From positions 496,001 through 560,000 of the forward strand of contig NC_018027.1 in assembly GCF_000266905.1 (NCBI RefSeq): a stretch of DNA of 64,000 bases, read 5' to 3'. This document shows positions 1 through 64,000 of this stretch, one piece after another. The stretch comes from Mycolicibacterium chubuense NBB4. Its GTDB lineage: Bacteria; Actinomycetota; Actinomycetes; Mycobacteriales; Mycobacteriaceae. Within the stretch, counting starts at the first letter, position 1. Every line of letters begins with the position of its first letter. Position numbers and translations under genes: made by a program. The notes beneath the pieces are model-generated. The model was not told the DNA's origin and did no database searches. It saw only the letters and a list, made by a program, of their open reading frames with translations.

Positions 1-1
1 G

Positions 2-402
2 CGCGGATGTATGCCCGTGCCGCAGCGCGTGATTCGGGCCCGGGTCCATGGGCGCCAGGTCTATCTCGTGCCGCGGGCCGATGGCGTGGTGGTCGGCGCG
101 ACGCAGTACGAGCACGGTCGCGACACCGCACCGGCGGTCACGGGAGTGCGCGAGCTGCTCGACGACGCCTGTGCGGTGATGCCCGCGCTGGGGGAGTACG
201 AATTGGCCGAGTGCGCGGCGGGTCTGCGTCCGATGACGACCGACAACCTGCCGTTGGTCGGCCGGCTCGACGGGCGCACGCTCGTCGCCGCGGGGCACGG
301 TCGGTCGGGTTTCCTGTTGGCGCCGTGGACGGCCGAGGCGATCGCTGCGGAGCTGCGCGGCACGCCACTGCCCGGGGCGCCGGTGCTGGAAGGGATGGCG
401 AG

Positions 403-406
<4 letters not shown>
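2..406 (+). CDS. thiO: Glycine oxidase ThiO, C-terminal part (cut by window edge)
   Basis: FAD-dependent glycine oxidase that makes the iminoglycine consumed by ThiG in thiazole synthesis. The window opens inside the gene, so the Rossmann FAD-binding half is missing and about 134 codons remain. The stretch GLRPMTTDNLPLVG followed by AGHGRSGFLLAPWTA is typical of the C-terminal flavin-contacting part of DAO-family oxidases. Its stop codon overlaps the thiS start (ATGA), and thiS and thiG follow, which fixes the assignment. The family and context are clear; only the 5' end is unseen. Confidence 0.88.
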
Positions 407-1353
<947 letters not shown>

Positions 1354-1354
<1 letters not shown>

Positions 1355-2112
1355 TGTCCGAACGCTATGTGGCGCTGGGTAGTTCGATGGCTGCCGGGCC
1401 GGGGATCACTCCTCGCGCGCCCGGCTCGCCCCGGCGCGCCGGCCGGTCGGCGCGCAACTATGCGCACCTGGCCGCCGACGCCCTCGGACTCGAACTCGCC
1501 GACGTGACGTACTCGGGCGCGACCACAGCGCACATCCTCACCGACTCGCAGCACGGTGCACCGCCGCAGGCCGAGGCGCTGGACGGGTCCGAGTCCCTGG
1601 TGACGGTGACGATCGGCGGCAACGACGTCGGATATGTCCCGATGCTGTTCGCGGCGGGGCTGCCGAAGCCGTTGCGGTCACTGCCGTTCGCCGGGGCCAA
1701 GATTCGCGAGCTGCTCGACCCCGGTGCCCGCGACCGCGCACTCGGAGCGGTAGCCGGCTCGCTCGTCGAGGTCGGGCGGACGCTGCGCCGGCGGGCCCCG
1801 CGTGCGACGGTTCTCTTCGTGGACTACCTCACGCTGCTGCCGCCCTATGGCGCGCCGTTCTCGCCGGCGGAGGTGGCGCTCGGGCGCCACGTCGCGGCCA
1901 CCCTGGAGCGGCTGACCGCCGAGGCGGCCGCGGTCACCGGGTGCGGCGTCGTGCGCGCGGCGGCCGCCAGCCGGGACCACCACGCGTGGTCGTCCCGGCC
2001 CTGGACCACCAGGTTCGGTCTGCCGCTGCCGGGTCGGCCGGCTCCGCTGCACCCGAACGCCGACGGGATGCGGGCGGTCGCCGACCTCGTGATCGAGGCC
2101 GTCGGCACATGA
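1354..2112 (+). CDS. SGNH/GDSL-family hydrolase
   Basis: Predicted SGNH esterase or lipase of 252 residues. Block I is ALGSSMAAGPG near residue 6 (nucleophile Ser; the usual GDS is GSS here), block III is IGGNDVGY (oxyanion Gly and Asn) and block V is HPNADG near the C-terminus (catalytic His). There is no signal peptide, so a cytoplasmic place is likely unless export is unconventional. The ATG overlaps the thiG stop (ATGA) and the stop overlaps the next ATG, so it is probably co-transcribed with the thiamine genes and the ABC transporter; the substrate is unknown. A longer upstream reading was rejected because it only shadows thiG. Confidence 0.85.
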
Positions 2113-3014
2113 TCGAACTCGACGCGCTGACGAAGACGTACGGTTCGACCCGCGCGGTGGACGGGTTGACGTGCACGATCGAGCCCGGACTGGTCACCGG
2201 TTTCCTCGGACCCAACGGCGCGGGCAAGACCACCACGATGCGCATGATCCTCGGGCTGGACCGCCCGACGTCGGGCTCTGCGACCATCGACGGCAAGAGC
2301 TACCGGCACCTGTCCAACCCCCTGCGTACGGTCGGCGCGCTACTGGACGCACGGCAGGTGCATCCGAACCGCTCGGTGCGCAACCACCTCCGCTGGATCG
2401 CGGCGTCGAACCGGATTCCGGCCGGACGCGTCGACGAGGTCCTGGAGATGGTCGGGCTGGCCGCCGTCGCCGGGTCGCGGGCCGGCACGCTGTCGCTGGG
2501 CATGAGCCAGCGGCTGGGCATCGCCGCCGCGCTGATCGGTGATCCGCCGGTGCTGCTGTTCGACGAGCCGGTCAACGGCCTCGACCCCGAAGGTATCCAC
2601 TGGGTGCGCACGATGATGCGCACGCTGGCCGGTGAGGGCCGCACCGTCTTCGTGTCCAGTCACCTGCTCTCCGAAATGGCCAACACCGCGGACCGGCTCG
2701 TGGTGATCGGCAAGGGCAGGCTGATCGCGTCGACCACCGTGAGCGAGTTCGTCGCGCGCTCCGGCGCCGCCACCGTCCGGGTGCGCAGCCCGCAACTCGA
2801 GGCACTGCGCGATGCGCTGCGGGCGGCGGGAATGACGGTGCAGGCACAGGCCGACGCACTCGCGGTGCAGGGTGCGTCCACCGAGGCGATCGGCGAGCTG
2901 GCGGCGCTCCATGGGATCGTTCTGCACGAATTGAGTGCCCAGCAGGTTTCCTTGGAGGAGGCGTACCTGTCGTCGACCGACGGTGCGACCGAATACCGCG
3001 GGGCACGCCGGTGA
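2109..3014 (+). CDS. ABC transporter ATP-binding protein
   Basis: Nucleotide-binding subunit of 301 residues from an ABC-2-type exporter. Walker A is GPNGAGKTT near residue 36, the signature is degenerate (LSLGMSQ instead of LSGGQ) near residue 130, Walker B is VLLFDEPVNGLDPEG near 150, and the H-loop is SSHLLSEM. The degenerate signature and C-terminal domain resemble drug or lantibiotic-type exporters of the CcmA/NatA class. It overlaps the SGNH gene at its start and the permease at its end, both by 4 nt, so the pair is translationally coupled. The substrate cannot be inferred. Confidence 0.93.
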   Translation: MIELDALTKTYGSTRAVDGLTCTIEPGLVTGFLGPNGAGKTTTMRMILGLDRPTSGSATIDGKSYRHLSNPLRTVGALLDARQVHPNRSVRNHLRWIAASNRIPAGRVDEVLEMVGLAAVAGSRAGTLSLGMSQRLGIAAALIGDPPVLLFDEPVNGLDPEGIHWVRTMMRTLAGEGRTVFVSSHLLSEMANTADRLVVIGKGRLIASTTVSEFVARSGAATVRVRSPQLEALRDALRAAGMTVQAQADALAVQGASTEAIGELAALHGIVLHELSAQQVSLEEAYLSSTDGATEYRGARR

Positions 3015-3769
3015 CGCCGAGCGCGATGCCGGCCGCGGTCAGCGCGGAGCGGATCAAGCTGAGCACGCTGCGGTCGCCGTGGTGGGCGGCGATGGCCGCG
3101 GCCGCGCTCAGTCTCGGCCTGGCCGCCACGCGGGCCGGGGTGGCCTCCGACTACGCACGGATGACCGCGTCGCAGGCTGCACTCGGTGTCGCGGTGTTCG
3201 GCGTGCCGGTGCTGACGGTCGTGGCGGCGATGACGCTGACCAGCGAGTACCGCACGCGGATGGTGGCCACCACGTTCATGGCCACTCCGTGCCGCTCCGC
3301 TGTGTTGTGCGCGAAAGCGCTTGTCGCTGCGGTCTTCTCGGGTGCAGCGGCGATCGTGATGGTACTCGGTGCGGTGGTGGTGGCGCGGGTGCTCACCGGT
3401 CCGGAGGCCGGGGCAGCGCTGACCACCGGTCTCCCACGCACGGCGGGCGCGGTGGCGTTGTACGCAGCGCTGGCGGCGGTGCTCGGAGTGGGGGTGGCGG
3501 CGCTGGTGCGCCACACCGCTGGAGCGGTGACGATCCTGCTGCTGTGGCCGCTGCTCGTCGAACCGCTGGTGGGCAACCTGCCCGGCCGCGGCGCCCAGAT
3601 CGGCCCCTATCTGCCGTTCGCGAACGTCTTCCGGTTCCTCGACGTCGAGTGGCTCTTCCCGACTTACGCCATGCGCTGGGGCGCACTCGGGTCGGTCGGC
3701 TATTTCACGGCGGTCGTTCTCGCGGTGTTCGTCGCCGCGCTCATCGTGGTGAACCGCCGCGACGCGTGA
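3011..3769 (+). CDS. ABC-2 type transporter permease
   Basis: Membrane subunit of 252 residues partnering the ATPase just upstream (GTG start overlapping its stop as GTGA). About six hydrophobic segments are visible, the first near residues 25-40 and the last near 225-245 (YFTAVVLAVFVAALIVV). No catalytic motif is expected. With one ATPase and one permease the working unit would be a homodimer of each. It is the last gene of the run that begins in the thiamine operon; an 80-nt regulatory gap follows. Confidence 0.9.
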   Translation: MTPSAMPAAVSAERIKLSTLRSPWWAAMAAAALSLGLAATRAGVASDYARMTASQAALGVAVFGVPVLTVVAAMTLTSEYRTRMVATTFMATPCRSAVLCAKALVAAVFSGAAAIVMVLGAVVVARVLTGPEAGAALTTGLPRTAGAVALYAALAAVLGVGVAALVRHTAGAVTILLLWPLLVEPLVGNLPGRGAQIGPYLPFANVFRFLDVEWLFPTYAMRWGALGSVGYFTAVVLAVFVAALIVVNRRDA

Positions 3770-3780
3770 ATCGATGGTGC

Positions 3781-3849
3781 GCTTTACACGGTGTCGAATA
3801 TCTCAACAGACTGTTGACCAACTCGACGCCCCGTTGATAGCTTTACACC
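3781..3849 (+). promoter_or_regulatory. Operator/promoter region of the ethA-like gene (EthR-operator-like)
   Basis: The 80-nt gap before the monooxygenase contains a perfect odd palindrome TCAACAGACTGTTGA (3803-3817), a 9-bp direct repeat GCTTTACAC at 3781-3789 and 3840-3848, and the spaced words GTGTCGA, TCTC, GTTGAC, CTCGAC and CGTTGATAGC. As I recall the M. tuberculosis ethA-ethR intergenic operator, the same words occur there in the same order, so an EthR-type TetR repressor is a plausible ligand. TTGACC at 3814 could be a -35, with GATAGC as a weak -10 immediately before a very short leader. Confidence 0.5.
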
Positions 3850-5340
3850 ATGACCGAATTTGTCGACGTCGTCATTGTCGGGGCCGGTATCTCCGGCATC
3901 AGCGCTGCGTGGCACCTGCAGCAGCAGAATCCGGACAAGAACTACCTGATCCTCGAGCGCCGGGAGAAGCTGGGCGGCACCTGGGATCTGTTCAAGTACC
4001 CGGGCATCCGTTCCGACTCCGACATGTACACCCTCGGATTCCACTTCAAGCCGTGGGCGACGGACCAGATGATCGCCGACGGCCCCTCGATCTGGAACTA
4101 CCTGAACGAGGCGGCGGTCGAGAACGGCATCGACAAGCACATCCGCTACGGCCACAAGGTGCTCGCGGCGAACTGGTCGGACGAGCACAACCGCTGGGAG
4201 CTGACCGTCGACCGGGGCGGTGAGCAGATCCAGATCAACACGGGCTTCCTGTGGGCCTGCAGCGGCTACTACAACTACGACGAGGGTTTCTCGCCCGAGT
4301 TTCCCGGTGCCGAGGACTTCGGGGGCACCATCGTGCACCCGCAGCACTGGCCCGAAGATCTCGACTACCAGGGCAAGAAGGTCGTGGTGATCGGCAGCGG
4401 GGCCACCGCCATCACGCTCATCCCCGCGCTGATCGACAGCGGCGCCGGCCACGTCACCATGCTGCAGCGCACACCCACCTACATCGGGTCGCTGCCCGAC
4501 AAGGACCCCTTCGCCGCACGCGCCTACCGGCTGCTGCCGGAGAAGACCGCCTACACGGCCGTGCGCTGGAAGGCGATCCTGCAGGCCACCGCGCAGTACC
4601 AGCTCGCCCGGACGCTGCCGAACGTCTTCCGAAAGGCGTTGCGCACCATGGCCGAACGGCGGCTGCCCGAGGGCTACGACTACGACAGGCATTTCAGTCC
4701 CAGTTACAAGCCGTGGGATCAGCGCGTCTGCCTCGCCCCGAACGGCGACCTCTTCAAGGCCATCCGCAAGGGCAAGGCCGACGTGGTCACCGACGTGATC
4801 GAACGGTTCACCGCCGACGGCATCCAGCTGAAGTCGGGCGAGCATCTGAAGGCCGACATCATCGTCACCGCAACGGGATTGAACGTGCAGTTCTTCGGCG
4901 GCGCCGAGGTCCTGCGTAACGGCACACCGCTGAACCTCGCCGATACCGTGGCCTACCGGGGATTGATGCTGTCCGGTCTGCCGAATGTGGCGTTCACCTT
5001 CGGTTACACCAACGCCTCCTGGACGCTCAAGGCCGACCTGACGTCGGAGTACGTCAGCCGCCTGTTGCATTACATGGACGTCAAGGGCTACGACACCGTG
5101 GTCGCGCCGGAGCCGGGCGGCGACGTCGAGCGCCAACCGTTCGTCGACCTGACCTCCGGCTACATCAAGCGGGCGCTCGACAAGCTACCGAAGTCGGGAT
5201 CGAAATCCCCGTGGCGGCTCAAGCAGAACTACCTCATCGATCTGCGGGTGATCCGCAACGGCAAGCTGGACGACGGCACGCTGGAGTTCGGCAAGCACCG
5301 TTCCCTGGTGGAGGCCAGCGCCGCTGACTCGACGACGTGA
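3850..5340 (+). CDS. ethA: Baeyer-Villiger monooxygenase, EthA family
   Basis: FAD/NADPH-dependent type I Baeyer-Villiger monooxygenase of 496 residues. Dinucleotide-binding motifs are VIVGAGISG near residue 9 (FAD) and VVIGSGATA near 180 (NADPH); the family fingerprint FGGTIVHPQHWP lies near 157-168. Segments such as FKYPGIRSDSDMYTLGF and YTNASWTLKADLTSEYV closely resemble M. tuberculosis EthA, the activator of ethionamide, as remembered; EthA is 489 residues. Unlike that locus, no divergent TetR gene is adjacent. The next gene starts inside its stop (GTGA), so the epoxide-hydrolase-like protein may act on related substrates. Paralogues exist in mycobacteria, so orthology to EthA is probable but not proven. 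Confidence 0.85.
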   Translation: MTEFVDVVIVGAGISGISAAWHLQQQNPDKNYLILERREKLGGTWDLFKYPGIRSDSDMYTLGFHFKPWATDQMIADGPSIWNYLNEAAVENGIDKHIRYGHKVLAANWSDEHNRWELTVDRGGEQIQINTGFLWACSGYYNYDEGFSPEFPGAEDFGGTIVHPQHWPEDLDYQGKKVVVIGSGATAITLIPALIDSGAGHVTMLQRTPTYIGSLPDKDPFAARAYRLLPEKTAYTAVRWKAILQATAQYQLARTLPNVFRKALRTMAERRLPEGYDYDRHFSPSYKPWDQRVCLAPNGDLFKAIRKGKADVVTDVIERFTADGIQLKSGEHLKADIIVTATGLNVQFFGGAEVLRNGTPLNLADTVAYRGLMLSGLPNVAFTFGYTNASWTLKADLTSEYVSRLLHYMDVKGYDTVVAPEPGGDVERQPFVDLTSGYIKRALDKLPKSGSKSPWRLKQNYLIDLRVIRNGKLDDGTLEFGKHRSLVEASAADSTT

Positions 5341-6236
5341 TCGATCCCCAGACGCTGACTCTGAAACTGCCTCATCTCGACGTCACGGCGCTGTCGTGGG
5401 GACCGCCCGACGGGCGACTCGTCCTGTGCCTGCACGGCTTCCCCGACAGCGCGTGGGGTTGGCGGAAGATGGCTCCACTGCTGGCGGAGCAAGGTCTGTG
5501 GGTCGTCGCGCCCTTCTCGCGGGGATACGCTCCGACAGGCCCGGCGCCCGACGGCGGCTACCACATCGGCGCCTTGATGTACGACGCGCTGGCGGTGCAC
5601 GGTGCGCTCGGTGCACCGGCCGATGCCGTGGTCATCGGCCACGACTGGGGCGCGTTCACCGCCAGCGCGCTGGCGGCCTACCCCGACTCGCCGTTCGCCG
5701 TGCACGTCACGATGGCGGTGGCGCCGGTGGGCGTCATCGGCCGGGCCCGCGGTTCGGTCGTCCGCCAGTTGCGGATGCTGCCCCGCCAACTGCGCAACAG
5801 CTGGTACATCCTGTTCTTCCAGCTGCCCGAGGTGCCAGAGCGGCTGCTGTCCAGCGTGATTCCGCGGCTGTGGCGCGACTGGGGTCCGCCGGGGTACCGC
5901 ACCGAGGCCGAGCTCTCCGATGCCCTGGCCGCGCTGCCCAGCCCCGCGCACCGGAAGGCCGCCGTCGGTTACTACCGCGCTCTGGTGCGGCCGGGCCGGC
6001 CGGCGCCGCGCTACGCCGACCTGCACAAGTGGAGCTTCGAGGTGCCCCGCCGGCCCCTGCTGCACCTGCAGGGCGAACAGGACGGCGCGATGTTGCCCGA
6101 GTACGCGGAATCGGTGAAGCCGGGGCTGCCGGCGGGCAGTGAAGTGCAGATGATCCCGTCCGCCGGTCACTTCCTGCAGATCGAGCGCCCGGACGTGACG
6201 GCTGAGGCCGTCCTGGCGTATCTCGGCGCGCGCTAA
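5337..6236 (+). CDS. Alpha/beta hydrolase, epoxide-hydrolase-like
   Basis: 299-residue alpha/beta hydrolase. The oxyanion motif HGFPDSAWGW and the nucleophile elbow GHDWGA carry Asp rather than Ser, as in epoxide hydrolases and haloalkane dehalogenases; the charge-relay acid may be in EQDGAMLP and the catalytic His is in SAGHFLQIE near the C-terminus. There is no signal peptide. The GTG start overlaps the monooxygenase stop by 4 nt, indicating coupled translation and perhaps sequential action on an oxygenated ketone or ester metabolite. The exact substrate is unknown. Confidence 0.88.
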   Translation: MIDPQTLTLKLPHLDVTALSWGPPDGRLVLCLHGFPDSAWGWRKMAPLLAEQGLWVVAPFSRGYAPTGPAPDGGYHIGALMYDALAVHGALGAPADAVVIGHDWGAFTASALAAYPDSPFAVHVTMAVAPVGVIGRARGSVVRQLRMLPRQLRNSWYILFFQLPEVPERLLSSVIPRLWRDWGPPGYRTEAELSDALAALPSPAHRKAAVGYYRALVRPGRPAPRYADLHKWSFEVPRRPLLHLQGEQDGAMLPEYAESVKPGLPAGSEVQMIPSAGHFLQIERPDVTAEAVLAYLGAR

Positions 6237-6245
6237 CGTAGTGGC

Positions 6246-7757
6246 GTGACCCGCTCCCACCAGGCGTCCCGACTCGTGACCGTGCTGGTCATCACCACAA
6301 TGGCACTCGTCGGCTGCGGCCGCGACACCCTACCCGCTCCGGCACCTCCGTCGGATCCGTCCGCCGCAGGCCGGTTCGCCGACTCGCTGGCGCACAAGGT
6401 CACCGTGGACGCCACGATGGCGCACCTGCGCAAACTGCAGGAGATCGCCGACGCCAACGGTGGCAATCGTGCGCTCGGCTCCAAGGGGTACGACGCCAGC
6501 GTCGACTATGTCGCAAAGACGCTGCGAGACAAAGGGTTCGACGTTCAGACGCCGGATTTCGAAGTGAAGCGGCCGTGGTCCGACGAGCCGTCGCTGACCG
6601 TGGCCGACGCCAAGATCGGTGCCAAGCCGCTCGAGTACACCATCGGCACGGCGGCGGGTGGCGTATCCGGGCCGATCGTCGCCGCTCGCGCCGGCGACGA
6701 CACCCCGGGCTGCACACCCAGCGACTACGACGGGTTGCCCACCCAGGGTGCGGTGGTGGTGGTCGATCGCGGGTCGTGCCCCTTCGGGGCCAAGCAGACC
6801 ATCGCCGCGGACCGCGGCGCGGTGGCGTTGATCGTCGCAAACAACGAGGACGAGGGCGACCTGGTCGGCGCAACGCTCGGGGAGAACACCCCGGTGAAGA
6901 TCCCGGTCATCGGCGTGACGAAGGCCGCCGGCGCCCAGTTGCGCGGTCAACAGGGCAGCCCGGCGACGATCAGCCTCAATGCCGGCGTGCGCGTCGAGCG
7001 GACACGCAATGTGATCGCGCAGACCAAGACCGGATCGACCTCCGATGTCGTGATGGTCGGGTCGCACCTCGACAGCGTCCCGGAGGGACCAGGCATCAAC
7101 GACAACGGCTCGGGGGTGGCCGCGATCCTGGAAACCGCTCTGCAACTGGGCACTTCGCCCCCGGTCCAGAATGCCGTCCGGTTCGGATTCTGGGGCGCCG
7201 AGGAGGAGGGCCTGCTGGGTTCGAGCAACTACGTCGAATCGCTCGACGTCGACCACCTCAAAGACATTGCGCTGTACCTCAACTTCGACATGCTCGGCTC
7301 GCCCAACCCCGGGTACTTCACCTACGACGGCGACCAGTCGACGGCGCCGGAGCCCGGCAAGATCCCCCGCGTGCCCGAGGGTTCGGCGGGGATCGAGCGA
7401 AGCCTGGCCGCCTACCTCGACCGGGCGGGCAAGCCCGCGCAGGACACGGCCTTCGACGGCAGATCCGACTACGACGGCTTCACCAAGGCGGGAGTGCCGT
7501 CGGGCGGCCTCTTCTCGGGTGCGGAGGAGAAGAAGAACGCCCAGCAGGCCGGCGTCTGGGGCGGTCAGGCCGACCAGCCGTTCGACCCGAACTACCACAA
7601 GGACACCGACACGCTCGACCACGTCGACCGCACCGCCCTGCAGATCCACGGCAGCGGCGTGGCCTACGCGGTGGGTCTGTACGCTCAGGATCAACGCGGG
7701 CGCAACGGGATTCCCGTCCGCGACGACCGCACGCGGCACCAGATCTCCCCGTCGTGA
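6246..7757 (+). CDS. lpqL: Lipoprotein aminopeptidase LpqL (M28 family)
   Basis: Exported zinc aminopeptidase of 503 residues anchored by a lipidated cysteine: the signal peptide ends in LVGC (Cys about 24). A protease-associated (PA) domain occupies roughly residues 130-240 (DRGSCPFGAKQT). The M28 catalytic set is complete: HLDSVPEG (Zn His), GINDNGSG (bridging Asp), GAEEEGLLGS (general base Glu plus Zn Glu), NFDMLGSPN (Zn Asp) and NYHKDTDTLDHV (Zn His). It matches M. tuberculosis Rv0418 in length, motifs and position after thiG, as remembered. The GTG start at 6246 gives the shortest sensible signal peptide; a paralogue follows with a 4-nt overlap. Confidence 0.93.
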   Translation: MTRSHQASRLVTVLVITTMALVGCGRDTLPAPAPPSDPSAAGRFADSLAHKVTVDATMAHLRKLQEIADANGGNRALGSKGYDASVDYVAKTLRDKGFDVQTPDFEVKRPWSDEPSLTVADAKIGAKPLEYTIGTAAGGVSGPIVAARAGDDTPGCTPSDYDGLPTQGAVVVVDRGSCPFGAKQTIAADRGAVALIVANNEDEGDLVGATLGENTPVKIPVIGVTKAAGAQLRGQQGSPATISLNAGVRVERTRNVIAQTKTGSTSDVVMVGSHLDSVPEGPGINDNGSGVAAILETALQLGTSPPVQNAVRFGFWGAEEEGLLGSSNYVESLDVDHLKDIALYLNFDMLGSPNPGYFTYDGDQSTAPEPGKIPRVPEGSAGIERSLAAYLDRAGKPAQDTAFDGRSDYDGFTKAGVPSGGLFSGAEEKKNAQQAGVWGGQADQPFDPNYHKDTDTLDHVDRTALQIHGSGVAYAVGLYAQDQRGRNGIPVRDDRTRHQISPS

Positions 7758-9223
7758 GAGTCCGGTGGACCCTGGGCGTCGCCGTCGCCGTCGCCGCGGC
7801 GATCGGTATCACCGCCGCCTGCGCCTCGAGTACGCCCGGGCCGCGGCTGGCCCAGGAGCTCGCGGACAGGGTGACCCCCGACAACGTCTATGCACACCTC
7901 GCCGAGCTGCAGAAGATCGCCGACAGCCACGACGGGAATCGAGCCGACGGCACGCCGGGCTACCAGGCCAGCGTCGACTATGTCGTGAAGACGCTGCGCG
8001 ACAAGGGCTTCGACGTGCAGACTCCCGAGTTCCAGCGGCTCTCCGGCTCCGAGGGCGGCAGGCCGGCGCTGACCATCGCCGGGCGGGGATACCGGGTGGA
8101 CCAAGCCTCTCTGCTGTTGACCACCGAGCCGGGCGGACTGCGCGCGGAATCGCTGCGTCCCCGCCGGTCGGCCGGATGTTCGGCGTCCGACTACGGCAGC
8201 GCCTCGGTCAAGGGGGCGATCACGGTCGTCGACGACAGCGGATGCTCGATCGTCGACAAGCACGCGACCGCCGTCGCCGAGGGGGCGGTCGGAATGCTGG
8301 TGGTCAGCAAGGCCACACCCGCAAATCCCGTCGGCGCGCCGCCGGGCCTGTTCACCCCCGGCTACTACCGCCAGTTCACGATCCCCGTCGGCATCATCGA
8401 TCCCACCGCGGATTCCGCTCTGCGGCGGACGAATTCGCCGGTGACCCTGGTGCTCGACAACAAGCCGGTGATGACCACCTCCCGCAATGTCGTCGCGCAG
8501 ACCAAGGCCGGCAACACCGACAACGTGGTCATGGTGGGCGCCCACCTGGACAGTGTGCGGTCCGGTGCGGGCATCAACGACAACGGCTCCGGGGTGGCAG
8601 CGGTGCTCGAGACGGCCGCGCAACTCGGTGCCAACCCGAAGGGCGGCAACGCCGTTCGGTTCGCGTTCTGGGGCGCCGGCGAGATCGGTCAGGACGGTGC
8701 CACGGCCTATCTGCGCTCGCTGGACGAGAAGCAACTCGGCGACGTCGCGCTGTATCTCGACATCGACACGATCGGCTCCCCGAACGCGGGTTACTTCACC
8801 GACGACGGCGACCAGTCGGCCCAGGCCGGGGCGAAGGTCGCACCTGTGCCGCCGGGGTCGGCCGGGATCGAACGCACCTTCGCGGGCCGGTTGAACCTGG
8901 CCGGCGTCCGGCCGGCCGACATGCCACTCGGTCGTGCCACCGACTACGCGCCGTTCCTGGCCGCGGGAATACCCGTGGGCGGTGTCACCGCAGGGTCGTC
9001 TCAGATCAAAACCGATGTGCAGGCACGTATCTGGGGCGGGCAGGCGGGCGTGGCGTTCGACCCGGACTACCACACACCCCGCGACACGATTGACCACGTC
9101 AACCGCGATGCGCTGGGGATTCTGGCGTCGTCGGCGGCGTTCGCGGTGGGTACCTACGCGCAATCGATCGAGGGTGCGAACGGGGTGCCGGCGCGGGATC
9201 ACCGCAACCGACGCACGCCGTAG
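7754..9223 (+). CDS. LpqL-like lipoprotein, M28 peptidase paralogue with altered active site
   Basis: 489-residue paralogue of the preceding LpqL, starting at a GTG that overlaps its stop. The signal peptide ends in TAAC (lipid Cys about 23). PA and M28 domains are in the same order. Zn ligands appear kept (HLDSV, GINDNGSG, DIDTIGSPN, DYHTPRDTIDHV), but the motif that reads GAEEEGLLG in LpqL is GAGEIGQDG here: the residue aligned with the general-base Glu is Gly while the Zn-binding Glu stays. This predicts weak or absent peptidase activity, perhaps a binding role. Tandem duplication is the likely origin. Confidence 0.88.
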   Translation: MRVRWTLGVAVAVAAAIGITAACASSTPGPRLAQELADRVTPDNVYAHLAELQKIADSHDGNRADGTPGYQASVDYVVKTLRDKGFDVQTPEFQRLSGSEGGRPALTIAGRGYRVDQASLLLTTEPGGLRAESLRPRRSAGCSASDYGSASVKGAITVVDDSGCSIVDKHATAVAEGAVGMLVVSKATPANPVGAPPGLFTPGYYRQFTIPVGIIDPTADSALRRTNSPVTLVLDNKPVMTTSRNVVAQTKAGNTDNVVMVGAHLDSVRSGAGINDNGSGVAAVLETAAQLGANPKGGNAVRFAFWGAGEIGQDGATAYLRSLDEKQLGDVALYLDIDTIGSPNAGYFTDDGDQSAQAGAKVAPVPPGSAGIERTFAGRLNLAGVRPADMPLGRATDYAPFLAAGIPVGGVTAGSSQIKTDVQARIWGGQAGVAFDPDYHTPRDTIDHVNRDALGILASSAAFAVGTYAQSIEGANGVPARDHRNRRTP

Positions 9224-9235
9224 CGGAGCGACCGG

Positions 9236-10537
9236 TCAGGATGCTGCGCCCGGTCCGACATCAGCGGCGGAGTCGCGGTCGCGCGGCTCTTCCCGAACCT
9301 GCCTGAATCCGAGCAGTCGCATGCCGTGATAGATCACCAGCGCGGCGATCGACCCGAGCGCGATGCCCGTGAACGTCAGTCTGCCCAGCTGCCAGGTGAA
9401 GTCGGCGATGCCGATGATCAACGGGATCGCCGCGGTCATCTGGTTGACGGGTTTGGCGAAGTCCACATGATTGGTCAGCCAGATCCGCACACCGAGAATC
9501 CCGACCAGACCGTACAGCACGACCGTCGCACCGCCCAGCACTCCCGGTGGAATGGCCGAGATCACCGCACCGACCTTGGGGCACAACGACAACGCGATCG
9601 CGACCACGGCGGCGACCCAGTACGCGGCGGTCGAGTACACCCGCGTCGCCGCCATCACCCCGATGTTCTCGGCGTAGGTCGTGGTCGCCGATCCGCCGCC
9701 CAGACCGGCCAGTGTGGTGGCCACCCCGTCGGCGGCCAGCGCGCGGCCCATCAGCGGATCCATGTCTCTGCGGGTCATCTGGCCGACCGATTTCACGTGG
9801 CCGATGTTCTCGGCGATCAACGCGATCACGGCCGGCAGGAACATCGGCAGCACCGACAGCGTGAACGCCGGTGTCTGGAACTCGGGCAGACCGATCCACG
9901 GCGCCCCCGCGATGCCCGAGGTGTCGACCTCGCCCAGCGCCAGCGCCAGGACGTAGCCGGCGACCACCGCGAGGAAGATCGCCAACCTGCCGATCATGCC
10001 GCGGAAGAACGCGAGCACACCGATCAGCAGGACCAGCGTGACGAAGCCGACGAGTGGTCCCTTCTCGAAGTTGGCCTTCGCCGCCGGCGCCAGGTTGAAG
10101 CCGATGAGTGCGACGATCGCGCCGGTCACCACCGGCGGCAGCACCAGATCCAGCCAGCGCGTGCCGACCACGTGCACGACTGCGCCCACACCGATGAGCA
10201 GCACACCCACGGCCACAAGCCCCCCCAGCGCACTGCCGGTGCCCTCGGAGGTCACCGCGGCGGTGACGGGTGCGATGACCGAGAAGCTGGACCCGAGATA
10301 GCTCGGCAGTCGGTTACCCGTGATGAGCAGGAACAGAATCGTGCCGACGCCCGAGAACAACAGCGTGGTGGCCGGCGGGAAGCCGGTGAGAACCGGCACC
10401 AGGAACGTCGCCCCGAACATCGCGACGACGTGCTGTGCGCCCAGACCGATGGTGCGCGGCCAGCTCAGGCGTTCGTCGGGTGCCACGACGAAGTCGGGAT
10501 CGGATCGCGAATCGACGCGTTTCCAGGCAACGGGCAT
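9236..10537 (-). CDS. Uracil/xanthine permease family transporter (NCS2)
   Basis: Nucleobase:cation symporter-2 family membrane protein, about 433 residues with 12-14 hydrophobic segments. Family landmarks are GLGAQHVVAMFGATFLVP near the N-terminus, ENIGHVKSVGQMTRRD in the substrate-site region (a Glu typical of UraA), and GLGGGSATTTYAENIGVM. It probably imports uracil or a purine base. An in-frame ATG six codons upstream (10555) is an alternative start; neither has a clear ribosome site. It follows the MarR gene on the same strand with a gap of some 30-50 nt, suggesting a regulator-permease operon. Its end converges with the lpqL paralogue 12 nt away. Confidence 0.9.
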   Translation of the reverse strand: MPVAWKRVDSRSDPDFVVAPDERLSWPRTIGLGAQHVVAMFGATFLVPVLTGFPPATTLLFSGVGTILFLLITGNRLPSYLGSSFSVIAPVTAAVTSEGTGSALGGLVAVGVLLIGVGAVVHVVGTRWLDLVLPPVVTGAIVALIGFNLAPAAKANFEKGPLVGFVTLVLLIGVLAFFRGMIGRLAIFLAVVAGYVLALALGEVDTSGIAGAPWIGLPEFQTPAFTLSVLPMFLPAVIALIAENIGHVKSVGQMTRRDMDPLMGRALAADGVATTLAGLGGGSATTTYAENIGVMAATRVYSTAAYWVAAVVAIALSLCPKVGAVISAIPPGVLGGATVVLYGLVGILGVRIWLTNHVDFAKPVNQMTAAIPLIIGIADFTWQLGRLTFTGIALGSIAALVIYHGMRLLGFRQVREEPRDRDSAADVGPGAAS

Positions 10538-10585
10538 GCTGCGACTACACACCATGACGGTCGGTGCTGCAGCGCAAACAGCGGC

Positions 10586-11077
10586 TCACGGGGGAGCGTG
10601 GCGGCTCCGCGGGGCCGCCGAGCGGGGCGGCCGGGCGCGCATGTGGTCGCGGGCCCGACTCATCATGTCGCCGAGCGTCCGCACGTCTCGGTCCGACAGC
10701 GAGTCGAACAGCAGGTCGCGGACGACCTCGACGTGACCGGGCAGAACAGCTCCGACGCGGGCCCGACCCGCCTCGGTGATCGCGACCACCGTGGCGCGCT
10801 GGTCGTGTGGGCTGGTCTGCCGGGTGATCAATCCCGCGTTCTCCAAAAGGCCCGCCTGGTGAGTCAGACCGCTGCGGCTGTACACCACGCCGTCGGCCAG
10901 GTCGGTCATGGTGAGCGGCCGATCGGCGTCGGCGAGCTTGGCCAGGATCTCGAACTGCACGTAGCTCAGGTCGCCGTCGGCCTGCAGCTGCCGGCGCACG
11001 GCGTACTGGAGGAGACTGACCGCCTCCATGAGAGCGAAGTAGGCGCGCATCTGCGCCGGGTCGAGCGTGTCCGCCAT
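10586..11077 (-). CDS. MarR family transcriptional regulator
   Basis: 163-residue winged-helix repressor of the MarR family: N-terminal dimerisation helices, then LSYVQFEILAKLADA and LTMTDLADGVVYSRSGLTHQAGLLENAGLI (in two parts, roughly residues 37-85: the recognition helix), then the wing SPHDQRATVVAIT and a C-terminal dimerisation helix. The tail from about 145 is Arg/Pro-rich. A perfect inverted repeat lies 15-30 nt upstream of its start and is the likely autoregulatory operator. It probably controls the permease that follows it; the inducer is unknown. Confidence 0.9.
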   Translation of the reverse strand: MADTLDPAQMRAYFALMEAVSLLQYAVRRQLQADGDLSYVQFEILAKLADADRPLTMTDLADGVVYSRSGLTHQAGLLENAGLITRQTSPHDQRATVVAITEAGRARVGAVLPGHVEVVRDLLFDSLSDRDVRTLGDMMSRARDHMRARPPRSAAPRSRHAPP

Positions 11078-11091
11078 GGACCGAGCCTAGA

Positions 11092-11107
11092 GCTTCGACA
11101 TCGAAGC
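11092..11107. promoter_or_regulatory. Palindromic operator of the MarR gene
   Basis: Perfect 7-bp inverted repeat GCTTCGA-CA-TCGAAGC centred about 22 nt upstream of the marR start. Size, symmetry and place fit a MarR dimer site that blocks its own promoter. It is also about 150 nt upstream of the divergent kdp genes. Binding by this regulator is inferred. Confidence 0.5.
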
Positions 11108-11127
11108 AAGCGCGGTCCGGGGTGGTC

Positions 11128-11177
11128 CGTCGAAACCCGTCAAGGATGCGCCGGTAGGCGTCAAGGAGACGTAAAGG
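11128..11177 (+). promoter_or_regulatory. Tandem ~10.5-bp-phased direct repeats upstream of kdp (KdpE-like box)
   Basis: Related 8-mers recur at helical-turn spacing: CGTCGAAA (11128), CGTCAAGG (11138), CGCCGGTA (11149), CGTCAAGG (11159) and CGTAAAGG (11170). Two copies of CGTCAAGGA are identical and exactly 21 bp apart. Head-to-tail repeats with 10-11 bp phase are how OmpR-family response regulators such as KdpE bind. They end about 80 nt before the first kdp ORF. No kdpD or kdpE gene is in the window, so the regulator would act from elsewhere. Confidence 0.5.
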
Positions 11178-11258
11178 CCTCTAGCTCAGTGCCCGCACGA
11201 GGCAGACGCTGAAGGGAGCCGGCGAGATCCGCCGGTCCGCGCTCGTGTGGGAGAACCC

Positions 11259-11342
11259 GTGTCCGTAGTCATCTATCTCGTGCTGACGGTGGCGATCTTC
11301 GTCCTGCTCGGCCTCGCGCAGAAATGGGTCGAACGGCTGTGA
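11259..11342 (+). CDS. 27-residue hydrophobic microprotein upstream of kdpF
   Basis: Small ORF starting at GTG: VSVVIYLVLTVAIFVLLG, then LAQKWVERL. It is one transmembrane helix followed by a short basic/amphipathic end. A purine-rich GGGAGAA lies about 4 nt upstream as a ribosome site. Its stop overlaps the kdpF start (GTGA), so kdpF translation is probably coupled to it. KdpF is the next ORF, so this is an additional single-span peptide in the operon. I do not recognise a named family; a role in Kdp complex stability is an inference from position. Confidence 0.65.
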   Translation: MSVVIYLVLTVAIFVLLGLAQKWVERL

Positions 11343-11428
11343 GTGACGACAACATCGTCGGCCTGGTGCTGTCGATCCTCGTCGCCGTGTTCCTCTTCGC
11401 CGCGCTGCTCTTCCCGGAGAGGTTCTAG
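11339..11428 (+). CDS. kdpF: Potassium-transporting ATPase subunit KdpF
   Basis: 29-residue single-span stabilising subunit of the KdpFABC potassium pump: [18 protein letters not shown] then [11 protein letters not shown]. The NIVGL start and LLFPE(R/K)F end match mycobacterial KdpF as remembered. It overlaps the microprotein upstream by 4 nt, and its TAG shares one base with the kdpA GTG, so the whole operon is translationally coupled. Confidence 0.88.
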
Positions 11429-13098
11429 TGAGCACCACGACCGCGGGAACCCTCTTCCTGGCAACGCTTGTCGTCGCCCTCTCAGCCGTGCATGTGCCGC
11501 TGGGCGACTACATGTACCGCGTCTACTCCAGCGAGAGGCACCTCGGCGGCGAGCGCGTAATCTACCGGCTGATCGGTGCCGACCCGAAGTCGGAGCAGAC
11601 CTGGGGCTCCTACGCCCGCAGTGTGCTCGCGTTCTCAGCCGTCAGCATCCTGTTCCTGTTCATCCTGCAACTGGTGCAGGGCAGGCTGCCGCTGCACCTC
11701 CATGATCCGGCCACGCCGATGACCCCGGCGCTGGCCTGGAACACCGCGGTCAGCTTCGTCACCAACACCAACTGGCAGGCATATGCGGGTGAATCGACTC
11801 AGGGCCACCTCGTGCAGATGACCGGGCTGGCGGTGCAGAATTTCGCCTCGGCCGCCGTCGGTATGGCCGTCGCGGTGGCATTCGTACGCGGACTCGCCCG
11901 CCGCAGCACCGGCGAACTCGGCAACTTCTGGGTCGACCTGGTGCGGGGCAGCATCCGTGTGCTGCTTCCCCTTTCGATCGTCGGCGCCGTGATCCTGGTC
12001 GCCGGGGGTGTCATCCAGAATTTCCACCTGCACGACCAGGTCGTCGACACGATCGCCGGTGCGCGCCAGACCGTCCCCGGCGGGCCTGTCGCCAGCCAGG
12101 AGGTGATCAAGGAACTCGGCACCAACGGCGGCGGCTTCTTCAACGTCAACTCCGCCCACCCGTTCGAGAACCCGACCACATGGACGAACTGGACCGAGAT
12201 CTTCCTGCTGCTCGTCATCAGCTTCTCACTGCCGCGCACCTTCGGGCGGATGGTCGGCAGCAAGAAACAGGGGTACGCCATCGTGGCCGTCATGGGTGTG
12301 ATCGCCGCCCTGAGCGTCAGCCTGATGCTCCTCTTCCAGCTGCAGGCCCACGGCACGGTCCCGACCGCCGCCGGCGCCGCCATGGAGGGTGTGGAGCAGC
12401 GGTTCGGTGTCGCGAACTCTGCGGTCTTCGCCGACGCCACCACGTTGACGTCGACGGGAGCCGTCGACTCCTTCCACGACTCCTACACGAGCCTCGGCGG
12501 CATGGTGACCCTGTTCAACATGCAGCTGGGCGAAGTGGCGCCCGGTGGCACCGGGTCGGGCCTGTACGGGATGCTGATCCTGGCCATCATCACGGTGTTC
12601 GTCGCCGGCCTGATGGTGGGGCGCACACCGGAATACCTCGGGAAGAAGATCACACCCCGCGAAATCAAGTTGGCTGCAACGTATTTCCTCATCACACCGC
12701 TCATCGTGCTGACCGGGACCGCGGTGGCGATGGCGATGCCCGGTCAACGTGCAGGCATGCTCAACACCGGGCCGCACGGCTTGTCCGAGGTGCTGTACGC
12801 CTTCACGTCCGCGGCCAACAACAACGGCTCGGCGTTCGCGGGCATCAGCGTCAACACCGAGTGGTACAACACCGCACTGGGGTTGGCGATGGTGTTCGGC
12901 CGGTTCCTGCCGATCATCTTCGCCCTGGCGCTCGCCGGGTCCCTCGCGCAGCAGGGCAGGACACCACCGTCCATCGGCACACTGCCCACCCATCGGCCGC
13001 AGTTCGTCGGCATGGTCGCCGGCGTGACGGTGATCCTGGTCGCTCTGACCTTCTTCCCCATGCTCGCGCTCGGACCTCTCGCTGAAGGAATCCACTGA
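11428..13098 (+). CDS. kdpA: Potassium-transporting ATPase subunit KdpA
   Basis: Potassium-binding, channel-like subunit of the high-affinity K+ pump, 556 residues with about ten membrane segments, the usual size. Selectivity-filter loops are visible: [14 protein letters not shown] near residue 110, [20 protein letters not shown] near 230, and [14 protein letters not shown] near 460. It sits between kdpF and kdpB, overlapping both starts. It selects external K+ and passes it toward KdpB. Confidence 0.97.
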
Positions 13099-15191
13099 TG
13101 TCGGCCACCGTCGGCGGCGGCCTCCTTGATCCGGCAATGGTGTGGAAGTCTGCGCCCGACGCGTTGCGCAAACTCGATCCGCGCTCCCTGTGGCGTAACC
13201 CGGTGATGTTCATCGTCGAGCTGGGCGCGGTGTGGAGCACGGTCCTGGCGATGACGGACCCGACGTGGTTCGGCTGGCTGATCGTCGTCTGGCTCTGGCT
13301 GACAGTCGTTTTCGCCAATCTCGCCGAAGCCGTCGCCGAAGGGCGGGGTAAGGCGCAGGCCGAATCGCTGCGCAAGACGAAGACGGCGACGATGGCCCGC
13401 CGGCTCGTCGGGTGGCAGCCCGGAGGACCGGCCCGGGAGGAAGCGGTCGCCGCCCCGATGCTGCAGCAGGGCGATGTCGTGGTGATCGAAGCCGGCCAGG
13501 TGATCCCCGGTGACGGGGACGTGGTGGAAGGCATTGCCTCCGTGGACGAGTCGGCCATCACCGGTGAATCAGCGCCGGTGATCCGCGAGTCGGGCGGGGA
13601 CCGCTCGGCGGTGACCGGTGGCACGACGGTTCTCTCGGACCGGATCGTCGTGCGGATCACCCAGAAGCCCGGCGAGAGTTTCATCGACCGGATGATCGCC
13701 CTCGTCGAGGGCGCGAACCGGCAGAAGACGCCCAACGAGATCGCGCTGAACATCCTGCTGGCCTCGCTGACGATCATCTTCGTCTTCGCCGTCGCCACGC
13801 TGCAGCCGCTGGCGATCTATTCCACGATGAACAACCCCGGTGTGCCGGACAGCCTGGCGCTGGGTGGCAACGGCGTCACGGGCATCGTGATGGTGTCTCT
13901 GCTGGTGTGTCTGATCCCCACGACCATCGGGGCGCTGCTGAGCGCCATCGGCATCGCCGGTATGGACCGGCTCGTGCAGCGCAACGTGCTCGCGATGTCC
14001 GGCCGCGCGGTGGAGGCCGCTGGTGATGTGAACACGCTGCTGCTCGACAAGACCGGCACCATCACGCTGGGCAACCGCCAGGCCGCGGCTTTCGATCCGC
14101 TGCACGGCGTCACCGAGGAGCAGCTCGCCGACGCCGCGCAGCTGTCCAGCCTGGCCGACGAGACACCGGAGGGGCGGTCGATCGTCGTGTTCGCCAAACA
14201 GCAGTACGGACTTCGCGCCCGCACGCCGGGTGAACTCGCCCACGCGCACTGGATCGAATTCTCCGCCACCACACGGATGTCCGGGGTCGATATCGACGAC
14301 CACCGGCTTCGCAAGGGCGCGGCCAGTTCGGTGGCCGACTGGGTCCGGTCCAACGGCGGGGAGGTGCCCGCCCAGCTCGGCGAGATCGTCGACGGTATCG
14401 CCGCCGCCGGCGGCACACCGCTCGCCGTCGGCGAGATCAGGGGCCGAACCGCGACCATGCTCGGCGTCATCCACCTCAAGGACGTCGTCAAGAGGGGCAT
14501 GCGGGAACGCTTCGACGAGATGCGCCGCATGGGCATCCGCACCGTGATGATCACCGGCGACAACCCGTTGACCGCCAGGGCCATTGCCGACGAGGCCGGT
14601 GTCGACGACTTCCTCGCCGAGGCGACGCCCGAGGACAAGATGGCGTTGATCAAGAAGGAGCAGGCGGGCGGCAAACTGGTCGCGATGACCGGCGACGGCA
14701 CCAACGACGCCCCGGCGCTGGCCCAGGCCGATGTCGGAGTCGCGATGAACAGCGGCACGTCGGCGGCCAAAGAAGCCGGCAACATGGTCGATCTCGACTC
14801 CGACCCGACCAAACTGATCGAGATCGTCGAGATCGGAAAACAGTTGCTGATCACCCGGGGAGCGCTGACCACGTTCTCCATCGCGAACGACATCGCCAAG
14901 TATTTCGCGATCATCCCGGCGATGTTCGTCGCGCTGTTCCCCGGCCTGGACCTGCTCAACGTCATGCGCCTGCACAGCCCCCAGTCGGCGATCCTGTCGG
15001 CGGTGATCTTCAACGCGCTGGTGATCGTCGCGCTGATCCCCCTGGCGCTGCGCGGTGTGCGCTACACGCCCAGCAGCGCGTCGAAGCTGTTGAGCCGCAA
15101 CCTCTACATCTACGGCCTCGGCGGCATCGTCGCACCGTTCATCGGTATGAAGCTGATCGATCTGGTCGTCCAGTTCTTCCCGGGAATGTGA
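13098..15191 (+). CDS. kdpB: Potassium-transporting ATPase ATP-binding subunit KdpB
   Basis: P-type ATPase subunit of 697 residues. The phosphorylated Asp is in [13 protein letters not shown] (about residue 317), the actuator loop is [10 protein letters not shown] (about 155), and the hinge is [20 protein letters not shown] (about 532). [20 protein letters not shown] is typical of KdpB. The ATG overlaps the kdpA stop by one base, and kdpC follows after one base. Confidence 0.97.
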
Positions 15192-15192
15192 G

Positions 15193-16095
15193 ATGAAGAT
15201 TTCCAGCATCATTCGGCAACACTGGGCAGCGCTGCGGGCGTTGCTGGTCCTCACCGTCATCCTGGGGATCGGTTATCCGCTCGTCATCTGGCTGGTCGCG
15301 CAGCTTCCCGGTCTGTCCGGTAAGGCGAACGGCTCGATCATCGAAGCGGACGGAAAGCCGGTCGGCAGCAGCCTGATCGGGCAGTCGTTCACCGACGCGA
15401 GCGGCAACGCGCTGCCGCAGTACTTCCAGAGCAGACCGTCCGCCGCCGGCTACGACCCGATGGCCACCAGCGCCGGCAACCTCGGCCCGGAGAGCGTCGT
15501 CGACACTCTCGGTGACCCGTCACTGCCCGCCGGCGACAACGGAGCGAAGTTCAGCCTGCTGACGTCGGTGTGCTCGCGCAGCAAAGCGATCGGTGAACGG
15601 GAGGGGGTCGACGGATTGCGGCCGTTCTGCACCGGCGGCGGCGTCGGCGCCGTGCTGTCGGTCTTCGGTCCGCGCGACGCCTACGGCCACGTCGTCCACC
15701 CGACGAGGGTCGTCAGCGTCAACGAACCGTGCACCACCTTCTCCACGCCGTTCGTGGACGACTTCGAGGGAGTGCGGGTCGAATGCGCGAAGTTCGGGGA
15801 AAACTACGGCGCGGGACAGATCGTGCCGATCCGCGGCGACGCACCGGCGGATCCGGCCGTGCCCTCCGACGCCGTCACCGCCAGCGGCAGTGGCCTGGAC
15901 CCGCACATCTCCCCGGCGTACGCCGCGCTGCAGGTCAACCGCGTCGCGAAGGCACGCGGCGTGTCACCGGACCAGATCCGGGCGGTCGTCGCCGACCACA
16001 CCGAAGGTCGCACGCTGGGCTTCTTCGGTGAGCCGCGGGTCAACGTGCTGGAGCTGAACCTCGCCCTCGACGAGCGGTACCCCGCGACGCGCTGA
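15193..16095 (+). CDS. kdpC: Potassium-transporting ATPase subunit KdpC, with a large insertion
   Basis: KdpC has one N-terminal membrane helix (about residues 12-37) and an exported domain that contacts KdpA/B. Family motifs are present: FQSRPSAAGYDPMATSAGNL (about 78-97), TASGSGLDPHISPAYA (about 229-244) and GEPRVNVLELNLALD near the end. The protein is 300 residues against about 190 in E. coli and M. tuberculosis: an extra segment of about 110 residues sits between the first two motifs, in frame. It carries four cysteines (about 127, 146, 180, 198), enough for two disulfides outside the membrane. It is the last kdp gene; no kdpDE follows. Confidence 0.93.
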   Translation: MKISSIIRQHWAALRALLVLTVILGIGYPLVIWLVAQLPGLSGKANGSIIEADGKPVGSSLIGQSFTDASGNALPQYFQSRPSAAGYDPMATSAGNLGPESVVDTLGDPSLPAGDNGAKFSLLTSVCSRSKAIGEREGVDGLRPFCTGGGVGAVLSVFGPRDAYGHVVHPTRVVSVNEPCTTFSTPFVDDFEGVRVECAKFGENYGAGQIVPIRGDAPADPAVPSDAVTASGSGLDPHISPAYAALQVNRVAKARGVSPDQIRAVVADHTEGRTLGFFGEPRVNVLELNLALDERYPATR

Positions 16096-16097
16096 GA

Positions 16098-17348
16098 TCA
16101 GGGCCGCTGAGCGCGCGCCTGTACGGCGTAGACGACCATGCCCAGCAGCACCACCGCCGAGCCGGCGAGAACCGAGACCAGCGGAAGGCTGAACGCCAGC
16201 GTCAGACAGCCGGCCAGCCCGACCACAGGCACCAACCGGCGCGTCCCGAGCGTCAGCGCGGAGGCGTTGGCGATCGCGTAGTAGAGAAGCACGCCGAACG
16301 ACGAGAAACCGATGGCGCCGCGGACGTCGACGATCGCCGCGACCACCGCGACGGCGACGCCCACCGCGAGTTCGGCGCGGTACGGAGTGCCGTGACGCGG
16401 GTGAACCGCGGCCAGCGCGGCCGGCAGGTGATGGTCGCGGGCCAGCGCCAACGTCGTGCGGGACACGCCGAGCAGCAGCGCCAGCAGGGAACCGAGTGCA
16501 CCGATCGCCGCGCCGACGGTCACGACCGGGCCCAATGCGGGGAAGCCGGCCGCCCGCACCGCGGCGGTCAACGGTGCGCTCGCCTCGGCAAGGCCGGGAC
16601 CGCCGAGTTCGCCCAGCACCGCGACGGCGACCAACACATAGACGGCCAGCGTGATCGCCAGCGAGATCGTGACCGCGCGCGGGATCGTCCGGGCGGGTTC
16701 GCGGACCTCCTCGCCCAGCGTCGCGATCCGCGCATAGCCGGCGAAGGCGAAGAAGAGCAGGCCCGCGGCCTCCAACAGGCCGCGGCCGGTGCCGGTGACC
16801 GTGCCGATGACGGTGCCGATTACTGAGGCCACGCCGACGTCCCCGAAGCCGAGGACCGCGATCACCACGACGGCCAGCACGGCCAGCACGAACGCGACGA
16901 TGACGCGGGTCAGCAGCGCCGACCTCTGGATGCCCGCGTACCCGACGGCCGTCAGTGCGACGACGGACGCGACCGCCACCGCGTGGGCGTGCGCCGGCCA
17001 GACGTAGTGGCCGACGGTCAGCGCCATCGCGGCGCAGGACGCGGTCTTGCCGACGACGAAGCTCCACCCCGCGGTGTGGCCCCAGAACAGTCCGAGGCGC
17101 TCGCGGCCGTAGACGTAGGTGCCGCCCGACTGCGGGTAGAGCGCGGCCAGCCGGGCCGAGGACATCGCATTGCAGATCGCGACGATGGCGGCGATGCCGA
17201 GCGCGAGCAGCACGCCCGTGCCGGCGGCCGCCGCGGCCGGGGCCAGCGCGACGAAGATCCCCGCACCGATCATCGAACCGAGGCCGAGTGTGACGGTGTC
17301 GAACAATCCGAGCCGCCGCCGCAGGGCAGACCCGTCCGGCGCGTTCAC
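16098..17348 (-). CDS. APC-family amino-acid permease
   Basis: Amino acid-polyamine-organocation transporter of about 416 residues with roughly 12 membrane segments. The first helix motif LGLGSMIGAGIFVALAPAA is diagnostic of the family, and YPQSGGTYVYGRERLG marks the helix 2-3 loop. Start chosen at the GTG giving VNAPDGSALRRRLGLFDTVT. It converges with kdpC, leaving 2 nt between stop codons. The small DoxX-like gene lies upstream on the same strand. The substrate is undetermined. Confidence 0.88.
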   Translation of the reverse strand: MNAPDGSALRRRLGLFDTVTLGLGSMIGAGIFVALAPAAAAAGTGVLLALGIAAIVAICNAMSSARLAALYPQSGGTYVYGRERLGLFWGHTAGWSFVVGKTASCAAMALTVGHYVWPAHAHAVAVASVVALTAVGYAGIQRSALLTRVIVAFVLAVLAVVVIAVLGFGDVGVASVIGTVIGTVTGTGRGLLEAAGLLFFAFAGYARIATLGEEVREPARTIPRAVTISLAITLAVYVLVAVAVLGELGGPGLAEASAPLTAAVRAAGFPALGPVVTVGAAIGALGSLLALLLGVSRTTLALARDHHLPAALAAVHPRHGTPYRAELAVGVAVAVVAAIVDVRGAIGFSSFGVLLYYAIANASALTLGTRRLVPVVGLAGCLTLAFSLPLVSVLAGSAVVLLGMVVYAVQARAQRP

Positions 17349-17371
17349 CGGCTCACCGTAACGAACCGGGC

Positions 17372-17638
17372 TTAACGCTGCCTTACGACGTTGCCGCCCA
17401 GGTAGAGCAGATAGCCGAGCAGGCCCAGGACGGCGAACTTGCGCGTCTTGCGCGCCGCCAGTCCCAAGCCGACGGCGGTCTCGATGCCGCCGTCGACGTA
17501 CACGTGCAGACGGGTGTTGTCCGGGAACGCGGCTTTGGTGACTCCCTCGTAGATCTGGGGAGCGACGTAATGCGACAGTCCGGCGGCGGCCAGCACCAGT
17601 CCGGCCACGGTGGCGGCACGCGAATTCTCTTTGGGCAC
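17372..17638 (-). CDS. Small DoxX-like membrane protein
   Basis: 88 residues, GTG start, with three or four short hydrophobic stretches: AATVAGLVLAAAGLSHYVAP, then DGGIETAVGLGLA and KFAVLGLLGYLLYLGGNVV. The GLSH(Y/F)VAP and GGIETAVGLGL words resemble short actinobacterial DoxX-like proteins as I remember them, but the match is by pattern only. It lies 9 nt downstream of the monooxygenase stop on the same strand, so it is probably co-transcribed with it. Function unknown. Confidence 0.75.
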   Translation of the reverse strand: MPKENSRAATVAGLVLAAAGLSHYVAPQIYEGVTKAAFPDNTRLHVYVDGGIETAVGLGLAARKTRKFAVLGLLGYLLYLGGNVVRQR

Positions 17639-17647
17639 TTGCGGATC

Positions 17648-19138
17648 CTAGCTGATCTCGTAGTCGCTGACCGGGAAGGCCGCCGCCTCTTTGATCGCGG
17701 TGCGCGTCGACATCGGCCGCAGCAGGCTCGGTTCGCCATGTGGGTTGAAGTAGTAGGACCGCGATGACGCGCAGTTGCCCAGCGTCCACAGCGAGTCGCC
17801 GAGCAGTTCGGTCATCCGGTCCAGGTAGGCGGTGTTGGCCTGCTCGGTGACCTCGAACGTGGTGGCGCCCCGGCGTTTGAGTTCACCGAAAAGCCGGTCC
17901 ATCAACCGCATCTGGTACTCCATGGTGTTGAAGAAGTTCAGGCCCAGGAACGCATACGGACTGGCCAGGCTGAGGTAGTTCGGGAAGTAGGGGATCGACA
18001 CGCCCTGGTAGGCCTGAAACCTGTTCTCCCGCCACCACTTCCCGAGGTTGCGGCCGTTGCGGCCGATCACCTCGATGGCGGGGAAGTTGGCTTCCCACAG
18101 ATCGAATCCGGTGGCGAGCACCAGGGTGTCGATGACGGTCTTGGTGCCGTCGGCGTTGACGATCCCGTCGGCGGTGACGTGGTCGATGCCGTCGCTCTGC
18201 AGGTGCACGTGCGGTTTGGTGAACGTGCGGAAGTAGCTGTTGGAGAAGGTCGGCCGCTTGCACCCGATGTCGTAGTCGGGTGTCAGCCGGCGTCGCAGTT
18301 CCTTGTCCCGGATCTGGATGAACTGGTTGATCTTGCACAGGTCCATCGCCGAGATGTTCAGGCGGCGGAACAACGGAACGCGGTAGTGCACGACGCCGAT
18401 GTTGATCATCATCTCGTAGATGGTGTCGGTGATCGCCCGGACGATGCGCTGCGTCCAGTTCATTCGGGCGAACAGGCGTTTGGTGCGCTCCGAGATCCGG
18501 ACGTCGAGCTTGGGTGCGACCCAGATCGGGGTGCGTTGGTAGACCGTGAGGTCGGCCGCCTTCTTCGCCAGCTCCGGAATCAGCTGCACGGCGGTGGCGC
18601 CCGTCCCGATGACGGCGATCCTGTCTCCGGCCGGGTCGTAGGAGTCGTCCCACGCGGTGGTGTGGATGACGCGTCCGTCGAAGCTGGTGATGCCCGGAAT
18701 GTCGGGCATGCGCGGCTGCGACAGGAACCCGGTGGCGGTGATCAGGTACCGCGCGTCCAGCGTCTCACCGCCGGCCAGGGCGACGTGCCAGGCCTGCGCC
18801 TCCTCGTCCCAGCGCGCGCCTTCGACGACGGTGGAGAAGCGCATGTGCCTGCGGACGTCGTACTTGTCGGCGACGTCGTCGGCGTACTGCTTGATCTCGG
18901 CTCCGGTGGAGAACAGGCGGGACCAGTTCGGGTTCGGCTCGAAGAAGTACGAGTACGTGGTGGTGGGGACGTCCACCGCCAGGCCCGGGTAGTGGTTGAC
19001 GTACCACGTCCCACCCAGGTCGTCCTCGCGGTCCAGGATCACGAAGTTCTCGTAGCCCATCCGCTTGAGCTGGATGGCCGCTCCGATTCCTGCGAACCCG
19101 GCTCCCACGATGACTGCGTCGTAGTGCTCCGCATTCAT
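17648..19138 (-). CDS. Baeyer-Villiger-type flavin monooxygenase
   Basis: Second type I Baeyer-Villiger monooxygenase of the window, 496 residues and a different subfamily from the EthA-like one. VIVGAGFAGIGAAIQLKRMG starts the FAD domain, the fingerprint FDGRVIHTTAWD lies near residue 150, and IAVIGTGATAVQLIPELA is the NADPH motif. ATGFLSQP and LATGFD are the usual flavoprotein ATG motifs. The aromatic-rich C-terminal part (WRENRFQAYQGVSIPYFPNY) suggests a bulky hydrophobic ketone substrate such as a lipid or steroid, which is inference. The DoxX-like gene is immediately downstream. Confidence 0.92.
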   Translation of the reverse strand: MNAEHYDAVIVGAGFAGIGAAIQLKRMGYENFVILDREDDLGGTWYVNHYPGLAVDVPTTTYSYFFEPNPNWSRLFSTGAEIKQYADDVADKYDVRRHMRFSTVVEGARWDEEAQAWHVALAGGETLDARYLITATGFLSQPRMPDIPGITSFDGRVIHTTAWDDSYDPAGDRIAVIGTGATAVQLIPELAKKAADLTVYQRTPIWVAPKLDVRISERTKRLFARMNWTQRIVRAITDTIYEMMINIGVVHYRVPLFRRLNISAMDLCKINQFIQIRDKELRRRLTPDYDIGCKRPTFSNSYFRTFTKPHVHLQSDGIDHVTADGIVNADGTKTVIDTLVLATGFDLWEANFPAIEVIGRNGRNLGKWWRENRFQAYQGVSIPYFPNYLSLASPYAFLGLNFFNTMEYQMRLMDRLFGELKRRGATTFEVTEQANTAYLDRMTELLGDSLWTLGNCASSRSYYFNPHGEPSLLRPMSTRTAIKEAAAFPVSDYEIS

Positions 19139-19169
19139 GGCGTTGACGGTACCCGAGGTCCGGTGAAAC

Positions 19170-19847
19170 TCAGCCTTTGATGGAGCCCGCCCGCGGGGGA
19201 TCGAGGGTGGCGATGCAGGTCACCGCGCGGTCCCCGCCGGCCCACGTGTCCGCGGTCGGGTACAGCACGTAGAGCTGGACGGAGTCGTCGGTCATCGCCG
19301 CGGGGGAGTATGCGGACAGCTCGGGTCCGCACCGCTGGTGGTAGCTCTGTACGGCAGCTTGGCCGGGGAAGTCGCCGTCGGGGATCGTCAGCACCGCGAA
19401 CACCTCACCGGCGTGGGGCTTGTCGCAACCGATCGTCTGGACGCGGACGACCTTGTCGCCGGCCGGGATCTCGGCCAGGCAGTCCCCGACCTTGACGTCG
19501 GTGGCGGTGACGTTGCCTTTGCCGACGACGCCCTGCAGCAGGACGACCGCGCCGACGGCGAGGATCCAGAGCACCGACAGCGCGATCGCCACGACCGACA
19601 TCACCCGTCCGCGCCGGTAGGTGTTCGCTTTGACCAGGCCGACGATGCCGCACACGAGGCTGATCACGACGCCGCCGACGAGGCCGAAGATCAGGCCGAC
19701 GATGGCCCACCAGTTGGTGCGCGGCGGCGGTCCGGAATACGCCGGCTGCCCGCCGGCGTGCTGATAGGGCAACGGCGGTGGCGGCGGGTAGGCACCTCCG
19801 GGTCCGCCCGGCGGCAACCCGGGGGGAGGCGGTGGTGGCACGGTCAC
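19170..19847 (-). CDS. DUF4190 membrane protein with extracytoplasmic domain
   Basis: 225 residues. A Pro/Gly-rich cytoplasmic N-terminus (about 1-43) precedes two membrane helices (WWAIVGLIFGLVGGVVISLV and VVAIALSVLWILAVGAVVLL), the DUF4190 arrangement. After the second helix an outside domain of about 120 residues carries four cysteines (VGDCL, IGCDKPH, QRCGP, VTCIA), like the septum-formation-type domain in actinobacteria. It occupies the place of M. tuberculosis Rv0420c, a membrane protein, as remembered. Function unknown; the proline-rich end suggests protein interactions. Confidence 0.8.
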   Translation of the reverse strand: MTVPPPPPPGLPPGGPGGAYPPPPPLPYQHAGGQPAYSGPPPRTNWWAIVGLIFGLVGGVVISLVCGIVGLVKANTYRRGRVMSVVAIALSVLWILAVGAVVLLQGVVGKGNVTATDVKVGDCLAEIPAGDKVVRVQTIGCDKPHAGEVFAVLTIPDGDFPGQAAVQSYHQRCGPELSAYSPAAMTDDSVQLYVLYPTADTWAGGDRAVTCIATLDPPRAGSIKG

Positions 19848-19895
19848 GACGCGACGATAGCAGCGAAGCCCGTGCTCAGCCCGGGTTTCTCGGGC

Positions 19896-20524
19896 TCAGC
19901 CGAGCAAACTTACGGCAGCGTCGATTGCCAGCGCTGGCACATCGAGTTTCTTCGACGCGAGGTCGTGGCGGGCGCCGGTGATCTCGACGATCACCGTCGG
20001 CGCGGCGATGAGCGCGGCGGCCGGCCGGAGTTCGTCGAGGGTGCCGAACGGGTCCGACGTCCCGTGGGTGAAGACCGTCGGCACGGTGATGCGGGGCAGG
20101 TGCTCGGTACGCGCCCGCTCCGGCCTGCCCGGGGGGTGCAGCGGATAGGAGAACAGCGCCAGAACGTCGACGGCCAAGCCGTCTGCCACCGCCATGGACG
20201 TCAGCCGGCCACCATACGAGTGGCCGCCGGCGACAACGGGCAGGCGCGGTCCGTCGGCCAGGGCGCGAACGGCACCGACCGCCTCGACGATGCCGGCCAG
20301 GTCGGCGGCGGACGAGCCCGAGGGCGGCCCCTTGGGACGGCGCCGCCGGTAGGGCAGGTTGTAGCGCACCGCGAGCCAGCCGCGGCGGGCCCATTCCTCA
20401 CAGAGGGCGGTCAGCATCGGAGATTCCCGGCTGCCGCCGGCGCCGTGGGTCAGTGCGACGACACCCTGCGGTGTGCTGTCGGGTCGATGCACGACGCCCG
20501 CGATCGCCGGGATCTCGGTCGGCG

Positions 20525-20528
<4 letters not shown>
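19896..20528 (-). CDS. Small alpha/beta hydrolase coupled to thiD
   Basis: 210-residue serine hydrolase of the dienelactone/KANL type: oxyanion region LTHGAGGSRESPML, nucleophile elbow GGHSYGGR, acid in HGTSDPFG, and His in GARHDL. No signal peptide or lid is evident. The GTG start overlaps the thiD stop (GTGA), making it the third gene of the riboswitch-controlled thiC-thiD operon. M. tuberculosis has the same neighbour (Rv0421c, about 209 residues, as remembered), so the linkage is conserved. A thiamine-related hydrolysis is possible but unsupported by motif. Confidence 0.88.
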
Positions 20529-23030
<2,502 letters not shown>

Positions 23031-23070
23031 ACTCCAACGTAGCGCAGCCGTGAGGAAGTCGGCAGGGGGA

Positions 23071-23109
23071 ATATGTTTTGGAGCTGCCAGATTTGTATAG
23101 CTAACATAT
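23071..23109. promoter_or_regulatory. AT-rich bidirectional promoter region with long inverted repeat
   Basis: Between the divergent thiC riboswitch and the MFS gene, a markedly AT-rich stretch carries a perfect 7-bp inverted repeat, ATATGTT (23071-23077) and AACATAT (23103-23109), with TTGTATAGC between the arms. The AT-richness against the GC-rich surroundings makes this the likely start region for one or both transcripts. Arm spacing of about three helical turns could suit a repressor dimer of dimers. No cognate regulator is adjacent. Confidence 0.4.
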
Positions 23110-23165
23110 GTGTTTTCCGGCCGCGATCTCGCGCCCGCGACTTTGATACGAAAAGCGACGACACG

Positions 23166-24953
23166 ATGACGACGGACGTACCGACCGACATGACGACCGG
23201 CACAGACGCGGCCAAGCCGCCGGTGGCAGCGAACCCGATGCTGAGCGCGACGTCGCTGCGCCGCGTGCGGATGGACCACGAACACCCCTTCTACAAGTGG
23301 ATCGTGCTGTCCAACACCACGCTGGGCACGCTGCTCGCGACCATCAACGCGTCGATCGTGTTGATCTCGCTGCCCGCGATCTTCCGCGGCATCGGGCTCA
23401 ACCCGCTGGCCGCCGGCAACGTCAGCTACCTGCTGTGGATGCTGATGGGCTACCTGGTCGTGACCGCGGTGCTGGTGGTGCCATTCGGCCGGCTCGGCGA
23501 CATGTTCGGCCGCGTCCGCATCTACAACCTCGGGTTCGCGGTGTTCACCGTCGCCGCCGTCGCCCTGTCCTTCGATCCGTTCCACCTCGGCGGCGGTGCG
23601 GTCTGGCTGATCGCCTGGCGGGTGGTTCAAGGTGTCGGCGGAGCGATGCTCATGTCCTCGTCGTCGGCGATCCTGACCGACGCGTTCCCGGCCAACCAGC
23701 GGGGCATGGCGCTCGGCGTCAACATGGTCGCCGCGGTCGCCGGCTCGTTCCTCGGCCTGCTCATCGGCGGGTTCCTCTCCGAATGGCACTGGAAGGCCAT
23801 CTTCTGGGTCGGTGTGCCGATCGGCATCCTCGGCACCATCTGGAGCATCCGATCGCTCAAGGAACTCGGCGTGCGCACGCCCGGGCGGCTGGACTGGGGC
23901 GGGACGCTGACCTTCGGTGTGGGCCTGACCGTGCTGCTGGTCGGCATCACTTACGGCATCCAGCCCTACGGTTCGTCGACCACCGGGTGGACCAATCCGG
24001 CGGTGCTCGGCGCGATCGTGGTGGGCCTGGCCCTGCTCGTGGCGTTCTGCTTCATCGAGCTGCGCGTTGCCCAACCGATGGTCAACATCCGGCTGTTCCG
24101 CTCCACGTCGTTCGGCATGGGCAACCTCGCCGGACTGATGTCGTCGGTCGGCCGGGGCGGTCTGCAGTTCATGCTGATCATCTGGCTGCAGGGCATCTGG
24201 CTGCCGCTGCACGGCTTCAGCTTCGAATCCACCCCGCTGTGGGCGGGCATCTACATGTTGCCGATGACGGCGGGCTTCCTGATGGCGGGTCCGTTGGCCG
24301 GCTCGCTGTCGGACCGCTTCGGCGCACGGCCGTTCACCGTCGGCGGGATGCTGCTGATGGCGGTGACGTTCGTCGGCCTGGTGCTGATCCCGGTGAACTT
24401 CGACTACTGGGTGTTCGCGGTGCTGGTGTTCCTCAACGGCCTCGGCGGCGGGATCTTCACCGCACCCAACACCGCCGCGATCATGTCCAGCGTCCCGTCC
24501 GCCGAGCGCGGCGCAGCCTCCGGGGTGCGCGCCACGTTCTTCAACGCGGGCTCGTCGCTGTCGATCGGGATCTTCTTCTCGCTGATGATCGTCGGACTGG
24601 CGAACACGCTGCCGGGCGCGATGAGCAGCGGTCTGCAGGCCCAGGGGGTGTCCAGCTCGGTGGCCCACGACGTGGCCAACCTGCCGCCGGTCGGCAGCCT
24701 GTTCGCGGCGTTCCTCGGGTACAACCCGATCGCCGAACTGCTGGAGCCCTTCCATGCGCTGCAGCAGCCCGGCGTCAACGCCGACGTGCTGACCGGCAAG
24801 ACCTTCTTCCCCGAACTCATCACCCAGCCGTTCCACGCGGGGCTGGTCGTCGTGTTCATCGCCGCCGCCGTGATGATGCTGATCGGTGCGGTCGCGTCGA
24901 TGTTCAACCCCGGTCGCTACGGCATCGAGGCCGGCGCCGACAACGCGGCCTGA
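23166..24953 (+). CDS. MFS drug exporter, DHA2 (14-TM) family
   Basis: 595-residue proton-driven efflux protein of the EmrB/QacA type with about 14 hydrophobic segments. Motif A is present as [14 protein letters not shown] after helix 2, and motif C-like [15 protein letters not shown] follows. [22 protein letters not shown] in helix 1 (in part) is usual for DHA2. The start was set at the ATG of [12 protein letters not shown]; upstream codons to 23073 are AT-rich promoter DNA. It is divergent from thiC. The substrate is unknown; small toxic organics are usual for this family. Confidence 0.9.
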
Positions 24954-24998
24954 CTCACAGCGGACTCCAAGGTGTGACACTGCCCACGTATCGGGTAC

Positions 24999-25943
24999 AT
25001 GCGGGGCATGACGACCACCGACGACCGTCCCGAAGAGGTACGCCTGCAGGCGCTCGACCACGCTGACGAGACCAGGGCGGCGATGGCCGCCAAGCGGGAG
25101 GACAGTGGCGGCGGGCTGTCCGGATGGGTGGCGCAGCGGGCCGGGGAATGGGACCTGAGCGGCCAGGACGAGGCGACGATGCAGCGCCAGAAGTACTTCT
25201 GGAACACACTCGTCGACTACTGGTTCCGGATGGAGTTCGACGGCTGGGAGAACCTGCCCGACTCGCCCGTGCTGCTGGTCGGCATCCACTCCGGCGCCCC
25301 CTTCGTGTGGGACGCGTGGACCGTCGGCGTGCACTGGTGGCGGCGGTTCGGCCAGCAACGGCCCCTGCACGGCACCGCGCACGACGCGTTGATGGCGATT
25401 CCGGTGATCGGCCGGTACTTCCGCGCGATGGGAGTGCTGCCCGCCGCGCCGGACTCCATCGCGACCGCGCTGGCCGAGGGCCGCGACGTGGCGTTGTGGC
25501 CCGGTGGCGAGGTGGACTCGCTGCGGCCGTGGAGCGAACGTGACCAGGCGAACCTGGCCGGGCGCAAGGGCTTTGTGAAGATGGCGATCAAGGCGGGGGT
25601 GCCCATCGTGCCGATCGCGACGGTGGGCGGCGCCGACGCGATGCCCGTGCTGATCCGCGGTGACGGGTTGTCCCGAGCGCTACGGCTCGACAAGATGTTG
25701 CGGCTCAAGGTGTTTCCGCTCGCGGTCTCGCTGCCGTGGGGTATCGCACCCGCAGCGTTGCCGCAGTTCCCGTTGCCCGCCAAGATCCGTACCCGGCTGA
25801 TGCCCGCGATCGAGCTCGATCACGACCCCGCTCGTGCCGACGACGACGACTACGTCGAGCGCAAGTACCGCGAGGTGCAGGACAGCATCCAGCGCGGAAT
25901 GGATGCGCTGGCCCGCAAGCGCGCCTTCCCGCTCTTCGGGTGA
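24999..25943 (+). CDS. Lysophospholipid/glycerolipid acyltransferase-like protein
   Basis: 314 residues (312 from the ATG at 25008). The core resembles PlsC/DGAT2-type acyltransferases: LLVGIHSGAPFVWDAW holds the probable catalytic His and Asp, but seven residues apart rather than the four of HX4D; LWPGGEVDSLRPWSER corresponds to the substrate-binding PEGT/PGG motif; GVPIVPIATVGG is the third block. The absence of a clear membrane helix suggests peripheral association. It probably acylates a lipid intermediate; the acceptor is unknown. It converges with xthA, 7 nt apart. Confidence 0.8.
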   Translation: MRGMTTTDDRPEEVRLQALDHADETRAAMAAKREDSGGGLSGWVAQRAGEWDLSGQDEATMQRQKYFWNTLVDYWFRMEFDGWENLPDSPVLLVGIHSGAPFVWDAWTVGVHWWRRFGQQRPLHGTAHDALMAIPVIGRYFRAMGVLPAAPDSIATALAEGRDVALWPGGEVDSLRPWSERDQANLAGRKGFVKMAIKAGVPIVPIATVGGADAMPVLIRGDGLSRALRLDKMLRLKVFPLAVSLPWGIAPAALPQFPLPAKIRTRLMPAIELDHDPARADDDDYVERKYREVQDSIQRGMDALARKRAFPLFG

Positions 25944-25950
25944 GCCGTCC

Positions 25951-26769
25951 TCAGCCGGTGAGCGTCACCACCACCGGTGCGTGGTCACTGGGTGATCCGA
26001 CGCGGTCCTTGCCGGTCTTGCGTTCGTCGCGGGCGATCTCGGCGCGTTCGACGCGCTGCGCGAGCGAGGGGGAGCCGAGGATGAAATCGATACGCATGCC
26101 GCGGTTCTTGGGGAAGCGGAGTTGCGTGTAGTCCCAGTAGGTGAAGACCGCCGGCCCCGGGGTGTACGGCCGGACCAGGTCGCTGAACCCGGTCTCGACG
26201 ATGGCGTCGAAGGCGCTGCGTTCGGGCACGGTCACGTGCGTGCTGCCCTGATAGGCCTCGACACTCCACACGTCCTCGTCGGTCGGCGCGATGTTCCAGT
26301 CACCGACCAGGGCGATCTGTGCCGACGGGTCGTCGGCCAACCATGTCGCAGCGGTTTCCCGAAGGGCGGCAAGCCATTTCAGTTTGTAGAGATAGTGAGG
26401 CGAGTCCACGGTGCGGCCGTTGGGGATGTAGAGACTCCACACCCGCACCCCGTTGCAGGTCGCGCCCAGCGCCCGCGCCTCGGCGACCGCCTCGGCCTCC
26501 GGTTTGTCGCTCCACGACGGCTGGCCGGCGAAGCCCACCTCGACGTCGTCGATGCCGACCCGCGACGCGATGGCCACCCCGTTCCACTGGTTGAACCCGC
26601 AGTGCACGACGTCGTAGCCGAGGGCGGCGAACGGCATCGTCGGGAACTGGTCATCGGAGCACTTCGTCTCCTGCATCGCCAGCACGTCGACGTCGGCGCG
26701 CTCCAGCCAGTCGGTGACCCGATCGACCCGGGCGCGGATCGAGTTCACGTTCCACGTCGCCAGTCGCAT
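25951..26769 (-). CDS. xthA: Exodeoxyribonuclease III / AP endonuclease XthA
   Basis: 272-residue AP endonuclease of the EEP superfamily for base-excision repair. Motifs: MRLATWNVNSIRARVDRV at the N-terminus, AMQETKC (metal-binding Glu), LVGDWNIAPTDEDV (Asp, Asn), RIDFILGS and SPSDHAPVVV (catalytic Asp-His). Position equals M. tuberculosis Rv0427c as remembered. The GTG at 26778 (adding VST) overlaps the GNAT stop as GTGA and may be the true start. Order on the minus strand is def-GNAT-xthA. Confidence 0.94.
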   Translation of the reverse strand: MRLATWNVNSIRARVDRVTDWLERADVDVLAMQETKCSDDQFPTMPFAALGYDVVHCGFNQWNGVAIASRVGIDDVEVGFAGQPSWSDKPEAEAVAEARALGATCNGVRVWSLYIPNGRTVDSPHYLYKLKWLAALRETAATWLADDPSAQIALVGDWNIAPTDEDVWSVEAYQGSTHVTVPERSAFDAIVETGFSDLVRPYTPGPAVFTYWDYTQLRFPKNRGMRIDFILGSPSLAQRVERAEIARDERKTGKDRVGSPSDHAPVVVTLTG

Positions 26770-26774
26770 GGTGC

Positions 26775-27668
26775 TCACAGTAGGTCCTCGGCCCGCACGT
26801 AGCGCGAGCGGTGGTGCTCGGTGAATCCCATTGCTTCGTAGAGCCTGCGGGCGGCGTCGTTCTCGGCGACGACCTGCACGTAGGCGCGCGTCGCGCCGTG
26901 GTGGCCGGCCCAGATCAGCAAGCCTTCGCAGAGCCGCCGGGCCAGGCCACGGCGCCGCGCCGCCGCAGCGACGTGCACCGCGGACACCCCTGCCCACCGG
27001 GTGCCGTCGGGTGCCTCGGTCACCGCGACCCGCCCCACCGCGGCGCCGGCCAGTTGTCCGAACGCCACCTCGCCGTCGACGACCGCGGTCAGGACGTCCA
27101 CCGGCACGTCGCGTTCGTACACCGCCAGCCATGCTGGGTCCGGTCGCGACGCCACCGCCACCGCCTTCGGTTCGCCGAGCGCGAGATCCGTTGTCATGAA
27201 CAGGTTCTCCGCGTCGACGGGCACACCGTCCGGAATGCGGAACAAGCGGTCGGGAGCCGACACCAGTGCGGGCACTCCGCGCGCGGCGTACCAGTCGGCT
27301 ACCGCCGCGATCTCCGCGTGCGAGGTGAAGTGCAGGGGCACAGCGGAATTGGCTCGGCGGGTGATGCCACCGCCGTACCGCAGCAGCCAGCCGTCGAGCC
27401 ACTGCTGCTCGGTTCCGGGCCATGCGAGGGCGGCGGCGTGCTCGAGGTTGCGGATCTCCCCGGCCCGGACCGGGATCTCAGGGACGACCCGCACCGCGAC
27501 GACGTCCTCCCGCGCGATGGTGACGACGTCACCGCGTCGGGTGCGCACCCGCACCGCCGGTTCGCGTTGCTCCACATGCCCGACCACGTCGGTGAACGGT
27601 CGGGCCTCGTCCGCCGGCAGCCGGTAGCGGAGGCTGACGCGCGCACCCACCTCGGGGACGTCGACCAC
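26775..27668 (-). CDS. GNAT family N-acetyltransferase
   Basis: About 297 residues: an N-terminal beta-rich part (ARVSLRYRLPADEA to VAVRVVPEIP, about 1-75) like a small SH3-type barrel, then a GNAT domain whose acetyl-CoA loop is AARRRGLARRL near residue 245 and whose end reads NDAARRLYEAMGFTEHHRSR. Start chosen at the GTG of VVDVPEVGARV, 2 nt after the def stop; the longer reading overlaps def. Same order as M. tuberculosis Rv0428c between def and xthA. Substrate unknown. Confidence 0.87.
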   Translation of the reverse strand: MVDVPEVGARVSLRYRLPADEARPFTDVVGHVEQREPAVRVRTRRGDVVTIAREDVVAVRVVPEIPVRAGEIRNLEHAAALAWPGTEQQWLDGWLLRYGGGITRRANSAVPLHFTSHAEIAAVADWYAARGVPALVSAPDRLFRIPDGVPVDAENLFMTTDLALGEPKAVAVASRPDPAWLAVYERDVPVDVLTAVVDGEVAFGQLAGAAVGRVAVTEAPDGTRWAGVSAVHVAAAARRRGLARRLCEGLLIWAGHHGATRAYVQVVAENDAARRLYEAMGFTEHHRSRYVRAEDLL

Positions 27669-27670
27669 CG

Positions 27671-28264
27671 TCAGTGACCGAAAGGGTCGGGATCCTCGCC
27701 GGGCATCCATGTCAGCCCCGGGACACCCCAGCCGTGTGACTTGACCGCCCGCTTGGCGCTGCGGGCATTGCGGCCGATCAACCGGTCCAGGTAGAGAAAC
27801 CCGTCCAGGTGGCCCGTCTCGTGTTGCAGCATCCGGGCGAACAGGTCATCTCCCTCGATGGTGATCGGCGTGCCGTCGGCATCCAGGCCCGTCACCCGCG
27901 CCCACGACGCGCGCCCGGTCGGGAACGACTCACCGGGAACCGACAGGCACCCCTCATCGTCGTCGTCGGGGTCCGGCATGGTCTCCGGCACCTCCGAGGT
28001 CTCGAGCACCGGGTTGACCACGACGCCCCGGCGCCGCGTGGTCTTGCCGCGCGCATCGGCGCAGTCGTAGACGAACACCCGCTTGGCGACCCCGATCTGG
28101 TTGGCCGCGAGACCGACGCCGTGGGCGGCGTCCATCGTGTCGTAGAGATCGGTGATGAGATCCGCGAGATCGGCCGGCAGCGAACCGTCCTCGGCGACGG
28201 GGATCGGTTCGGTCGCGGTGTGCAGGACGGGATCGCCCACGATGCAGATCGGTCGTACGGCCAT
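27671..28264 (-). CDS. def: Peptide deformylase
   Basis: 197-residue metalloenzyme that removes the N-formyl group from nascent proteins. All three motifs are present: [18 protein letters not shown] (metal Cys) and QHETGHLDG (two metal His, catalytic Glu). An acidic insertion PDPDDDDEG precedes motif 2, as in mycobacterial Def. Length equals the M. tuberculosis protein (197). It heads the def-GNAT-xthA unit and is divergent from the DUF3263 gene. Confidence 0.96.
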
Positions 28265-28401
28265 GCAGGGAAGCTTAGGTGGGCAGGCTCCGGCGCCGAC
28301 TCGCGGACTTTGGTGACGCCGACGGTGTCGACGGCGTGATTGAATACTCGCCGAAACCACAGGGATGTCATTTCGATTTTCGGAAGGGTCCAAGAAGCGA
28401 T

Positions 28402-28710
28402 ATGGACGGCGCCATCGCGCGGACTGAGCAATCCGGAGGCGATACCGAACCCACCGATGGCCTGACCCGGCGGGAGCACGACATCCTGGCCTTCGAGCGG
28501 CAGTGGTGGAAGTACGCGGGGTCCAAGGAGGACGCCATCAAGGAGTTGTTCTCCATGTCGGCGACCCGCTACTACCAGGTGCTGAGCGCGCTGGTCGACC
28601 GGCCCGAAGCGCTGGCTGCCGACCCGATGCTGGTCAAGCGGCTGCGCCGGCTGCGGGCGAGCAGGCAGAAGGCCCGCGCGGCGCGCCGTCTCGGCTTCGA
28701 AGTCACCTGA
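28402..28710 (+). CDS. DUF3263 protein (Rv0430-like)
   Basis: 102 residues, highly charged, with the conserved core [20 protein letters not shown], then [20 protein letters not shown], and a basic tail [20 protein letters not shown]. The middle resembles a helix-turn-helix, and the basic end suggests nucleic-acid binding. Nearly identical to M. tuberculosis Rv0430 as remembered, which supports the ATG at 28402 over the longer upstream reading. Function unknown. Confidence 0.9.
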
Positions 28711-28772
28711 CCCGACCGGGGCTTTCCGGCGAGCCGGGACCGTCGTTTTCCCGGATCGCTGCCAGGTGTCGA

Positions 28773-28778
28773 TACAGT
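28773..28778 (+). promoter_or_regulatory. Probable -10 box of the LytR_C gene
   Basis: TACAGT fits the mycobacterial -10 form TANNNT and stands 8 nt before the ATG at 28787, so the transcript would be leaderless or nearly so. No strong -35 is visible at the right distance, which is common for mycobacterial housekeeping promoters. Confidence 0.45.
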
Positions 28779-28786
28779 AGGCGCCG

Positions 28787-29242
28787 ATGAACCAGCGAGA
28801 ATCCTCCGGGCTACCCCTGCGCGCCATGGTGATGGTGCTGCTGTTCCTCGGTGTCGTGTTCCTTCTCGTCGGCTTCCAGGCGATGGGCGGCGGCTCCGAC
28901 AACAGTGACTCGTCCCTCGCGACGTCGGTGACGAGCACGAGCGCGGCGCCGACGAGGACGCCGGCGCCGGCCAAGCCGGACGTGCGGGTGTTCAACATCT
29001 CCACCACCGAAGGCGCGGCGGAATCCACGGCCAATCGGCTGCGCGAGGCGGGCTGGAACGTCACCGAGACCGGCAACCTCACATTGCCCGACACCACGGT
29101 CACCACAGTCTTCTTCAGTGACGCCCCCGGCGAACAGAAAGCCGCCGACGACATCGGCAGATTGCTCGAGGCGCCGGTGGCTCCCCGGGTCCCCGAGCTG
29201 AGGGACCAGCCGCCGGGCGTGGTGGTGGCGGTCACCGGTTAG
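28787..29242 (+). CDS. LytR_C domain membrane protein (Rv0431-like)
   Basis: 151 residues: a short cytoplasmic start, one membrane helix ([18 protein letters not shown], about 13-31), a Ser/Thr/Pro/Ala linker, and an outside LytR_C-type domain ([20 protein letters not shown] onward). The VxVFN-x-A/G-x-A pattern is typical. It corresponds to M. tuberculosis Rv0431, a tuberculin-related peptide linked with vesicle release as I recall. sodC starts 10 nt after its stop. Confidence 0.88.
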
Positions 29243-29252
29243 GCTCTTGCTC

Positions 29253-30053
29253 ATGATCAGGACCGTCGCCGCCGTCACCCTGTTCGCAGCGCCCGCACTG
29301 GCGTTGACCGCCTGCAGTCCTCCCGGTGAGGTGCCGGCGAACAGCCCGGGCACCCCGCCGCCGGTGTGGACGGGTTCGCCGTCGCCGTCATCGTCGATGG
29401 GCGAGCAGGGCGCCGGCGAACAAGGCGGCGTGCGACAGGGCGGCCTGGCGGGCGTTCCGCAGGAGGGTGGCGCGCAGGGCCGGGCGGGGCAGGTGGGCGG
29501 CAACCAGAGCGCGCCGCAGCAGGCACAGAGCGGCGGCGAAAGCCTCAAGGCGGACCTGAAACTGGCCGACGGCACCACCGTCGCCAGCGCCGACATCGCG
29601 TTCTCCGGTGGGTACGCCACCGTCACCGTGCGCACGACCGCTGCCGGAAAGCTGGCGCCCGGTTTCCACGGCATGCACATCCACTCGGTGGGCAAGTGTG
29701 AGCCCAACTCCGTGGCACCCACCGGCGGAGCGCCCGGAAACTTCAACTCCGCGGGCGGACACCTCCAGGTGGGGGGACGCAGTGACCACCCCGCCAGCGG
29801 AGACCTGGCGTCGCTTCAGGTGCGCGGCGACGGTTCGGCCGAGCTGGTGACCACCACCGACGCTTTCACCGCGCAGGACCTGCTCAACGGCGCGGGCACC
29901 GCGATCATCGTCCACGAGAAGGCGGACAACTTCGCCAACATCCCGGCGGATCGCTACCGGCAGCTCGACGGAGCACCGCCGCCGGATCAGAACACCTTGG
30001 CGACCGGCGACGCCGGAGCGCGGGTGGCCTGCGGTGTCATCACTCGCGGCTGA
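29253..30053 (+). CDS. sodC: Cu/Zn superoxide dismutase lipoprotein SodC
   Basis: 266-residue exported superoxide dismutase with a lipoprotein signal ending LTAC (Cys about 21). A Gly/Gln-rich linker with QGG repeats spans about 45-95, longer than in the roughly 240-residue M. tuberculosis protein. The dismutase domain has MHIHSVGKC (Cu His pair and disulfide Cys), [10 protein letters not shown] (His), SDHPASGDL (His, Asp) and [10 protein letters not shown] (Cu His), with the second disulfide Cys in VACGVI. TTG at 29247 is an alternative start. Its 3' end overlaps the ligase gene by 20 nt. Confidence 0.94.
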
Positions 30054-31176
30054 TCGAGGGGCTGTCAGCCGAATCGATTTCGCCGGGTCGGCGCGGCCGA
30101 CCCTCGGTGTCGAGTGGGAGTTCGCGCTCGTCGACGCCGGCACTCGCGATCTGAGCAACGAAGCCGCCTCGGTCATCGCCGAGATCGGCGAGAACCCGCG
30201 GGTGCACAAGGAGCTGCTGCGCAACACCGTCGAGGTCGTCACCGGGATCTGCGACACCGCCGGTGAAGCGATGGATGATCTGCGGTCCACGCTCGGGCCG
30301 GTCCGAAAGATCGTGCGCGAGCGCGGAATGGAGCTGTTCTGCGCCGGCACGCACCCGTTCGCGAAGTGGTCGGCGCAGAAGCTCACCGACGCGCCGCGCT
30401 ACGCCGAACTGATCAAGCGCACCCAATGGTGGGGCCGGCAGATGCTGATCTGGGGTGTGCACGTGCACGTGGGGGTGTCCTCGGCGCACAAGGTCATGCC
30501 GATCATCACCTCGATGCTCAAGTACTACCCGCATCTGCTGGCGCTGTCGGCGTCGTCACCGTTCTGGGACGGTGAGGACACCGGTTACGCCAGCAACCGC
30601 GCCATGATGTTCCAGCAGCTTCCGACCGCAGGCCTGCCGTTCCACTTCCAGGAGTGGCGCGAGTTCGAAGGCTTCGTCAGCGATCAGAAGAAGACCGGGA
30701 TCATCGATCACATGAACGAGATCCGTTGGGATATCCGGCCTTCGCCGCATCTGGGTACCATCGAGGTCAGGATCTTCGACGGCGTCTCCAATCTGGCTGA
30801 GCTCTCGGCGCTGGTCGCCCTGACGCACTGCCTGATCGTCGACCTGGATCGCCGGCTGGATGCCGGGGAGTCTCTGCCGGTGATGCCGCCATGGCATGTC
30901 CAGGAGAACAAGTGGCGCGCCGCCCGCTACGGCTTGGACGCGATCATCATCCTCGACGCGGCGAGCAACGAACGGTTGGTCACCCAGGATCTCGACGAGC
31001 TTCTCGAGCGACTGCATCCGGTGGCCCAATCCCTTTCCTGCGTCGAGGAACTCGCCCGGGTGCGGGAGATCTACCGCAACGGCGCGTCGTATCAGCGGCA
31101 GCGCCGGGTGGCCGAGGAGTCCGACGGCGACCTGCGCGCCGTGGTGGACGCCCTGATCGGAGAGCTGGTGATCTGA
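30034..31176 (+). CDS. YbdK-type carboxylate-amine ligase (GCS2 family)
   Basis: 380 residues, glutamate-cysteine-ligase-like family 2. [19 protein letters not shown] near residue 22 is the GVE(W/L)E metal/ATP motif; [11 protein letters not shown] and [15 protein letters not shown] are later active-site blocks, and [13 protein letters not shown] is conserved. Related proteins show weak gamma-glutamylcysteine ligase activity; mycobacteria use mycothiol, so the true substrates are unknown. The GTG at 30034 overlaps sodC by 20 nt. Same neighbours as M. tuberculosis Rv0433. Confidence 0.9.
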
Positions 31177-31178
31177 CG

Positions 31179-31811
31179 ATGCCCACGGTGCCGATGTTCC
31201 CCCTCGAAGTGGCCATGGTGCCGGGGGAGACGTTGCCGCTGCGCATCTTCGAACCGAGGTACTCGGCGCTCGTGCAGGACTGCCTGGCGACCGACGACCC
31301 GGCATTCGGCGTCGTGCTGATCGCGGCGGGCCGCGAGGTGGGCGGCGGCGACAGCCGCAGTGATGTCGGGGCGCTGGCGCACATCACCGAGTACGCCGAC
31401 CTGGGTGACGGCCGCTACCGACTCAAATGCGTGATGCGAGAACGTATCCGGGTGATCGAGTGGCTTCCCGACGACCCGTACCCGAAGGCGGTGGTCGAGG
31501 AGTGGCCGGACGAGGCCGGTGCTCCGGTCGACGTCGCCGCCATCCGGGACATCGAGGACCGCATGGTCGCGCTGTTCGAGCGGATCGCCGCGGCACGCGG
31601 TGCCGACGTGCACGGCCGTGACATCGTGCGGGGAGCCGACGATTCCGGCGACGTCGCCACCTGGCTGTACGCGTTGACCGTCCGGCTGCCGATGGGGCAG
31701 GCCGACCGCTACGCGATCCTCTCGGCGCCCACCGCGGCGCAGCGGGTGGCGGCGCTGTCGGAGGCGGTGGACACCGTCACCGCGATGGTGGAGTTCCAGC
31801 TGTCCGAATAG
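31179..31811 (+). CDS. LON substrate-binding domain protein
   Basis: 210 residues made mostly of a LON N-terminal (PUA-like) domain: PMFPLEVAMVPGETLPLRIF, then EPRYSALVQDCL and FGVVLIAAGREVGG. No ATPase or protease domain follows, so it is a stand-alone substrate-binding module, like M. tuberculosis Rv0434. The C-terminal half is helical. It starts 2 nt after the ligase stop. Its end faces the methyltransferase end across a hairpin repeat. Confidence 0.9.
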   Translation: MPTVPMFPLEVAMVPGETLPLRIFEPRYSALVQDCLATDDPAFGVVLIAAGREVGGGDSRSDVGALAHITEYADLGDGRYRLKCVMRERIRVIEWLPDDPYPKAVVEEWPDEAGAPVDVAAIRDIEDRMVALFERIAAARGADVHGRDIVRGADDSGDVATWLYALTVRLPMGQADRYAILSAPTAAQRVAALSEAVDTVTAMVEFQLSE

Positions 31812-31842
31812 TCCGTATGCAACGGTAGGCCGCGTCTCGCGT

Positions 31843-31905
31843 CGCCGAGATTGCATCTAGCGCGCGAAATTTCGTGACGATGACGCGTGGAATGCAATTT
31901 CGGCG
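31843..31905. repeat. 63-bp hairpin repeat, copy 1
   Basis: Imperfect inverted repeat with 22-nt arms: left arm 31843-31864 starts CGCCGAGATTGCAT, right arm 31884-31905 ends GGAATGCAATTTCGGCG; 17 of 22 positions pair. The loop contains a perfect palindrome CGAAATTTCG (31865-31874). It lies exactly between two convergent genes (LON-domain stop at 31811, methyltransferase stop at 31916). Copy 2 is at 41354-41417 with a near-identical right arm. It may serve as a bidirectional transcription stop or be a dispersed element. Confidence 0.75.
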
Positions 31906-31915
31906 GGATGCGGGG

Positions 31916-32758
31916 CTAGAGGAGGCGGCCTTCGACGAACATGCTGAGCGCCGGCGGATCGTCGTCCGATGCCGGTGCGCGGTGGTATCTGCTCATCAGA
32001 TCGACGGCATCGATGGACGTGACGTCCCACCGGTGCGCGCACAGCCACGCCGCCACGTCGGTGCGTTCCTCCATGTACCACAACTCGTGTGGCGCGCCGG
32101 ATCGCTCGCGATAGCGAGCCACGTTCTCCGGCTCGAAGAACGCCGGGCTGAACGCTTCGACGGCGATCCGGCTGCCGCGGGCACTGTACAACCCGATCTG
32201 CTCGAACAACCGATCCTGCGCTGCCGCAGACAGATAGGGCAGCAGTCCCTCCGCCGACCACGCGGTCGGCTCGTTGTGATCGAAGCCCGCCGCCCGCAGC
32301 GCATGCGGCCAATCGTCGCGCAGATCGACCGGCACCGGCATGTACTTGGCGGACAGTTGCGCGTCCGAGGTGTCCAGGACACTGGTCTTGAAGGACAACA
32401 CCTTTGGCTGGTCGACCTCGTAGATGACCGAGTCGCTGAGCCACGGCAGCCGCCAGGCGCGGGTATCCAGGCCCGCGGCGAGGATCACGACCTGCGACAC
32501 ACCGGCCGCGCTGGCGGAGAGGAAGAAATCGTCGAACCACTTGGTGCGCGCCGCGGCATAGTCGGTGATCGACCGCCTCCGCTCGGGACTCAGCTCGAGC
32601 CCTTGATCGCCCGTCGCGTCCAGGAACAGTTGCGCGTACGGGTCGGTGAACAGCGGACGTTCTGACGCGGTCTCCCACGCGCGGGCCGTCGCGACCCCCA
32701 ACGCCGTGCGGCCGACGCCCTCTGTGATGTCCCAGGTGTCACCGTCACGACGAGTCAT
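31916..32758 (-). CDS. SAM-dependent methyltransferase (TIGR00027 / leucine carboxymethyltransferase-like)
   Basis: 280-residue class I methyltransferase of the large mycobacterial family related to PPM/LCMT. The SAM motif is VVILAAGLDTRAWRL near residue 95, preceded by FTDPYAQLFL and the family block AARTKWFDDFFLSA; IYEVDQPKVLSFK supplies the ribose-binding acid and TAWSAEGLLPYL follows. Start at the ATG of MTRRDGDTWD; this overlaps the end of mrpG by 14 nt, so it may ride on the mrp transcript. The substrate is unknown, perhaps a polyketide or lipid O-methyl acceptor. Confidence 0.88.
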   Translation of the reverse strand: MTRRDGDTWDITEGVGRTALGVATARAWETASERPLFTDPYAQLFLDATGDQGLELSPERRRSITDYAAARTKWFDDFFLSASAAGVSQVVILAAGLDTRAWRLPWLSDSVIYEVDQPKVLSFKTSVLDTSDAQLSAKYMPVPVDLRDDWPHALRAAGFDHNEPTAWSAEGLLPYLSAAAQDRLFEQIGLYSARGSRIAVEAFSPAFFEPENVARYRERSGAPHELWYMEERTDVAAWLCAHRWDVTSIDAVDLMSRYHRAPASDDDPPALSMFVEGRLL

Positions 32759-33107
32759 GATCGCCGGATTCCCGATCCGCGGCGAAATCATGCATTTCGT
32801 CCCTGGTCAGCAAGTCGTCTCGGATGTTCTGCTCGCGGTAGGCCAGTTGGCCCACCCGGTTGGCGATCACCGGCGCGGTGATGACCGTGAAGAGGCCGCT
32901 GAGGATCAGCATGCCGACGTCGACGTGTCCTCTCAGCCGGATGGCCGCGCCCGCCAACACCAGGAGCAGGCCGAGCACCTGCGGTTTGGTCGCCGCATGC
33001 ATCCGCGACAGCGTGTCGGGGAATCTCACGACGCCGATCGCTGCGGTGAGTGCCAGCGCCGACCCACCGAGAATCAACACGCTGGTGACGATGTCCAGTG
33101 GGCTCAT
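32745..33107 (-). CDS. mrpG: Na+/H+ antiporter subunit MrpG (MnhG)
   Basis: 120 residues with three membrane helices: IVTSVLILGGSALALTAAIG, the conserved VVRFPDTLSRMHAATKP and VDVGMLILSGLFTVITAPV. The FPDxLSRMHAATK signature is diagnostic. The acidic C-terminus (EMHDFAADRESGDHD) is cytoplasmic. ATG overlaps mrpF stop (ATGA); its own end overlaps the methyltransferase gene. Last mrp subunit of the operon. Confidence 0.93.
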   Translation of the reverse strand: MSPLDIVTSVLILGGSALALTAAIGVVRFPDTLSRMHAATKPQVLGLLLVLAGAAIRLRGHVDVGMLILSGLFTVITAPVIANRVGQLAYREQNIRDDLLTRDEMHDFAADRESGDHDSS

Positions 33108-33388
33108 CGCTCCGCCCTGTCTGCCGGGTCCGCCACGTCCGGCACTCGGAAGCGCGCGACGCTGACCGATCCGATGAAGGTGATCAGCGCCAGCGCGGTC
33201 AGGCTGTAGGTGACCGTGGTGTCCCGGCTGTAGGCGGCCCAGGTGCCGATCGCGCACATCGCCACGGCGACGAGCGTGTCGAGGGCGACCAGCCGGTCCA
33301 ACGTCGACGGACCGAGCAGCATCCGCAGCATCGTCGCGAACGCCGCGACCGACAGCATGACCGCTGCCGCGATCCACACATAGTTCAT
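33104..33388 (-). CDS. mrpF: Na+/H+ antiporter subunit MrpF (MnhF)
   Basis: 94-residue three-helix protein. MLRMLLGPSTLDRLVALDTL is the family signature (R-x-x-x-GP-x-x-x-DR-x-x-A-x-D). Start at the ATG of MNYVWIAA; a longer reading into the mrpE gap has no homology-like content. It lies 31 nt after mrpE and overlaps mrpG. Confidence 0.93.
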   Translation of the reverse strand: MNYVWIAAAVMLSVAAFATMLRMLLGPSTLDRLVALDTLVAVAMCAIGTWAAYSRDTTVTYSLTALALITFIGSVSVARFRVPDVADPADRAER

Positions 33389-33419
33389 GCGCGATCCGCC
33401 TTCGCTCCTCGCTGATAAG

Positions 33420-33953
33420 TCATGCGGGATCCGCCTTCCCTGACGGTCGCCAGTCCGCGTCACGCTCGAACGAGGCGACCAGCAGCTTCTCGAGCCCCGT
33501 CATCTGGCGGTAGAACCGCTTGACGGTGCGATCGGAGCCGACGTCGAGGACGTGCACGTAGATCATCCGGCGGGCCTGATCGATCTCGAGCACGACGGTG
33601 CCGGGCGTCAGGTTGACGATGTTGACGGCCAGCGCCAGAACGAGATCCGACTTCACCGCGATGTGTGCGCGCAGGACCGCCGACAGCGGCGGCGGGCCCG
33701 GCTTCAGCGCCAGCGCGGCCACCTGGACCGACGACACCACCAGGTAGTAGGCGACGGTGGCGAGCAGGCGCAGCAGCGGCAGCGGGTGCAGCCGGCCCTC
33801 GACCGGCACGGCCGGCAGCGGCAGCAGCAGCGTGATCACCAGCGCAACCGCCAGGCCGGACAGGATGTTCGCCGCAGAGATCGTGCCCCACAACAGAACC
33901 CACACCAGGATCAGCCAGCACACGATCCACACGCGCAGCGTGGTCGCCCTCAT
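33420..33953 (-). CDS. mrpE: Na+/H+ antiporter subunit MrpE (MnhE)
   Basis: 177 residues: two or three N-terminal membrane helices (VWIVCWLILVWVLLWGTISA and ALVITLLLPLPAV) and a cytoplasmic domain containing VNIVNLTPGTVVLEIDQ, a motif found in MrpE proteins, then YVHVLDV. The tail after about 150 is hydrophilic. It follows mrpD by 13 nt. Confidence 0.92.
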   Translation of the reverse strand: MRATTLRVWIVCWLILVWVLLWGTISAANILSGLAVALVITLLLPLPAVPVEGRLHPLPLLRLLATVAYYLVVSSVQVAALALKPGPPPLSAVLRAHIAVKSDLVLALAVNIVNLTPGTVVLEIDQARRMIYVHVLDVGSDRTVKRFYRQMTGLEKLLVASFERDADWRPSGKADPA

Positions 33954-33966
33954 CGCCGCCCCCCGG

Positions 33967-35583
33967 TCATCGCGCCTGCCCGAGAACCGCCGAGATGTAC
34001 TGCCCGCGGTCGAGCACCTCGGCGGCGGCGCGGTCGCTGTAGGCGAAGATCGGGCCCGCCAGCACGGTGAGCATCAGGCCCACCGCGATCAACGCACCGG
34101 TCGGCACCAGCATGCCGACCGGCATCCGGCCCACGTCGTCGCGATCGGCGAGTTGGATGTCCATCGACTCCTCGGTGTTGTCCACCAGCGCGGTGGGTGC
34201 GGCCGCCGACAGATGTCCCTCCGGGGCGTCCTTGCGCGATCGCCAGAACGCCTTGGTCCAGACCCGCGCGACCACGTACAACGTCAGCAGGCTCGTGACG
34301 ACGCTGCCGGCCACCAGCGCCCACGCCAGCACCGAACCGGACTGCGAACCGGCCTCCAGCAGCGCCACCTTGCCGATGAACCCCGAAAACGGGGGAATAC
34401 CACCCAGATTGAGCGCGGGCACGACGAACACGAAGGCCAGTACCGGGCTGGCCGCGGCCAGCCCGCCGAGCCGCTCCATCGTCGAGGCGCCGGCCTGGCG
34501 CTCGATCAGACCGACGACCAGGAAAAGCGTCGTCTGCACGAGAATGTGGTGCGCCACATAGTAAATCGCTCCGGACATGCCCAGGTGATTGGACAGCGCG
34601 ATCCCGAACACCATGTACCCGATGTGGCTCACCAGGGTGAACGAGAGCAGCCGCTTGATGTCACTCTGAGCGATCGCGCCCAGGATTCCCATCACCATCG
34701 TCAGCAGGCCCGCCACCAGCAGCACGTTGTCCATCGCGCCGCCGGGGAACAGCAGTGAGTGCGCGCGGATGATCGCGTAGACACCGACTTTGGTGAGCAG
34801 GCCGGCGAACACCGCGGTGACGGGCGCGGGTGCGGTGGGGTAGGAGTCCGGCAGCCACGTCGACAGCGGGAAGACGGCGGCCTTGATGCCGAACGCGACC
34901 AGCAGCACTGCGAACAACGCCGTTCTGGTGCCACCGGCGACGTGCTCGAGGCGCACCGACAACTCGGCCATGTTCAGCGTCCCCGTCGTGGCGTACACCA
35001 GCGCGATGCCGAACAGGAACACCAGCGAGGACACCATCGAGACCATCACATACGAGATGCCCGCACGGACGCGCTCCTTACTGGCGCCGATGGTCAGCAG
35101 CACGAAACTCGCCGAGAGCAACACCTCGAACCCGACGAACAGGTTGAACAGATCACCGGCCAAAAACGCCATGTAGACACCCGCGGACAACACCAGGTAG
35201 GTGGGCAGGAAGATCGAAACGGGTTGGCGCCCATCGCCGTCGCGGATGCCCTGCCCGATCGCGTAGAAGACGACGGCGAGCAGCACGATCGACGACACGA
35301 CCAGCATCAGTGCCGAGAGCCGGTCGACCACCAGCGTGATGCCGAGCGGTCCCATGCCCGGTTCGGTCGGGCCCCAGCCGCCGACCTGTAATGCGATGGT
35401 GCCGTCGCGGTCGGCGAGGTGCACCAGCGCGGCCGAGACGACCAGCACCACCGACAGCGCCAGCACCGTGATGAAGCGCTGCAGCCGCGGCCTGCGCCCG
35501 GCCAGCAGCGTCATGGCGGCCGCGATCATCGGCACCAGCACCGGGAGCGGCGTGAACGTCGTCGCGAGATGGCCGCCGATCAC
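33967..35583 (-). CDS. mrpD: Na+/H+ antiporter subunit MrpD (MnhD)
   Basis: 538-residue, about 14-helix ion-translocating subunit homologous to complex I NuoM/NuoN. Key features are FVGFEVLLSASFVLL (the conserved membrane Glu of helix 5), STWLPDSYPTAPAPVTAVFA with the helix 7 Lys following in LLTKVGVYAII, and SHIGYMVFGIALSNHLG. It overlaps mrpC by 4 nt. Confidence 0.95.
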   Translation of the reverse strand: MIGGHLATTFTPLPVLVPMIAAAMTLLAGRRPRLQRFITVLALSVVLVVSAALVHLADRDGTIALQVGGWGPTEPGMGPLGITLVVDRLSALMLVVSSIVLLAVVFYAIGQGIRDGDGRQPVSIFLPTYLVLSAGVYMAFLAGDLFNLFVGFEVLLSASFVLLTIGASKERVRAGISYVMVSMVSSLVFLFGIALVYATTGTLNMAELSVRLEHVAGGTRTALFAVLLVAFGIKAAVFPLSTWLPDSYPTAPAPVTAVFAGLLTKVGVYAIIRAHSLLFPGGAMDNVLLVAGLLTMVMGILGAIAQSDIKRLLSFTLVSHIGYMVFGIALSNHLGMSGAIYYVAHHILVQTTLFLVVGLIERQAGASTMERLGGLAAASPVLAFVFVVPALNLGGIPPFSGFIGKVALLEAGSQSGSVLAWALVAGSVVTSLLTLYVVARVWTKAFWRSRKDAPEGHLSAAAPTALVDNTEESMDIQLADRDDVGRMPVGMLVPTGALIAVGLMLTVLAGPIFAYSDRAAAEVLDRGQYISAVLGQAR

Positions 35584-36047
35584 CGGGAGCCCTCGAATCC
35601 CGGTAGCGCATCGAGCTCGTCGGGCAGGTCGGTGTCTCTGGAGGCGTCCGGTTCGGGTCGCTCCTCGATGTCGTCGTCCTCCTTGCCGGACAGCTGCGAC
35701 ACCCGGGTGTCCTCCGGGTCGTTGCTGACCTCTTCGATCGTGTTGATCCGATACGAGCGGTAGGTCAACGCCAGCACGAAGGCCGCGATCCCCATCGTGA
35801 TCACGATGGCGGTCAGCACCAGCGCCTGCGCCAGCGGATCGGCGGTCGTCGTCTCGCCGTCGCTGGTGCGGCCGTGCACCGGCGGGTTGCCCGACGGTCC
35901 GCCGACCGACAGGATCAGCAGATTGATCGCGTTGCCGATCAGCAACAGCCCCAACAACATCCGGGTCAGGTGGCGCTCGAGCAACAGGTACACCCCGGCG
36001 CTGGTGAGGCCGCCGATGATGATCAGCGGAACCAGGTAGGTGGTCAC
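35580..36047 (-). CDS. mrpC: Na+/H+ antiporter subunit MrpC (MnhC)
   Basis: 155 residues; NuoK-like three-helix core with SAGVYLLLERHLTRMLLGLL, then LLIGNAINLLILSVGG and DPLAQALVLTAIVITMGIAA, the conserved MrpC block. The C-terminal 50 residues are strongly acidic (DDDIEERPEPDASRDTD), longer than in many MrpC proteins. It overlaps mrpA and mrpD by 4 nt each. Confidence 0.94.
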   Translation of the reverse strand: MTTYLVPLIIIGGLTSAGVYLLLERHLTRMLLGLLLIGNAINLLILSVGGPSGNPPVHGRTSDGETTTADPLAQALVLTAIVITMGIAAFVLALTYRSYRINTIEEVSNDPEDTRVSQLSGKEDDDIEERPEPDASRDTDLPDELDALPGFEGSR

Positions 36048-38956
36048 CGTCTACCTCGGCTCACCGTCGCGTTCACCGTCGCGCGCTGCTCGCTCATCTC
36101 CTCGTCGATCCGCGCGCCGAGGCTGCGCAGCACGTCGAGGACCAGACCCACCACGATCAGATAAACCCCCAAGTCGAAGAAGATGGCGGTGACGAACTTG
36201 ACGGTGCCGAGTACCGGAACGTCGACCTGGATCAGTGCCGACGAGAGCGCGGGCGCTCCGACGAGCAGGGAGGCGAAGGCGGTGCCCGCCGCCAGCGTCA
36301 GCCCGGCGCCGAGGATCTTGCCGGCATCCAGCGGCAGCGTCTCACCGAGTTCGTAGCGCCCGCCCGCGAGATACCGCAGCACCAGGGCGAGGCCGGCCAT
36401 CAGCCCGCCGGCGAAGCCACCGCCGGGGGTGTTGTGGCCGGCGAAGAAGAAGTATGCCGAGAGCACCATCATGACCGGGAAGATCAGCCGGGTGGCGACC
36501 TCGAGGACCAGCGAGCGATGCCGCGGGTCGCGCAGTTCGCTGCCGCGCAACCACGTGATGTCGCCGGCGGCGGGGCTGTTGTTGGCGAACACCGACACTT
36601 TGCCGATGTCGGGCTGTCCGGCGTCGGCCACCCGGGGTGCGGCCCCGAACCGCCTGTTGCGGAACACCATCGACGCGACGCCGGTCGCCGCGACCAGCAG
36701 CACCGACACCTCGCCCATGGTGTCCCAGGCGCGGATGTCGACCAGCAGGACGTTGACCGCGTTGGCTCCGTGGCCGCGCAGATACGCCGCGTCGGGCAGC
36801 AGCTCGGCGATGGGCCTGCCGCTGCGGGCGGCCATCGCGAACGCGGCCAAGCTGGTCACCGCGGCGCCGACGGCCAGCGCCAACAGCGCCCGCGGCACGC
36901 GGAACCGCTTGATGTCGGCGCCCCCGGTCTCCGCGGGCAACGTGCGCAGCACGAGCACGAACACCACGAGCGTCAGCGTCTCCACGAGGAACTGGGTCAA
37001 CGCGAGGTCGGGCGCGCCGTGGAACGCGAAGATCGCGCCGCACCCGTACCCGGTCACCCCGACCAGCAGCACGGCGGCCAACCGGTTGCGCATCACCGTC
37101 GCGCCGATCGCGGCCGCGAGCATCAAGACGCCCACCACCACCTGCGGGGGTGAGTCCCACAGCTCGAACTTCGGACGGTCACGGGCGCCGAGCGAGAGGA
37201 CCGTGATCGGCACGAGCACGAGCGTGGCGAGGATGACCGACTGAGTGGCGGGGATCGAGCCGCGTTGCGTGAACGCCGTCAGCCGCACCGACATGATGTC
37301 GGCGCCGCGCAGCACGGCGTCGTAGATGCGGTCGGCGTTGGCCAGCGGCAGGAACGCCAGTCTGGCCCTGCGCAGCCGGCCGCGGCTCACGTATATCGTG
37401 ACACCGGCCGCGAGCATCAGAACCGACAGAGCAAGCGGCAGGTTCAGGCCGTGCCACAACGCCAGGTGATAATCCCCGACGTAGCCGGCGGGATCGGGAA
37501 CCGTGCCGGCGTAGTCGTCGAGAACGACGTCGAGCCGCGACGGCCACAGGCCGAACAGCAGACCCGCGGCGGCGAGAATGCCGGGCGGAAGCAGGAATCC
37601 GAGCTCGGGCCGGTGCATCTCCGCCACCCGGGTGCTCGCTTGCGGCAAGCCTTTTCGGCCGAACGCGCCGAACACGAACCGCAGGCTGTACACCGTGGTC
37701 AGCACGGAACCGGCGACGATGCCCGCGAGCACCACGGGCGCCGCCGCACCCAGGTTCGGGCTGTGCAGCACCGTCTCCAGGTCAGCCTCCTTGGCGACGA
37801 ACCCGAAGAACGGTGGCAGCGCGGCCATGCTCGCGGCCGCGCAGCCGGCGATCACGAGCAGCGGCTTGGCGCGGTCACCGAGCCAGGCCAGCCTGCGGAT
37901 GTCGCGGGTGCCGGTGGCGTGGTCGATGATCCCGACGACCATGAACAGCGCCGCCTTGAACATCGCGTGCGCGCACAGCATCGCCAGCCCGGCCAGCATC
38001 ATCTCGCTGCCGCCCGAGCCGACCATCACCGTGATGAGGCCGAGCTGGCTGACCGTGCCGAACGCGAGGATCAGCTTCAGGTCGTATTCGCGCAGCGCGC
38101 GCCACCCGGCCAACAACATCGTCAGCAGGCCCAGTGTCACCACCGTCGGCCGCCACTCCGGGGCGTCCGCGAAGCCGGGCGTCATCCTCGCGATCAGGTA
38201 GACGCCGGCCTTGACCATGGCGGCCGCGTGCAGGTAGGCGCTCACCGGTGTCGGGGCGGCCATGGCGCCCGGCAACCAGAAGTGCATCGGCACGATCGCC
38301 GACTTCGACAGCGCGCCGATGAGCACCAGCACGACCGCCACGGACGCGGCGACGCCCGTCGGCGGGTCGGCGACCAGCTCGGAGAGCAGGAACGTGCCGC
38401 TGACGTTGCCCAGCACCACGATGCCGACCAGCATCGCCAGCCCGCCGAACGTCGTCACCAGCAGCGCCTGGGTGGCGGCCCGACGGCTCGTCGCACGTTC
38501 GGCGTAGTGGCCGACCAGCAGGAACGACAGGACCGTGGTGATCTCCCAGAACACGTAGAGCATCAGCATGTTGTCGCTGGTGACCAACCCGAACATCGCT
38601 CCGGAGAACGCGACCAGCTCGGCGGCGAAGCTTGGCAGCCGGTTCTCCTTGCGGCCGTCGTGGTGGTGGAAGTAGTCGGCGCAATAGAACAGCACCAACG
38701 CGCCGATGCCGAGCACCAGCACGCTCATGATCGCGGCGAGGGAGTCGAAGCGCAGCGTGATGTCCATCGACAGCTCCGGCACCCACGGCACGTGAACGCT
38801 GCGGGCGGGGCCGGCGCCCGGCCAGTTGAGCGCGACCCAGACCAGCGAGCCGAGCGGCACGAGCGCCAACGGATAGAACGCCAGCCGTCCCCAGCGGTAC
38901 ACGAGCAGCGGCGCCAACAGCGTGGCGGCTGCATGGGCAGCGAGGATGGCGAGCAT
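36044..38956 (-). CDS. mrpA: Na+/H+ antiporter subunit MrpA with fused MrpB domain
   Basis: 970-residue first gene of the operon. The NuoL-like part (about 1-700) has YVFWEITTVLSFLLVGHY (helix 5 Glu), HFWLPGAMAAPTPVSAYLHA and AAAMVKAGVYLIARM (Lys). Next comes the MrpA-specific segment. The end is a complete MrpB domain: FAGHNTPGGGFAGGLMAGLA, VDVPVLGTVKFVTAIFFDLG and a short basic tail. There is no separate mrpB, so the operon is A/B-C-D-E-F-G. Start at the ATG of MLAILAAHAAATLL; upstream reading through the trkA promoter was rejected. Confidence 0.95.
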   Translation of the reverse strand: MLAILAAHAAATLLAPLLVYRWGRLAFYPLALVPLGSLVWVALNWPGAGPARSVHVPWVPELSMDITLRFDSLAAIMSVLVLGIGALVLFYCADYFHHHDGRKENRLPSFAAELVAFSGAMFGLVTSDNMLMLYVFWEITTVLSFLLVGHYAERATSRRAATQALLVTTFGGLAMLVGIVVLGNVSGTFLLSELVADPPTGVAASVAVVLVLIGALSKSAIVPMHFWLPGAMAAPTPVSAYLHAAAMVKAGVYLIARMTPGFADAPEWRPTVVTLGLLTMLLAGWRALREYDLKLILAFGTVSQLGLITVMVGSGGSEMMLAGLAMLCAHAMFKAALFMVVGIIDHATGTRDIRRLAWLGDRAKPLLVIAGCAAASMAALPPFFGFVAKEADLETVLHSPNLGAAAPVVLAGIVAGSVLTTVYSLRFVFGAFGRKGLPQASTRVAEMHRPELGFLLPPGILAAAGLLFGLWPSRLDVVLDDYAGTVPDPAGYVGDYHLALWHGLNLPLALSVLMLAAGVTIYVSRGRLRRARLAFLPLANADRIYDAVLRGADIMSVRLTAFTQRGSIPATQSVILATLVLVPITVLSLGARDRPKFELWDSPPQVVVGVLMLAAAIGATVMRNRLAAVLLVGVTGYGCGAIFAFHGAPDLALTQFLVETLTLVVFVLVLRTLPAETGGADIKRFRVPRALLALAVGAAVTSLAAFAMAARSGRPIAELLPDAAYLRGHGANAVNVLLVDIRAWDTMGEVSVLLVAATGVASMVFRNRRFGAAPRVADAGQPDIGKVSVFANNSPAAGDITWLRGSELRDPRHRSLVLEVATRLIFPVMMVLSAYFFFAGHNTPGGGFAGGLMAGLALVLRYLAGGRYELGETLPLDAGKILGAGLTLAAGTAFASLLVGAPALSSALIQVDVPVLGTVKFVTAIFFDLGVYLIVVGLVLDVLRSLGARIDEEMSEQRATVNATVSRGRR

Positions 38957-39024
38957 GGCTCCGTCTCGTCGTGGGTCGGCGATGAGTGTCAGGCGTCGAA
39001 GACAACAGAATGTGTCAGCCGGAC

Positions 39025-39038
39025 TGACTCTGGAGTCA
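39025..39038. promoter_or_regulatory. Palindrome in the trkA-mrpA gap
   Basis: Perfect inverted repeat TGACTC-TG-GAGTCA lies in the 104-nt gap between trkA and the mrpA start (38957-39060), about 70 nt upstream of mrpA. It may be an operator for the mrp operon. No recognisable regulator gene is adjacent. Confidence 0.4.
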
Positions 39039-39060
39039 CCACAGTCTACGGGGACCGCGG

Positions 39061-39750
39061 TCAGTGAGGTTCGCCGCTGACCATCGCCCGGATCTGTTCC
39101 TCGGCCGCCATTGCGCAGATGAAGAGGATTTCGTCGCCGTCCGCCAGCACGTCGTGGCCGTCGGGAACGATGAGGCGGTTGCCGCGCAGCAGCGTGACGA
39201 CGGCGCTGTCCGGCGGCATCGCCAGCGCGCGGACCTGCCGGCCGACCAGCGGGCTGTCCGGGGGCAGCGTGAACTTGGCGATGTTGGTCGCGCTGCGGCC
39301 GATGCCGGCGCGAGAGACCCGCCCGAGGTCCATCAGCCGCACCACGTGGCCGACGTCGATCGCGCCCTCGACCGCGGCGACGATGGCCACGGGCGTCGAC
39401 ACGGCCACGTCGACACCCCACGCCTCGGTGAACAGCCACTCGTTGCGCGAGTCGTTGATCCGCGCCACGACCCGGTCGATGCCGAACTCGCTCTTGGCCA
39501 GCAGCGCCATCGCGAGGTTGGCCTTGTCGTCACCGGTGGCCGCGATCGCGACGTCGCAGATCTGCATCTCGGCCTCCTCGAGGGAGGACACCTCGCAGGC
39601 GTCGGCGAGGAACCACTCCGCGCCCGGCACGGTCGAGGGCTCGTAGCGCGCGAACTCCTTCTCGATGAGGAGCACCTTGTGGCCGTAGTCGACCAACTCC
39701 TGCGCCACGGACCGGCCGACCGCGCCGGCTCCGGCGATCGCGATCCGCAT
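39061..39750 (-). CDS. TrkA-family RCK potassium-transport regulator
   Basis: 229-residue cytoplasmic protein with one RCK_N Rossmann domain (MRIAIAGAGAVGRSVAQEL, acid in LLIEKE, ATGDDKANLAMALLAKSE) and an RCK_C domain (about 145-229: LPPDSPLVGRQVRALAMPPD). It resembles mycobacterial CeoB/CeoC; it would bind NAD(H) or nucleotides and gate a K+ channel or antiporter. It is divergent from the CPA1 antiporter 97 nt away and upstream of the mrp operon, so its partner is probably one of these. Confidence 0.9.
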   Translation of the reverse strand: MRIAIAGAGAVGRSVAQELVDYGHKVLLIEKEFARYEPSTVPGAEWFLADACEVSSLEEAEMQICDVAIAATGDDKANLAMALLAKSEFGIDRVVARINDSRNEWLFTEAWGVDVAVSTPVAIVAAVEGAIDVGHVVRLMDLGRVSRAGIGRSATNIAKFTLPPDSPLVGRQVRALAMPPDSAVVTLLRGNRLIVPDGHDVLADGDEILFICAMAAEEQIRAMVSGEPH

Positions 39751-39767
39751 GTGTCTCCTTCGCCGCC

Positions 39768-39810
39768 GTCCTGATGACGACTGTCCTGATTTACTTGCAT
39801 CGACACAAGT
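39768..39810. promoter_or_regulatory. Divergent trkA / antiporter promoter region
   Basis: The 97-nt gap between the divergent trkA-like and antiporter genes holds a direct repeat GTCCTGAT (39768-39775 and 39783-39790) and an inverted repeat ACTTG-N8-CAAGT (39793-39810). Both are candidate operator elements for coordinated control of the two genes. No promoter hexamers are clear. Confidence 0.35.
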
Positions 39811-39847
39811 GCCCGTACCGAAGTCAGCGAGGTCTGGTGAGTCCCTG

Positions 39848-41344
39848 GTGAGTTTGCACCAGTTGTATGTGGCGCTGTTCCTCGGTGGTCTCGTGCTGCT
39901 GGCGAGCATCGCCGCCACGAGGCTCGCCACCGGAGCCGGCCTGCCCAGTCTGTTGCTGTTCCTCGGCGTGGGCTTGATCGTCGGCGAGGACGGACTCGGC
40001 CTGCACTTCGACAACGCGCAACTGGCGCAGGACCTGGGCACCGCGGCGCTGGGTGTCATCCTCGTCGAGGGCGGCCTGACGACGCGGTTCGGCGACATCC
40101 GCCGAGTGCTCGCGCCGGCAAGTGTGCTGGCCACCGTCGGCGTCGGGGTCAGCACGTTGGTCACGGCCGGCGCGGTGCACTGGCTGCTGGGCATGGACTG
40201 GCAGCTGGCGCTGCTGCTCGGGGCGATCGTCTCGAGCACCGACGCCGCCGCCGTGTTCTCGGTTCTGCGGGTGGTGCCGCTGCCCCGGCGACTGGGCGGC
40301 CTTCTGGAGGCGGAGTCGGGTTTCAACGACGCGCCCGCCGTCATCCTGGTGCTGTTGTTCAGCGCGACGCCGTTGGTCCTCGATGCCGGCGAGGTCGCGA
40401 TAACCCTGGTGTACGAGTTGGCGATCGGGGCGTTGATCGGCCTCGGGTGTGGATTTCTGGGCGCGCTGACGCTGCGGCGGATCGCGTTGCCCGCGGCCGG
40501 CCTGTACCCGCTGGTGACGTTCGGCCTGGGCATGGTGGCGTTCGCTGCGGCGGGCTCGGCGAACGCGAGCGGCTTCCTCGCCGCGTACCTGGCGGGTGTC
40601 GTGCTGGCGAATTCCGGCCTGCCGCACCGCTCTGCCACCCGATCGTTCGCCGAGGGGTCGGGCTGGCTGGCGCAGATCGGCGTGTTCGTGATCCTGGGTC
40701 TGCTGGTGTCGCCGGCTGACCTGCTCGATGAGGTGGTGCCGGCCGTCGTCACCGGTCTGATCCTGCTGCTGCTCGCACGCCCCATCTCGGTCCTGGTGTC
40801 GCTCATCGGTTTTCGTGTGCCGTGGCGGGAGCAGGTGTTCCTGTCGTGGGCGGGGCTGCGCGGGGCGGTGCCCATCGTGTTGGCGACCTATCCGATCGTC
40901 GCGGGAGTCCCCGACAGCTGGCGGCTGCTCAACATCGTGTTCATCCTCGTCGTGCTCTACACCGTGGTGCAGGGGCCGAGTCTGCGGCTGGTCGCCGAGC
41001 GACTCGACTTGATCCCGCGCGACACCACCCGCGAGATCCAGGTCGACGCGGCGCCGTTGGACGTCTTGGGCGCCGAGTTGCTGACCATGACCGTGTCGCC
41101 CGGCTCGCGGTTGCACAACGTCACGGTGCTCGAGCTGCGGCTGCCGGACCCCAGCGTGATCACGCTGATCATCCGCGCGGGCCAGTCGTTCGTGCCCGAG
41201 CGCATGACCCGGTTGCAGATCGGCGACGAGCTGATGATCGTCACGACCACCGCGACCAGAGAGCTCGCGGAGCGGCGGCTGCGGGCGGTCAGCCGGCGCG
41301 GCAAGCTCGCGTACTGGTTCGACGAATACGGCGATCCGGGCTAG
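39848..41344 (+). CDS. CPA1-type cation/proton antiporter with RCK_C domain
   Basis: 498 residues: about 12 membrane helices then a cytoplasmic RCK_C/TrkA-C domain (about 400-498: LTMTVSPGSRLHNVTVLELR, then IRAGQSFVPERMTRLQIGDE). The ion-binding helix contains SSTDAAAVFSVLR, and ESGFNDAPAVILVL carries the conserved ND, both typical of NhaP2/CvrA potassium/proton antiporters. Start set at the GTG before SLHQLYVALFLGG. The RCK_C tail suggests nucleotide control and fits its divergent TrkA neighbour. Its end faces the DUF1707 gene across hairpin repeat copy 2. Confidence 0.92.
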   Translation: MSLHQLYVALFLGGLVLLASIAATRLATGAGLPSLLLFLGVGLIVGEDGLGLHFDNAQLAQDLGTAALGVILVEGGLTTRFGDIRRVLAPASVLATVGVGVSTLVTAGAVHWLLGMDWQLALLLGAIVSSTDAAAVFSVLRVVPLPRRLGGLLEAESGFNDAPAVILVLLFSATPLVLDAGEVAITLVYELAIGALIGLGCGFLGALTLRRIALPAAGLYPLVTFGLGMVAFAAAGSANASGFLAAYLAGVVLANSGLPHRSATRSFAEGSGWLAQIGVFVILGLLVSPADLLDEVVPAVVTGLILLLLARPISVLVSLIGFRVPWREQVFLSWAGLRGAVPIVLATYPIVAGVPDSWRLLNIVFILVVLYTVVQGPSLRLVAERLDLIPRDTTREIQVDAAPLDVLGAELLTMTVSPGSRLHNVTVLELRLPDPSVITLIIRAGQSFVPERMTRLQIGDELMIVTTTATRELAERRLRAVSRRGKLAYWFDEYGDPG

Positions 41345-41353
41345 CACCCCACC

Positions 41354-41417
41354 CGCCGAACTTGCATTCCGCGTGGGAATCTCGCGGGCGGAGTCAACGT
41401 GGAATGCAATTTCGGCG
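41354..41417. repeat. 64-bp hairpin repeat, copy 2
   Basis: Inverted repeat with 20-nt arms: left arm 41354-41373 starts CGCCGAACTTGCATTCC, right arm 41398-41417 is CGTGGAATGCAATTTCGGCG; 18 of 20 positions pair. The right arm is identical over 19 nt or more to that of copy 1 (31884-31905). It fills the gap between the antiporter stop (41344) and the DUF1707 stop (41418), again between convergent genes. The two copies bracket the methyltransferase-mrp-trkA-antiporter block. Confidence 0.78.
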
Positions 41418-41849
41418 CTAGGTGCGGCAGGGCGGGAAGGCGTAGCGGATCGGCAGCGCGTGGGCGAGCACGCCGATGCCCGCACCGAGGATCGGCCAGA
41501 TCGGCCAGAAGTACCACGCGTCGGCGGACAGTCCGACCGCGAGCCACACGGTCAGCACGACGACGACCATCGTCAGGTAGCCGGCCAGGTGGATGTGGAC
41601 GCTGCGCCGGGCGGCGGCGCGGCGGGCGGCGGCGCGGCGGGGATCGTGGCGGCGCAGTTCCGCCAGCGGCAGGTCCGCGGTGAGCCGGCGCAGGTCCGGC
41701 GTGGTGTACGCGTCGAAGACGGTGGCGACGCGCTTCTCGTATTCGGCCAGGTCCAGATACCCCTGCGCGAGTGCCTGACCGAGCAGCGCCGCAGCGGCCT
41801 CCCGGTCGCGATCGCCTGCGCGCAGAGTGGGCGTGACATCGGTGCTCAT
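41418..41849 (-). CDS. DUF1707 / 2TM membrane protein
   Basis: 143 residues. The N-terminal DUF1707 domain (LRAGDRDREAAAALLGQALA, then GYLDLAEYEKRVATVFDAYT, about 9-55) is a SHOCT-like helical module found in actinobacterial membrane or regulatory proteins. A very Arg/Ala-rich stretch (about 65-82) is followed by two membrane helices (YLTMVVVVLTVWLAVGLSA and FWPIWPILGAGIGVLAHAL). Start at MSTDVTPTL. Function unknown; its promoter carries a strong inverted repeat. Confidence 0.85.
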   Translation of the reverse strand: MSTDVTPTLRAGDRDREAAAALLGQALAQGYLDLAEYEKRVATVFDAYTTPDLRRLTADLPLAELRRHDPRRAAARRAAARRSVHIHLAGYLTMVVVVLTVWLAVGLSADAWYFWPIWPILGAGIGVLAHALPIRYAFPPCRT

Positions 41850-41872
41850 GCGAACCTCCCCGATCTTGCCAA

Positions 41873-41914
41873 TGACTAGTTCAGAGCCTGCCACCACAAC
41901 TAGTCACTGTCAAG
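41873..41914 (-). promoter_or_regulatory. Promoter and inverted repeat upstream of the DUF1707 gene
   Basis: Perfect 9-bp inverted repeat TGACTAGTT (41873-41881) and AACTAGTCA (41898-41906) with a 16-bp spacer, about 25 nt from the DUF1707 start. On the minus strand a consensus -35 TTGACA (41909-41914) directly precedes the repeat, so the arms bracket the likely -10/start region. This is the layout of a repressor site over a sigma-A promoter. Confidence 0.5.
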
Positions 41915-42003
41915 ATCCCGGACGGGGATCTAGTGTGCGCTCAGATCGTGTTTTTCGGCGTGCCGGCGATCTCACCGCACACCAGAGCCGCGCACCAGAG
42001 CCG

Positions 42004-44235
42004 TCAGCGCGCGGACGCGAACGCCCGCAGCGACTCGACCTGCTGCGGGTCCAGAGACGGGCGTACGGTCTCGCGCGCCCGGGCGACGTCGGCGGCGGTG
42101 ACGTCGGCGGCGTCGATCGACCGGCGCATCGCGGTGAGCGCGGCCTCCCGCAGCAGCGCCACGCAGTCGGCGGCGCTGTATCCCTCGAGGTCGGCGGCCA
42201 GCGAGGCGAGGTCGACATCATCGGCGAGCGGTACCGATTTGCCTGCGGTACCCAGGATCTGGGCGCGCGCTTCGGCGTCCGGCGGCTCGACGAACACGAG
42301 CCGCTCCAGACGGCCGGGCCGCAGCAGCGCCGGGTCGATCAGGTCGGGCCGGTTGGTCGCGCCGAGCACCACCACGTCGTGCAGCGGTTCGATGCCGTCG
42401 AGTTCGGTCAGCATCGCGGCCACCACGCGGTCGGTCACCCCGGAGTCGAAGCTCTGCCCGCGGCGCGGGGCCAGCGCGTCGATCTCGTCGAGGAAGATCA
42501 GCGAGGGCGCCGAATCCCGGGCGCGGCCGAACAGCTCGCGCACCGCCTTCTCCGACGAGCCCACCCACTTGTCCATCAGCTCAGCGCCTTTGACCGCATG
42601 CACGCTGAGCCGTCCCGAGCTGGCCAGCGCGCGCACGACGAACGTCTTGCCGCAGCCGGGCGGCCCGTAGAGAAGCACGCCGCGCGGGGGTTGCACGCCC
42701 AGCCGTGCGAACGTGTCGGGGTGCTGCAGGGGCCACAGCACCGCCTCGGTCAGGGCCTGCTTGGTCTCGGCCATGTCCCCGACGTCGTCGAGGGTCACCG
42801 ATCCGACCGACACCTCTTCGGTCGCCGATCGCGACAGCGGACGGATGACCCCCAGCGCGCCCGTCAGGTCCTCCTGTCGCAGCGCCGGGGCCTCTCCGTT
42901 CTCGCTGGCGCGCGCGGCGGCCCGCAGCGCGGCCTCCCGCACCAGTGCGCACAGGTCGGCGACGACGAATCCTGGTGTGCGTTCCGCGATTTCGGCCAGG
43001 TCGAGATCATCGGCGGGCACGTCGCGCAGCAACACCTCCAGCAGCTGCCTGCGGACGGTGCCGTCGGGCAGGCTCAGACCCAGCTCGCGGTCACACAGAT
43101 CAGGAGCGCGGAGCCGCGCATCGACGGTGTCGGGCACCGCAGAGGTGGCGACGAACGCGACGCCCTTGGTCCCGACCGCCGAGCGGAGTTCGGCGAGGAT
43201 CAGGGTGGCCACCGGGTCGGCGGGCACCGGCAGCAACGCGTCGATGTCGGTGACCAGCAGCACCCCGCCGCCGTTGCGTACGGTCGCGACCGCCGACTTC
43301 ACGTTCGCCAGGCGGTCTTCGGCGCGTAGCGATCCCACCTCCGGGCCGTCGAGTTCGACCAGGCGGCGGCCGCCGCAGACGGTGCGCACCATCGTGGCCT
43401 TGCCGACACCCGCCGGACCCGACACCAGCACACCGAGATTCGCACGCGCACCGAGCTTTTCGAGGAGATCGGGCTGGTCGAGGGCGAGTTTGAGCCATTC
43501 GGTCAGGCGGCCGGCCTGGAGGTGGGAGCCCTTGAGGTCGTCGAAGTCGATGGCCGACGCGCGGGACTCCGCGGACGTGGTGAGCACCGGACGGCCGGTG
43601 TCGCGCGGCGGCGCCGGCGCGGTCCCGGCCGGCATGGCGCCCCAGCTGACGAGCGAATTCGGTTGCACGCTGACCGGTCCCGCCGGATCGACTCCGGTGA
43701 CGGTCAGCAGCTCCGACGTCCAGGTGATCCCGACCGAGGACGCCAGCGCGGCGCTGGCCTCCGACGTCGAGGTGCCCGGGCCGAGGTCGCGGGGCAGCAG
43801 CGACACGGTGTCGCCGACCGTCATCACCTTGCCCAGCAGCGCCTGGCGCAGCGTGGCCGCCGAGATCGACTGCGTGGCCAGTTTCGATCCGCTCAGCGTC
43901 ACCGACCGGGCGCCGTACACCGTGACCGGGGCGACGAGGACCGCGGCGTCCTCGCGCAGGCCCGCGTTCGACAGCGTCACGTCGTCGAGCAGCGCGGTGC
44001 CCGTGGGCGTGCCCGACGGCGCCGTCCCGACCACGGCGGCCGTCGTGCGAGATCCCGTCAGTGACACCGCGTCCCATTCGCGGATGCCGAGCGCGGCGAT
44101 CGCCTCCGGGTGCAGCCGGATCACGCCGCGGCGGGAATCGAGCGCCGCGGTGTTCAGCCGCGCGGTGAGCGTCAGGTGCGGACGCAGCGACGACCGCGGT
44201 GACGCCCCGCCGATGTCGTGGTCGAGGTCGGCCAT
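42004..44235 (-). CDS. Cdc48/VCP-like double AAA ATPase (Rv0435c-like)
   Basis: 743-residue cytoplasmic ATPase. The N-terminal part (about 1-215) is a double-psi-barrel-like Cdc48 N domain (RLHPEAIAALGIREWDAVSL). D1 has Walker A SGPAGVGKAT (about 272) but a poor Walker B (VLLVTDIDALL, no Glu) and altered sensor 1. D2 is canonical: LYGPPGCGKT (about 523), LIFLDEIDALAPRRGQ, and ATNRPDLIDPALLRPGRLER. It is probably a hexameric unfoldase or remodeller powered by D2. It is the last gene of SDR-moeA-psd-pssA-AAA, 2 nt after pssA, as in M. tuberculosis. Start at MADLDHDIGG. Confidence 0.92.
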   Translation of the reverse strand: MADLDHDIGGASPRSSLRPHLTLTARLNTAALDSRRGVIRLHPEAIAALGIREWDAVSLTGSRTTAAVVGTAPSGTPTGTALLDDVTLSNAGLREDAAVLVAPVTVYGARSVTLSGSKLATQSISAATLRQALLGKVMTVGDTVSLLPRDLGPGTSTSEASAALASSVGITWTSELLTVTGVDPAGPVSVQPNSLVSWGAMPAGTAPAPPRDTGRPVLTTSAESRASAIDFDDLKGSHLQAGRLTEWLKLALDQPDLLEKLGARANLGVLVSGPAGVGKATMVRTVCGGRRLVELDGPEVGSLRAEDRLANVKSAVATVRNGGGVLLVTDIDALLPVPADPVATLILAELRSAVGTKGVAFVATSAVPDTVDARLRAPDLCDRELGLSLPDGTVRRQLLEVLLRDVPADDLDLAEIAERTPGFVVADLCALVREAALRAAARASENGEAPALRQEDLTGALGVIRPLSRSATEEVSVGSVTLDDVGDMAETKQALTEAVLWPLQHPDTFARLGVQPPRGVLLYGPPGCGKTFVVRALASSGRLSVHAVKGAELMDKWVGSSEKAVRELFGRARDSAPSLIFLDEIDALAPRRGQSFDSGVTDRVVAAMLTELDGIEPLHDVVVLGATNRPDLIDPALLRPGRLERLVFVEPPDAEARAQILGTAGKSVPLADDVDLASLAADLEGYSAADCVALLREAALTAMRRSIDAADVTAADVARARETVRPSLDPQQVESLRAFASAR

Positions 44236-44237
44236 CG

Positions 44238-45101
44238 TCAGCTTCTCGGCGGTCGGCGCAGGCCCAGCCGCATCATCGACCGGCGATGCGGCTGCGCGCG
44301 GCGGATCGCGCGCCGCGCCGCGCGCTGCTGGCGCGGTTTCTCCTCCCATACCTCCGGGTGCGCGGCGAGGAAGCGCCGGGTGCGGATGGCGAACGGGATG
44401 TGGATGACGTAGGCGACGATGATCGCCAGGATCACCACATAGCCGTAGAGGATCGACGCCGCGACGCCGATGGCCAGTAGTGCCAGCAGCGGTGCGACCA
44501 TGTTGGGCGGCACCGAGAACGTGTGGATCTTGCGCATCGGCAGCGTGCTGACCACCAGCAGGGAGATGCCGATCATCCAGATCACGACGGCGGGCTCGGA
44601 GGTCCACCAACCCTCGCCGAACTGCATCTTGGCCGCCAGCGGACCGATCGCGCCGATCGCTCCCGCGGGAGCGGGCATGCCGACGAAGTACTTCTTCTGG
44701 TAGGCGGGCTGGTCGAGGTCGAGCATCGCGTTGAAGCGGGCCAGCCGCAGCACGATGCAGACCGCGTACAGCAGCACCACGATCCAGCCGACCCGCGATG
44801 TGGACAGCAGCGTGCCGTAGACGATGAACGCCGGTGCGACACCGAAGTTCACGGCGTCGGCCAGCGAGTCGATCTCCTCGCCCATCCGCGACGTCGCGTT
44901 GAGGGCGCGGGCGATGCGCCCGTCGAGGGCGTCGAGGATCGCGGCGATCGCCAAGAAGGCCATCGACTCGGTGGGCCGGTTGTCCAGCGCGAACTTGACC
45001 GAGGAGAGTCCGAGGCAGATCGCGGCGACCGTCATCGCGCTCGGCAGGATGCGCGCGCTGACCACCGGGGTCTTCAGCCGGCGCTTGCGGGGCTTGATCA
45101 T
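44238..45101 (-). CDS. pssA: CDP-diacylglycerol-serine O-phosphatidyltransferase PssA
   Basis: 287-residue membrane enzyme making phosphatidylserine from CDP-diacylglycerol. The CDP-alcohol phosphotransferase motif is intact: [19 protein letters not shown] followed by SLAD, about residues 60-82. About eight hydrophobic helices are followed by a very basic C-terminus. It overlaps psd by 4 nt (ATGA), so phosphatidylserine synthesis and decarboxylation are coupled. Length matches M. tuberculosis Rv0436c (286). Confidence 0.95.
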
Positions 45102-45796
45102 GGCAGCTCGGCCAGCACGGTCTCCCCGGCCAGCGAGCGCTGTCCGACGGTGACCCGGATGTCCGAGCCTGCGGGCAAGTAGGTGTCCAGCCGGGAGCCG
45201 TAGCGGATCAGGCCGTAAGTCTCCCCGATGGCGAGCTTGTCGCCGGGCTTGGCCGTGCACACGATGCGCCGGGCCAGCAGCCCGGCGATCTGCACCGAGA
45301 TGACCTGAGCGCCTCCGGGGGTGCGGATGACGACGCTGTTGCGTTCGTTGTCCGCGCTGGCGGCGGCCAGGTCGGCCGAGCCGAAGAGCCCGGGGCGGTG
45401 CGCGACCGCGATCACCTCACCGCCGACGGGCGCCCGCTGCACGTGGGCGTCCAGCAGCGACAGGAAGATGCTGATCCGCGGCAACGGCACGGCCGGCAAG
45501 CCCAGTTCGGCGGGCGGCGTCTCCTCGTCGACGACGCAGATGAGGCCGTCTGCCGGCGCGACCACCACGCCCGGGCGAGTCGGTGGCGTCCTGGGCGGAT
45601 GACGGAAGAACGCGGCGTTGGCCGCTGCGGAGGCGAGTCCTGCGCGGCGCAGCCAGCGACTCCGTCGTCCCGCGACTGCGACCGCCAGGCTCGCGCCGAC
45701 GAACGGCAGGCCTTCGGGGTGCATCGGTGGAACGGAGGAACGAACCAGGGCCGCTAGCCGCGCGGGGCCTGTTGTGAGGTCGGGGCGTCTGGCCAT
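45098..45796 (-). CDS. psd: Phosphatidylserine decarboxylase Psd
   Basis: 232-residue short-form (archaeal/PSD-A-like) decarboxylase producing phosphatidylethanolamine. The self-cleavage site is the Gly-Ser in [13 protein letters not shown] near residue 198, where the Ser becomes the pyruvoyl group; [13 protein letters not shown] holds the conserved Asp/His, and [12 protein letters not shown] is conserved. The N-terminal part is basic with a hydrophobic stretch for membrane contact. Coupled to pssA. Confidence 0.95.
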
Positions 45797-45819
45797 CGTG
45801 CTCGCGATTCTACGGCCCG

Positions 45820-47022
45820 CTAGCGCAGATCCCACACGTGCACGCGGGAGCCCGCCGCTACCTCCACGGTGTCCTCGTCGAGTTCGAGCAGGCAGTTCGC
45901 CGAGGCCAGCCACCGCAGGTGGTGCGACGCGGGGGGCCCGTAGCTGGTCACCGTGCCGGTGGTGGGGTCGAGCACGCCGCGGCGGAACTGGCGCTTGCCG
46001 CGCGGCGAGGTCAGGTCCTCGGTCAGGACGGCGCTGCGCCGCGGGCGTTCGGCGTGCGGCAGGCCCATCGCCGAGCGCAGCGCGGGCCGGACGAACACCT
46101 CGAAGGACACCAGTGCGCTGACGGGGTTGCCGGGCAGCGTCACGATGGACGTGCCGGCCGCGTCGTCCAGGGATCCGGCGCCCTGCGGCATGCCGGGCTG
46201 CATCGCGACCTTGACGAACTCGACCGGGCCGCCGAGGGCGTCTTTGACCACTTCGTACGCGCCGGCGCTGACGCCGCCGGTGGTGATGACCAGATCGGCC
46301 TGCCCGCAGTGGCCCAGCAGTGTCTCCCGGAACGCGTCGACGTCGTCGCCGGTCATCGGAGAGGCCACCACCTCGGCGCCGGCGTCGCGGACGGCCGCGG
46401 CCAGCATGACGCCGTTGGATTCGTAGATCTGGCCGGGCTGTAGGGGCACACCGGGGCTGACCAGCTCCGTGCCCGTCGACAGGACGAGCACCCGCTGGCG
46501 GGGGATCACCGTCAACTCGCCGAGCCCGAGCGCGGCAGCCAGTCCCAGCGCCGCCGGTGTGACGAGCTGTCCGGCCGCGAGCACCGTGGTGCCCGCGGTG
46601 ACATCCTCACCGGCGCGGCGGACATGCTGCCCGGCACGGGCGCTCGCCCGGATCGTGACGGTGTCGACGGCGCCGTCGGTGGCCTCCACCGGCACCACCG
46701 CCGTGGCGCCCGTCGGCAGCGGTGCGCCCGTCATGATGCGGTGCGCGGTCCCGCGTTCGAGGGCGGGGATGTCGGTCCGGCCGGCCGGGATGTCCTGCGT
46801 GACGGGCAGCCGGACGGGGGTGTCCTCGGTGGCGGTGGCGACGTCCTCGGCGGCCACGGCGTAGCCGTCCATCGCGGAGTTGTCGAATCCGGGCAGCGAG
46901 AGCGGCGCGTCGACGTCCTCGGCCAGCACCAGCCCCAGCGCCTCGGCGAGCGGAACCGGTGCGGGGGGCCGGGCGGTGATCAGCCCGGCGACCACCCGCT
47001 GGTGTTCCTGGACCGAACGCAT
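45820..47022 (-). CDS. moeA: Molybdopterin molybdenumtransferase MoeA
   Basis: 400-residue enzyme that inserts molybdate into adenylylated molybdopterin. Motifs: [13 protein letters not shown] (about 45-57), [40 protein letters not shown] with [12 protein letters not shown] (MPT-binding loop), and [12 protein letters not shown]. The ATG overlaps the SDR stop (ATGA). Equivalent to M. tuberculosis moeA2 by position. Confidence 0.95.
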
Positions 47023-47939
47023 CAGAGGTCGAACTTCACGCCGGTGAGCTCCTCGGACACCGCCCACAACCGCTGCTGCACCGCGGTGTCGTGCGACTTG
47101 CGGGTGGACTTCACCAGCACGGGATGGCCGACGAGTTCCCGGAATCCGGAGGGGCCGTAGTACTGGCCTCCGCTGACCCCCGCGTCGGTGGCGGCCCGCA
47201 ATGTCGCCAGTGCGCCGACGGCGGGGCTGTTGGTGACGAGCCCGGCGAGCCACATGACACCCGGCAGGTTCGAGCCGGGCACGTGGCGCATCAGCTCGGT
47301 GTTGGAGATCCCGGGATGGGCGGCCACCGAGATCGTCGGCGCACCGGCCGCGGCGAGCCGGCGCTGCAGCTCGTAGGCGAACATCAGATTCGCCAGTTTG
47401 GACTGACCGTAGGCGGCGACCCGGTTGTAGCCGCGCTCCCACTGCAGATCGTCGAAGTGGATGTCGGCCTGGATGTTGTGGGCGATGCTGCCGACGGTGA
47501 CCACGCGCGAGCCCGCGACGGGCAGCAGCCGGTCCAGTAGCAGACCCGTGAGTGCGAAGTGCCCGAGATGATTTGTGCCGAACTGCAATTCGAAGCCGTC
47601 GGCGGTAGTCTGCCGCGGCGGGTACATCACGCCGGCGTTGTTGATCAGCAGATCGATCCGGGGATGGGCGTCACGCAGCGCTTCGGCGGCACGGCGCACA
47701 CTGGCCAGCGACGACAGGTCCAGTTCCTGCAGCGTCACGTCGGCCGCCGGATGCGTGCGGGTGATCCGTGCGACCGCGTCCCTGCCCTTGTCGAGGCTGC
47801 GCACCGCGATCACGACGCGGGCGCCCCTGCCCGCCAGCACGGCGGCGGTCTCGTATCCGATGCCGGTGTTGGCGCCGGTGACCACGGCTAGCCTCCCGGA
47901 CTGGTCGGGTACGTCGGCGGCGGTCCACTTGCGCGTCAT
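47022..47939 (-). CDS. Short-chain dehydrogenase/reductase
   Basis: 305-residue classical-type SDR of the retinol-dehydrogenase-like group: cofactor motif [26 protein letters not shown], catalytic YGQSKLAN (Tyr-x-x-x-Lys), and the post-catalytic [14 protein letters not shown] in VRSLDKGR after strand 2 favours NADP(H). First gene of the SDR-moeA-psd-pssA-AAA operon, as M. tuberculosis Rv0439c. Substrate unknown; a lipid role is plausible from neighbours. Confidence 0.92.
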
Positions 47940-47959
47940 GGCATCAACATACTGAGGAG

Positions 47960-48442
47960 ATGAACCTCGTGGAACCGGCGCATCCGCCGAGCCGCAAGGC
48001 GCCGTTGGTGTGGGCGATCGGCGCCGTCGTCCCGTGGGCTCTGGCGGTCGCCGCGCAGATCGTGTGGGTCGTCGTCGACCCGAGACCGATGTGGGTGCAC
48101 GCGCTCCTCGCCGCGGCGACGGTGGTCGGGGTGGTGGTGTCCGTGGTGGTCGCGCCGCTCTGGCGCTACCGCGTGCATCGCTGGGACCTCGACGCCACCG
48201 CGGTGTACGTCCGGTCGGGGTGGCTGGTGCAGGAGCGCCGGATCGCGCCGATCTCGCGCGTGCAGACCGTCGACAGCTACCGGGGTCCGCTGGACCGGAT
48301 GTTCGGGCTGGCCAACGTCACGGTGACGACGGCGTCGTCGGCCGGCGCGGTGCGCATCGTCGCGCTGGACACCGCCGTCGCCGACGATGTCGTGGCCCGG
48401 CTGACCGACATCGCCGCACTGGGCGGCGAGGACGCGACGTGA
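47960..48442 (+). CDS. YdbS-like PH-domain (bPH2) membrane protein
   Basis: 160 residues: two N-terminal helices ([20 protein letters not shown] and [19 protein letters not shown]) followed by a bacterial PH domain of the DUF304 type ([40 protein letters not shown]). Such proteins come in YdbS-YdbT pairs, and the next gene, overlapping by 4 nt, is YdbT-like. Role unknown; membrane-associated. Divergent from the SDR with a 20-nt gap. Confidence 0.9.
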
Positions 48443-49434
48443 GCGTCGACGACGGCTGGTCGCGGCTGAGCCCCCGCATGCTGCTGGTGCATCCGGTGCA
48501 CGAGGTGCTGCGCCAGATTCCCGTCCTGGTCGGGTCTCTGGTGCTCGGATCGGCCACCGGCAACCCGCTGTGGACGTTGCTCGGAGTCGGGCTGGTCGTC
48601 GGTTACGGCCTCGCCCGCTGGTTCACCACGACGTATCGTATCGACGCCGACGACGTCCGGTTGCGCAGCGGCGTCCTGCAGCGCACCGTGCTCTCGTTGC
48701 CGCGCAACAGGATTCGCTCGGTGTCGACGGACGCGCGGCTGCTGCACCGGCTGCTCGGGCTGGCGGTGCTGCAGGTCAGCACCGGCCAGCAGGCCCGGGG
48801 CGATGCCGCGTTCGCGCTCGATGCCGTACCGGCGCACCAGGTTCCGCGACTGCGCGCCATCCTGCTTGCGGACTCGCTGACGCCGTTCGCGGACGAGGGA
48901 GCGACCCGGGGCCGGGTGCTGGCGCGGTGGCAGCCGTCGTGGCTGCGCTTCAGTCCGCTGAGTCTCACGGGGTTGGCGATGATCGCCGCGGGGGTCGGGG
49001 TGGTCTACCAGGCGGGAGTGCTTGCCGCGCTGCGTGATTCATCGATCTTCCGCATCGGGGAAGGCGCTGCCCGGCAGCTGGGCGCCCTCGGCACTGCGGT
49101 GCTGATCGCGGCGGTGGTGCTCGCCGCCTCGGTCGTCGTGTCGGTGACGCGGTCGCTGCTGACCTACGCGAATCTGGAGCTGCGGCGCGATGCCGAGGTC
49201 CTGCACCTGTCGCACGGACTGCTGCGCGTCCGCGAGCACACCTTCGACATGAGGCGGCTGCGCGGCGGGACGCTGAGGGAACCGCTGTTGGTGCGGGCGA
49301 TCGGCGGGGCGCGGCTGGACGCGGTGATGACGGGTCGGCGGCGGCGCGGAGGCCTCACAGCTGCTGCCGCCCTGCCCGCGGGAGACCGCGACGTCGGTGC
49401 TGACCGAGGTGATCGCCCGGCCCGACGTGGTTAG
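48439..49434 (+). CDS. YdbT-like PH-domain protein, N-terminal frame (frameshifted)
   Basis: 331 codons starting at a GTG overlapping the YdbS-like gene. Contains helices then a first bPH2 domain (YRIDADDVRLRSGVLQRTVL, RNRIRSVSTDARLL), more helices, and a second bPH2 domain (NLELRRDAEVLHLSHGLLRV, FDMRRLRGGTLREPLL). After GGARLDAVMTG (about 49335) the frame degenerates into Arg/Gly/Ala runs and stops at 49434. The frame +1 continues the family sequence (EASQLLPPCPRETATSVLTE). One base too many between about 49333 and 49346 explains this. Confidence 0.75.
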   Translation: MSVDDGWSRLSPRMLLVHPVHEVLRQIPVLVGSLVLGSATGNPLWTLLGVGLVVGYGLARWFTTTYRIDADDVRLRSGVLQRTVLSLPRNRIRSVSTDARLLHRLLGLAVLQVSTGQQARGDAAFALDAVPAHQVPRLRAILLADSLTPFADEGATRGRVLARWQPSWLRFSPLSLTGLAMIAAGVGVVYQAGVLAALRDSSIFRIGEGAARQLGALGTAVLIAAVVLAASVVVSVTRSLLTYANLELRRDAEVLHLSHGLLRVREHTFDMRRLRGGTLREPLLVRAIGGARLDAVMTGRRRRGGLTAAAALPAGDRDVGADRGDRPARRG

Positions 49435-49924
49435 TGGGCCGCTCACCCCGCACGGTCCCGCGGCCACGCGGCGACGCTGGACGAGGGCGATGGCGTTGCC
49501 TGTCGTGGTGGCGGTCGGGCTGGCCGTCGCGGACCTCACCGCCGGTGTCGCGCTGTGGGTGTGGCCGTGCGTCGCGGCGCTGGCGCTGTGCTGTGCGTTC
49601 CTGGCGGCTGACCGGTCCCGTTCGCTCGGGCACCGGGTCGCAGACGGCTGGCTGGTCGCCCGCGCGGGCAGCCTGGAGCGGAGGCGTGACTGCGTCGCCG
49701 GCGCGGGCATCGTCGCCTGGACGGTGCGCCAGACCCTGATGCAGCGCCGGGCCGGCGTGGCGACCCTGATCGCCGCCACGGCCGCCGGGGTGAAGCGCTA
49801 CGAGGTCATCGACGTGCCCGCCGACCTCGCGTGGTCGATCGCGGCGACCGCGTCGCCGTGGGTGGCCGCGACCCGGTGGGCCGCACCGGCCGGCGTGAGA
49901 TCCGCCGGGTCCGACTTGCGCTGA
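49397..49924 (+). CDS. YdbT-like PH-domain protein, C-terminal frame
   Basis: Continuation of the preceding gene in the +1 frame; the coding look of this frame begins near 49337, upstream of the GTG at 49397. It holds two membrane helices (ALPVVVAVGLAVADLTAGVA and VWPCVAALALCCAFLAADR) and a third bPH2 domain (HRVADGWLVARAGSLERRRD, YEVIDVPADLAWSI). Joined to the first part it gives about 495 residues, the normal YdbT size. Real frameshift, assembly error or recoding cannot be told apart here. Confidence 0.7.
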   Translation: MLTEVIARPDVVSGPLTPHGPAATRRRWTRAMALPVVVAVGLAVADLTAGVALWVWPCVAALALCCAFLAADRSRSLGHRVADGWLVARAGSLERRRDCVAGAGIVAWTVRQTLMQRRAGVATLIAATAAGVKRYEVIDVPADLAWSIAATASPWVAATRWAAPAGVRSAGSDLR

Positions 49925-49950
49925 ATCCTCGGCGGTTTACTGTCAGCACC

Positions 49951-50766
49951 ATGGCTATCGGTGGTGTGCTCTTCGACATCGATGGCGTGCTGGTGACGTC
50001 GTGGCGGCCGATCTCCGGTGCGGCGCAGACACTGGCCACGTTGGCCGACAACCAGATCGCGTGCGCGTACCTGACCAACACCACCACCCGCACCCGCGTG
50101 CAGATCGCCGAACTGCTGACAGCGGCGGGGATGGCCGTGAGGCCTGACGAGGTGATCACCGCGGCGGTGCTGACCGCCGACTACGTCCGCGACCGCTACC
50201 CGGACGCGCGCTGTTTCCTGGTCAACAGCGGGCAGATCGCCGAGGACATGCCCGGCATCGACATCGTCTACTCCAGCGAGTTCGACGGCCCCCGCGCGCC
50301 GGAGGCACCGGACGTGGTGCTCCTCGGCGGAGCCGGACCGGAGTACAGCCATCTGACGCTGTCCTGGGTGTACGACTGGATGGCGCAGGGTGTTCCGGTC
50401 GTCGCGATGCACCGCAGCACCGCGTGGACGACGACCGACGGGCTGCGCATCGACACCGGTATGTACCTGATCGGCATGGAGGAGACCTCCGGGCGCAAGG
50501 CCACCGCCGTCGGCAAGCCGGCGCCGGAGGGTTTCCTGTCCGCCGCCGGCCGGCTGGGCGTCGATCCCGACGAGATGTACATGATCGGAGACGACCTGAA
50601 CAACGACGTGCTGGCCGCTCAGGTCGTGGGCATGACCGGCGTGCTGGTGCGGACCGGCAAGTTCCGGCAGGACACGTTGGACCGCTGGGCCGCAGACGAA
50701 TTCGCGATGCAGCCGAACCACGTCATCGACTCGGTGGCCGATCTGCCGGAGTTGCTCGGCGTGTAG
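49951..50766 (+). CDS. HAD-superfamily hydrolase, subfamily IIA
   Basis: 271-residue phosphatase of the HAD IIA group (NagD/LHPP-like). Motif I GVLFDIDGVLVTSWRP (nucleophile Asp), motif II YLTNTTTRTR, motif III Lys in AVGKPAPEGFLSAA and motif IV MIGDDLNNDVLAA. The C2 cap domain sits between motifs II and III. Substrate uncertain; LHPP-type proteins act on small phosphates. ATG at 49951 chosen over upstream readings inside the YdbT frame. Confidence 0.92.
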   Translation: MAIGGVLFDIDGVLVTSWRPISGAAQTLATLADNQIACAYLTNTTTRTRVQIAELLTAAGMAVRPDEVITAAVLTADYVRDRYPDARCFLVNSGQIAEDMPGIDIVYSSEFDGPRAPEAPDVVLLGGAGPEYSHLTLSWVYDWMAQGVPVVAMHRSTAWTTTDGLRIDTGMYLIGMEETSGRKATAVGKPAPEGFLSAAGRLGVDPDEMYMIGDDLNNDVLAAQVVGMTGVLVRTGKFRQDTLDRWAADEFAMQPNHVIDSVADLPELLGV

Positions 50767-50850
50767 CGATGAACTTCACTGCCGGCGACGGCGCGATCTC
50801 AACCGTTCGGCTGATGTCCTGCCGACCGCACCCGCGTTTTGATCGAAGGC

Positions 50851-52230
50851 ATGACCCGACGTGGCCAACACGCGGTGGTGCTCGGTGCGAGCATGGCCGG
50901 ACTTCTCACTGCACGGGTGCTCACCGAGTTCTACGACCACGTGAGCCTGATCGAGCGCGACGAACTCGACGACAGCGCGGCACCGCGCCGCGGCGTACCG
51001 CAGAGCAGGCAGCCGCACCTCCTCCTGGCGCGTTGTGGGCTGATCCTGGAGGAATTGTTCCCCGGGATCACCGCCGATCTCGTCGCCGGCGGCGCGCACG
51101 AGTGGCGCGACGGCGACCTGTCCCGGTTCCACGCTCACTTCGGTGGTCACCTGCTCGCGCGGGACGGCCGGATCCCGGATCCCGGTTCGGTGGTCAACTA
51201 TTTCGCCAGCCGCGCATTTCTGGAGAGCCATGTGCGTCGCCGCGTTCTCGCGCTGCCCACGCTGACTCTGATGGACCGGCACGACATCGACTCGCTCGTC
51301 TGCCGCGGTTGTGCCGTGACCGGGGTGCGGGTGACCAGTCGCGCCGACCGTGCCACCCGTGACATCGACGCCGACCTCGTCGTCGACGCTACTGGGCGCG
51401 GCTCGCGCACACCGGCGTTTCTCGAGCAGATGGGTTATCCGCGACCGCGCGAAGATCACCTCGCTGTCAACGTCTGCTACGTCAGCATGCCGGTGCGCAT
51501 TCCCGACGGCGCCCTCCACGAATATCTGATCGTCGATCTGTTCAAACCGGGCAAGCCGCGCGGGTTCGCGATGTTGCGGTGCGAGAACGACACGTGGATC
51601 GCAGCGATCGGGACTCTCGGCAAGGACGTCGAGGCGCCCGCGAGCGCGGCAGAGCTGATGGCGTTCGCCGAGCCCCTGATGCCGCCGCACGTCTTCGCCG
51701 CGATCAAAGCCGGCGAGCCGCTCGATGACGTTGCGCTGCACAGGTTCCCGGCCAACCGGTGGCGGCGTTACGACAGGATGGTGCGTTTCCCAGCGCATCT
51801 TCTGGTCACCGGCGACGCGGTCTGCAGCTTCAACCCGATTTACGGCCAGGGGATGACGGTGGCGGCCGTCGAGGTGATGACGCTGCGCGGGTGCCTGCGC
51901 CGCAGCGGGACGGACCTGCCCCGGCGGTTTCACCGGGCCGCGGCGAAGACCGTTGCGGTGGCATGGCGCACCGCAGTCGGGTCCGACCTGTCGCTGCCCG
52001 AAGTCGAAGGGCCGCGGACACTATCGGCGAGATTGAGCAACGGCTACGTGGACAGGGTGCTGCGCGCGGCCGAGACCGATCCCTGGGTCGCCCAGCAGTT
52101 CTTCCAGGTCACCGGGATGCTGAGCCCTCCGGCGGTGCTGTTCCGGCCCGCGATGCTGCGGCGCCTCGCCGGCGCCGCGACGCGCCGGCCGGACACCGTG
52201 CGGCCCGTCGACGTCGGCGCTACGGCATGA
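50851..52230 (+). CDS. FAD-dependent monooxygenase (halogenase/hydroxylase-like)
   Basis: 459-residue class A flavoprotein: HAVVLGASMAGLLTARVLTE (FAD Rossmann motif), RGVPQSRQPHLLLARCG with the RGVPQxxQxHxLL pattern, VVDATGRGSRTP, and the second FAD motif LLVTGDAVCSFNPIYGQGMT. Similar to 2-polyprenyl-6-methoxyphenol hydroxylase-like proteins in actinobacterial secondary metabolism. TTG at 50839 is an alternative start. Its 3' end overlaps that of the convergent LuxR gene by 11 nt. Confidence 0.88.
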   Translation: MTRRGQHAVVLGASMAGLLTARVLTEFYDHVSLIERDELDDSAAPRRGVPQSRQPHLLLARCGLILEELFPGITADLVAGGAHEWRDGDLSRFHAHFGGHLLARDGRIPDPGSVVNYFASRAFLESHVRRRVLALPTLTLMDRHDIDSLVCRGCAVTGVRVTSRADRATRDIDADLVVDATGRGSRTPAFLEQMGYPRPREDHLAVNVCYVSMPVRIPDGALHEYLIVDLFKPGKPRGFAMLRCENDTWIAAIGTLGKDVEAPASAAELMAFAEPLMPPHVFAAIKAGEPLDDVALHRFPANRWRRYDRMVRFPAHLLVTGDAVCSFNPIYGQGMTVAAVEVMTLRGCLRRSGTDLPRRFHRAAAKTVAVAWRTAVGSDLSLPEVEGPRTLSARLSNGYVDRVLRAAETDPWVAQQFFQVTGMLSPPAVLFRPAMLRRLAGAATRRPDTVRPVDVGATA

Positions 52231-53305
52231 TCGCCAACAACAGCCGGACCAGCTCGGCCTGGCGGTGGGTGTCGGTCTTGTCGTAGACGTGCTGTACATG
52301 GGTTTTGACGGTGGCCAGCGACAGCGACATCTCGTCGGCGACGGTGGCCAGGCTCGCGCCGCTGCTCATGCGCATCGCGACTTCGGCTTCGGTGTTGGTG
52401 AGCGAAAACAGCCGTCGGACAAGGTGTTTAGGCGGCTCGCGGCGGGCGTCCGGATCCACGATGACCACGAGCGCCGCCGGGCGCTCCCTCGACTGCAGCG
52501 GCGACACGTGCATGATCAGGGCGCGTCGCGCGCCGGGCCGCGGCACCTGCAGGCAATCGCCCGTGCGAGCACCGCTGTCGGTGCCCAGGGTCGCGTCGGC
52601 CAGAGCGCGCCGGAATTCGGTGTCCGCCGCCGGCGCTGTCAGGTGCACGCGCCCGCGTCGGACGAAAACCGCTGTGCTGTCTCGCAGTAGCGACTCGCCC
52701 GCGAAATTCGCGCATATCACCCTCAGGTCGGGTGTCACCACCAGCGCGGCCGCGGACAGGCAGTCCACCGGATGCACCGTGAGGTGCCGCTGCTGCAAGT
52801 CGGCCAGTGTCCGCTGGGCGTGCAGGGCGTGCTGAAGGTGAGGCACCAGTGCGTTGACGAACCGGACGTTGTCGGTGTCGGCGAACGGCTCGTCGGCTTG
52901 GGGAGCGGCGATCACCAAGCAGTTCGGATGCGGCCGGTCGGTCACCCTGACGAACAGGCCGTCGTCCATCGCGTAGCGGCGCATCCAGTCGACGTTGAAC
53001 TCCGAGCGCGGATTCAACGCGACCAGGGCATCGCCGCTGTGGACGAGACCCACCGCGCTGGTGTCCATCGCGTCGAGCACGTAGTCGAACTGCCGGTAGT
53101 AGTCCCGGTACACAACCAGCGCTTCGGTGTCCGGGACGCTGCAGCACTTGATGTCGCGCGCGGATCCGTCCCCCGAGATGACACCGCTGCCGGTGGAGCC
53201 CAATGTCGTGCGCACCAGGGACATGGCGTCCAGCCAGCGGTCGGGTTCCACCGCGGCGGCGTGAACCGCGGTCACTATTCGCGAGAATTGTTCGACCGTG
53301 ACCAT
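52220..53305 (-). CDS. LuxR-family transcriptional regulator
   Basis: 361 residues. The C-terminal LuxR helix-turn-helix (LFSLTNTEAEVAMRMSSGAS, ATVADEMSLSLATVKTHVQH) is clear. There is no response-regulator receiver, no STAND ATPase and no autoinducer-domain motif; the first 290 residues look like a GAF/PAS-like sensor (MVTVEQFSRIVTAVHAAAVE, then LQQRHLTVHPVDCLSAAALV). Start at the ATG of MVTVEQ; a longer reading starts at 53362. Convergent with the monooxygenase, which it may regulate. Confidence 0.85.
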   Translation of the reverse strand: MVTVEQFSRIVTAVHAAAVEPDRWLDAMSLVRTTLGSTGSGVISGDGSARDIKCCSVPDTEALVVYRDYYRQFDYVLDAMDTSAVGLVHSGDALVALNPRSEFNVDWMRRYAMDDGLFVRVTDRPHPNCLVIAAPQADEPFADTDNVRFVNALVPHLQHALHAQRTLADLQQRHLTVHPVDCLSAAALVVTPDLRVICANFAGESLLRDSTAVFVRRGRVHLTAPAADTEFRRALADATLGTDSGARTGDCLQVPRPGARRALIMHVSPLQSRERPAALVVIVDPDARREPPKHLVRRLFSLTNTEAEVAMRMSSGASLATVADEMSLSLATVKTHVQHVYDKTDTHRQAELVRLLLAIMP

Positions 53306-53413
53306 CGCAACCCCCACGCTGAGCGTGTCGAGCTGACTATAACTCTGCGGACCGCCGGCCACAGCAGACCGGAAGCGATTGTCGAGCCGATCGCCGATTC
53401 GGCGGCGCGGGCC

Positions 53414-55138
53414 TCAGGCCGTCAACTCTCGTTGCAGCACACGGACCGCTTCGATCCGCTCCTGCAGTTGTTCGCGGGTGGCGGCCGCCACCGGGGGACC
53501 GCCGCAGCGGCGCCGCAGTTCGTTGTGGATCCAGCCGTGCGGCCGACCGGTGCGATGGTGGGCCAGCGAGACCAGCGTGTTGAGCTCCCGGCGCAGGTCG
53601 CGCAGCTGGCCGTGTGTGGTCTTCGGCGCGGGGGCCCCCGACTCGGTGCGCTTCTGCAACTGCTCGTCCTGTCGGCGCCGCAGCAGGTCCCGCATCGACG
53701 CGGCGTCGAGCAGACCCGGAATGCCGAGGTAGTCGGCCTCCTCGTCGCTGCCCGACGGCGTCGCGGTGCCGAACGACGAGCCGTCGAAGATCACCTGGTC
53801 GAGTTCGGCGTCGGCCCCCAGGTACTCGATCTTGTTCTCGCCCTCATCGGGTTCGTCGCGCTTCTGCTCGGCCAGTTCGGCGTCGAGCGGGTCCTCGAGC
53901 GTCTCGCGGTGCGGTTTGCCGAGGACGTGATTGCGCTGAGCCTCCATCTCACTGGCCAGCAGCAGCAGATTGGGCACCGAGGGCAGGAAGATGCTGGCCG
54001 TCTCGCCGGGCCGGCGGGACCGTACGAAGCGGCCGATCGCCTGGGCGAAGAACAGGGGCGTCGACGCACTGGTGGCGTACACGCCGACGGACAGCCGCGG
54101 CACGTCCACCCCTTCGGACACCATGCGCACCGCGACCAGCCACCGCGAGGTCCCCGCCGCGAACTGCGAGATGCGGTCTGAAGAGCCCTTGTCGTCGGAG
54201 AGCACCACCGTGGGCGCCTCACCGGTGATCGTCAGCAGCAGATCGGCGTACGCACGCGCCGCGGTCTGGTCGGAGGCGATGATCATGCCGCCGGCGTCGG
54301 GCACGTGCTGACGCTTGCCCTGCAGACGTTTGTCCGCGGCGGCGATCACCGCGGGCATCCACTGGCCGGCCGGGTTGAGCGCGGTCTTCCAGGCGCGCGC
54401 CGTCTGCTCGGCCGTCAGCGGCTCGCCGAGGCGGGCGGCGTGTTCCTCGCCCGCGCTGTCGCGCCACCGCGCCTCGCCGGAGTAGGCCATGAACATCACC
54501 GGACGCACCACACCGTCGGCCAGCGCATCGGCGTAGCCATAGATGTGGTCGGCCTTCGATCGCATCAGGCCCTCGTGGTCGGGCTCATACGTGACGAAGG
54601 GGATCGCGCTGTCGTCGCTGCGGAACGGGGTCCCGGTCAATGCCAGCCGGCGCGTCGCGTCGTCGAAGGCCTCCCTGATGGCGTCGCCCCAGCTCTTCGC
54701 GTCACCGCCGTGGTGGATCTCGTCGAAGACGACGAGCGTTTTGCGGTTCTCGGTGCGCACCCGGTGACGGGTCGGGTGAGAGGCCACCTGGGCGTAGGTG
54801 ACCACGACGCCGTGGTACTCCGACGACGTCTGCGCGTTGGAGTTGGAGAACTTCGGATCCAGCGCGATGCCGTGCCGGGCGGCGGCCTGGGCCCACTGGA
54901 TCTTGAGGTGTTCGGTGGGCACGACGATCGTGACGGCCTCGACGGTGCCCTCGGCGAGCAACTCCGCGACGATGCGCAGCGCGAAGGTGGTCTTACCGGC
55001 GCCGGGGGTCGCCACGGCGAGGAAATCGCGCGGCTTGGCGGTCAGGTATTTGACCAGAGCCCGCCGCTGCCAGCCTCGAAGCGCCTGGGTGCCGGGCGCT
55101 TCGGCGGTGCCGGACACGGGTGCTGCATCAGCCCGCAC
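53414..55138 (-). CDS. Superfamily II DEAD/DEAH-box helicase
   Basis: 574 residues. RecA1: LRGWQRRALVKYL (Q-like region), ATPGAGKTTFAL (Walker A, about 43), VVFDEIHHGG (DEAH-like Walker B, DEIH) and LALTGTPFRSD (motif III). RecA2: VAVRMVSEGVDVPRLSVGVY and QAIGRFVRSRRPGE (motif VI). The last 170 residues are charged, with an acidic stretch and a helical end (MRDLLRRRQDEQLQKR). It resembles the UvrB/XPB-like restriction-helicase group and probably translocates on duplex DNA. It stands alone; no nuclease or methylase is adjacent, so a repair role is a guess. GTG start. Confidence 0.9.
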   Translation of the reverse strand: MRADAAPVSGTAEAPGTQALRGWQRRALVKYLTAKPRDFLAVATPGAGKTTFALRIVAELLAEGTVEAVTIVVPTEHLKIQWAQAAARHGIALDPKFSNSNAQTSSEYHGVVVTYAQVASHPTRHRVRTENRKTLVVFDEIHHGGDAKSWGDAIREAFDDATRRLALTGTPFRSDDSAIPFVTYEPDHEGLMRSKADHIYGYADALADGVVRPVMFMAYSGEARWRDSAGEEHAARLGEPLTAEQTARAWKTALNPAGQWMPAVIAAADKRLQGKRQHVPDAGGMIIASDQTAARAYADLLLTITGEAPTVVLSDDKGSSDRISQFAAGTSRWLVAVRMVSEGVDVPRLSVGVYATSASTPLFFAQAIGRFVRSRRPGETASIFLPSVPNLLLLASEMEAQRNHVLGKPHRETLEDPLDAELAEQKRDEPDEGENKIEYLGADAELDQVIFDGSSFGTATPSGSDEEADYLGIPGLLDAASMRDLLRRRQDEQLQKRTESGAPAPKTTHGQLRDLRRELNTLVSLAHHRTGRPHGWIHNELRRRCGGPPVAAATREQLQERIEAVRVLQRELTA

Positions 55139-55257
55139 CCACGACTCCTCCCGACACGACTTGCCGCCTCCGACGGCGTGGAATGCACTCTACGGCAGGC
55201 GCTTCCGTGATCGCATCTTCACTCGGCGTGTTGCACGGCCGCGTGTCCGCACCAGAC

Positions 55258-55764
55258 CTAGACGAAGTGGTTGTCGTTCTTGACGAACCACTCACGGCGT
55301 TCGTCGTCGGTGAGCTCGCCGAGGTGAGCCAACCCCTCGAAGTAGTGCTCGCGCGGCGCGCCGGGAGCGAACAGCATCAGGATCGACGCGGGCGCGTCCG
55401 CCTCGTTGCGGAAGCCGTGGATGCCGCCGGGCGGGACGTAGAGGAAGTCGTTCGGACCGCCGTCGACCCACTCGGTGCCGTTGTAGAGCGAGATCGTCCC
55501 GGACAGCACGTAGAAGGCCTCCGACATGGTCCGGTGGAAGTGCGGCCCCGGACCGCCGCCGCGGGCCGCGATCTCCACGCGATACAGCCCGTAGTCGCCG
55601 CCCGTCGCCTTCTGGTTGGCGAGATAGTGATACTGCACCAGGCCGAAGGAGTCGTGGTCCGGCGGCTCGTCGCCGCGCTTGAGCCACGCGCTGACCTCCG
55701 GCTCGTCGGCGGTGTAGCGGGGCGGTGGATAGGGCGGGACTTGCCTGGGATCCCAAAGTGACAT
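55258..55764 (-). CDS. Cupin-domain protein
   Basis: 168-residue single-domain cupin. Motif 1 is GPGPHFHRTMSEAFYVLSG (metal ligands His, His and Glu) and motif 2 is VPPGGIHGFRN (His). Asp/Phe-rich ends flank the barrel. May be a small dioxygenase, isomerase or sensor; metal binding is likely. It lies 119 nt upstream of the helicase gene on the same strand. Confidence 0.88.
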   Translation of the reverse strand: MSLWDPRQVPPYPPPRYTADEPEVSAWLKRGDEPPDHDSFGLVQYHYLANQKATGGDYGLYRVEIAARGGGPGPHFHRTMSEAFYVLSGTISLYNGTEWVDGGPNDFLYVPPGGIHGFRNEADAPASILMLFAPGAPREHYFEGLAHLGELTDDERREWFVKNDNHFV

Positions 55765-55882
55765 CGCTTGTCAGCATATCCACGACGACGGTGCGGGCAG
55801 CTATCACGAATCCCCTCGCCGCGAACGCCGGTGTGTAAGGCTGTGGCGCAGGATTCGCCATCGCTTCGAGCAGGAGACTGGG

Positions 55883-57025
55883 ATGGCCATATCGCGCAAG
55901 TGGCTGGCGCCTGTGATCGCACTGACGTGTCTGCTCCTGTCAAGCGGAACAGTGGCCACTCCGGTGAGCTCCGCCGAGGAAGCCGTGCTGATCCCGGGTG
56001 CCACGATTTTCAAACGGCTTGACCCGCTGTATCCGCTGATCAGGAAGAGCTATCGATTCATCGGCATCAACTTCCACGATGATGTCGACCCGCAGATTGT
56101 GGACTACTCGCAGAATCCGTTCGCGACCGAGCGCGCCCTCGCGGCCGGGGTCATGCAGGCGGAGATCGCGGTTCGCGAAATCGACGGCGAAGTTGTCGTC
56201 ATCGGCGAGTCGATGGGGAGCATGGTTGCGTCGAGACTCGCAGCGAAGCTGGCCGCCAGCTCCGATCCCCCCTCGCCGAACGACATCAGGTTCGTCTTGA
56301 TCGCTTCTCCGGAGGAAGGCATCGCGCAGTACTTCAAGGTGGGCACGTACATTCCGCTGTTGAACTACCGGGTCAGCCGGGTTGCAGAGTCGCCCTACCC
56401 CACGGCGGTCGTGATCGGAGAATACGACTTCTGGGCCGATCCGCCCGACCGGCCGTGGAACTTGGTGGCACTGGCGAATGCGGCGCTGGGCGTCGTCTTC
56501 GTACACGGGCCGCCGACGTGGCCCGTCGACCCCGTCGACGTGCCGCCGGAGAATGTGACCGTCGACGGCACGGTCACCACCTATCTCGTGCCAACCGAGC
56601 ACCTCCCACTGACTCAGCCGCTTCGTCTCCTCGGCATTCCCGACCGAGTGGTCGACGCGGCCGATCGGATTCTTCGGCCCATCGTCGATGCCGGCTATCG
56701 CCGTCAGGACAAGCCTGGTGACATGCGTCCGTACCTGGCCGACGGCAGGATCCGCCGCGACGCCCACGCTGCGCAGAGCAGGAGCGACCAGCAGGGTGAG
56801 GATCCAGGGGTCCAGAAGGCCGAGAGACGTGACCGGCCTCGCCGAAGCGGCATCGATGTGCGGGAGTCGAGAAGCGACAGAGCCGAGCGGTGGGCGCAGC
56901 GGCAGACCGGCAGCGGAGGATCCGCGCGGGTACCCCGGGCGGCGGGTGGCAGGACACGAGTCGCGACAGTGACGCCCGGCCGCCCGCCGCGTTCAGGACA
57001 CCACAGGGACGGGGTAGGTGACTGA
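55883..57025 (+). CDS. Secreted PE-PPE-domain serine hydrolase
   Basis: 380 residues with a good ribosome site (AGGAGA, 7 nt upstream) and a signal peptide (WLAPVIALTCLLLSSGTVAT, cleavage near SSA about 30). An alpha/beta hydrolase of the PE-PPE C-terminal type follows: VVVIGESMGSMVASRLAAKL (nucleophile Ser) and YPTAVVIGEYDFWADPPDRP (acid region), with PTEHLPLTQPLR supplying His. PE-PPE proteins hydrolyse short-chain esters. From about residue 285 (position 56735) the sequence turns into an Arg/Asp/Ser/Gly-rich tail unlike the domain; it may be disordered or due to a lost stop. Confidence 0.8.
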   Translation: MAISRKWLAPVIALTCLLLSSGTVATPVSSAEEAVLIPGATIFKRLDPLYPLIRKSYRFIGINFHDDVDPQIVDYSQNPFATERALAAGVMQAEIAVREIDGEVVVIGESMGSMVASRLAAKLAASSDPPSPNDIRFVLIASPEEGIAQYFKVGTYIPLLNYRVSRVAESPYPTAVVIGEYDFWADPPDRPWNLVALANAALGVVFVHGPPTWPVDPVDVPPENVTVDGTVTTYLVPTEHLPLTQPLRLLGIPDRVVDAADRILRPIVDAGYRRQDKPGDMRPYLADGRIRRDAHAAQSRSDQQGEDPGVQKAERRDRPRRSGIDVRESRSDRAERWAQRQTGSGGSARVPRAAGGRTRVATVTPGRPPRSGHHRDGVGD

Positions 57026-57140
57026 CGTCGTTCTCGACGGTCTGCGCGCGGCCTGAGCGTTTGCTGACGTGTCGCTGGCAGTCGCGGGCCCGTGATAAGC
57101 ATGCGCGGTTCGGGCTGGGCGAGATCAAGGGGGCCGATGA

Positions 57141-58046
57141 GTGAGTAGTCATCTCAGCTTTGCCGAGGCGGTCGTCGTCGGCGCGTTCCAGGGTGTCACC
57201 GAGCTGTTCCCGGTGTCCAGCCTCGGTCACTCGGTGCTGGTGCCGGCGCTGGTCGGCGGCCGGTGGGCGCAGGACCTCGACGTTTCCGCCCCGGAGTCGC
57301 CCTACCTGGCGTTCATCGTCGGCTTGCACGTGGCCACCGCGGCGGCCCTGCTGGTGTTCTTCTGGCGGGACTGGGTCGCCATCGTCGGAGGGTTCTTCAG
57401 CTCCCTGCGTCACCGCAGGATCGACACCGCACCCGAGCGACTGGCCTGGCAGATCGTGTTGGCCACGATCCCGGTGGGCATCGCCGGCCTGGCCCTCGAG
57501 CACGTCTTCCGCACCACGCTCGGCCGCCCGGTACCCGCCGCAGCGTTCCTCGCGGTCAACGGCGTCGTGCTGTTCGCGGGGGAGCGGCTTCGACAGCGCG
57601 TCCCGGCGACAGTGCCTGCGCCCACCGAGGCCGATTCCGGGCTGACGGCCGCAGACGTGCGGATCGCCGAGTTGCCCATCGGGCAGGGGGTGCTCATCGG
57701 CGCCGCGCAGAACGCGGCTCTGCTGCCGGGCATCAGCCGCTCGGGCATCACGATGGTGGCCGGCCTGTGGCGGGGCCTGACCCACGAGGAGGCGGCGCGG
57801 TTCTCGTTCCTGCTCGCCACGCCGGTCATTCTCGCCGCGGGTGTGCTCAAGATCCCCGATCTGTTCGGCCCGCTGGGCGCGGGCATCGGCGGCCAGGTAC
57901 TGGCCGGCGCGGTCGCCTCGTTCATCGCGGCGTATCTGGCGGTGCGGTTCTTGACCCGCTACTTCGAGACGCGCACGCTGACGCCGTTCGCCATCTACTG
58001 CGTCATCGCGGGTCTGGGAAGCCTCGCCTGGCTGCTGTCCCGCTGA
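57141..58046 (+). CDS. uppP: Undecaprenyl-diphosphatase UppP (BacA)
   Basis: 301-residue membrane phosphatase that recycles undecaprenyl diphosphate for cell-wall synthesis. Catalytic motifs: QGVTELFPVSSLGHSVLVPA (about 17-36; Glu, Ser, His) and PGISRSGITMVAG (about 200; Arg). About eight helices. The VSAPESPYLAF segment after motif 1 is a variant also seen in a second UppP subgroup of actinobacteria, as I recall. GTG start. Confers bacitracin tolerance in other bacteria. Confidence 0.93.
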   Translation: MSSHLSFAEAVVVGAFQGVTELFPVSSLGHSVLVPALVGGRWAQDLDVSAPESPYLAFIVGLHVATAAALLVFFWRDWVAIVGGFFSSLRHRRIDTAPERLAWQIVLATIPVGIAGLALEHVFRTTLGRPVPAAAFLAVNGVVLFAGERLRQRVPATVPAPTEADSGLTAADVRIAELPIGQGVLIGAAQNAALLPGISRSGITMVAGLWRGLTHEEAARFSFLLATPVILAAGVLKIPDLFGPLGAGIGGQVLAGAVASFIAAYLAVRFLTRYFETRTLTPFAIYCVIAGLGSLAWLLSR

Positions 58047-58088
58047 CCCACAGGCCACCTACAGGTCGGCGGCGCATAGTGCGGAGCT

Positions 58089-59024
58089 ATGACTGCGGCG
58101 ACGGTTCCGCTGACCTGGTCCACGGCGCTCACCAGTTGGCAGTGGAACACCGGCGCGGCGATGTTCGTGCTCGCGGTCGGCTTCGGATACGGCCGGATGT
58201 ACCGAAAAGCGGAAGGTGGCACCCTCACTCGCGCCAACGCGTGGTACTTCGGCGGGGGAGTCGCCCTGTTGGTCATCGCGACGATGAGCATGGTCAGCGT
58301 CTACGCGTCGGTGTTGTTCTGGGTCCGGGCCCTGCAGGTGCTGCTTCTGCTGATGGTCGTTCCCTTCTTTCTCGCGATGGGACGGCCGGTCACCGCACTG
58401 CGGGCGTCGGTCGGCCCCCGCGGACGCGACCGGCTCGACGCGGTTCTGGCCGCGCCGGCCACCCGGCTGCTGGTGCATCCGGCGACGACGTCCGTCGCGA
58501 TGCTCGCCACGCCGTGGTTGTTCTACCTGACGCCCTGGTACGTCGCCGCCCTGCGCTACGAGGCCGTGATGGTGGCGACGGGCGCGCTCATGCTGGTGAT
58601 CGGATTCGGCTACTTCTACGCCCGGCTGCAGACCGATCCGGTGCCGCGCCGCTACACCCAGTTGATCTCCCTCGTCATCAGCATCGTCGAATCGCTCGGC
58701 GATGGTGTGCTCGGCATCGTGCTGTGGCTCGGTCCGCTGATCGCTGCCGACTACTACGGTCGTCTCGGCCGGCACTGGGGTCCGAGCATGAGGGTCGACC
58801 AGTCCATCGGCGCGGGCGTGCTGTGGCTTGTCGGCGACGTCCTGGGCCTCTTCTTCGTCATGGTGCTGATGCGGTTCTTCTCCGCAGACGAGGAGCGGCA
58901 TGCGACCGTCGTCGACGCCGAGCTCGATCGTGCCGGAGCCGACGACCGTGAGGGGACGTCTGCGGCCTCGGGACTGTGGTGGGAGAACGACCCGCAGTTG
59001 CGGGACCGGATGCGCCGGTCATGA
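58089..59024 (+). CDS. ctaG: CtaG-type cytochrome c oxidase assembly protein
   Basis: 311 residues with about seven membrane helices, Caa3_CtaG family. Seen: [20 protein letters not shown] at the start, [30 protein letters not shown], and [20 protein letters not shown], with [20 protein letters not shown] near the end. It would help copper delivery to cytochrome oxidase. Its stop overlaps the VWA gene start (ATGA), so both are probably one transcript with uppP upstream. Confidence 0.88.
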
Positions 59025-60028
59025 CCCTGCCGTTGCTCGGCGCCTTCTCGGTGCGCGATTTCGCCCACCCCTGGTTCTTCCTGGCGCTGGCCGTCGTGCT
59101 GGGCATGCTGGCGACGTATGTGGTCGCCCAGCGCCGGCGGCGCAGGCGGGTGTTGCGCTTCGCCAACTTCGAGTTGCTCGCGGCCGTCAGCACGGCCCCG
59201 CGACGGCGGTGGCGGCATCTGCCCGCCGCCTTGCTGCTGGCGTCGCTCGCGCTGCTGACCACGGCGATGGCGGGCCCCACCCACGATGTGCGGGTCCCGC
59301 GGAACCGCGCGGTGGTGATGCTCGTCATCGACGTGTCGGAGTCGATGTCGTCCACCGACGTGGCACCGAATCGCCTGGCGGCCGCGAAGGAGGCCGGCAA
59401 GAGGTTCGCCGATGAGCTGACGCCCGGGATCAACCTGGGTCTGGTCGAGTTCGCCGGCGCGGCAACGCTTCTGATGGCGCCGACCCCGGACCACGACGCG
59501 GTGAAAGCCTCGATCGACACGCTGCAGGTCGCCGAACGGACGGCGACCGGCGAAGGCATCTTCACCGCACTTCAGGCAGTCGCCGCCACCGCCGACGTGC
59601 TCGGCGGCGGCGTGGGGCCGCCGCCAGCGCGGATCGTCCTGGAGTCCGACGGCAAGGAAACCGTCCCCGCCGACCCGGACGAGCCTCGCGGTGCGTTCAC
59701 GGCGGCGCGCGCGGCCAAGGAGCAGCACGTCGGCATCTCGACGATCTCGTTCGGCACGCCCGACGGCACGGTCAACCTCAACAACCAGGAAATCCCGGTG
59801 CCGGTGGACGATTCGACCCTGCAGAAGATCAGCGAGATCTCCGGGGGCCAGACTTTTCATGCCAGCACCCTGGATCAACTCAACGGCGTGTACGACACGC
59901 TGCAGAGCATCATCGGCTACGAGACCGTCCCGGGCGATGCGAGTGCGCCGTGGACGGGACTCGCGGTGCTGGGGCTGATCGCCGCCCTGCTGGCCGCGGT
60001 GGTTCTCAACCGGCAGTTGCCGCAGTGA
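59021..60028 (+). CDS. VWA-domain membrane protein (BatA/Rv1481-like), plus-strand copy
   Basis: 335 residues: a membrane helix ([20 protein letters not shown]), a basic stretch, a second helix ([18 protein letters not shown]), an outside VWA domain (about 90-300) and a C-terminal helix. The MIDAS is complete: [13 protein letters not shown] (DxSxS), [10 protein letters not shown] (Thr) and LESDGKET (Asp). Resembles M. tuberculosis Rv1481, which lies beside MoxR there; no MoxR ATPase is present here. Convergent with a paralogue of identical length 5 nt away. Confidence 0.9.
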
Positions 60029-60033
60029 CGGGT

Positions 60034-61041
60034 CTACGCCGGTAGGCCGCGATTGATCGCCAGGCCGAGCAGCACGCCGAGAAAGCCGAGCAGGGCGCCG
60101 AGTCGCAGCCATCCCGCGCTCGCGGGCCCGCGTTCGGTCTGGTAGCCCAGCTGATCGTCGACGGCGCCGAAAGCCGTCGTGAGCTCGCCGACGCTGGCCG
60201 CCGACGACGTCTGGCCGCCCGACAACCGCGCGACGGTCTTCATCATCTGGTCGCCGACCGGCACGGGTATCGATTGGTTGTCCATCGCCACGCGGCCCTG
60301 GGGTGTGCCGAACGCGATGGTCGTGACGGGGACCCCTTGGGAGCGTGCGTCGCGGGCCGCCGTGTAGGCGCCCTGCGGGGCGTCCGGGCTGCCGGGCTTG
60401 TTCTCCATACCGTCGGACAGCAGCACGATGCGCGCGGGCGGCCGTTGATCGTGGGGCCCTTTCAGCACCGCGTTGACGGTCTGGATGGATTGCAGTGCGG
60501 CGAAGATCGCCTGACCGGTCGCGGTGCTGTCGGCCAGCTGCAGCTTGTTCAGCGCGGCGACCGTCAGCTCGTGGTCGGGGTTGGGTGCGACGAGGACCTC
60601 GGCGCTGCCCGCGAAAGAGATGAGACCCAGGTTCACCCCGGGGGTCACCTGGCCGGCGAACTCCTGCGCGGCCTGCTCGGCGGCCGCCAGGCGGTTGGGC
60701 GGGACATCGGTGGCTCCCATCGACCGCGACACATCGATGACGAGCATGATCACCGCGCGATTGCGCGGCACGCGCACGTCCTGGCTCGGCTGGGCGAGCG
60801 CCACGATCAGCGGTATCAGCGCGGCGAGCAGCAACACCACCGGCAGATACCGCAGTCGCGGAGGACGCGGCCGGGCGAGGGCCGCCGGCGGGGCGGGGGC
60901 GAACCGGGCCAGGCGCCGCCGCCGGCGCCGCGCGGCGACGACATAGGCCGCCGACAACAGAGCCGGCGCGGCGAGCAGCGCCAGCCACCCCGGGCTCTCG
61001 AAGCCGGACAGCGACAGCAGGCCCAGGCCGGGGACGGTCAC
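60034..61041 (-). CDS. VWA-domain membrane protein, minus-strand paralogue
   Basis: 335 residues, same architecture as the facing gene and the same length: N-terminal helix, Arg-rich loop (ARRRRRRLARF), helix (VVLLLAALIPLIVALAQ), VWA domain and C-terminal helix. MIDAS motif VIDVSRSMGATDV, TGQAIFAALQ and LLSDGMEN. Shared blocks such as [10 protein letters not shown] and PGVNLGL indicate duplication followed by inversion. It is upstream-adjacent (247 nt, divergent) to groEL2. Confidence 0.9.
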   Translation of the reverse strand: MTVPGLGLLSLSGFESPGWLALLAAPALLSAAYVVAARRRRRRLARFAPAPPAALARPRPPRLRYLPVVLLLAALIPLIVALAQPSQDVRVPRNRAVIMLVIDVSRSMGATDVPPNRLAAAEQAAQEFAGQVTPGVNLGLISFAGSAEVLVAPNPDHELTVAALNKLQLADSTATGQAIFAALQSIQTVNAVLKGPHDQRPPARIVLLSDGMENKPGSPDAPQGAYTAARDARSQGVPVTTIAFGTPQGRVAMDNQSIPVPVGDQMMKTVARLSGGQTSSAASVGELTTAFGAVDDQLGYQTERGPASAGWLRLGALLGFLGVLLGLAINRGLPA

Positions 61042-61114
61042 CGACCCAGGGTGAACTGCCGGGCTGGGAACGAGCTGTGGCGTGATCGCGGCGGTTTCGC
61101 TGTCCGCGTGAAAC

Positions 61115-61141
61115 CTTGCACTCGCCCAGGTCGAGTGCTAA
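61115..61141 (+). promoter_or_regulatory. CIRCE element 1 (HrcA operator) over the groEL2 promoter
   Basis: GCACTC-N9-GAGTGC inverted repeat, extended as TTGCACTC and GAGTGCTAA. TTGCAC (61116-61121) and TAAGAA (61139-61144) form a -35/-10 pair 17 bp apart, so HrcA bound here would block RNA polymerase directly. Confidence 0.93.
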
Positions 61142-61149
61142 GAATGCAG

Positions 61150-61176
61150 TTGGCACTCGCGACCGGCGAGTGCTAG
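61150..61176 (+). promoter_or_regulatory. CIRCE element 2 (HrcA operator)
   Basis: Second GCACTC-N9-GAGTGC repeat (TTGGCACTC ... GAGTGCTAG), starting 8 bp after the first ends, at or just after the predicted transcription start. Double CIRCE sites are usual for groE promoters in actinobacteria. Confidence 0.93.
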
Positions 61177-61189
61177 GTCGGGACGGTGA

Positions 61190-62914
<1,725 letters not shown>

Positions 62915-62928
62915 GTCCCTTTCGAGAA

Positions 62929-62964
62929 GGCCCCGGCGTTGCGTGAGCAGCGCCGGGGCTTTTC
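62929..62964 (+). terminator. Rho-independent terminator of groEL2
   Basis: GC-rich hairpin with arms GCCCCGGCG and CGCCGGGGC (inner TGC/GCA pairs close a GTGA loop) followed by TTTTCGTT, 15 nt after the stop. A classical intrinsic terminator, uncommon in mycobacteria, fitting a highly expressed gene. Confidence 0.9.
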
Positions 62965-62969
62965 GTTGT

Positions 62970-62992
62970 CCCCACTGTGGGGGTTATGCACA
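62970..62992. repeat. Palindrome and DnaA-box-like word before the DUF559 gene
   Basis: CCCCAC-T-GTGGGG palindrome (62970-62982), immediately followed by TTATGCACA (62984-62992), one mismatch from a DnaA box. With the repeats around the DUF559 gene it may mark the left edge of a gene cassette; an origin is not supported. Confidence 0.35.
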
Positions 62993-63017
62993 GCTTCGGC
63001 CCGAGAAGCGTGCGGGA

Positions 63018-63032
63018 GGCCCACAGTCGTCG
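63018..63032 (+). repeat. 15-bp repeat flanking the DUF559 gene, left copy
   Basis: GGCCCACAGTCGTCG occurs here, 24 nt before the DUF559 start, and again in direct orientation at 63936-63950 after the gene. Chance recurrence of a 15-mer within 920 bp is unlikely even in GC-rich DNA. Confidence 0.65.
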
Positions 63033-63055
63033 GCGTCCACGGCGACGGTGCGGGT

Positions 63056-63890
63056 ATGGAACCCTTCCTCGGCAGCGTCGCGGTGCGCAACGGCCATCTG
63101 ACCCGTCGGGCGCTCGCACGCGATCACCGGGCGATCTATCGCGACGTCTACGTGCCCGAACGACGTCGCGCTCACCGCTCGAATCAGAGCCCACGCCGCA
63201 TGGCTGGCCACGGGAGCCCCGCTGTGTGGCCTGTCAGCGGCAGCGGTGTTCGGCACGAAGTGGATCGATCCATCGGCTCCGGTGCAGATACTGCGCGCCG
63301 ATCGTCACGCCCCTCCGGGGATCACAGTCCACACATGGGAGCTCGCGCCTGGTGAGGTGTGCCCCTTCGGTGGCGTGGACACAACGACACCGGCCCGCAC
63401 GGCTTTCGATCTGGGCCGGACGCTGCCCGACTCACAGGCGATTCCGGTGATGGACGCGCTGATGAACGCCACGCGTGTCAGCGTCGCCGAAGTGCTCGCG
63501 GTGGCGGGCGCTCACCCGGGGGTTCGGGGCTCGGCGAGGCTGCGGACCATCCTCGGCCTCGTCGACGGCGGTGCGGAGTCCCCACAGGAGAGCAGGCTGC
63601 GGCTGCTGCTGATCCGCAGCGGCCTTCCGCGGCCGGAGACCCGGATCGAGTTCCGGGACATCCGCGTCCGCGTCGACATGGGGTGGCGGAAGTGGAAGGT
63701 CGCCGTGGAGTACGACGGTGTGCAGCACTGGAACGATCGCCGCCAGCGATCGTGGGACATCGACCGGATCGCACTGCTCGAGGAGGCCGACTGGGCAGTC
63801 GTCCGGGTCAGCAGCGACATGATGAGCCGGCCGACCGTCATCGTCGATCGCGTGCGCGCGAAGCTGCGGGCCGCGGGCTGCCCGGTGTGA
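63056..63890 (+). pseudogene. DUF559 (Vsr/AbiEi-like) protein gene, frameshifted
   Basis: Two frames together give a normal DUF559 protein of about 277 residues. Frame one, from ATG 63056, reads MEPFLGSVAVRNGHLTRRAL to VYVPE, the N-terminal winged-helix-like part of AbiEi-related proteins. It should continue DVALTARIRAHAAWLATGAP, but that lies in the next frame: one extra base at about 63158-63163 breaks it. The rest (to 63890) contains the endonuclease-like DUF559 core VAVEYDGVQHWNDRRQRSWD and ALLEEADWAVVRVSSD with the Asp/Gln-His pattern. The longest intact frame starts at 63246. Function in mycobacteria unknown; toxin/defence roles have been suggested for relatives. Confidence 0.75.
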
Positions 63891-63949
63891 CGACTGTGGG
63901 GGCGGCGTACGAAAAAGGGCTGTGCGGCGTACACGGGCCCACAGTCGTC
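63889..63949 (+). terminator. 12-bp inverted repeat after the DUF559 gene
   Basis: GACGACTGTGGG (63889-63900, overlapping the stop) and CCCACAGTCGTC (63938-63949) form a perfect 12-bp stem with a 37-nt loop that contains a direct repeat GCGGCGTAC. It has no T-tract, so it may be a weak stop or a recombination-related structure; it shares its sequence with the flanking 15-bp repeat. Confidence 0.45.
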
Positions 63950-63950
63950 G
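63936..63950 (+). repeat. 15-bp repeat flanking the DUF559 gene, right copy
   Basis: Second direct copy of GGCCCACAGTCGTCG, also forming the right arm of the hairpin at the gene end. Together with the left copy it frames the gene as a unit of about 930 bp. Confidence 0.65.
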
Positions 63951-63974
63951 CGGCTCGTCGGTAGCCTCGCCGGC

Positions 63975-64000
63975 GTGACGCAGACCGAACGGCCCATGCC
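63975..64000 (+). CDS. Possible start of a further gene (cut by window edge)
   Basis: A GTG at 63975 opens VTQTERPM before the window ends. There is no strong ribosome site and only eight codons are visible, so this is a guess from the spacing after the DUF559 gene. Confidence 0.25.

What the first reader, a model, noticed from the sequence alone, without database searches (positions are those of the whole stretch)
31843..41417. Two matching hairpin repeats bracket a 9.5-kb cation-transport block
Copies at 31843-31905 and 41354-41417 share the arm GTGGAATGCAATTTCGGCG and fold into 63-64 bp hairpins. Each fills a gap between convergent genes, and together they flank exactly the block (methyltransferase, mrp operon, trkA, CPA1 antiporter) that is absent between Rv0434 and Rv0435c in M. 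tuberculosis as I remember it. They could be remnants of an insertion event, substrates for recombination, or a dispersed family acting as bidirectional terminators.
Basis: partly seen in the sequence, partly recalled or inferred. Interest (0 to 1): 0.7.

Follow-up and report, generated by a model that had tools for sequence, protein, structure and literature searches.

The report
Dispersed palindromic repeats at gene ends
The two hairpins belong to a 63-base palindromic repeat family spread through mycobacterial genomes, mostly just after stop codons and spelled differently from genome to genome; the cation-transport block between these two copies appears to be bracketed by coincidence.

Summary
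The hairpins are real but do not mark an insertion. They are two of at least 74 copies in this genome of a 63-bp palindrome family matched in 137 of 148 sampled genomes of the genus and in 3 others of an order-wide sample. Of 69 copies, 36 lie in convergent gaps, 30 tandem, 1 divergent, 2 inside genes; median distance to a stop codon 7 nt. The mrp genes are present in 67 of 80 named relatives; no model match occurs at site 1 in 42 of them with that junction, and four share site 2. So the bracketing is coincidence.

Arms differ between genomes by two-sided changes (17 of 21 pairs) yet agree within a genome. One copy sits in frame inside a membrane-protein gene in four genomes, still palindromic, with different arms. 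No copy has a U-tract (0 of 102 approaches).

Best reading: a palindromic DNA element copied or homogenised within each genome, whose hairpin probably also ends or protects mRNAs. Closest known: the M. tuberculosis TRIT motif, Myt-1 and REPs.

The parts
31843..31905 (-). Hairpin copy 1 (63 nt); better-scoring orientation on the minus strand; arms depart from perfect pairing
41354..41417 (-). Hairpin copy 2 (64 nt, one extra loop base); better-scoring orientation on the minus strand
31179..31811 (+).
   Evidence: Pfam PF02190; gene call; distance
31916..32791 (-). SAM-dependent methyltransferase gene, stop 10 nt from copy 1
   Evidence: PF04072, TIGR00027, distance
32745..38956 (-). mrp (Na+/H+ antiporter) operon, subunits G, F, E, D, C, A; my gene caller missed mrpG, which the ORF and profile show
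39061..39750 (-). trkA-like gene (TrkA_N + TrkA_C)
39869..41344 (+). CPA1-type potassium/proton antiporter gene, stop 9 nt before copy 2
   Evidence: PF00999, NF003716, gene start, distance
41418..41849 (-). DUF1707/2TM gene; its stop codon abuts copy 2; lies outside the bracket but has no match in L107-L109 either

Best explanation
The hairpins belong to a genus-wide family of short palindromic DNA elements: arms of about 20 nt (outer ends CGCCG/CGGCG) around a loop of about 21 nt with a conserved, one-sided motif AAAGT-CGAG. Shown: the element is dispersed on the chromosome, sits almost only just after stop codons, is present at some sites and absent at the same site in relatives where the stop codons nearly touch, occurs in frame inside a few genes, and has arms that stay palindromic while their spelling is similar within a genome and different between genomes. 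Inferred: copies are spread or overwritten within a genome by a DNA-level process (transposition-like or gene conversion) that reads the palindrome and loop. Inferred also: at gene ends the transcript folds into the hairpin from either direction and defines or protects mRNA 3' ends (U-less termination, or a stop for 3'-5' exonucleases after Rho termination), which would explain why copies survive there. The cation-transport block lies between two copies by chance.
For: 69 places by model R1 and 5 more by R2, none listed on the other two contigs. Context 36 convergent/30 tandem/1 divergent/2 inside of 69, against 3.1/36.0/27.9 expected of 67 by non-coding length; in 70 copies from other genomes 35/29/2/2 plus 2 at locus edges. 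Median stop distance 7 nt (n=102) and 9 nt (n=99); 26 of 30 tandem copies nearer the stop than the next start. Covariation in 47 copies of 63 nt: 17 of 21 pairs with two-sided changes, 95.1% of cells paired, 0 of 500 shuffles as high, slid partners 27-41% (the shuffles do not keep relatedness). Loop motif CGAG in 35 of 43 foreign 63-nt loops, shuffles at most 8. Arm identity within minus between genomes 0.177 over 12 genomes, permutation maximum 0.050. At site 2 the G000 and G476 copies match their own genome (0.92, 0.98) better than any orthologue compared (0.88 at most). In-frame copy at one place of a membrane protein in 4 genomes, palindromic with different arms, while 25 of 31 loci have 0-30 nt there. 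No orientation bias to tandem genes: 32 of 59 on the same strand.
Against: No mobilising protein was identified: PF01797 (Y1/RAYT family) is absent from G000, though over cut-off in three of its four copy-rich relatives tested (G476, G477, G478). No target duplication or exact insertion junction was established. Sharing of site 2 shows that copies can be stably inherited, and for G477 and G478 the site 2 copy is closer to its orthologue (0.975) than to the mean own-genome copy (0.886, 0.885). Of the four genomes with the intragenic copy, the genome's own spelling was sampled in depth for two only (G000, G037). The 10-fold excess in convergent gaps needs targeting or positive selection and is not explained by copying alone. 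G-U pairs are not favoured over A-C on the sense strand of tandem copies (43 against 56), so RNA-level selection got no support. No RNA 3'-end data were available.
Confidence: 0.6

Rival explanations
1. A selected family of bidirectional, U-less transcription terminators (the TRIT idea): each copy is kept because it stops convergent or tandem transcription; similarity between copies reflects functional constraint on the sequence.
For: 3'-end location of 66 of 69 copies here, 1 of 69 divergent, stable hairpins with covarying arms. PMC10937400 (passages) reports no conserved motif in the 3' flanks of hairpins upstream of 121 M. tuberculosis termination sites. PMC1590033 (passages) says that stem-loops of all bacteria studied there prefer convergent gaps.
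Against: No U-tract (0 of 102); no G-U preference on the sense strand; in-frame copies inside an open reading frame stay palindromic; arm dialects are not expected from independent site-by-site selection.
Confidence: 0.25
2. A purely selfish palindromic element with no role at gene ends; it is found there only because insertions elsewhere do harm.
For: Matches vary from 2 to 109 (both strands) between 18 named genomes; presence and absence at the same site; the intragenic copies look, by eye, to be in loops, linkers or tails.
Against: If any non-coding base were tolerated, 3.1 convergent and 27.9 divergent copies of 67 are expected, against 36 and 1 seen; promoter intolerance explains the divergent deficit but not the convergent excess.
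Confidence: 0.2
3. A double-stranded binding site for a chromosome- or nucleoid-associated protein, with the palindrome read as DNA.
For: Common 63-bp length, conserved outer ends, thinning toward the presumed terminus (4 of 69 copies in the last fifth), no orientation bias.
Against: Tight tie to stop codons and scarcity in divergent gaps are not expected for an architectural site; dialects would need a co-evolving protein in every species.
Confidence: 0.1
4. The two hairpins are remnants of the event that inserted the mrp block, or the recombination sites that mobilise it.
For: They flank most of the block.
Against: mrp genes occur in 67 of 80 named loci (8 more end within 2 kb of the Lon gene), while a model match occurs at site 1 in none and at site 2 in four; the DUF1707 gene lies outside the bracket; 20 of 68 neighbouring copies are within 10 kb anyway.
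Confidence: 0.02

Closest known systems
TRIT (terminator-like motif of M. tuberculosis in RNIE, Gardner et al. 2011)
   Same: A structured, sequence-conserved motif enriched at gene ends in a mycobacterium (abstract recalled; the paper is not held; PMC3526491 passages mention a TRIT model used on M. tuberculosis)
   Different: TRIT's sequence could not be compared here. Arm dialects, the one-sided loop motif, presence and absence at sites and in-frame intragenic copies are shown here for the genus; whether they were described for TRIT is unknown to me.
Myt-1 / Myt-8 stem-loop families of M. tuberculosis (PMC2267715, 2008)
   Same: Dispersed structured repeats; Myt-1 listed with length 72 and 75 members (table passages)
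   Different: Their sequences are not in the passages seen; identity with this family is a guess.
REP elements (GTAG- and CGTC-tagged; PMC3733652)
   Same: Short palindromes, many copies, mostly downstream of genes and in convergent or unidirectional gaps, some intragenic; [quoted passage not shown]
   Different: No GTAG or CGTC tag at the ends, longer (63 bp against 20-40 bp), conserved asymmetric loop, no PF01797 protein in this genome
Rickettsia palindromic elements (recalled)
   Same: Palindromes that sit in frame inside protein genes and are translated
   Different: Here 4 of 139 copies are inside called genes
DUS inverted-repeat terminators of Neisseriaceae (hairpin role mentioned in PMC2267715 passages; dialects recalled)
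   Same: Inverted repeats at gene ends whose sequence forms species dialects
   Different: Arms are about 20 nt and, among the places listed, occur largely as inverted pairs at fixed spacing, not as many single short words

Membership tests
Canonical intrinsic (Rho-independent) terminator | stable G+C-rich hairpin | tested here: met
   -25 to -58 kcal/mol in the copies folded
Canonical intrinsic (Rho-independent) terminator | U-tract directly after the hairpin | tested here: not met
   0 of 102 approaches have 4 or more T in the first 8 nt; the flank is G-rich
TRIT motif | conserved structured motif enriched at gene 3' ends | tested here: met
   66 of 69 copies downstream of at least one gene
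TRIT motif | match to the published covariance model or to M. tuberculosis copies | not testable with these tools
   paper not held; M. tuberculosis not among the named loci
REP element | terminal GTAG or CGTC tag | tested here: not met
   ends are mostly CGCCG/CGGCG and the 3-nt flanks vary (alignments A1 to A3)
REP element | RAYT/Y1 transposase in copy-rich genomes | tested here: not met
   PF01797 over cut-off in 3 of 12 copy-rich genomes (not in G000; one more below cut-off) and in 1 of 10 genomes without an R1 match
REP element | mostly in convergent and unidirectional gaps | tested here: met
Rickettsia palindromic element-like | in-frame presence inside protein genes | tested here: met
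   4 of 139 copies inside called genes, plus the DUF1707 frame reading through the hairpin in L050
DUS-type uptake signal hairpin | short word in hundreds of mostly unpaired copies | tested here: not met
Rfam families | match at the gathering score | tested here: not met
   none at the hairpins in the window or in 10 other copy loci

The most novel reading that the evidence does not exclude
A palindromic element of mycobacteria without a known transposase that is aimed at stop codons and continually rewritten within each genome, so that its copies, even those read as protein in the middle of a gene, change their arm spelling together. A trans-acting factor that recognises the palindrome and the loop motif AAAGT-CGAG would drive both the copying and the co-evolution; the host has taken the element over as a bidirectional mRNA 3'-end hairpin.
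Probability: 0.25. Interest if true: 0.75.

Novelty: new variant of a known kind. Interest (0 to 1): 0.5.

Why it matters
PMC10937400 (passages) reports few strong termination sites in M. tuberculosis, and how mycobacterial mRNA 3' ends arise is open. A genus-wide hairpin placed within a few bases of stop codons is a testable candidate. Its genome-specific arm spellings, and its staying palindromic even where it is translated, point to an unknown DNA copying or conversion process acting on short palindromes.

Tried and rejected
Block-insertion or recombination reading: insertion rejected. RAYT-driven REP: rejected for this genome only; Y1 genes exist in three copy-rich relatives. Plasmid or phage carriage: no match with one copy as query. 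Known Rfam element: none. G-U against A-C on the sense strand: no support for RNA-level selection (30 tandem copies of G000 and 28 of the 29 foreign ones). Pairing beyond the core: positions 1-10 outside pair in 25-36 of 69 copies, no clear extension. The dense cluster at C3:1.2453-1.2553 Mb was looked at by eye only.

Limits: gene calls come from my own codon-usage caller, which missed mrpG. Background junctions come from the same neighbourhoods plus the window; one search counted two copy-bearing junctions as background (26 convergent), corrected (24). The first pair count used 41 of the 43 foreign copies of 63 nt plus 4 of this genome, leaving out L217 and L218; one search includes both; 27 foreign copies of other lengths are in neither. 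Arm identities were computed without gaps, which understates genomes with length variants (G011, G102, G133); foreign copies were the best scorers by the G000-derived model, a bias toward similarity. Scored candidates were capped per genome (150; 13 to 36), so copy numbers are lower bounds. PMC5217627 (passages) names a CGAAA(N)19TTTCG motif pair in Mycobacterium; its spacing differs from this element and I did not pursue it. M. tuberculosis by name, RNA 3'-end maps and the TRIT model could not be examined.
Full report
OBSERVATION. The 63-nt and 64-nt segments fold with z near -5 against single-base shuffles. Copy 1 lies in the 104-nt gap between the stop of a Lon substrate-binding-domain gene (ends 31811) and the stop of a methyltransferase gene (31916); copy 2 in the 73-nt gap between the stop of a K+/H+ antiporter gene (41344) and the stop of a DUF1707 gene (41418). 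Between them lie the methyltransferase, mrpGFEDCA, a trkA-like gene and the antiporter.

FAMILY SIZE. The genome has 6.34 Mb in 3 contigs. A covariance model (R1) built from 27 copies found 69 distinct places (136 matches on both strands; 150 of 4751 candidates scored), all on the 5.58-Mb contig that begins near dnaA. A second model (R2), built from 45 copies of many genomes, adds 5 places, so at least 74. Copies thin out towards the presumed terminus: 17, 21, 18, 9, 4 in fifths from origin to mid-contig. Of 68 neighbouring pairs, 20 are within 10 kb (about 9 expected for evenly thrown copies), so copies cluster somewhat and two of them 9.5 kb apart are unremarkable.

LOCATION. With my own codon-usage gene caller (window coding fraction 0.94), 36 of 69 copies are between convergent genes, 30 between tandem genes, 1 (a weak copy) divergent and 2 inside genes. 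Element-free junctions in the same stretches and the window are 24 convergent, 196 tandem, 49 divergent; Fisher P = 9e-15 for convergent and 2e-4 for divergent (which corrects two mislabelled junctions). By non-coding length one would expect 3.1, 36.0 and 27.9 of 67. Stop codons are a median 7 nt away; of 102 approaches 85 are at 0-15 nt and 2 overlap. Tandem copies are nearer the stop than the next start in 26 of 30. In 70 copies fetched from other genomes: 35 convergent, 29 tandem, 2 divergent, 2 inside, 2 at locus edges, median stop distance 9 nt. Orientation relative to tandem genes is even: same strand in 18 of 30 here and 14 of 29 elsewhere.

STRUCTURE. In 47 copies of 63 nt (43 foreign, 4 of this genome) the 21 stem pairs show two-sided changes in 17, 95.1% of cells pair, none of 500 shuffles reaches the observed value on any of five measures, and sliding the partner drops pairing to 27-41% (95.9% without L217 and L218). 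The shuffles do not keep relatedness, as the tool warns; the slid controls do. The loop is conserved and one-sided: CGAG near the middle in 35 of 43 foreign loops and 31 of 60 loops of this genome (63-nt copies only), against shuffle maxima of 8 and 11. There is no U-tract: 0 of 102 approaches have 4 T in 8 nt; the flank is G-rich. On the sense strand of tandem copies A-C mismatches are at least as common as G-U pairs (27 against 20 here; 29 against 23 in 28 foreign copies), so nothing shows that the pairing is tuned as sense RNA.

THE BLOCK. One scan of named genomes with the Lon-domain protein gave the best 80 of 261 loci. In 67 mrp genes follow; 8 loci end within 2 kb of the Lon gene; 5 have no mrp match (L083 M. 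shimoidei, L100 M. fragae with the methyltransferase only, L107-L109). R1 finds a copy at site 2 in 3 of 10 loci that hold both genes of that junction (L037, L049, L050) and in L032, whose locus ends inside the hairpin. At site 1 it finds none in 42 loci with a Lon-methyltransferase junction, 26 of which have 15 nt or less between the stops. Four weaker matches lie elsewhere in L033, L038, L085, L091. L080 has at site 1 a hairpin of similar design with other arms, and L045 a diverged hairpin-like stretch at site 2; neither reaches the threshold. At site 2 the antiporter's C-terminus and stop position are the same with and without the element. So the block does not depend on the hairpins, and the DUF1707 gene outside hairpin 2 is missing with it in L107-L109.

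DIALECTS. M. austroafricanum (L037 genome) writes the arm CGCCGAAATTGCATTCCAGCA in 8 of 8 sampled copies, strain CR10 CGCCGGAATTGCATTCC in 8 of 8; in the L049 and L050 genomes 10 of 12 begin CGCCGGAAC followed by T or G, then GTATTCC (9) or GTGTTCC (1). Arms at site 2 resemble the own genome: the G000 copy is 0.92 identical to other G000 arms and at most 0.88 to orthologues, G476 0.98 against at most 0.88; but G477 and G478 are 0.975 alike at site 2 and 0.89 to their own copies, as expected if that pair inherited it (L032 not compared, being cut). Within-genome minus between-genome arm identity is 0.177 over 63 copies of 12 genomes, against a permutation maximum of 0.050.

COPIES INSIDE GENES. 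In this genome (C3:213102-213164) and in G123 the element is read in frame within a membrane protein of about 550-570 aa ('membrane' by eye). All 60 genomes searched have the gene. In 31 loci of it (30 returned plus L174) four carry a palindrome at the same place (G000, G054, G037, G123) with different arms and different encoded peptides; one (L304) has what may be a decayed copy; 25 have 0-30 nt there; one could not be placed. G037 and the M. austroafricanum record share coordinates, and its intragenic copy has that genome's spelling; for G054 and G123 too few other copies were read to say. Other intragenic cases: just before a CoA-transferase III domain in L209, the tail of an ATPase-like protein in L155 (by eye), and the DUF1707 tail in L050. 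A strong terminator should not be tolerated inside a gene, and selection for termination would not keep the palindrome there; a DNA-level process would.

RANGE. R2 matches in 137 of 148 genomes of the genus and in 18 of 18 named mycobacteria chosen from the 80 loci, with 2 to 109 matches on both strands. In an order-wide set of 397 it matches 45, namely 42 of the genus and 3 others with 1-2 matches each at E 1e-6 to 1e-5; R1 in a family-wide set matched one genome outside the genus, weakly. That the genus is Mycobacterium in the wide sense is inferred from the named relatives. Plasmid and phage records gave no match to one copy.

KNOWN THINGS. PMC3526491 (passages) uses a 'TRIT model' from Gardner et al. 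2011, which I recall as a conserved structural motif at gene ends in M. tuberculosis; the paper is not held. PMC2267715 (passages) lists Myt-1 (72 nt, 75 members). PMC3733652 (abstract and passages) describes REPs in convergent and unidirectional gaps. PMC1590033 (passages) finds stem-loops of all bacteria studied enriched in convergent gaps, so the location alone is not new. PMC10937400 (passages) reports few strong terminators in M. tuberculosis and no conserved 3' flank motif at hairpins of 121 sites. In searches for TRIT, RNIE with mycobacteria, mycobacterial palindromic repeats, terminators and intragenic palindromes I saw no description of genome-specific arm dialects, in listings and passages only. 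The family is probably the genus-wide form of the known M. tuberculosis motif; this is not tested.

VERDICT. The hairpins are real; the bracketing is coincidental. The family is a palindromic DNA element that is copied or homogenised within genomes (shown: dispersal, presence and absence at sites, dialects, intragenic copies; inferred: the process) and probably serves at gene ends as a bidirectional 3'-end hairpin (inferred from position only).

Noticed in passing
G000:C3:213102-213164 (L114:2603-2665) and L174:1504-1566: Element read in frame inside the same membrane-protein gene in two species, and at the same place in G054 and G037, with different arms
   Followed up: yes
L133 (G000:C3:1242700-1258000): Seven copies within about 10 kb, plus one weak match, the densest cluster seen
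   Followed up: partly
G000 contigs C1 and C2: No listed copy on 0.76 Mb of other contigs (possibly plasmids), while the chromosome has at least 74
   Followed up: no
window 22922-23033 (minus): TPP riboswitch just above the Rfam gathering score
   Followed up: no
L080, Lon-methyltransferase gap: A hairpin with similar outer ends but different arms at site 1 in Mycobacterium sp. PS03-16; it may be a further dialect or a second family
   Followed up: no
L043, site 2 gap: A 22-nt gap containing CGCCGAACTTTCGGC, which looks like a collapsed palindrome, a possible deletion scar
   Followed up: no
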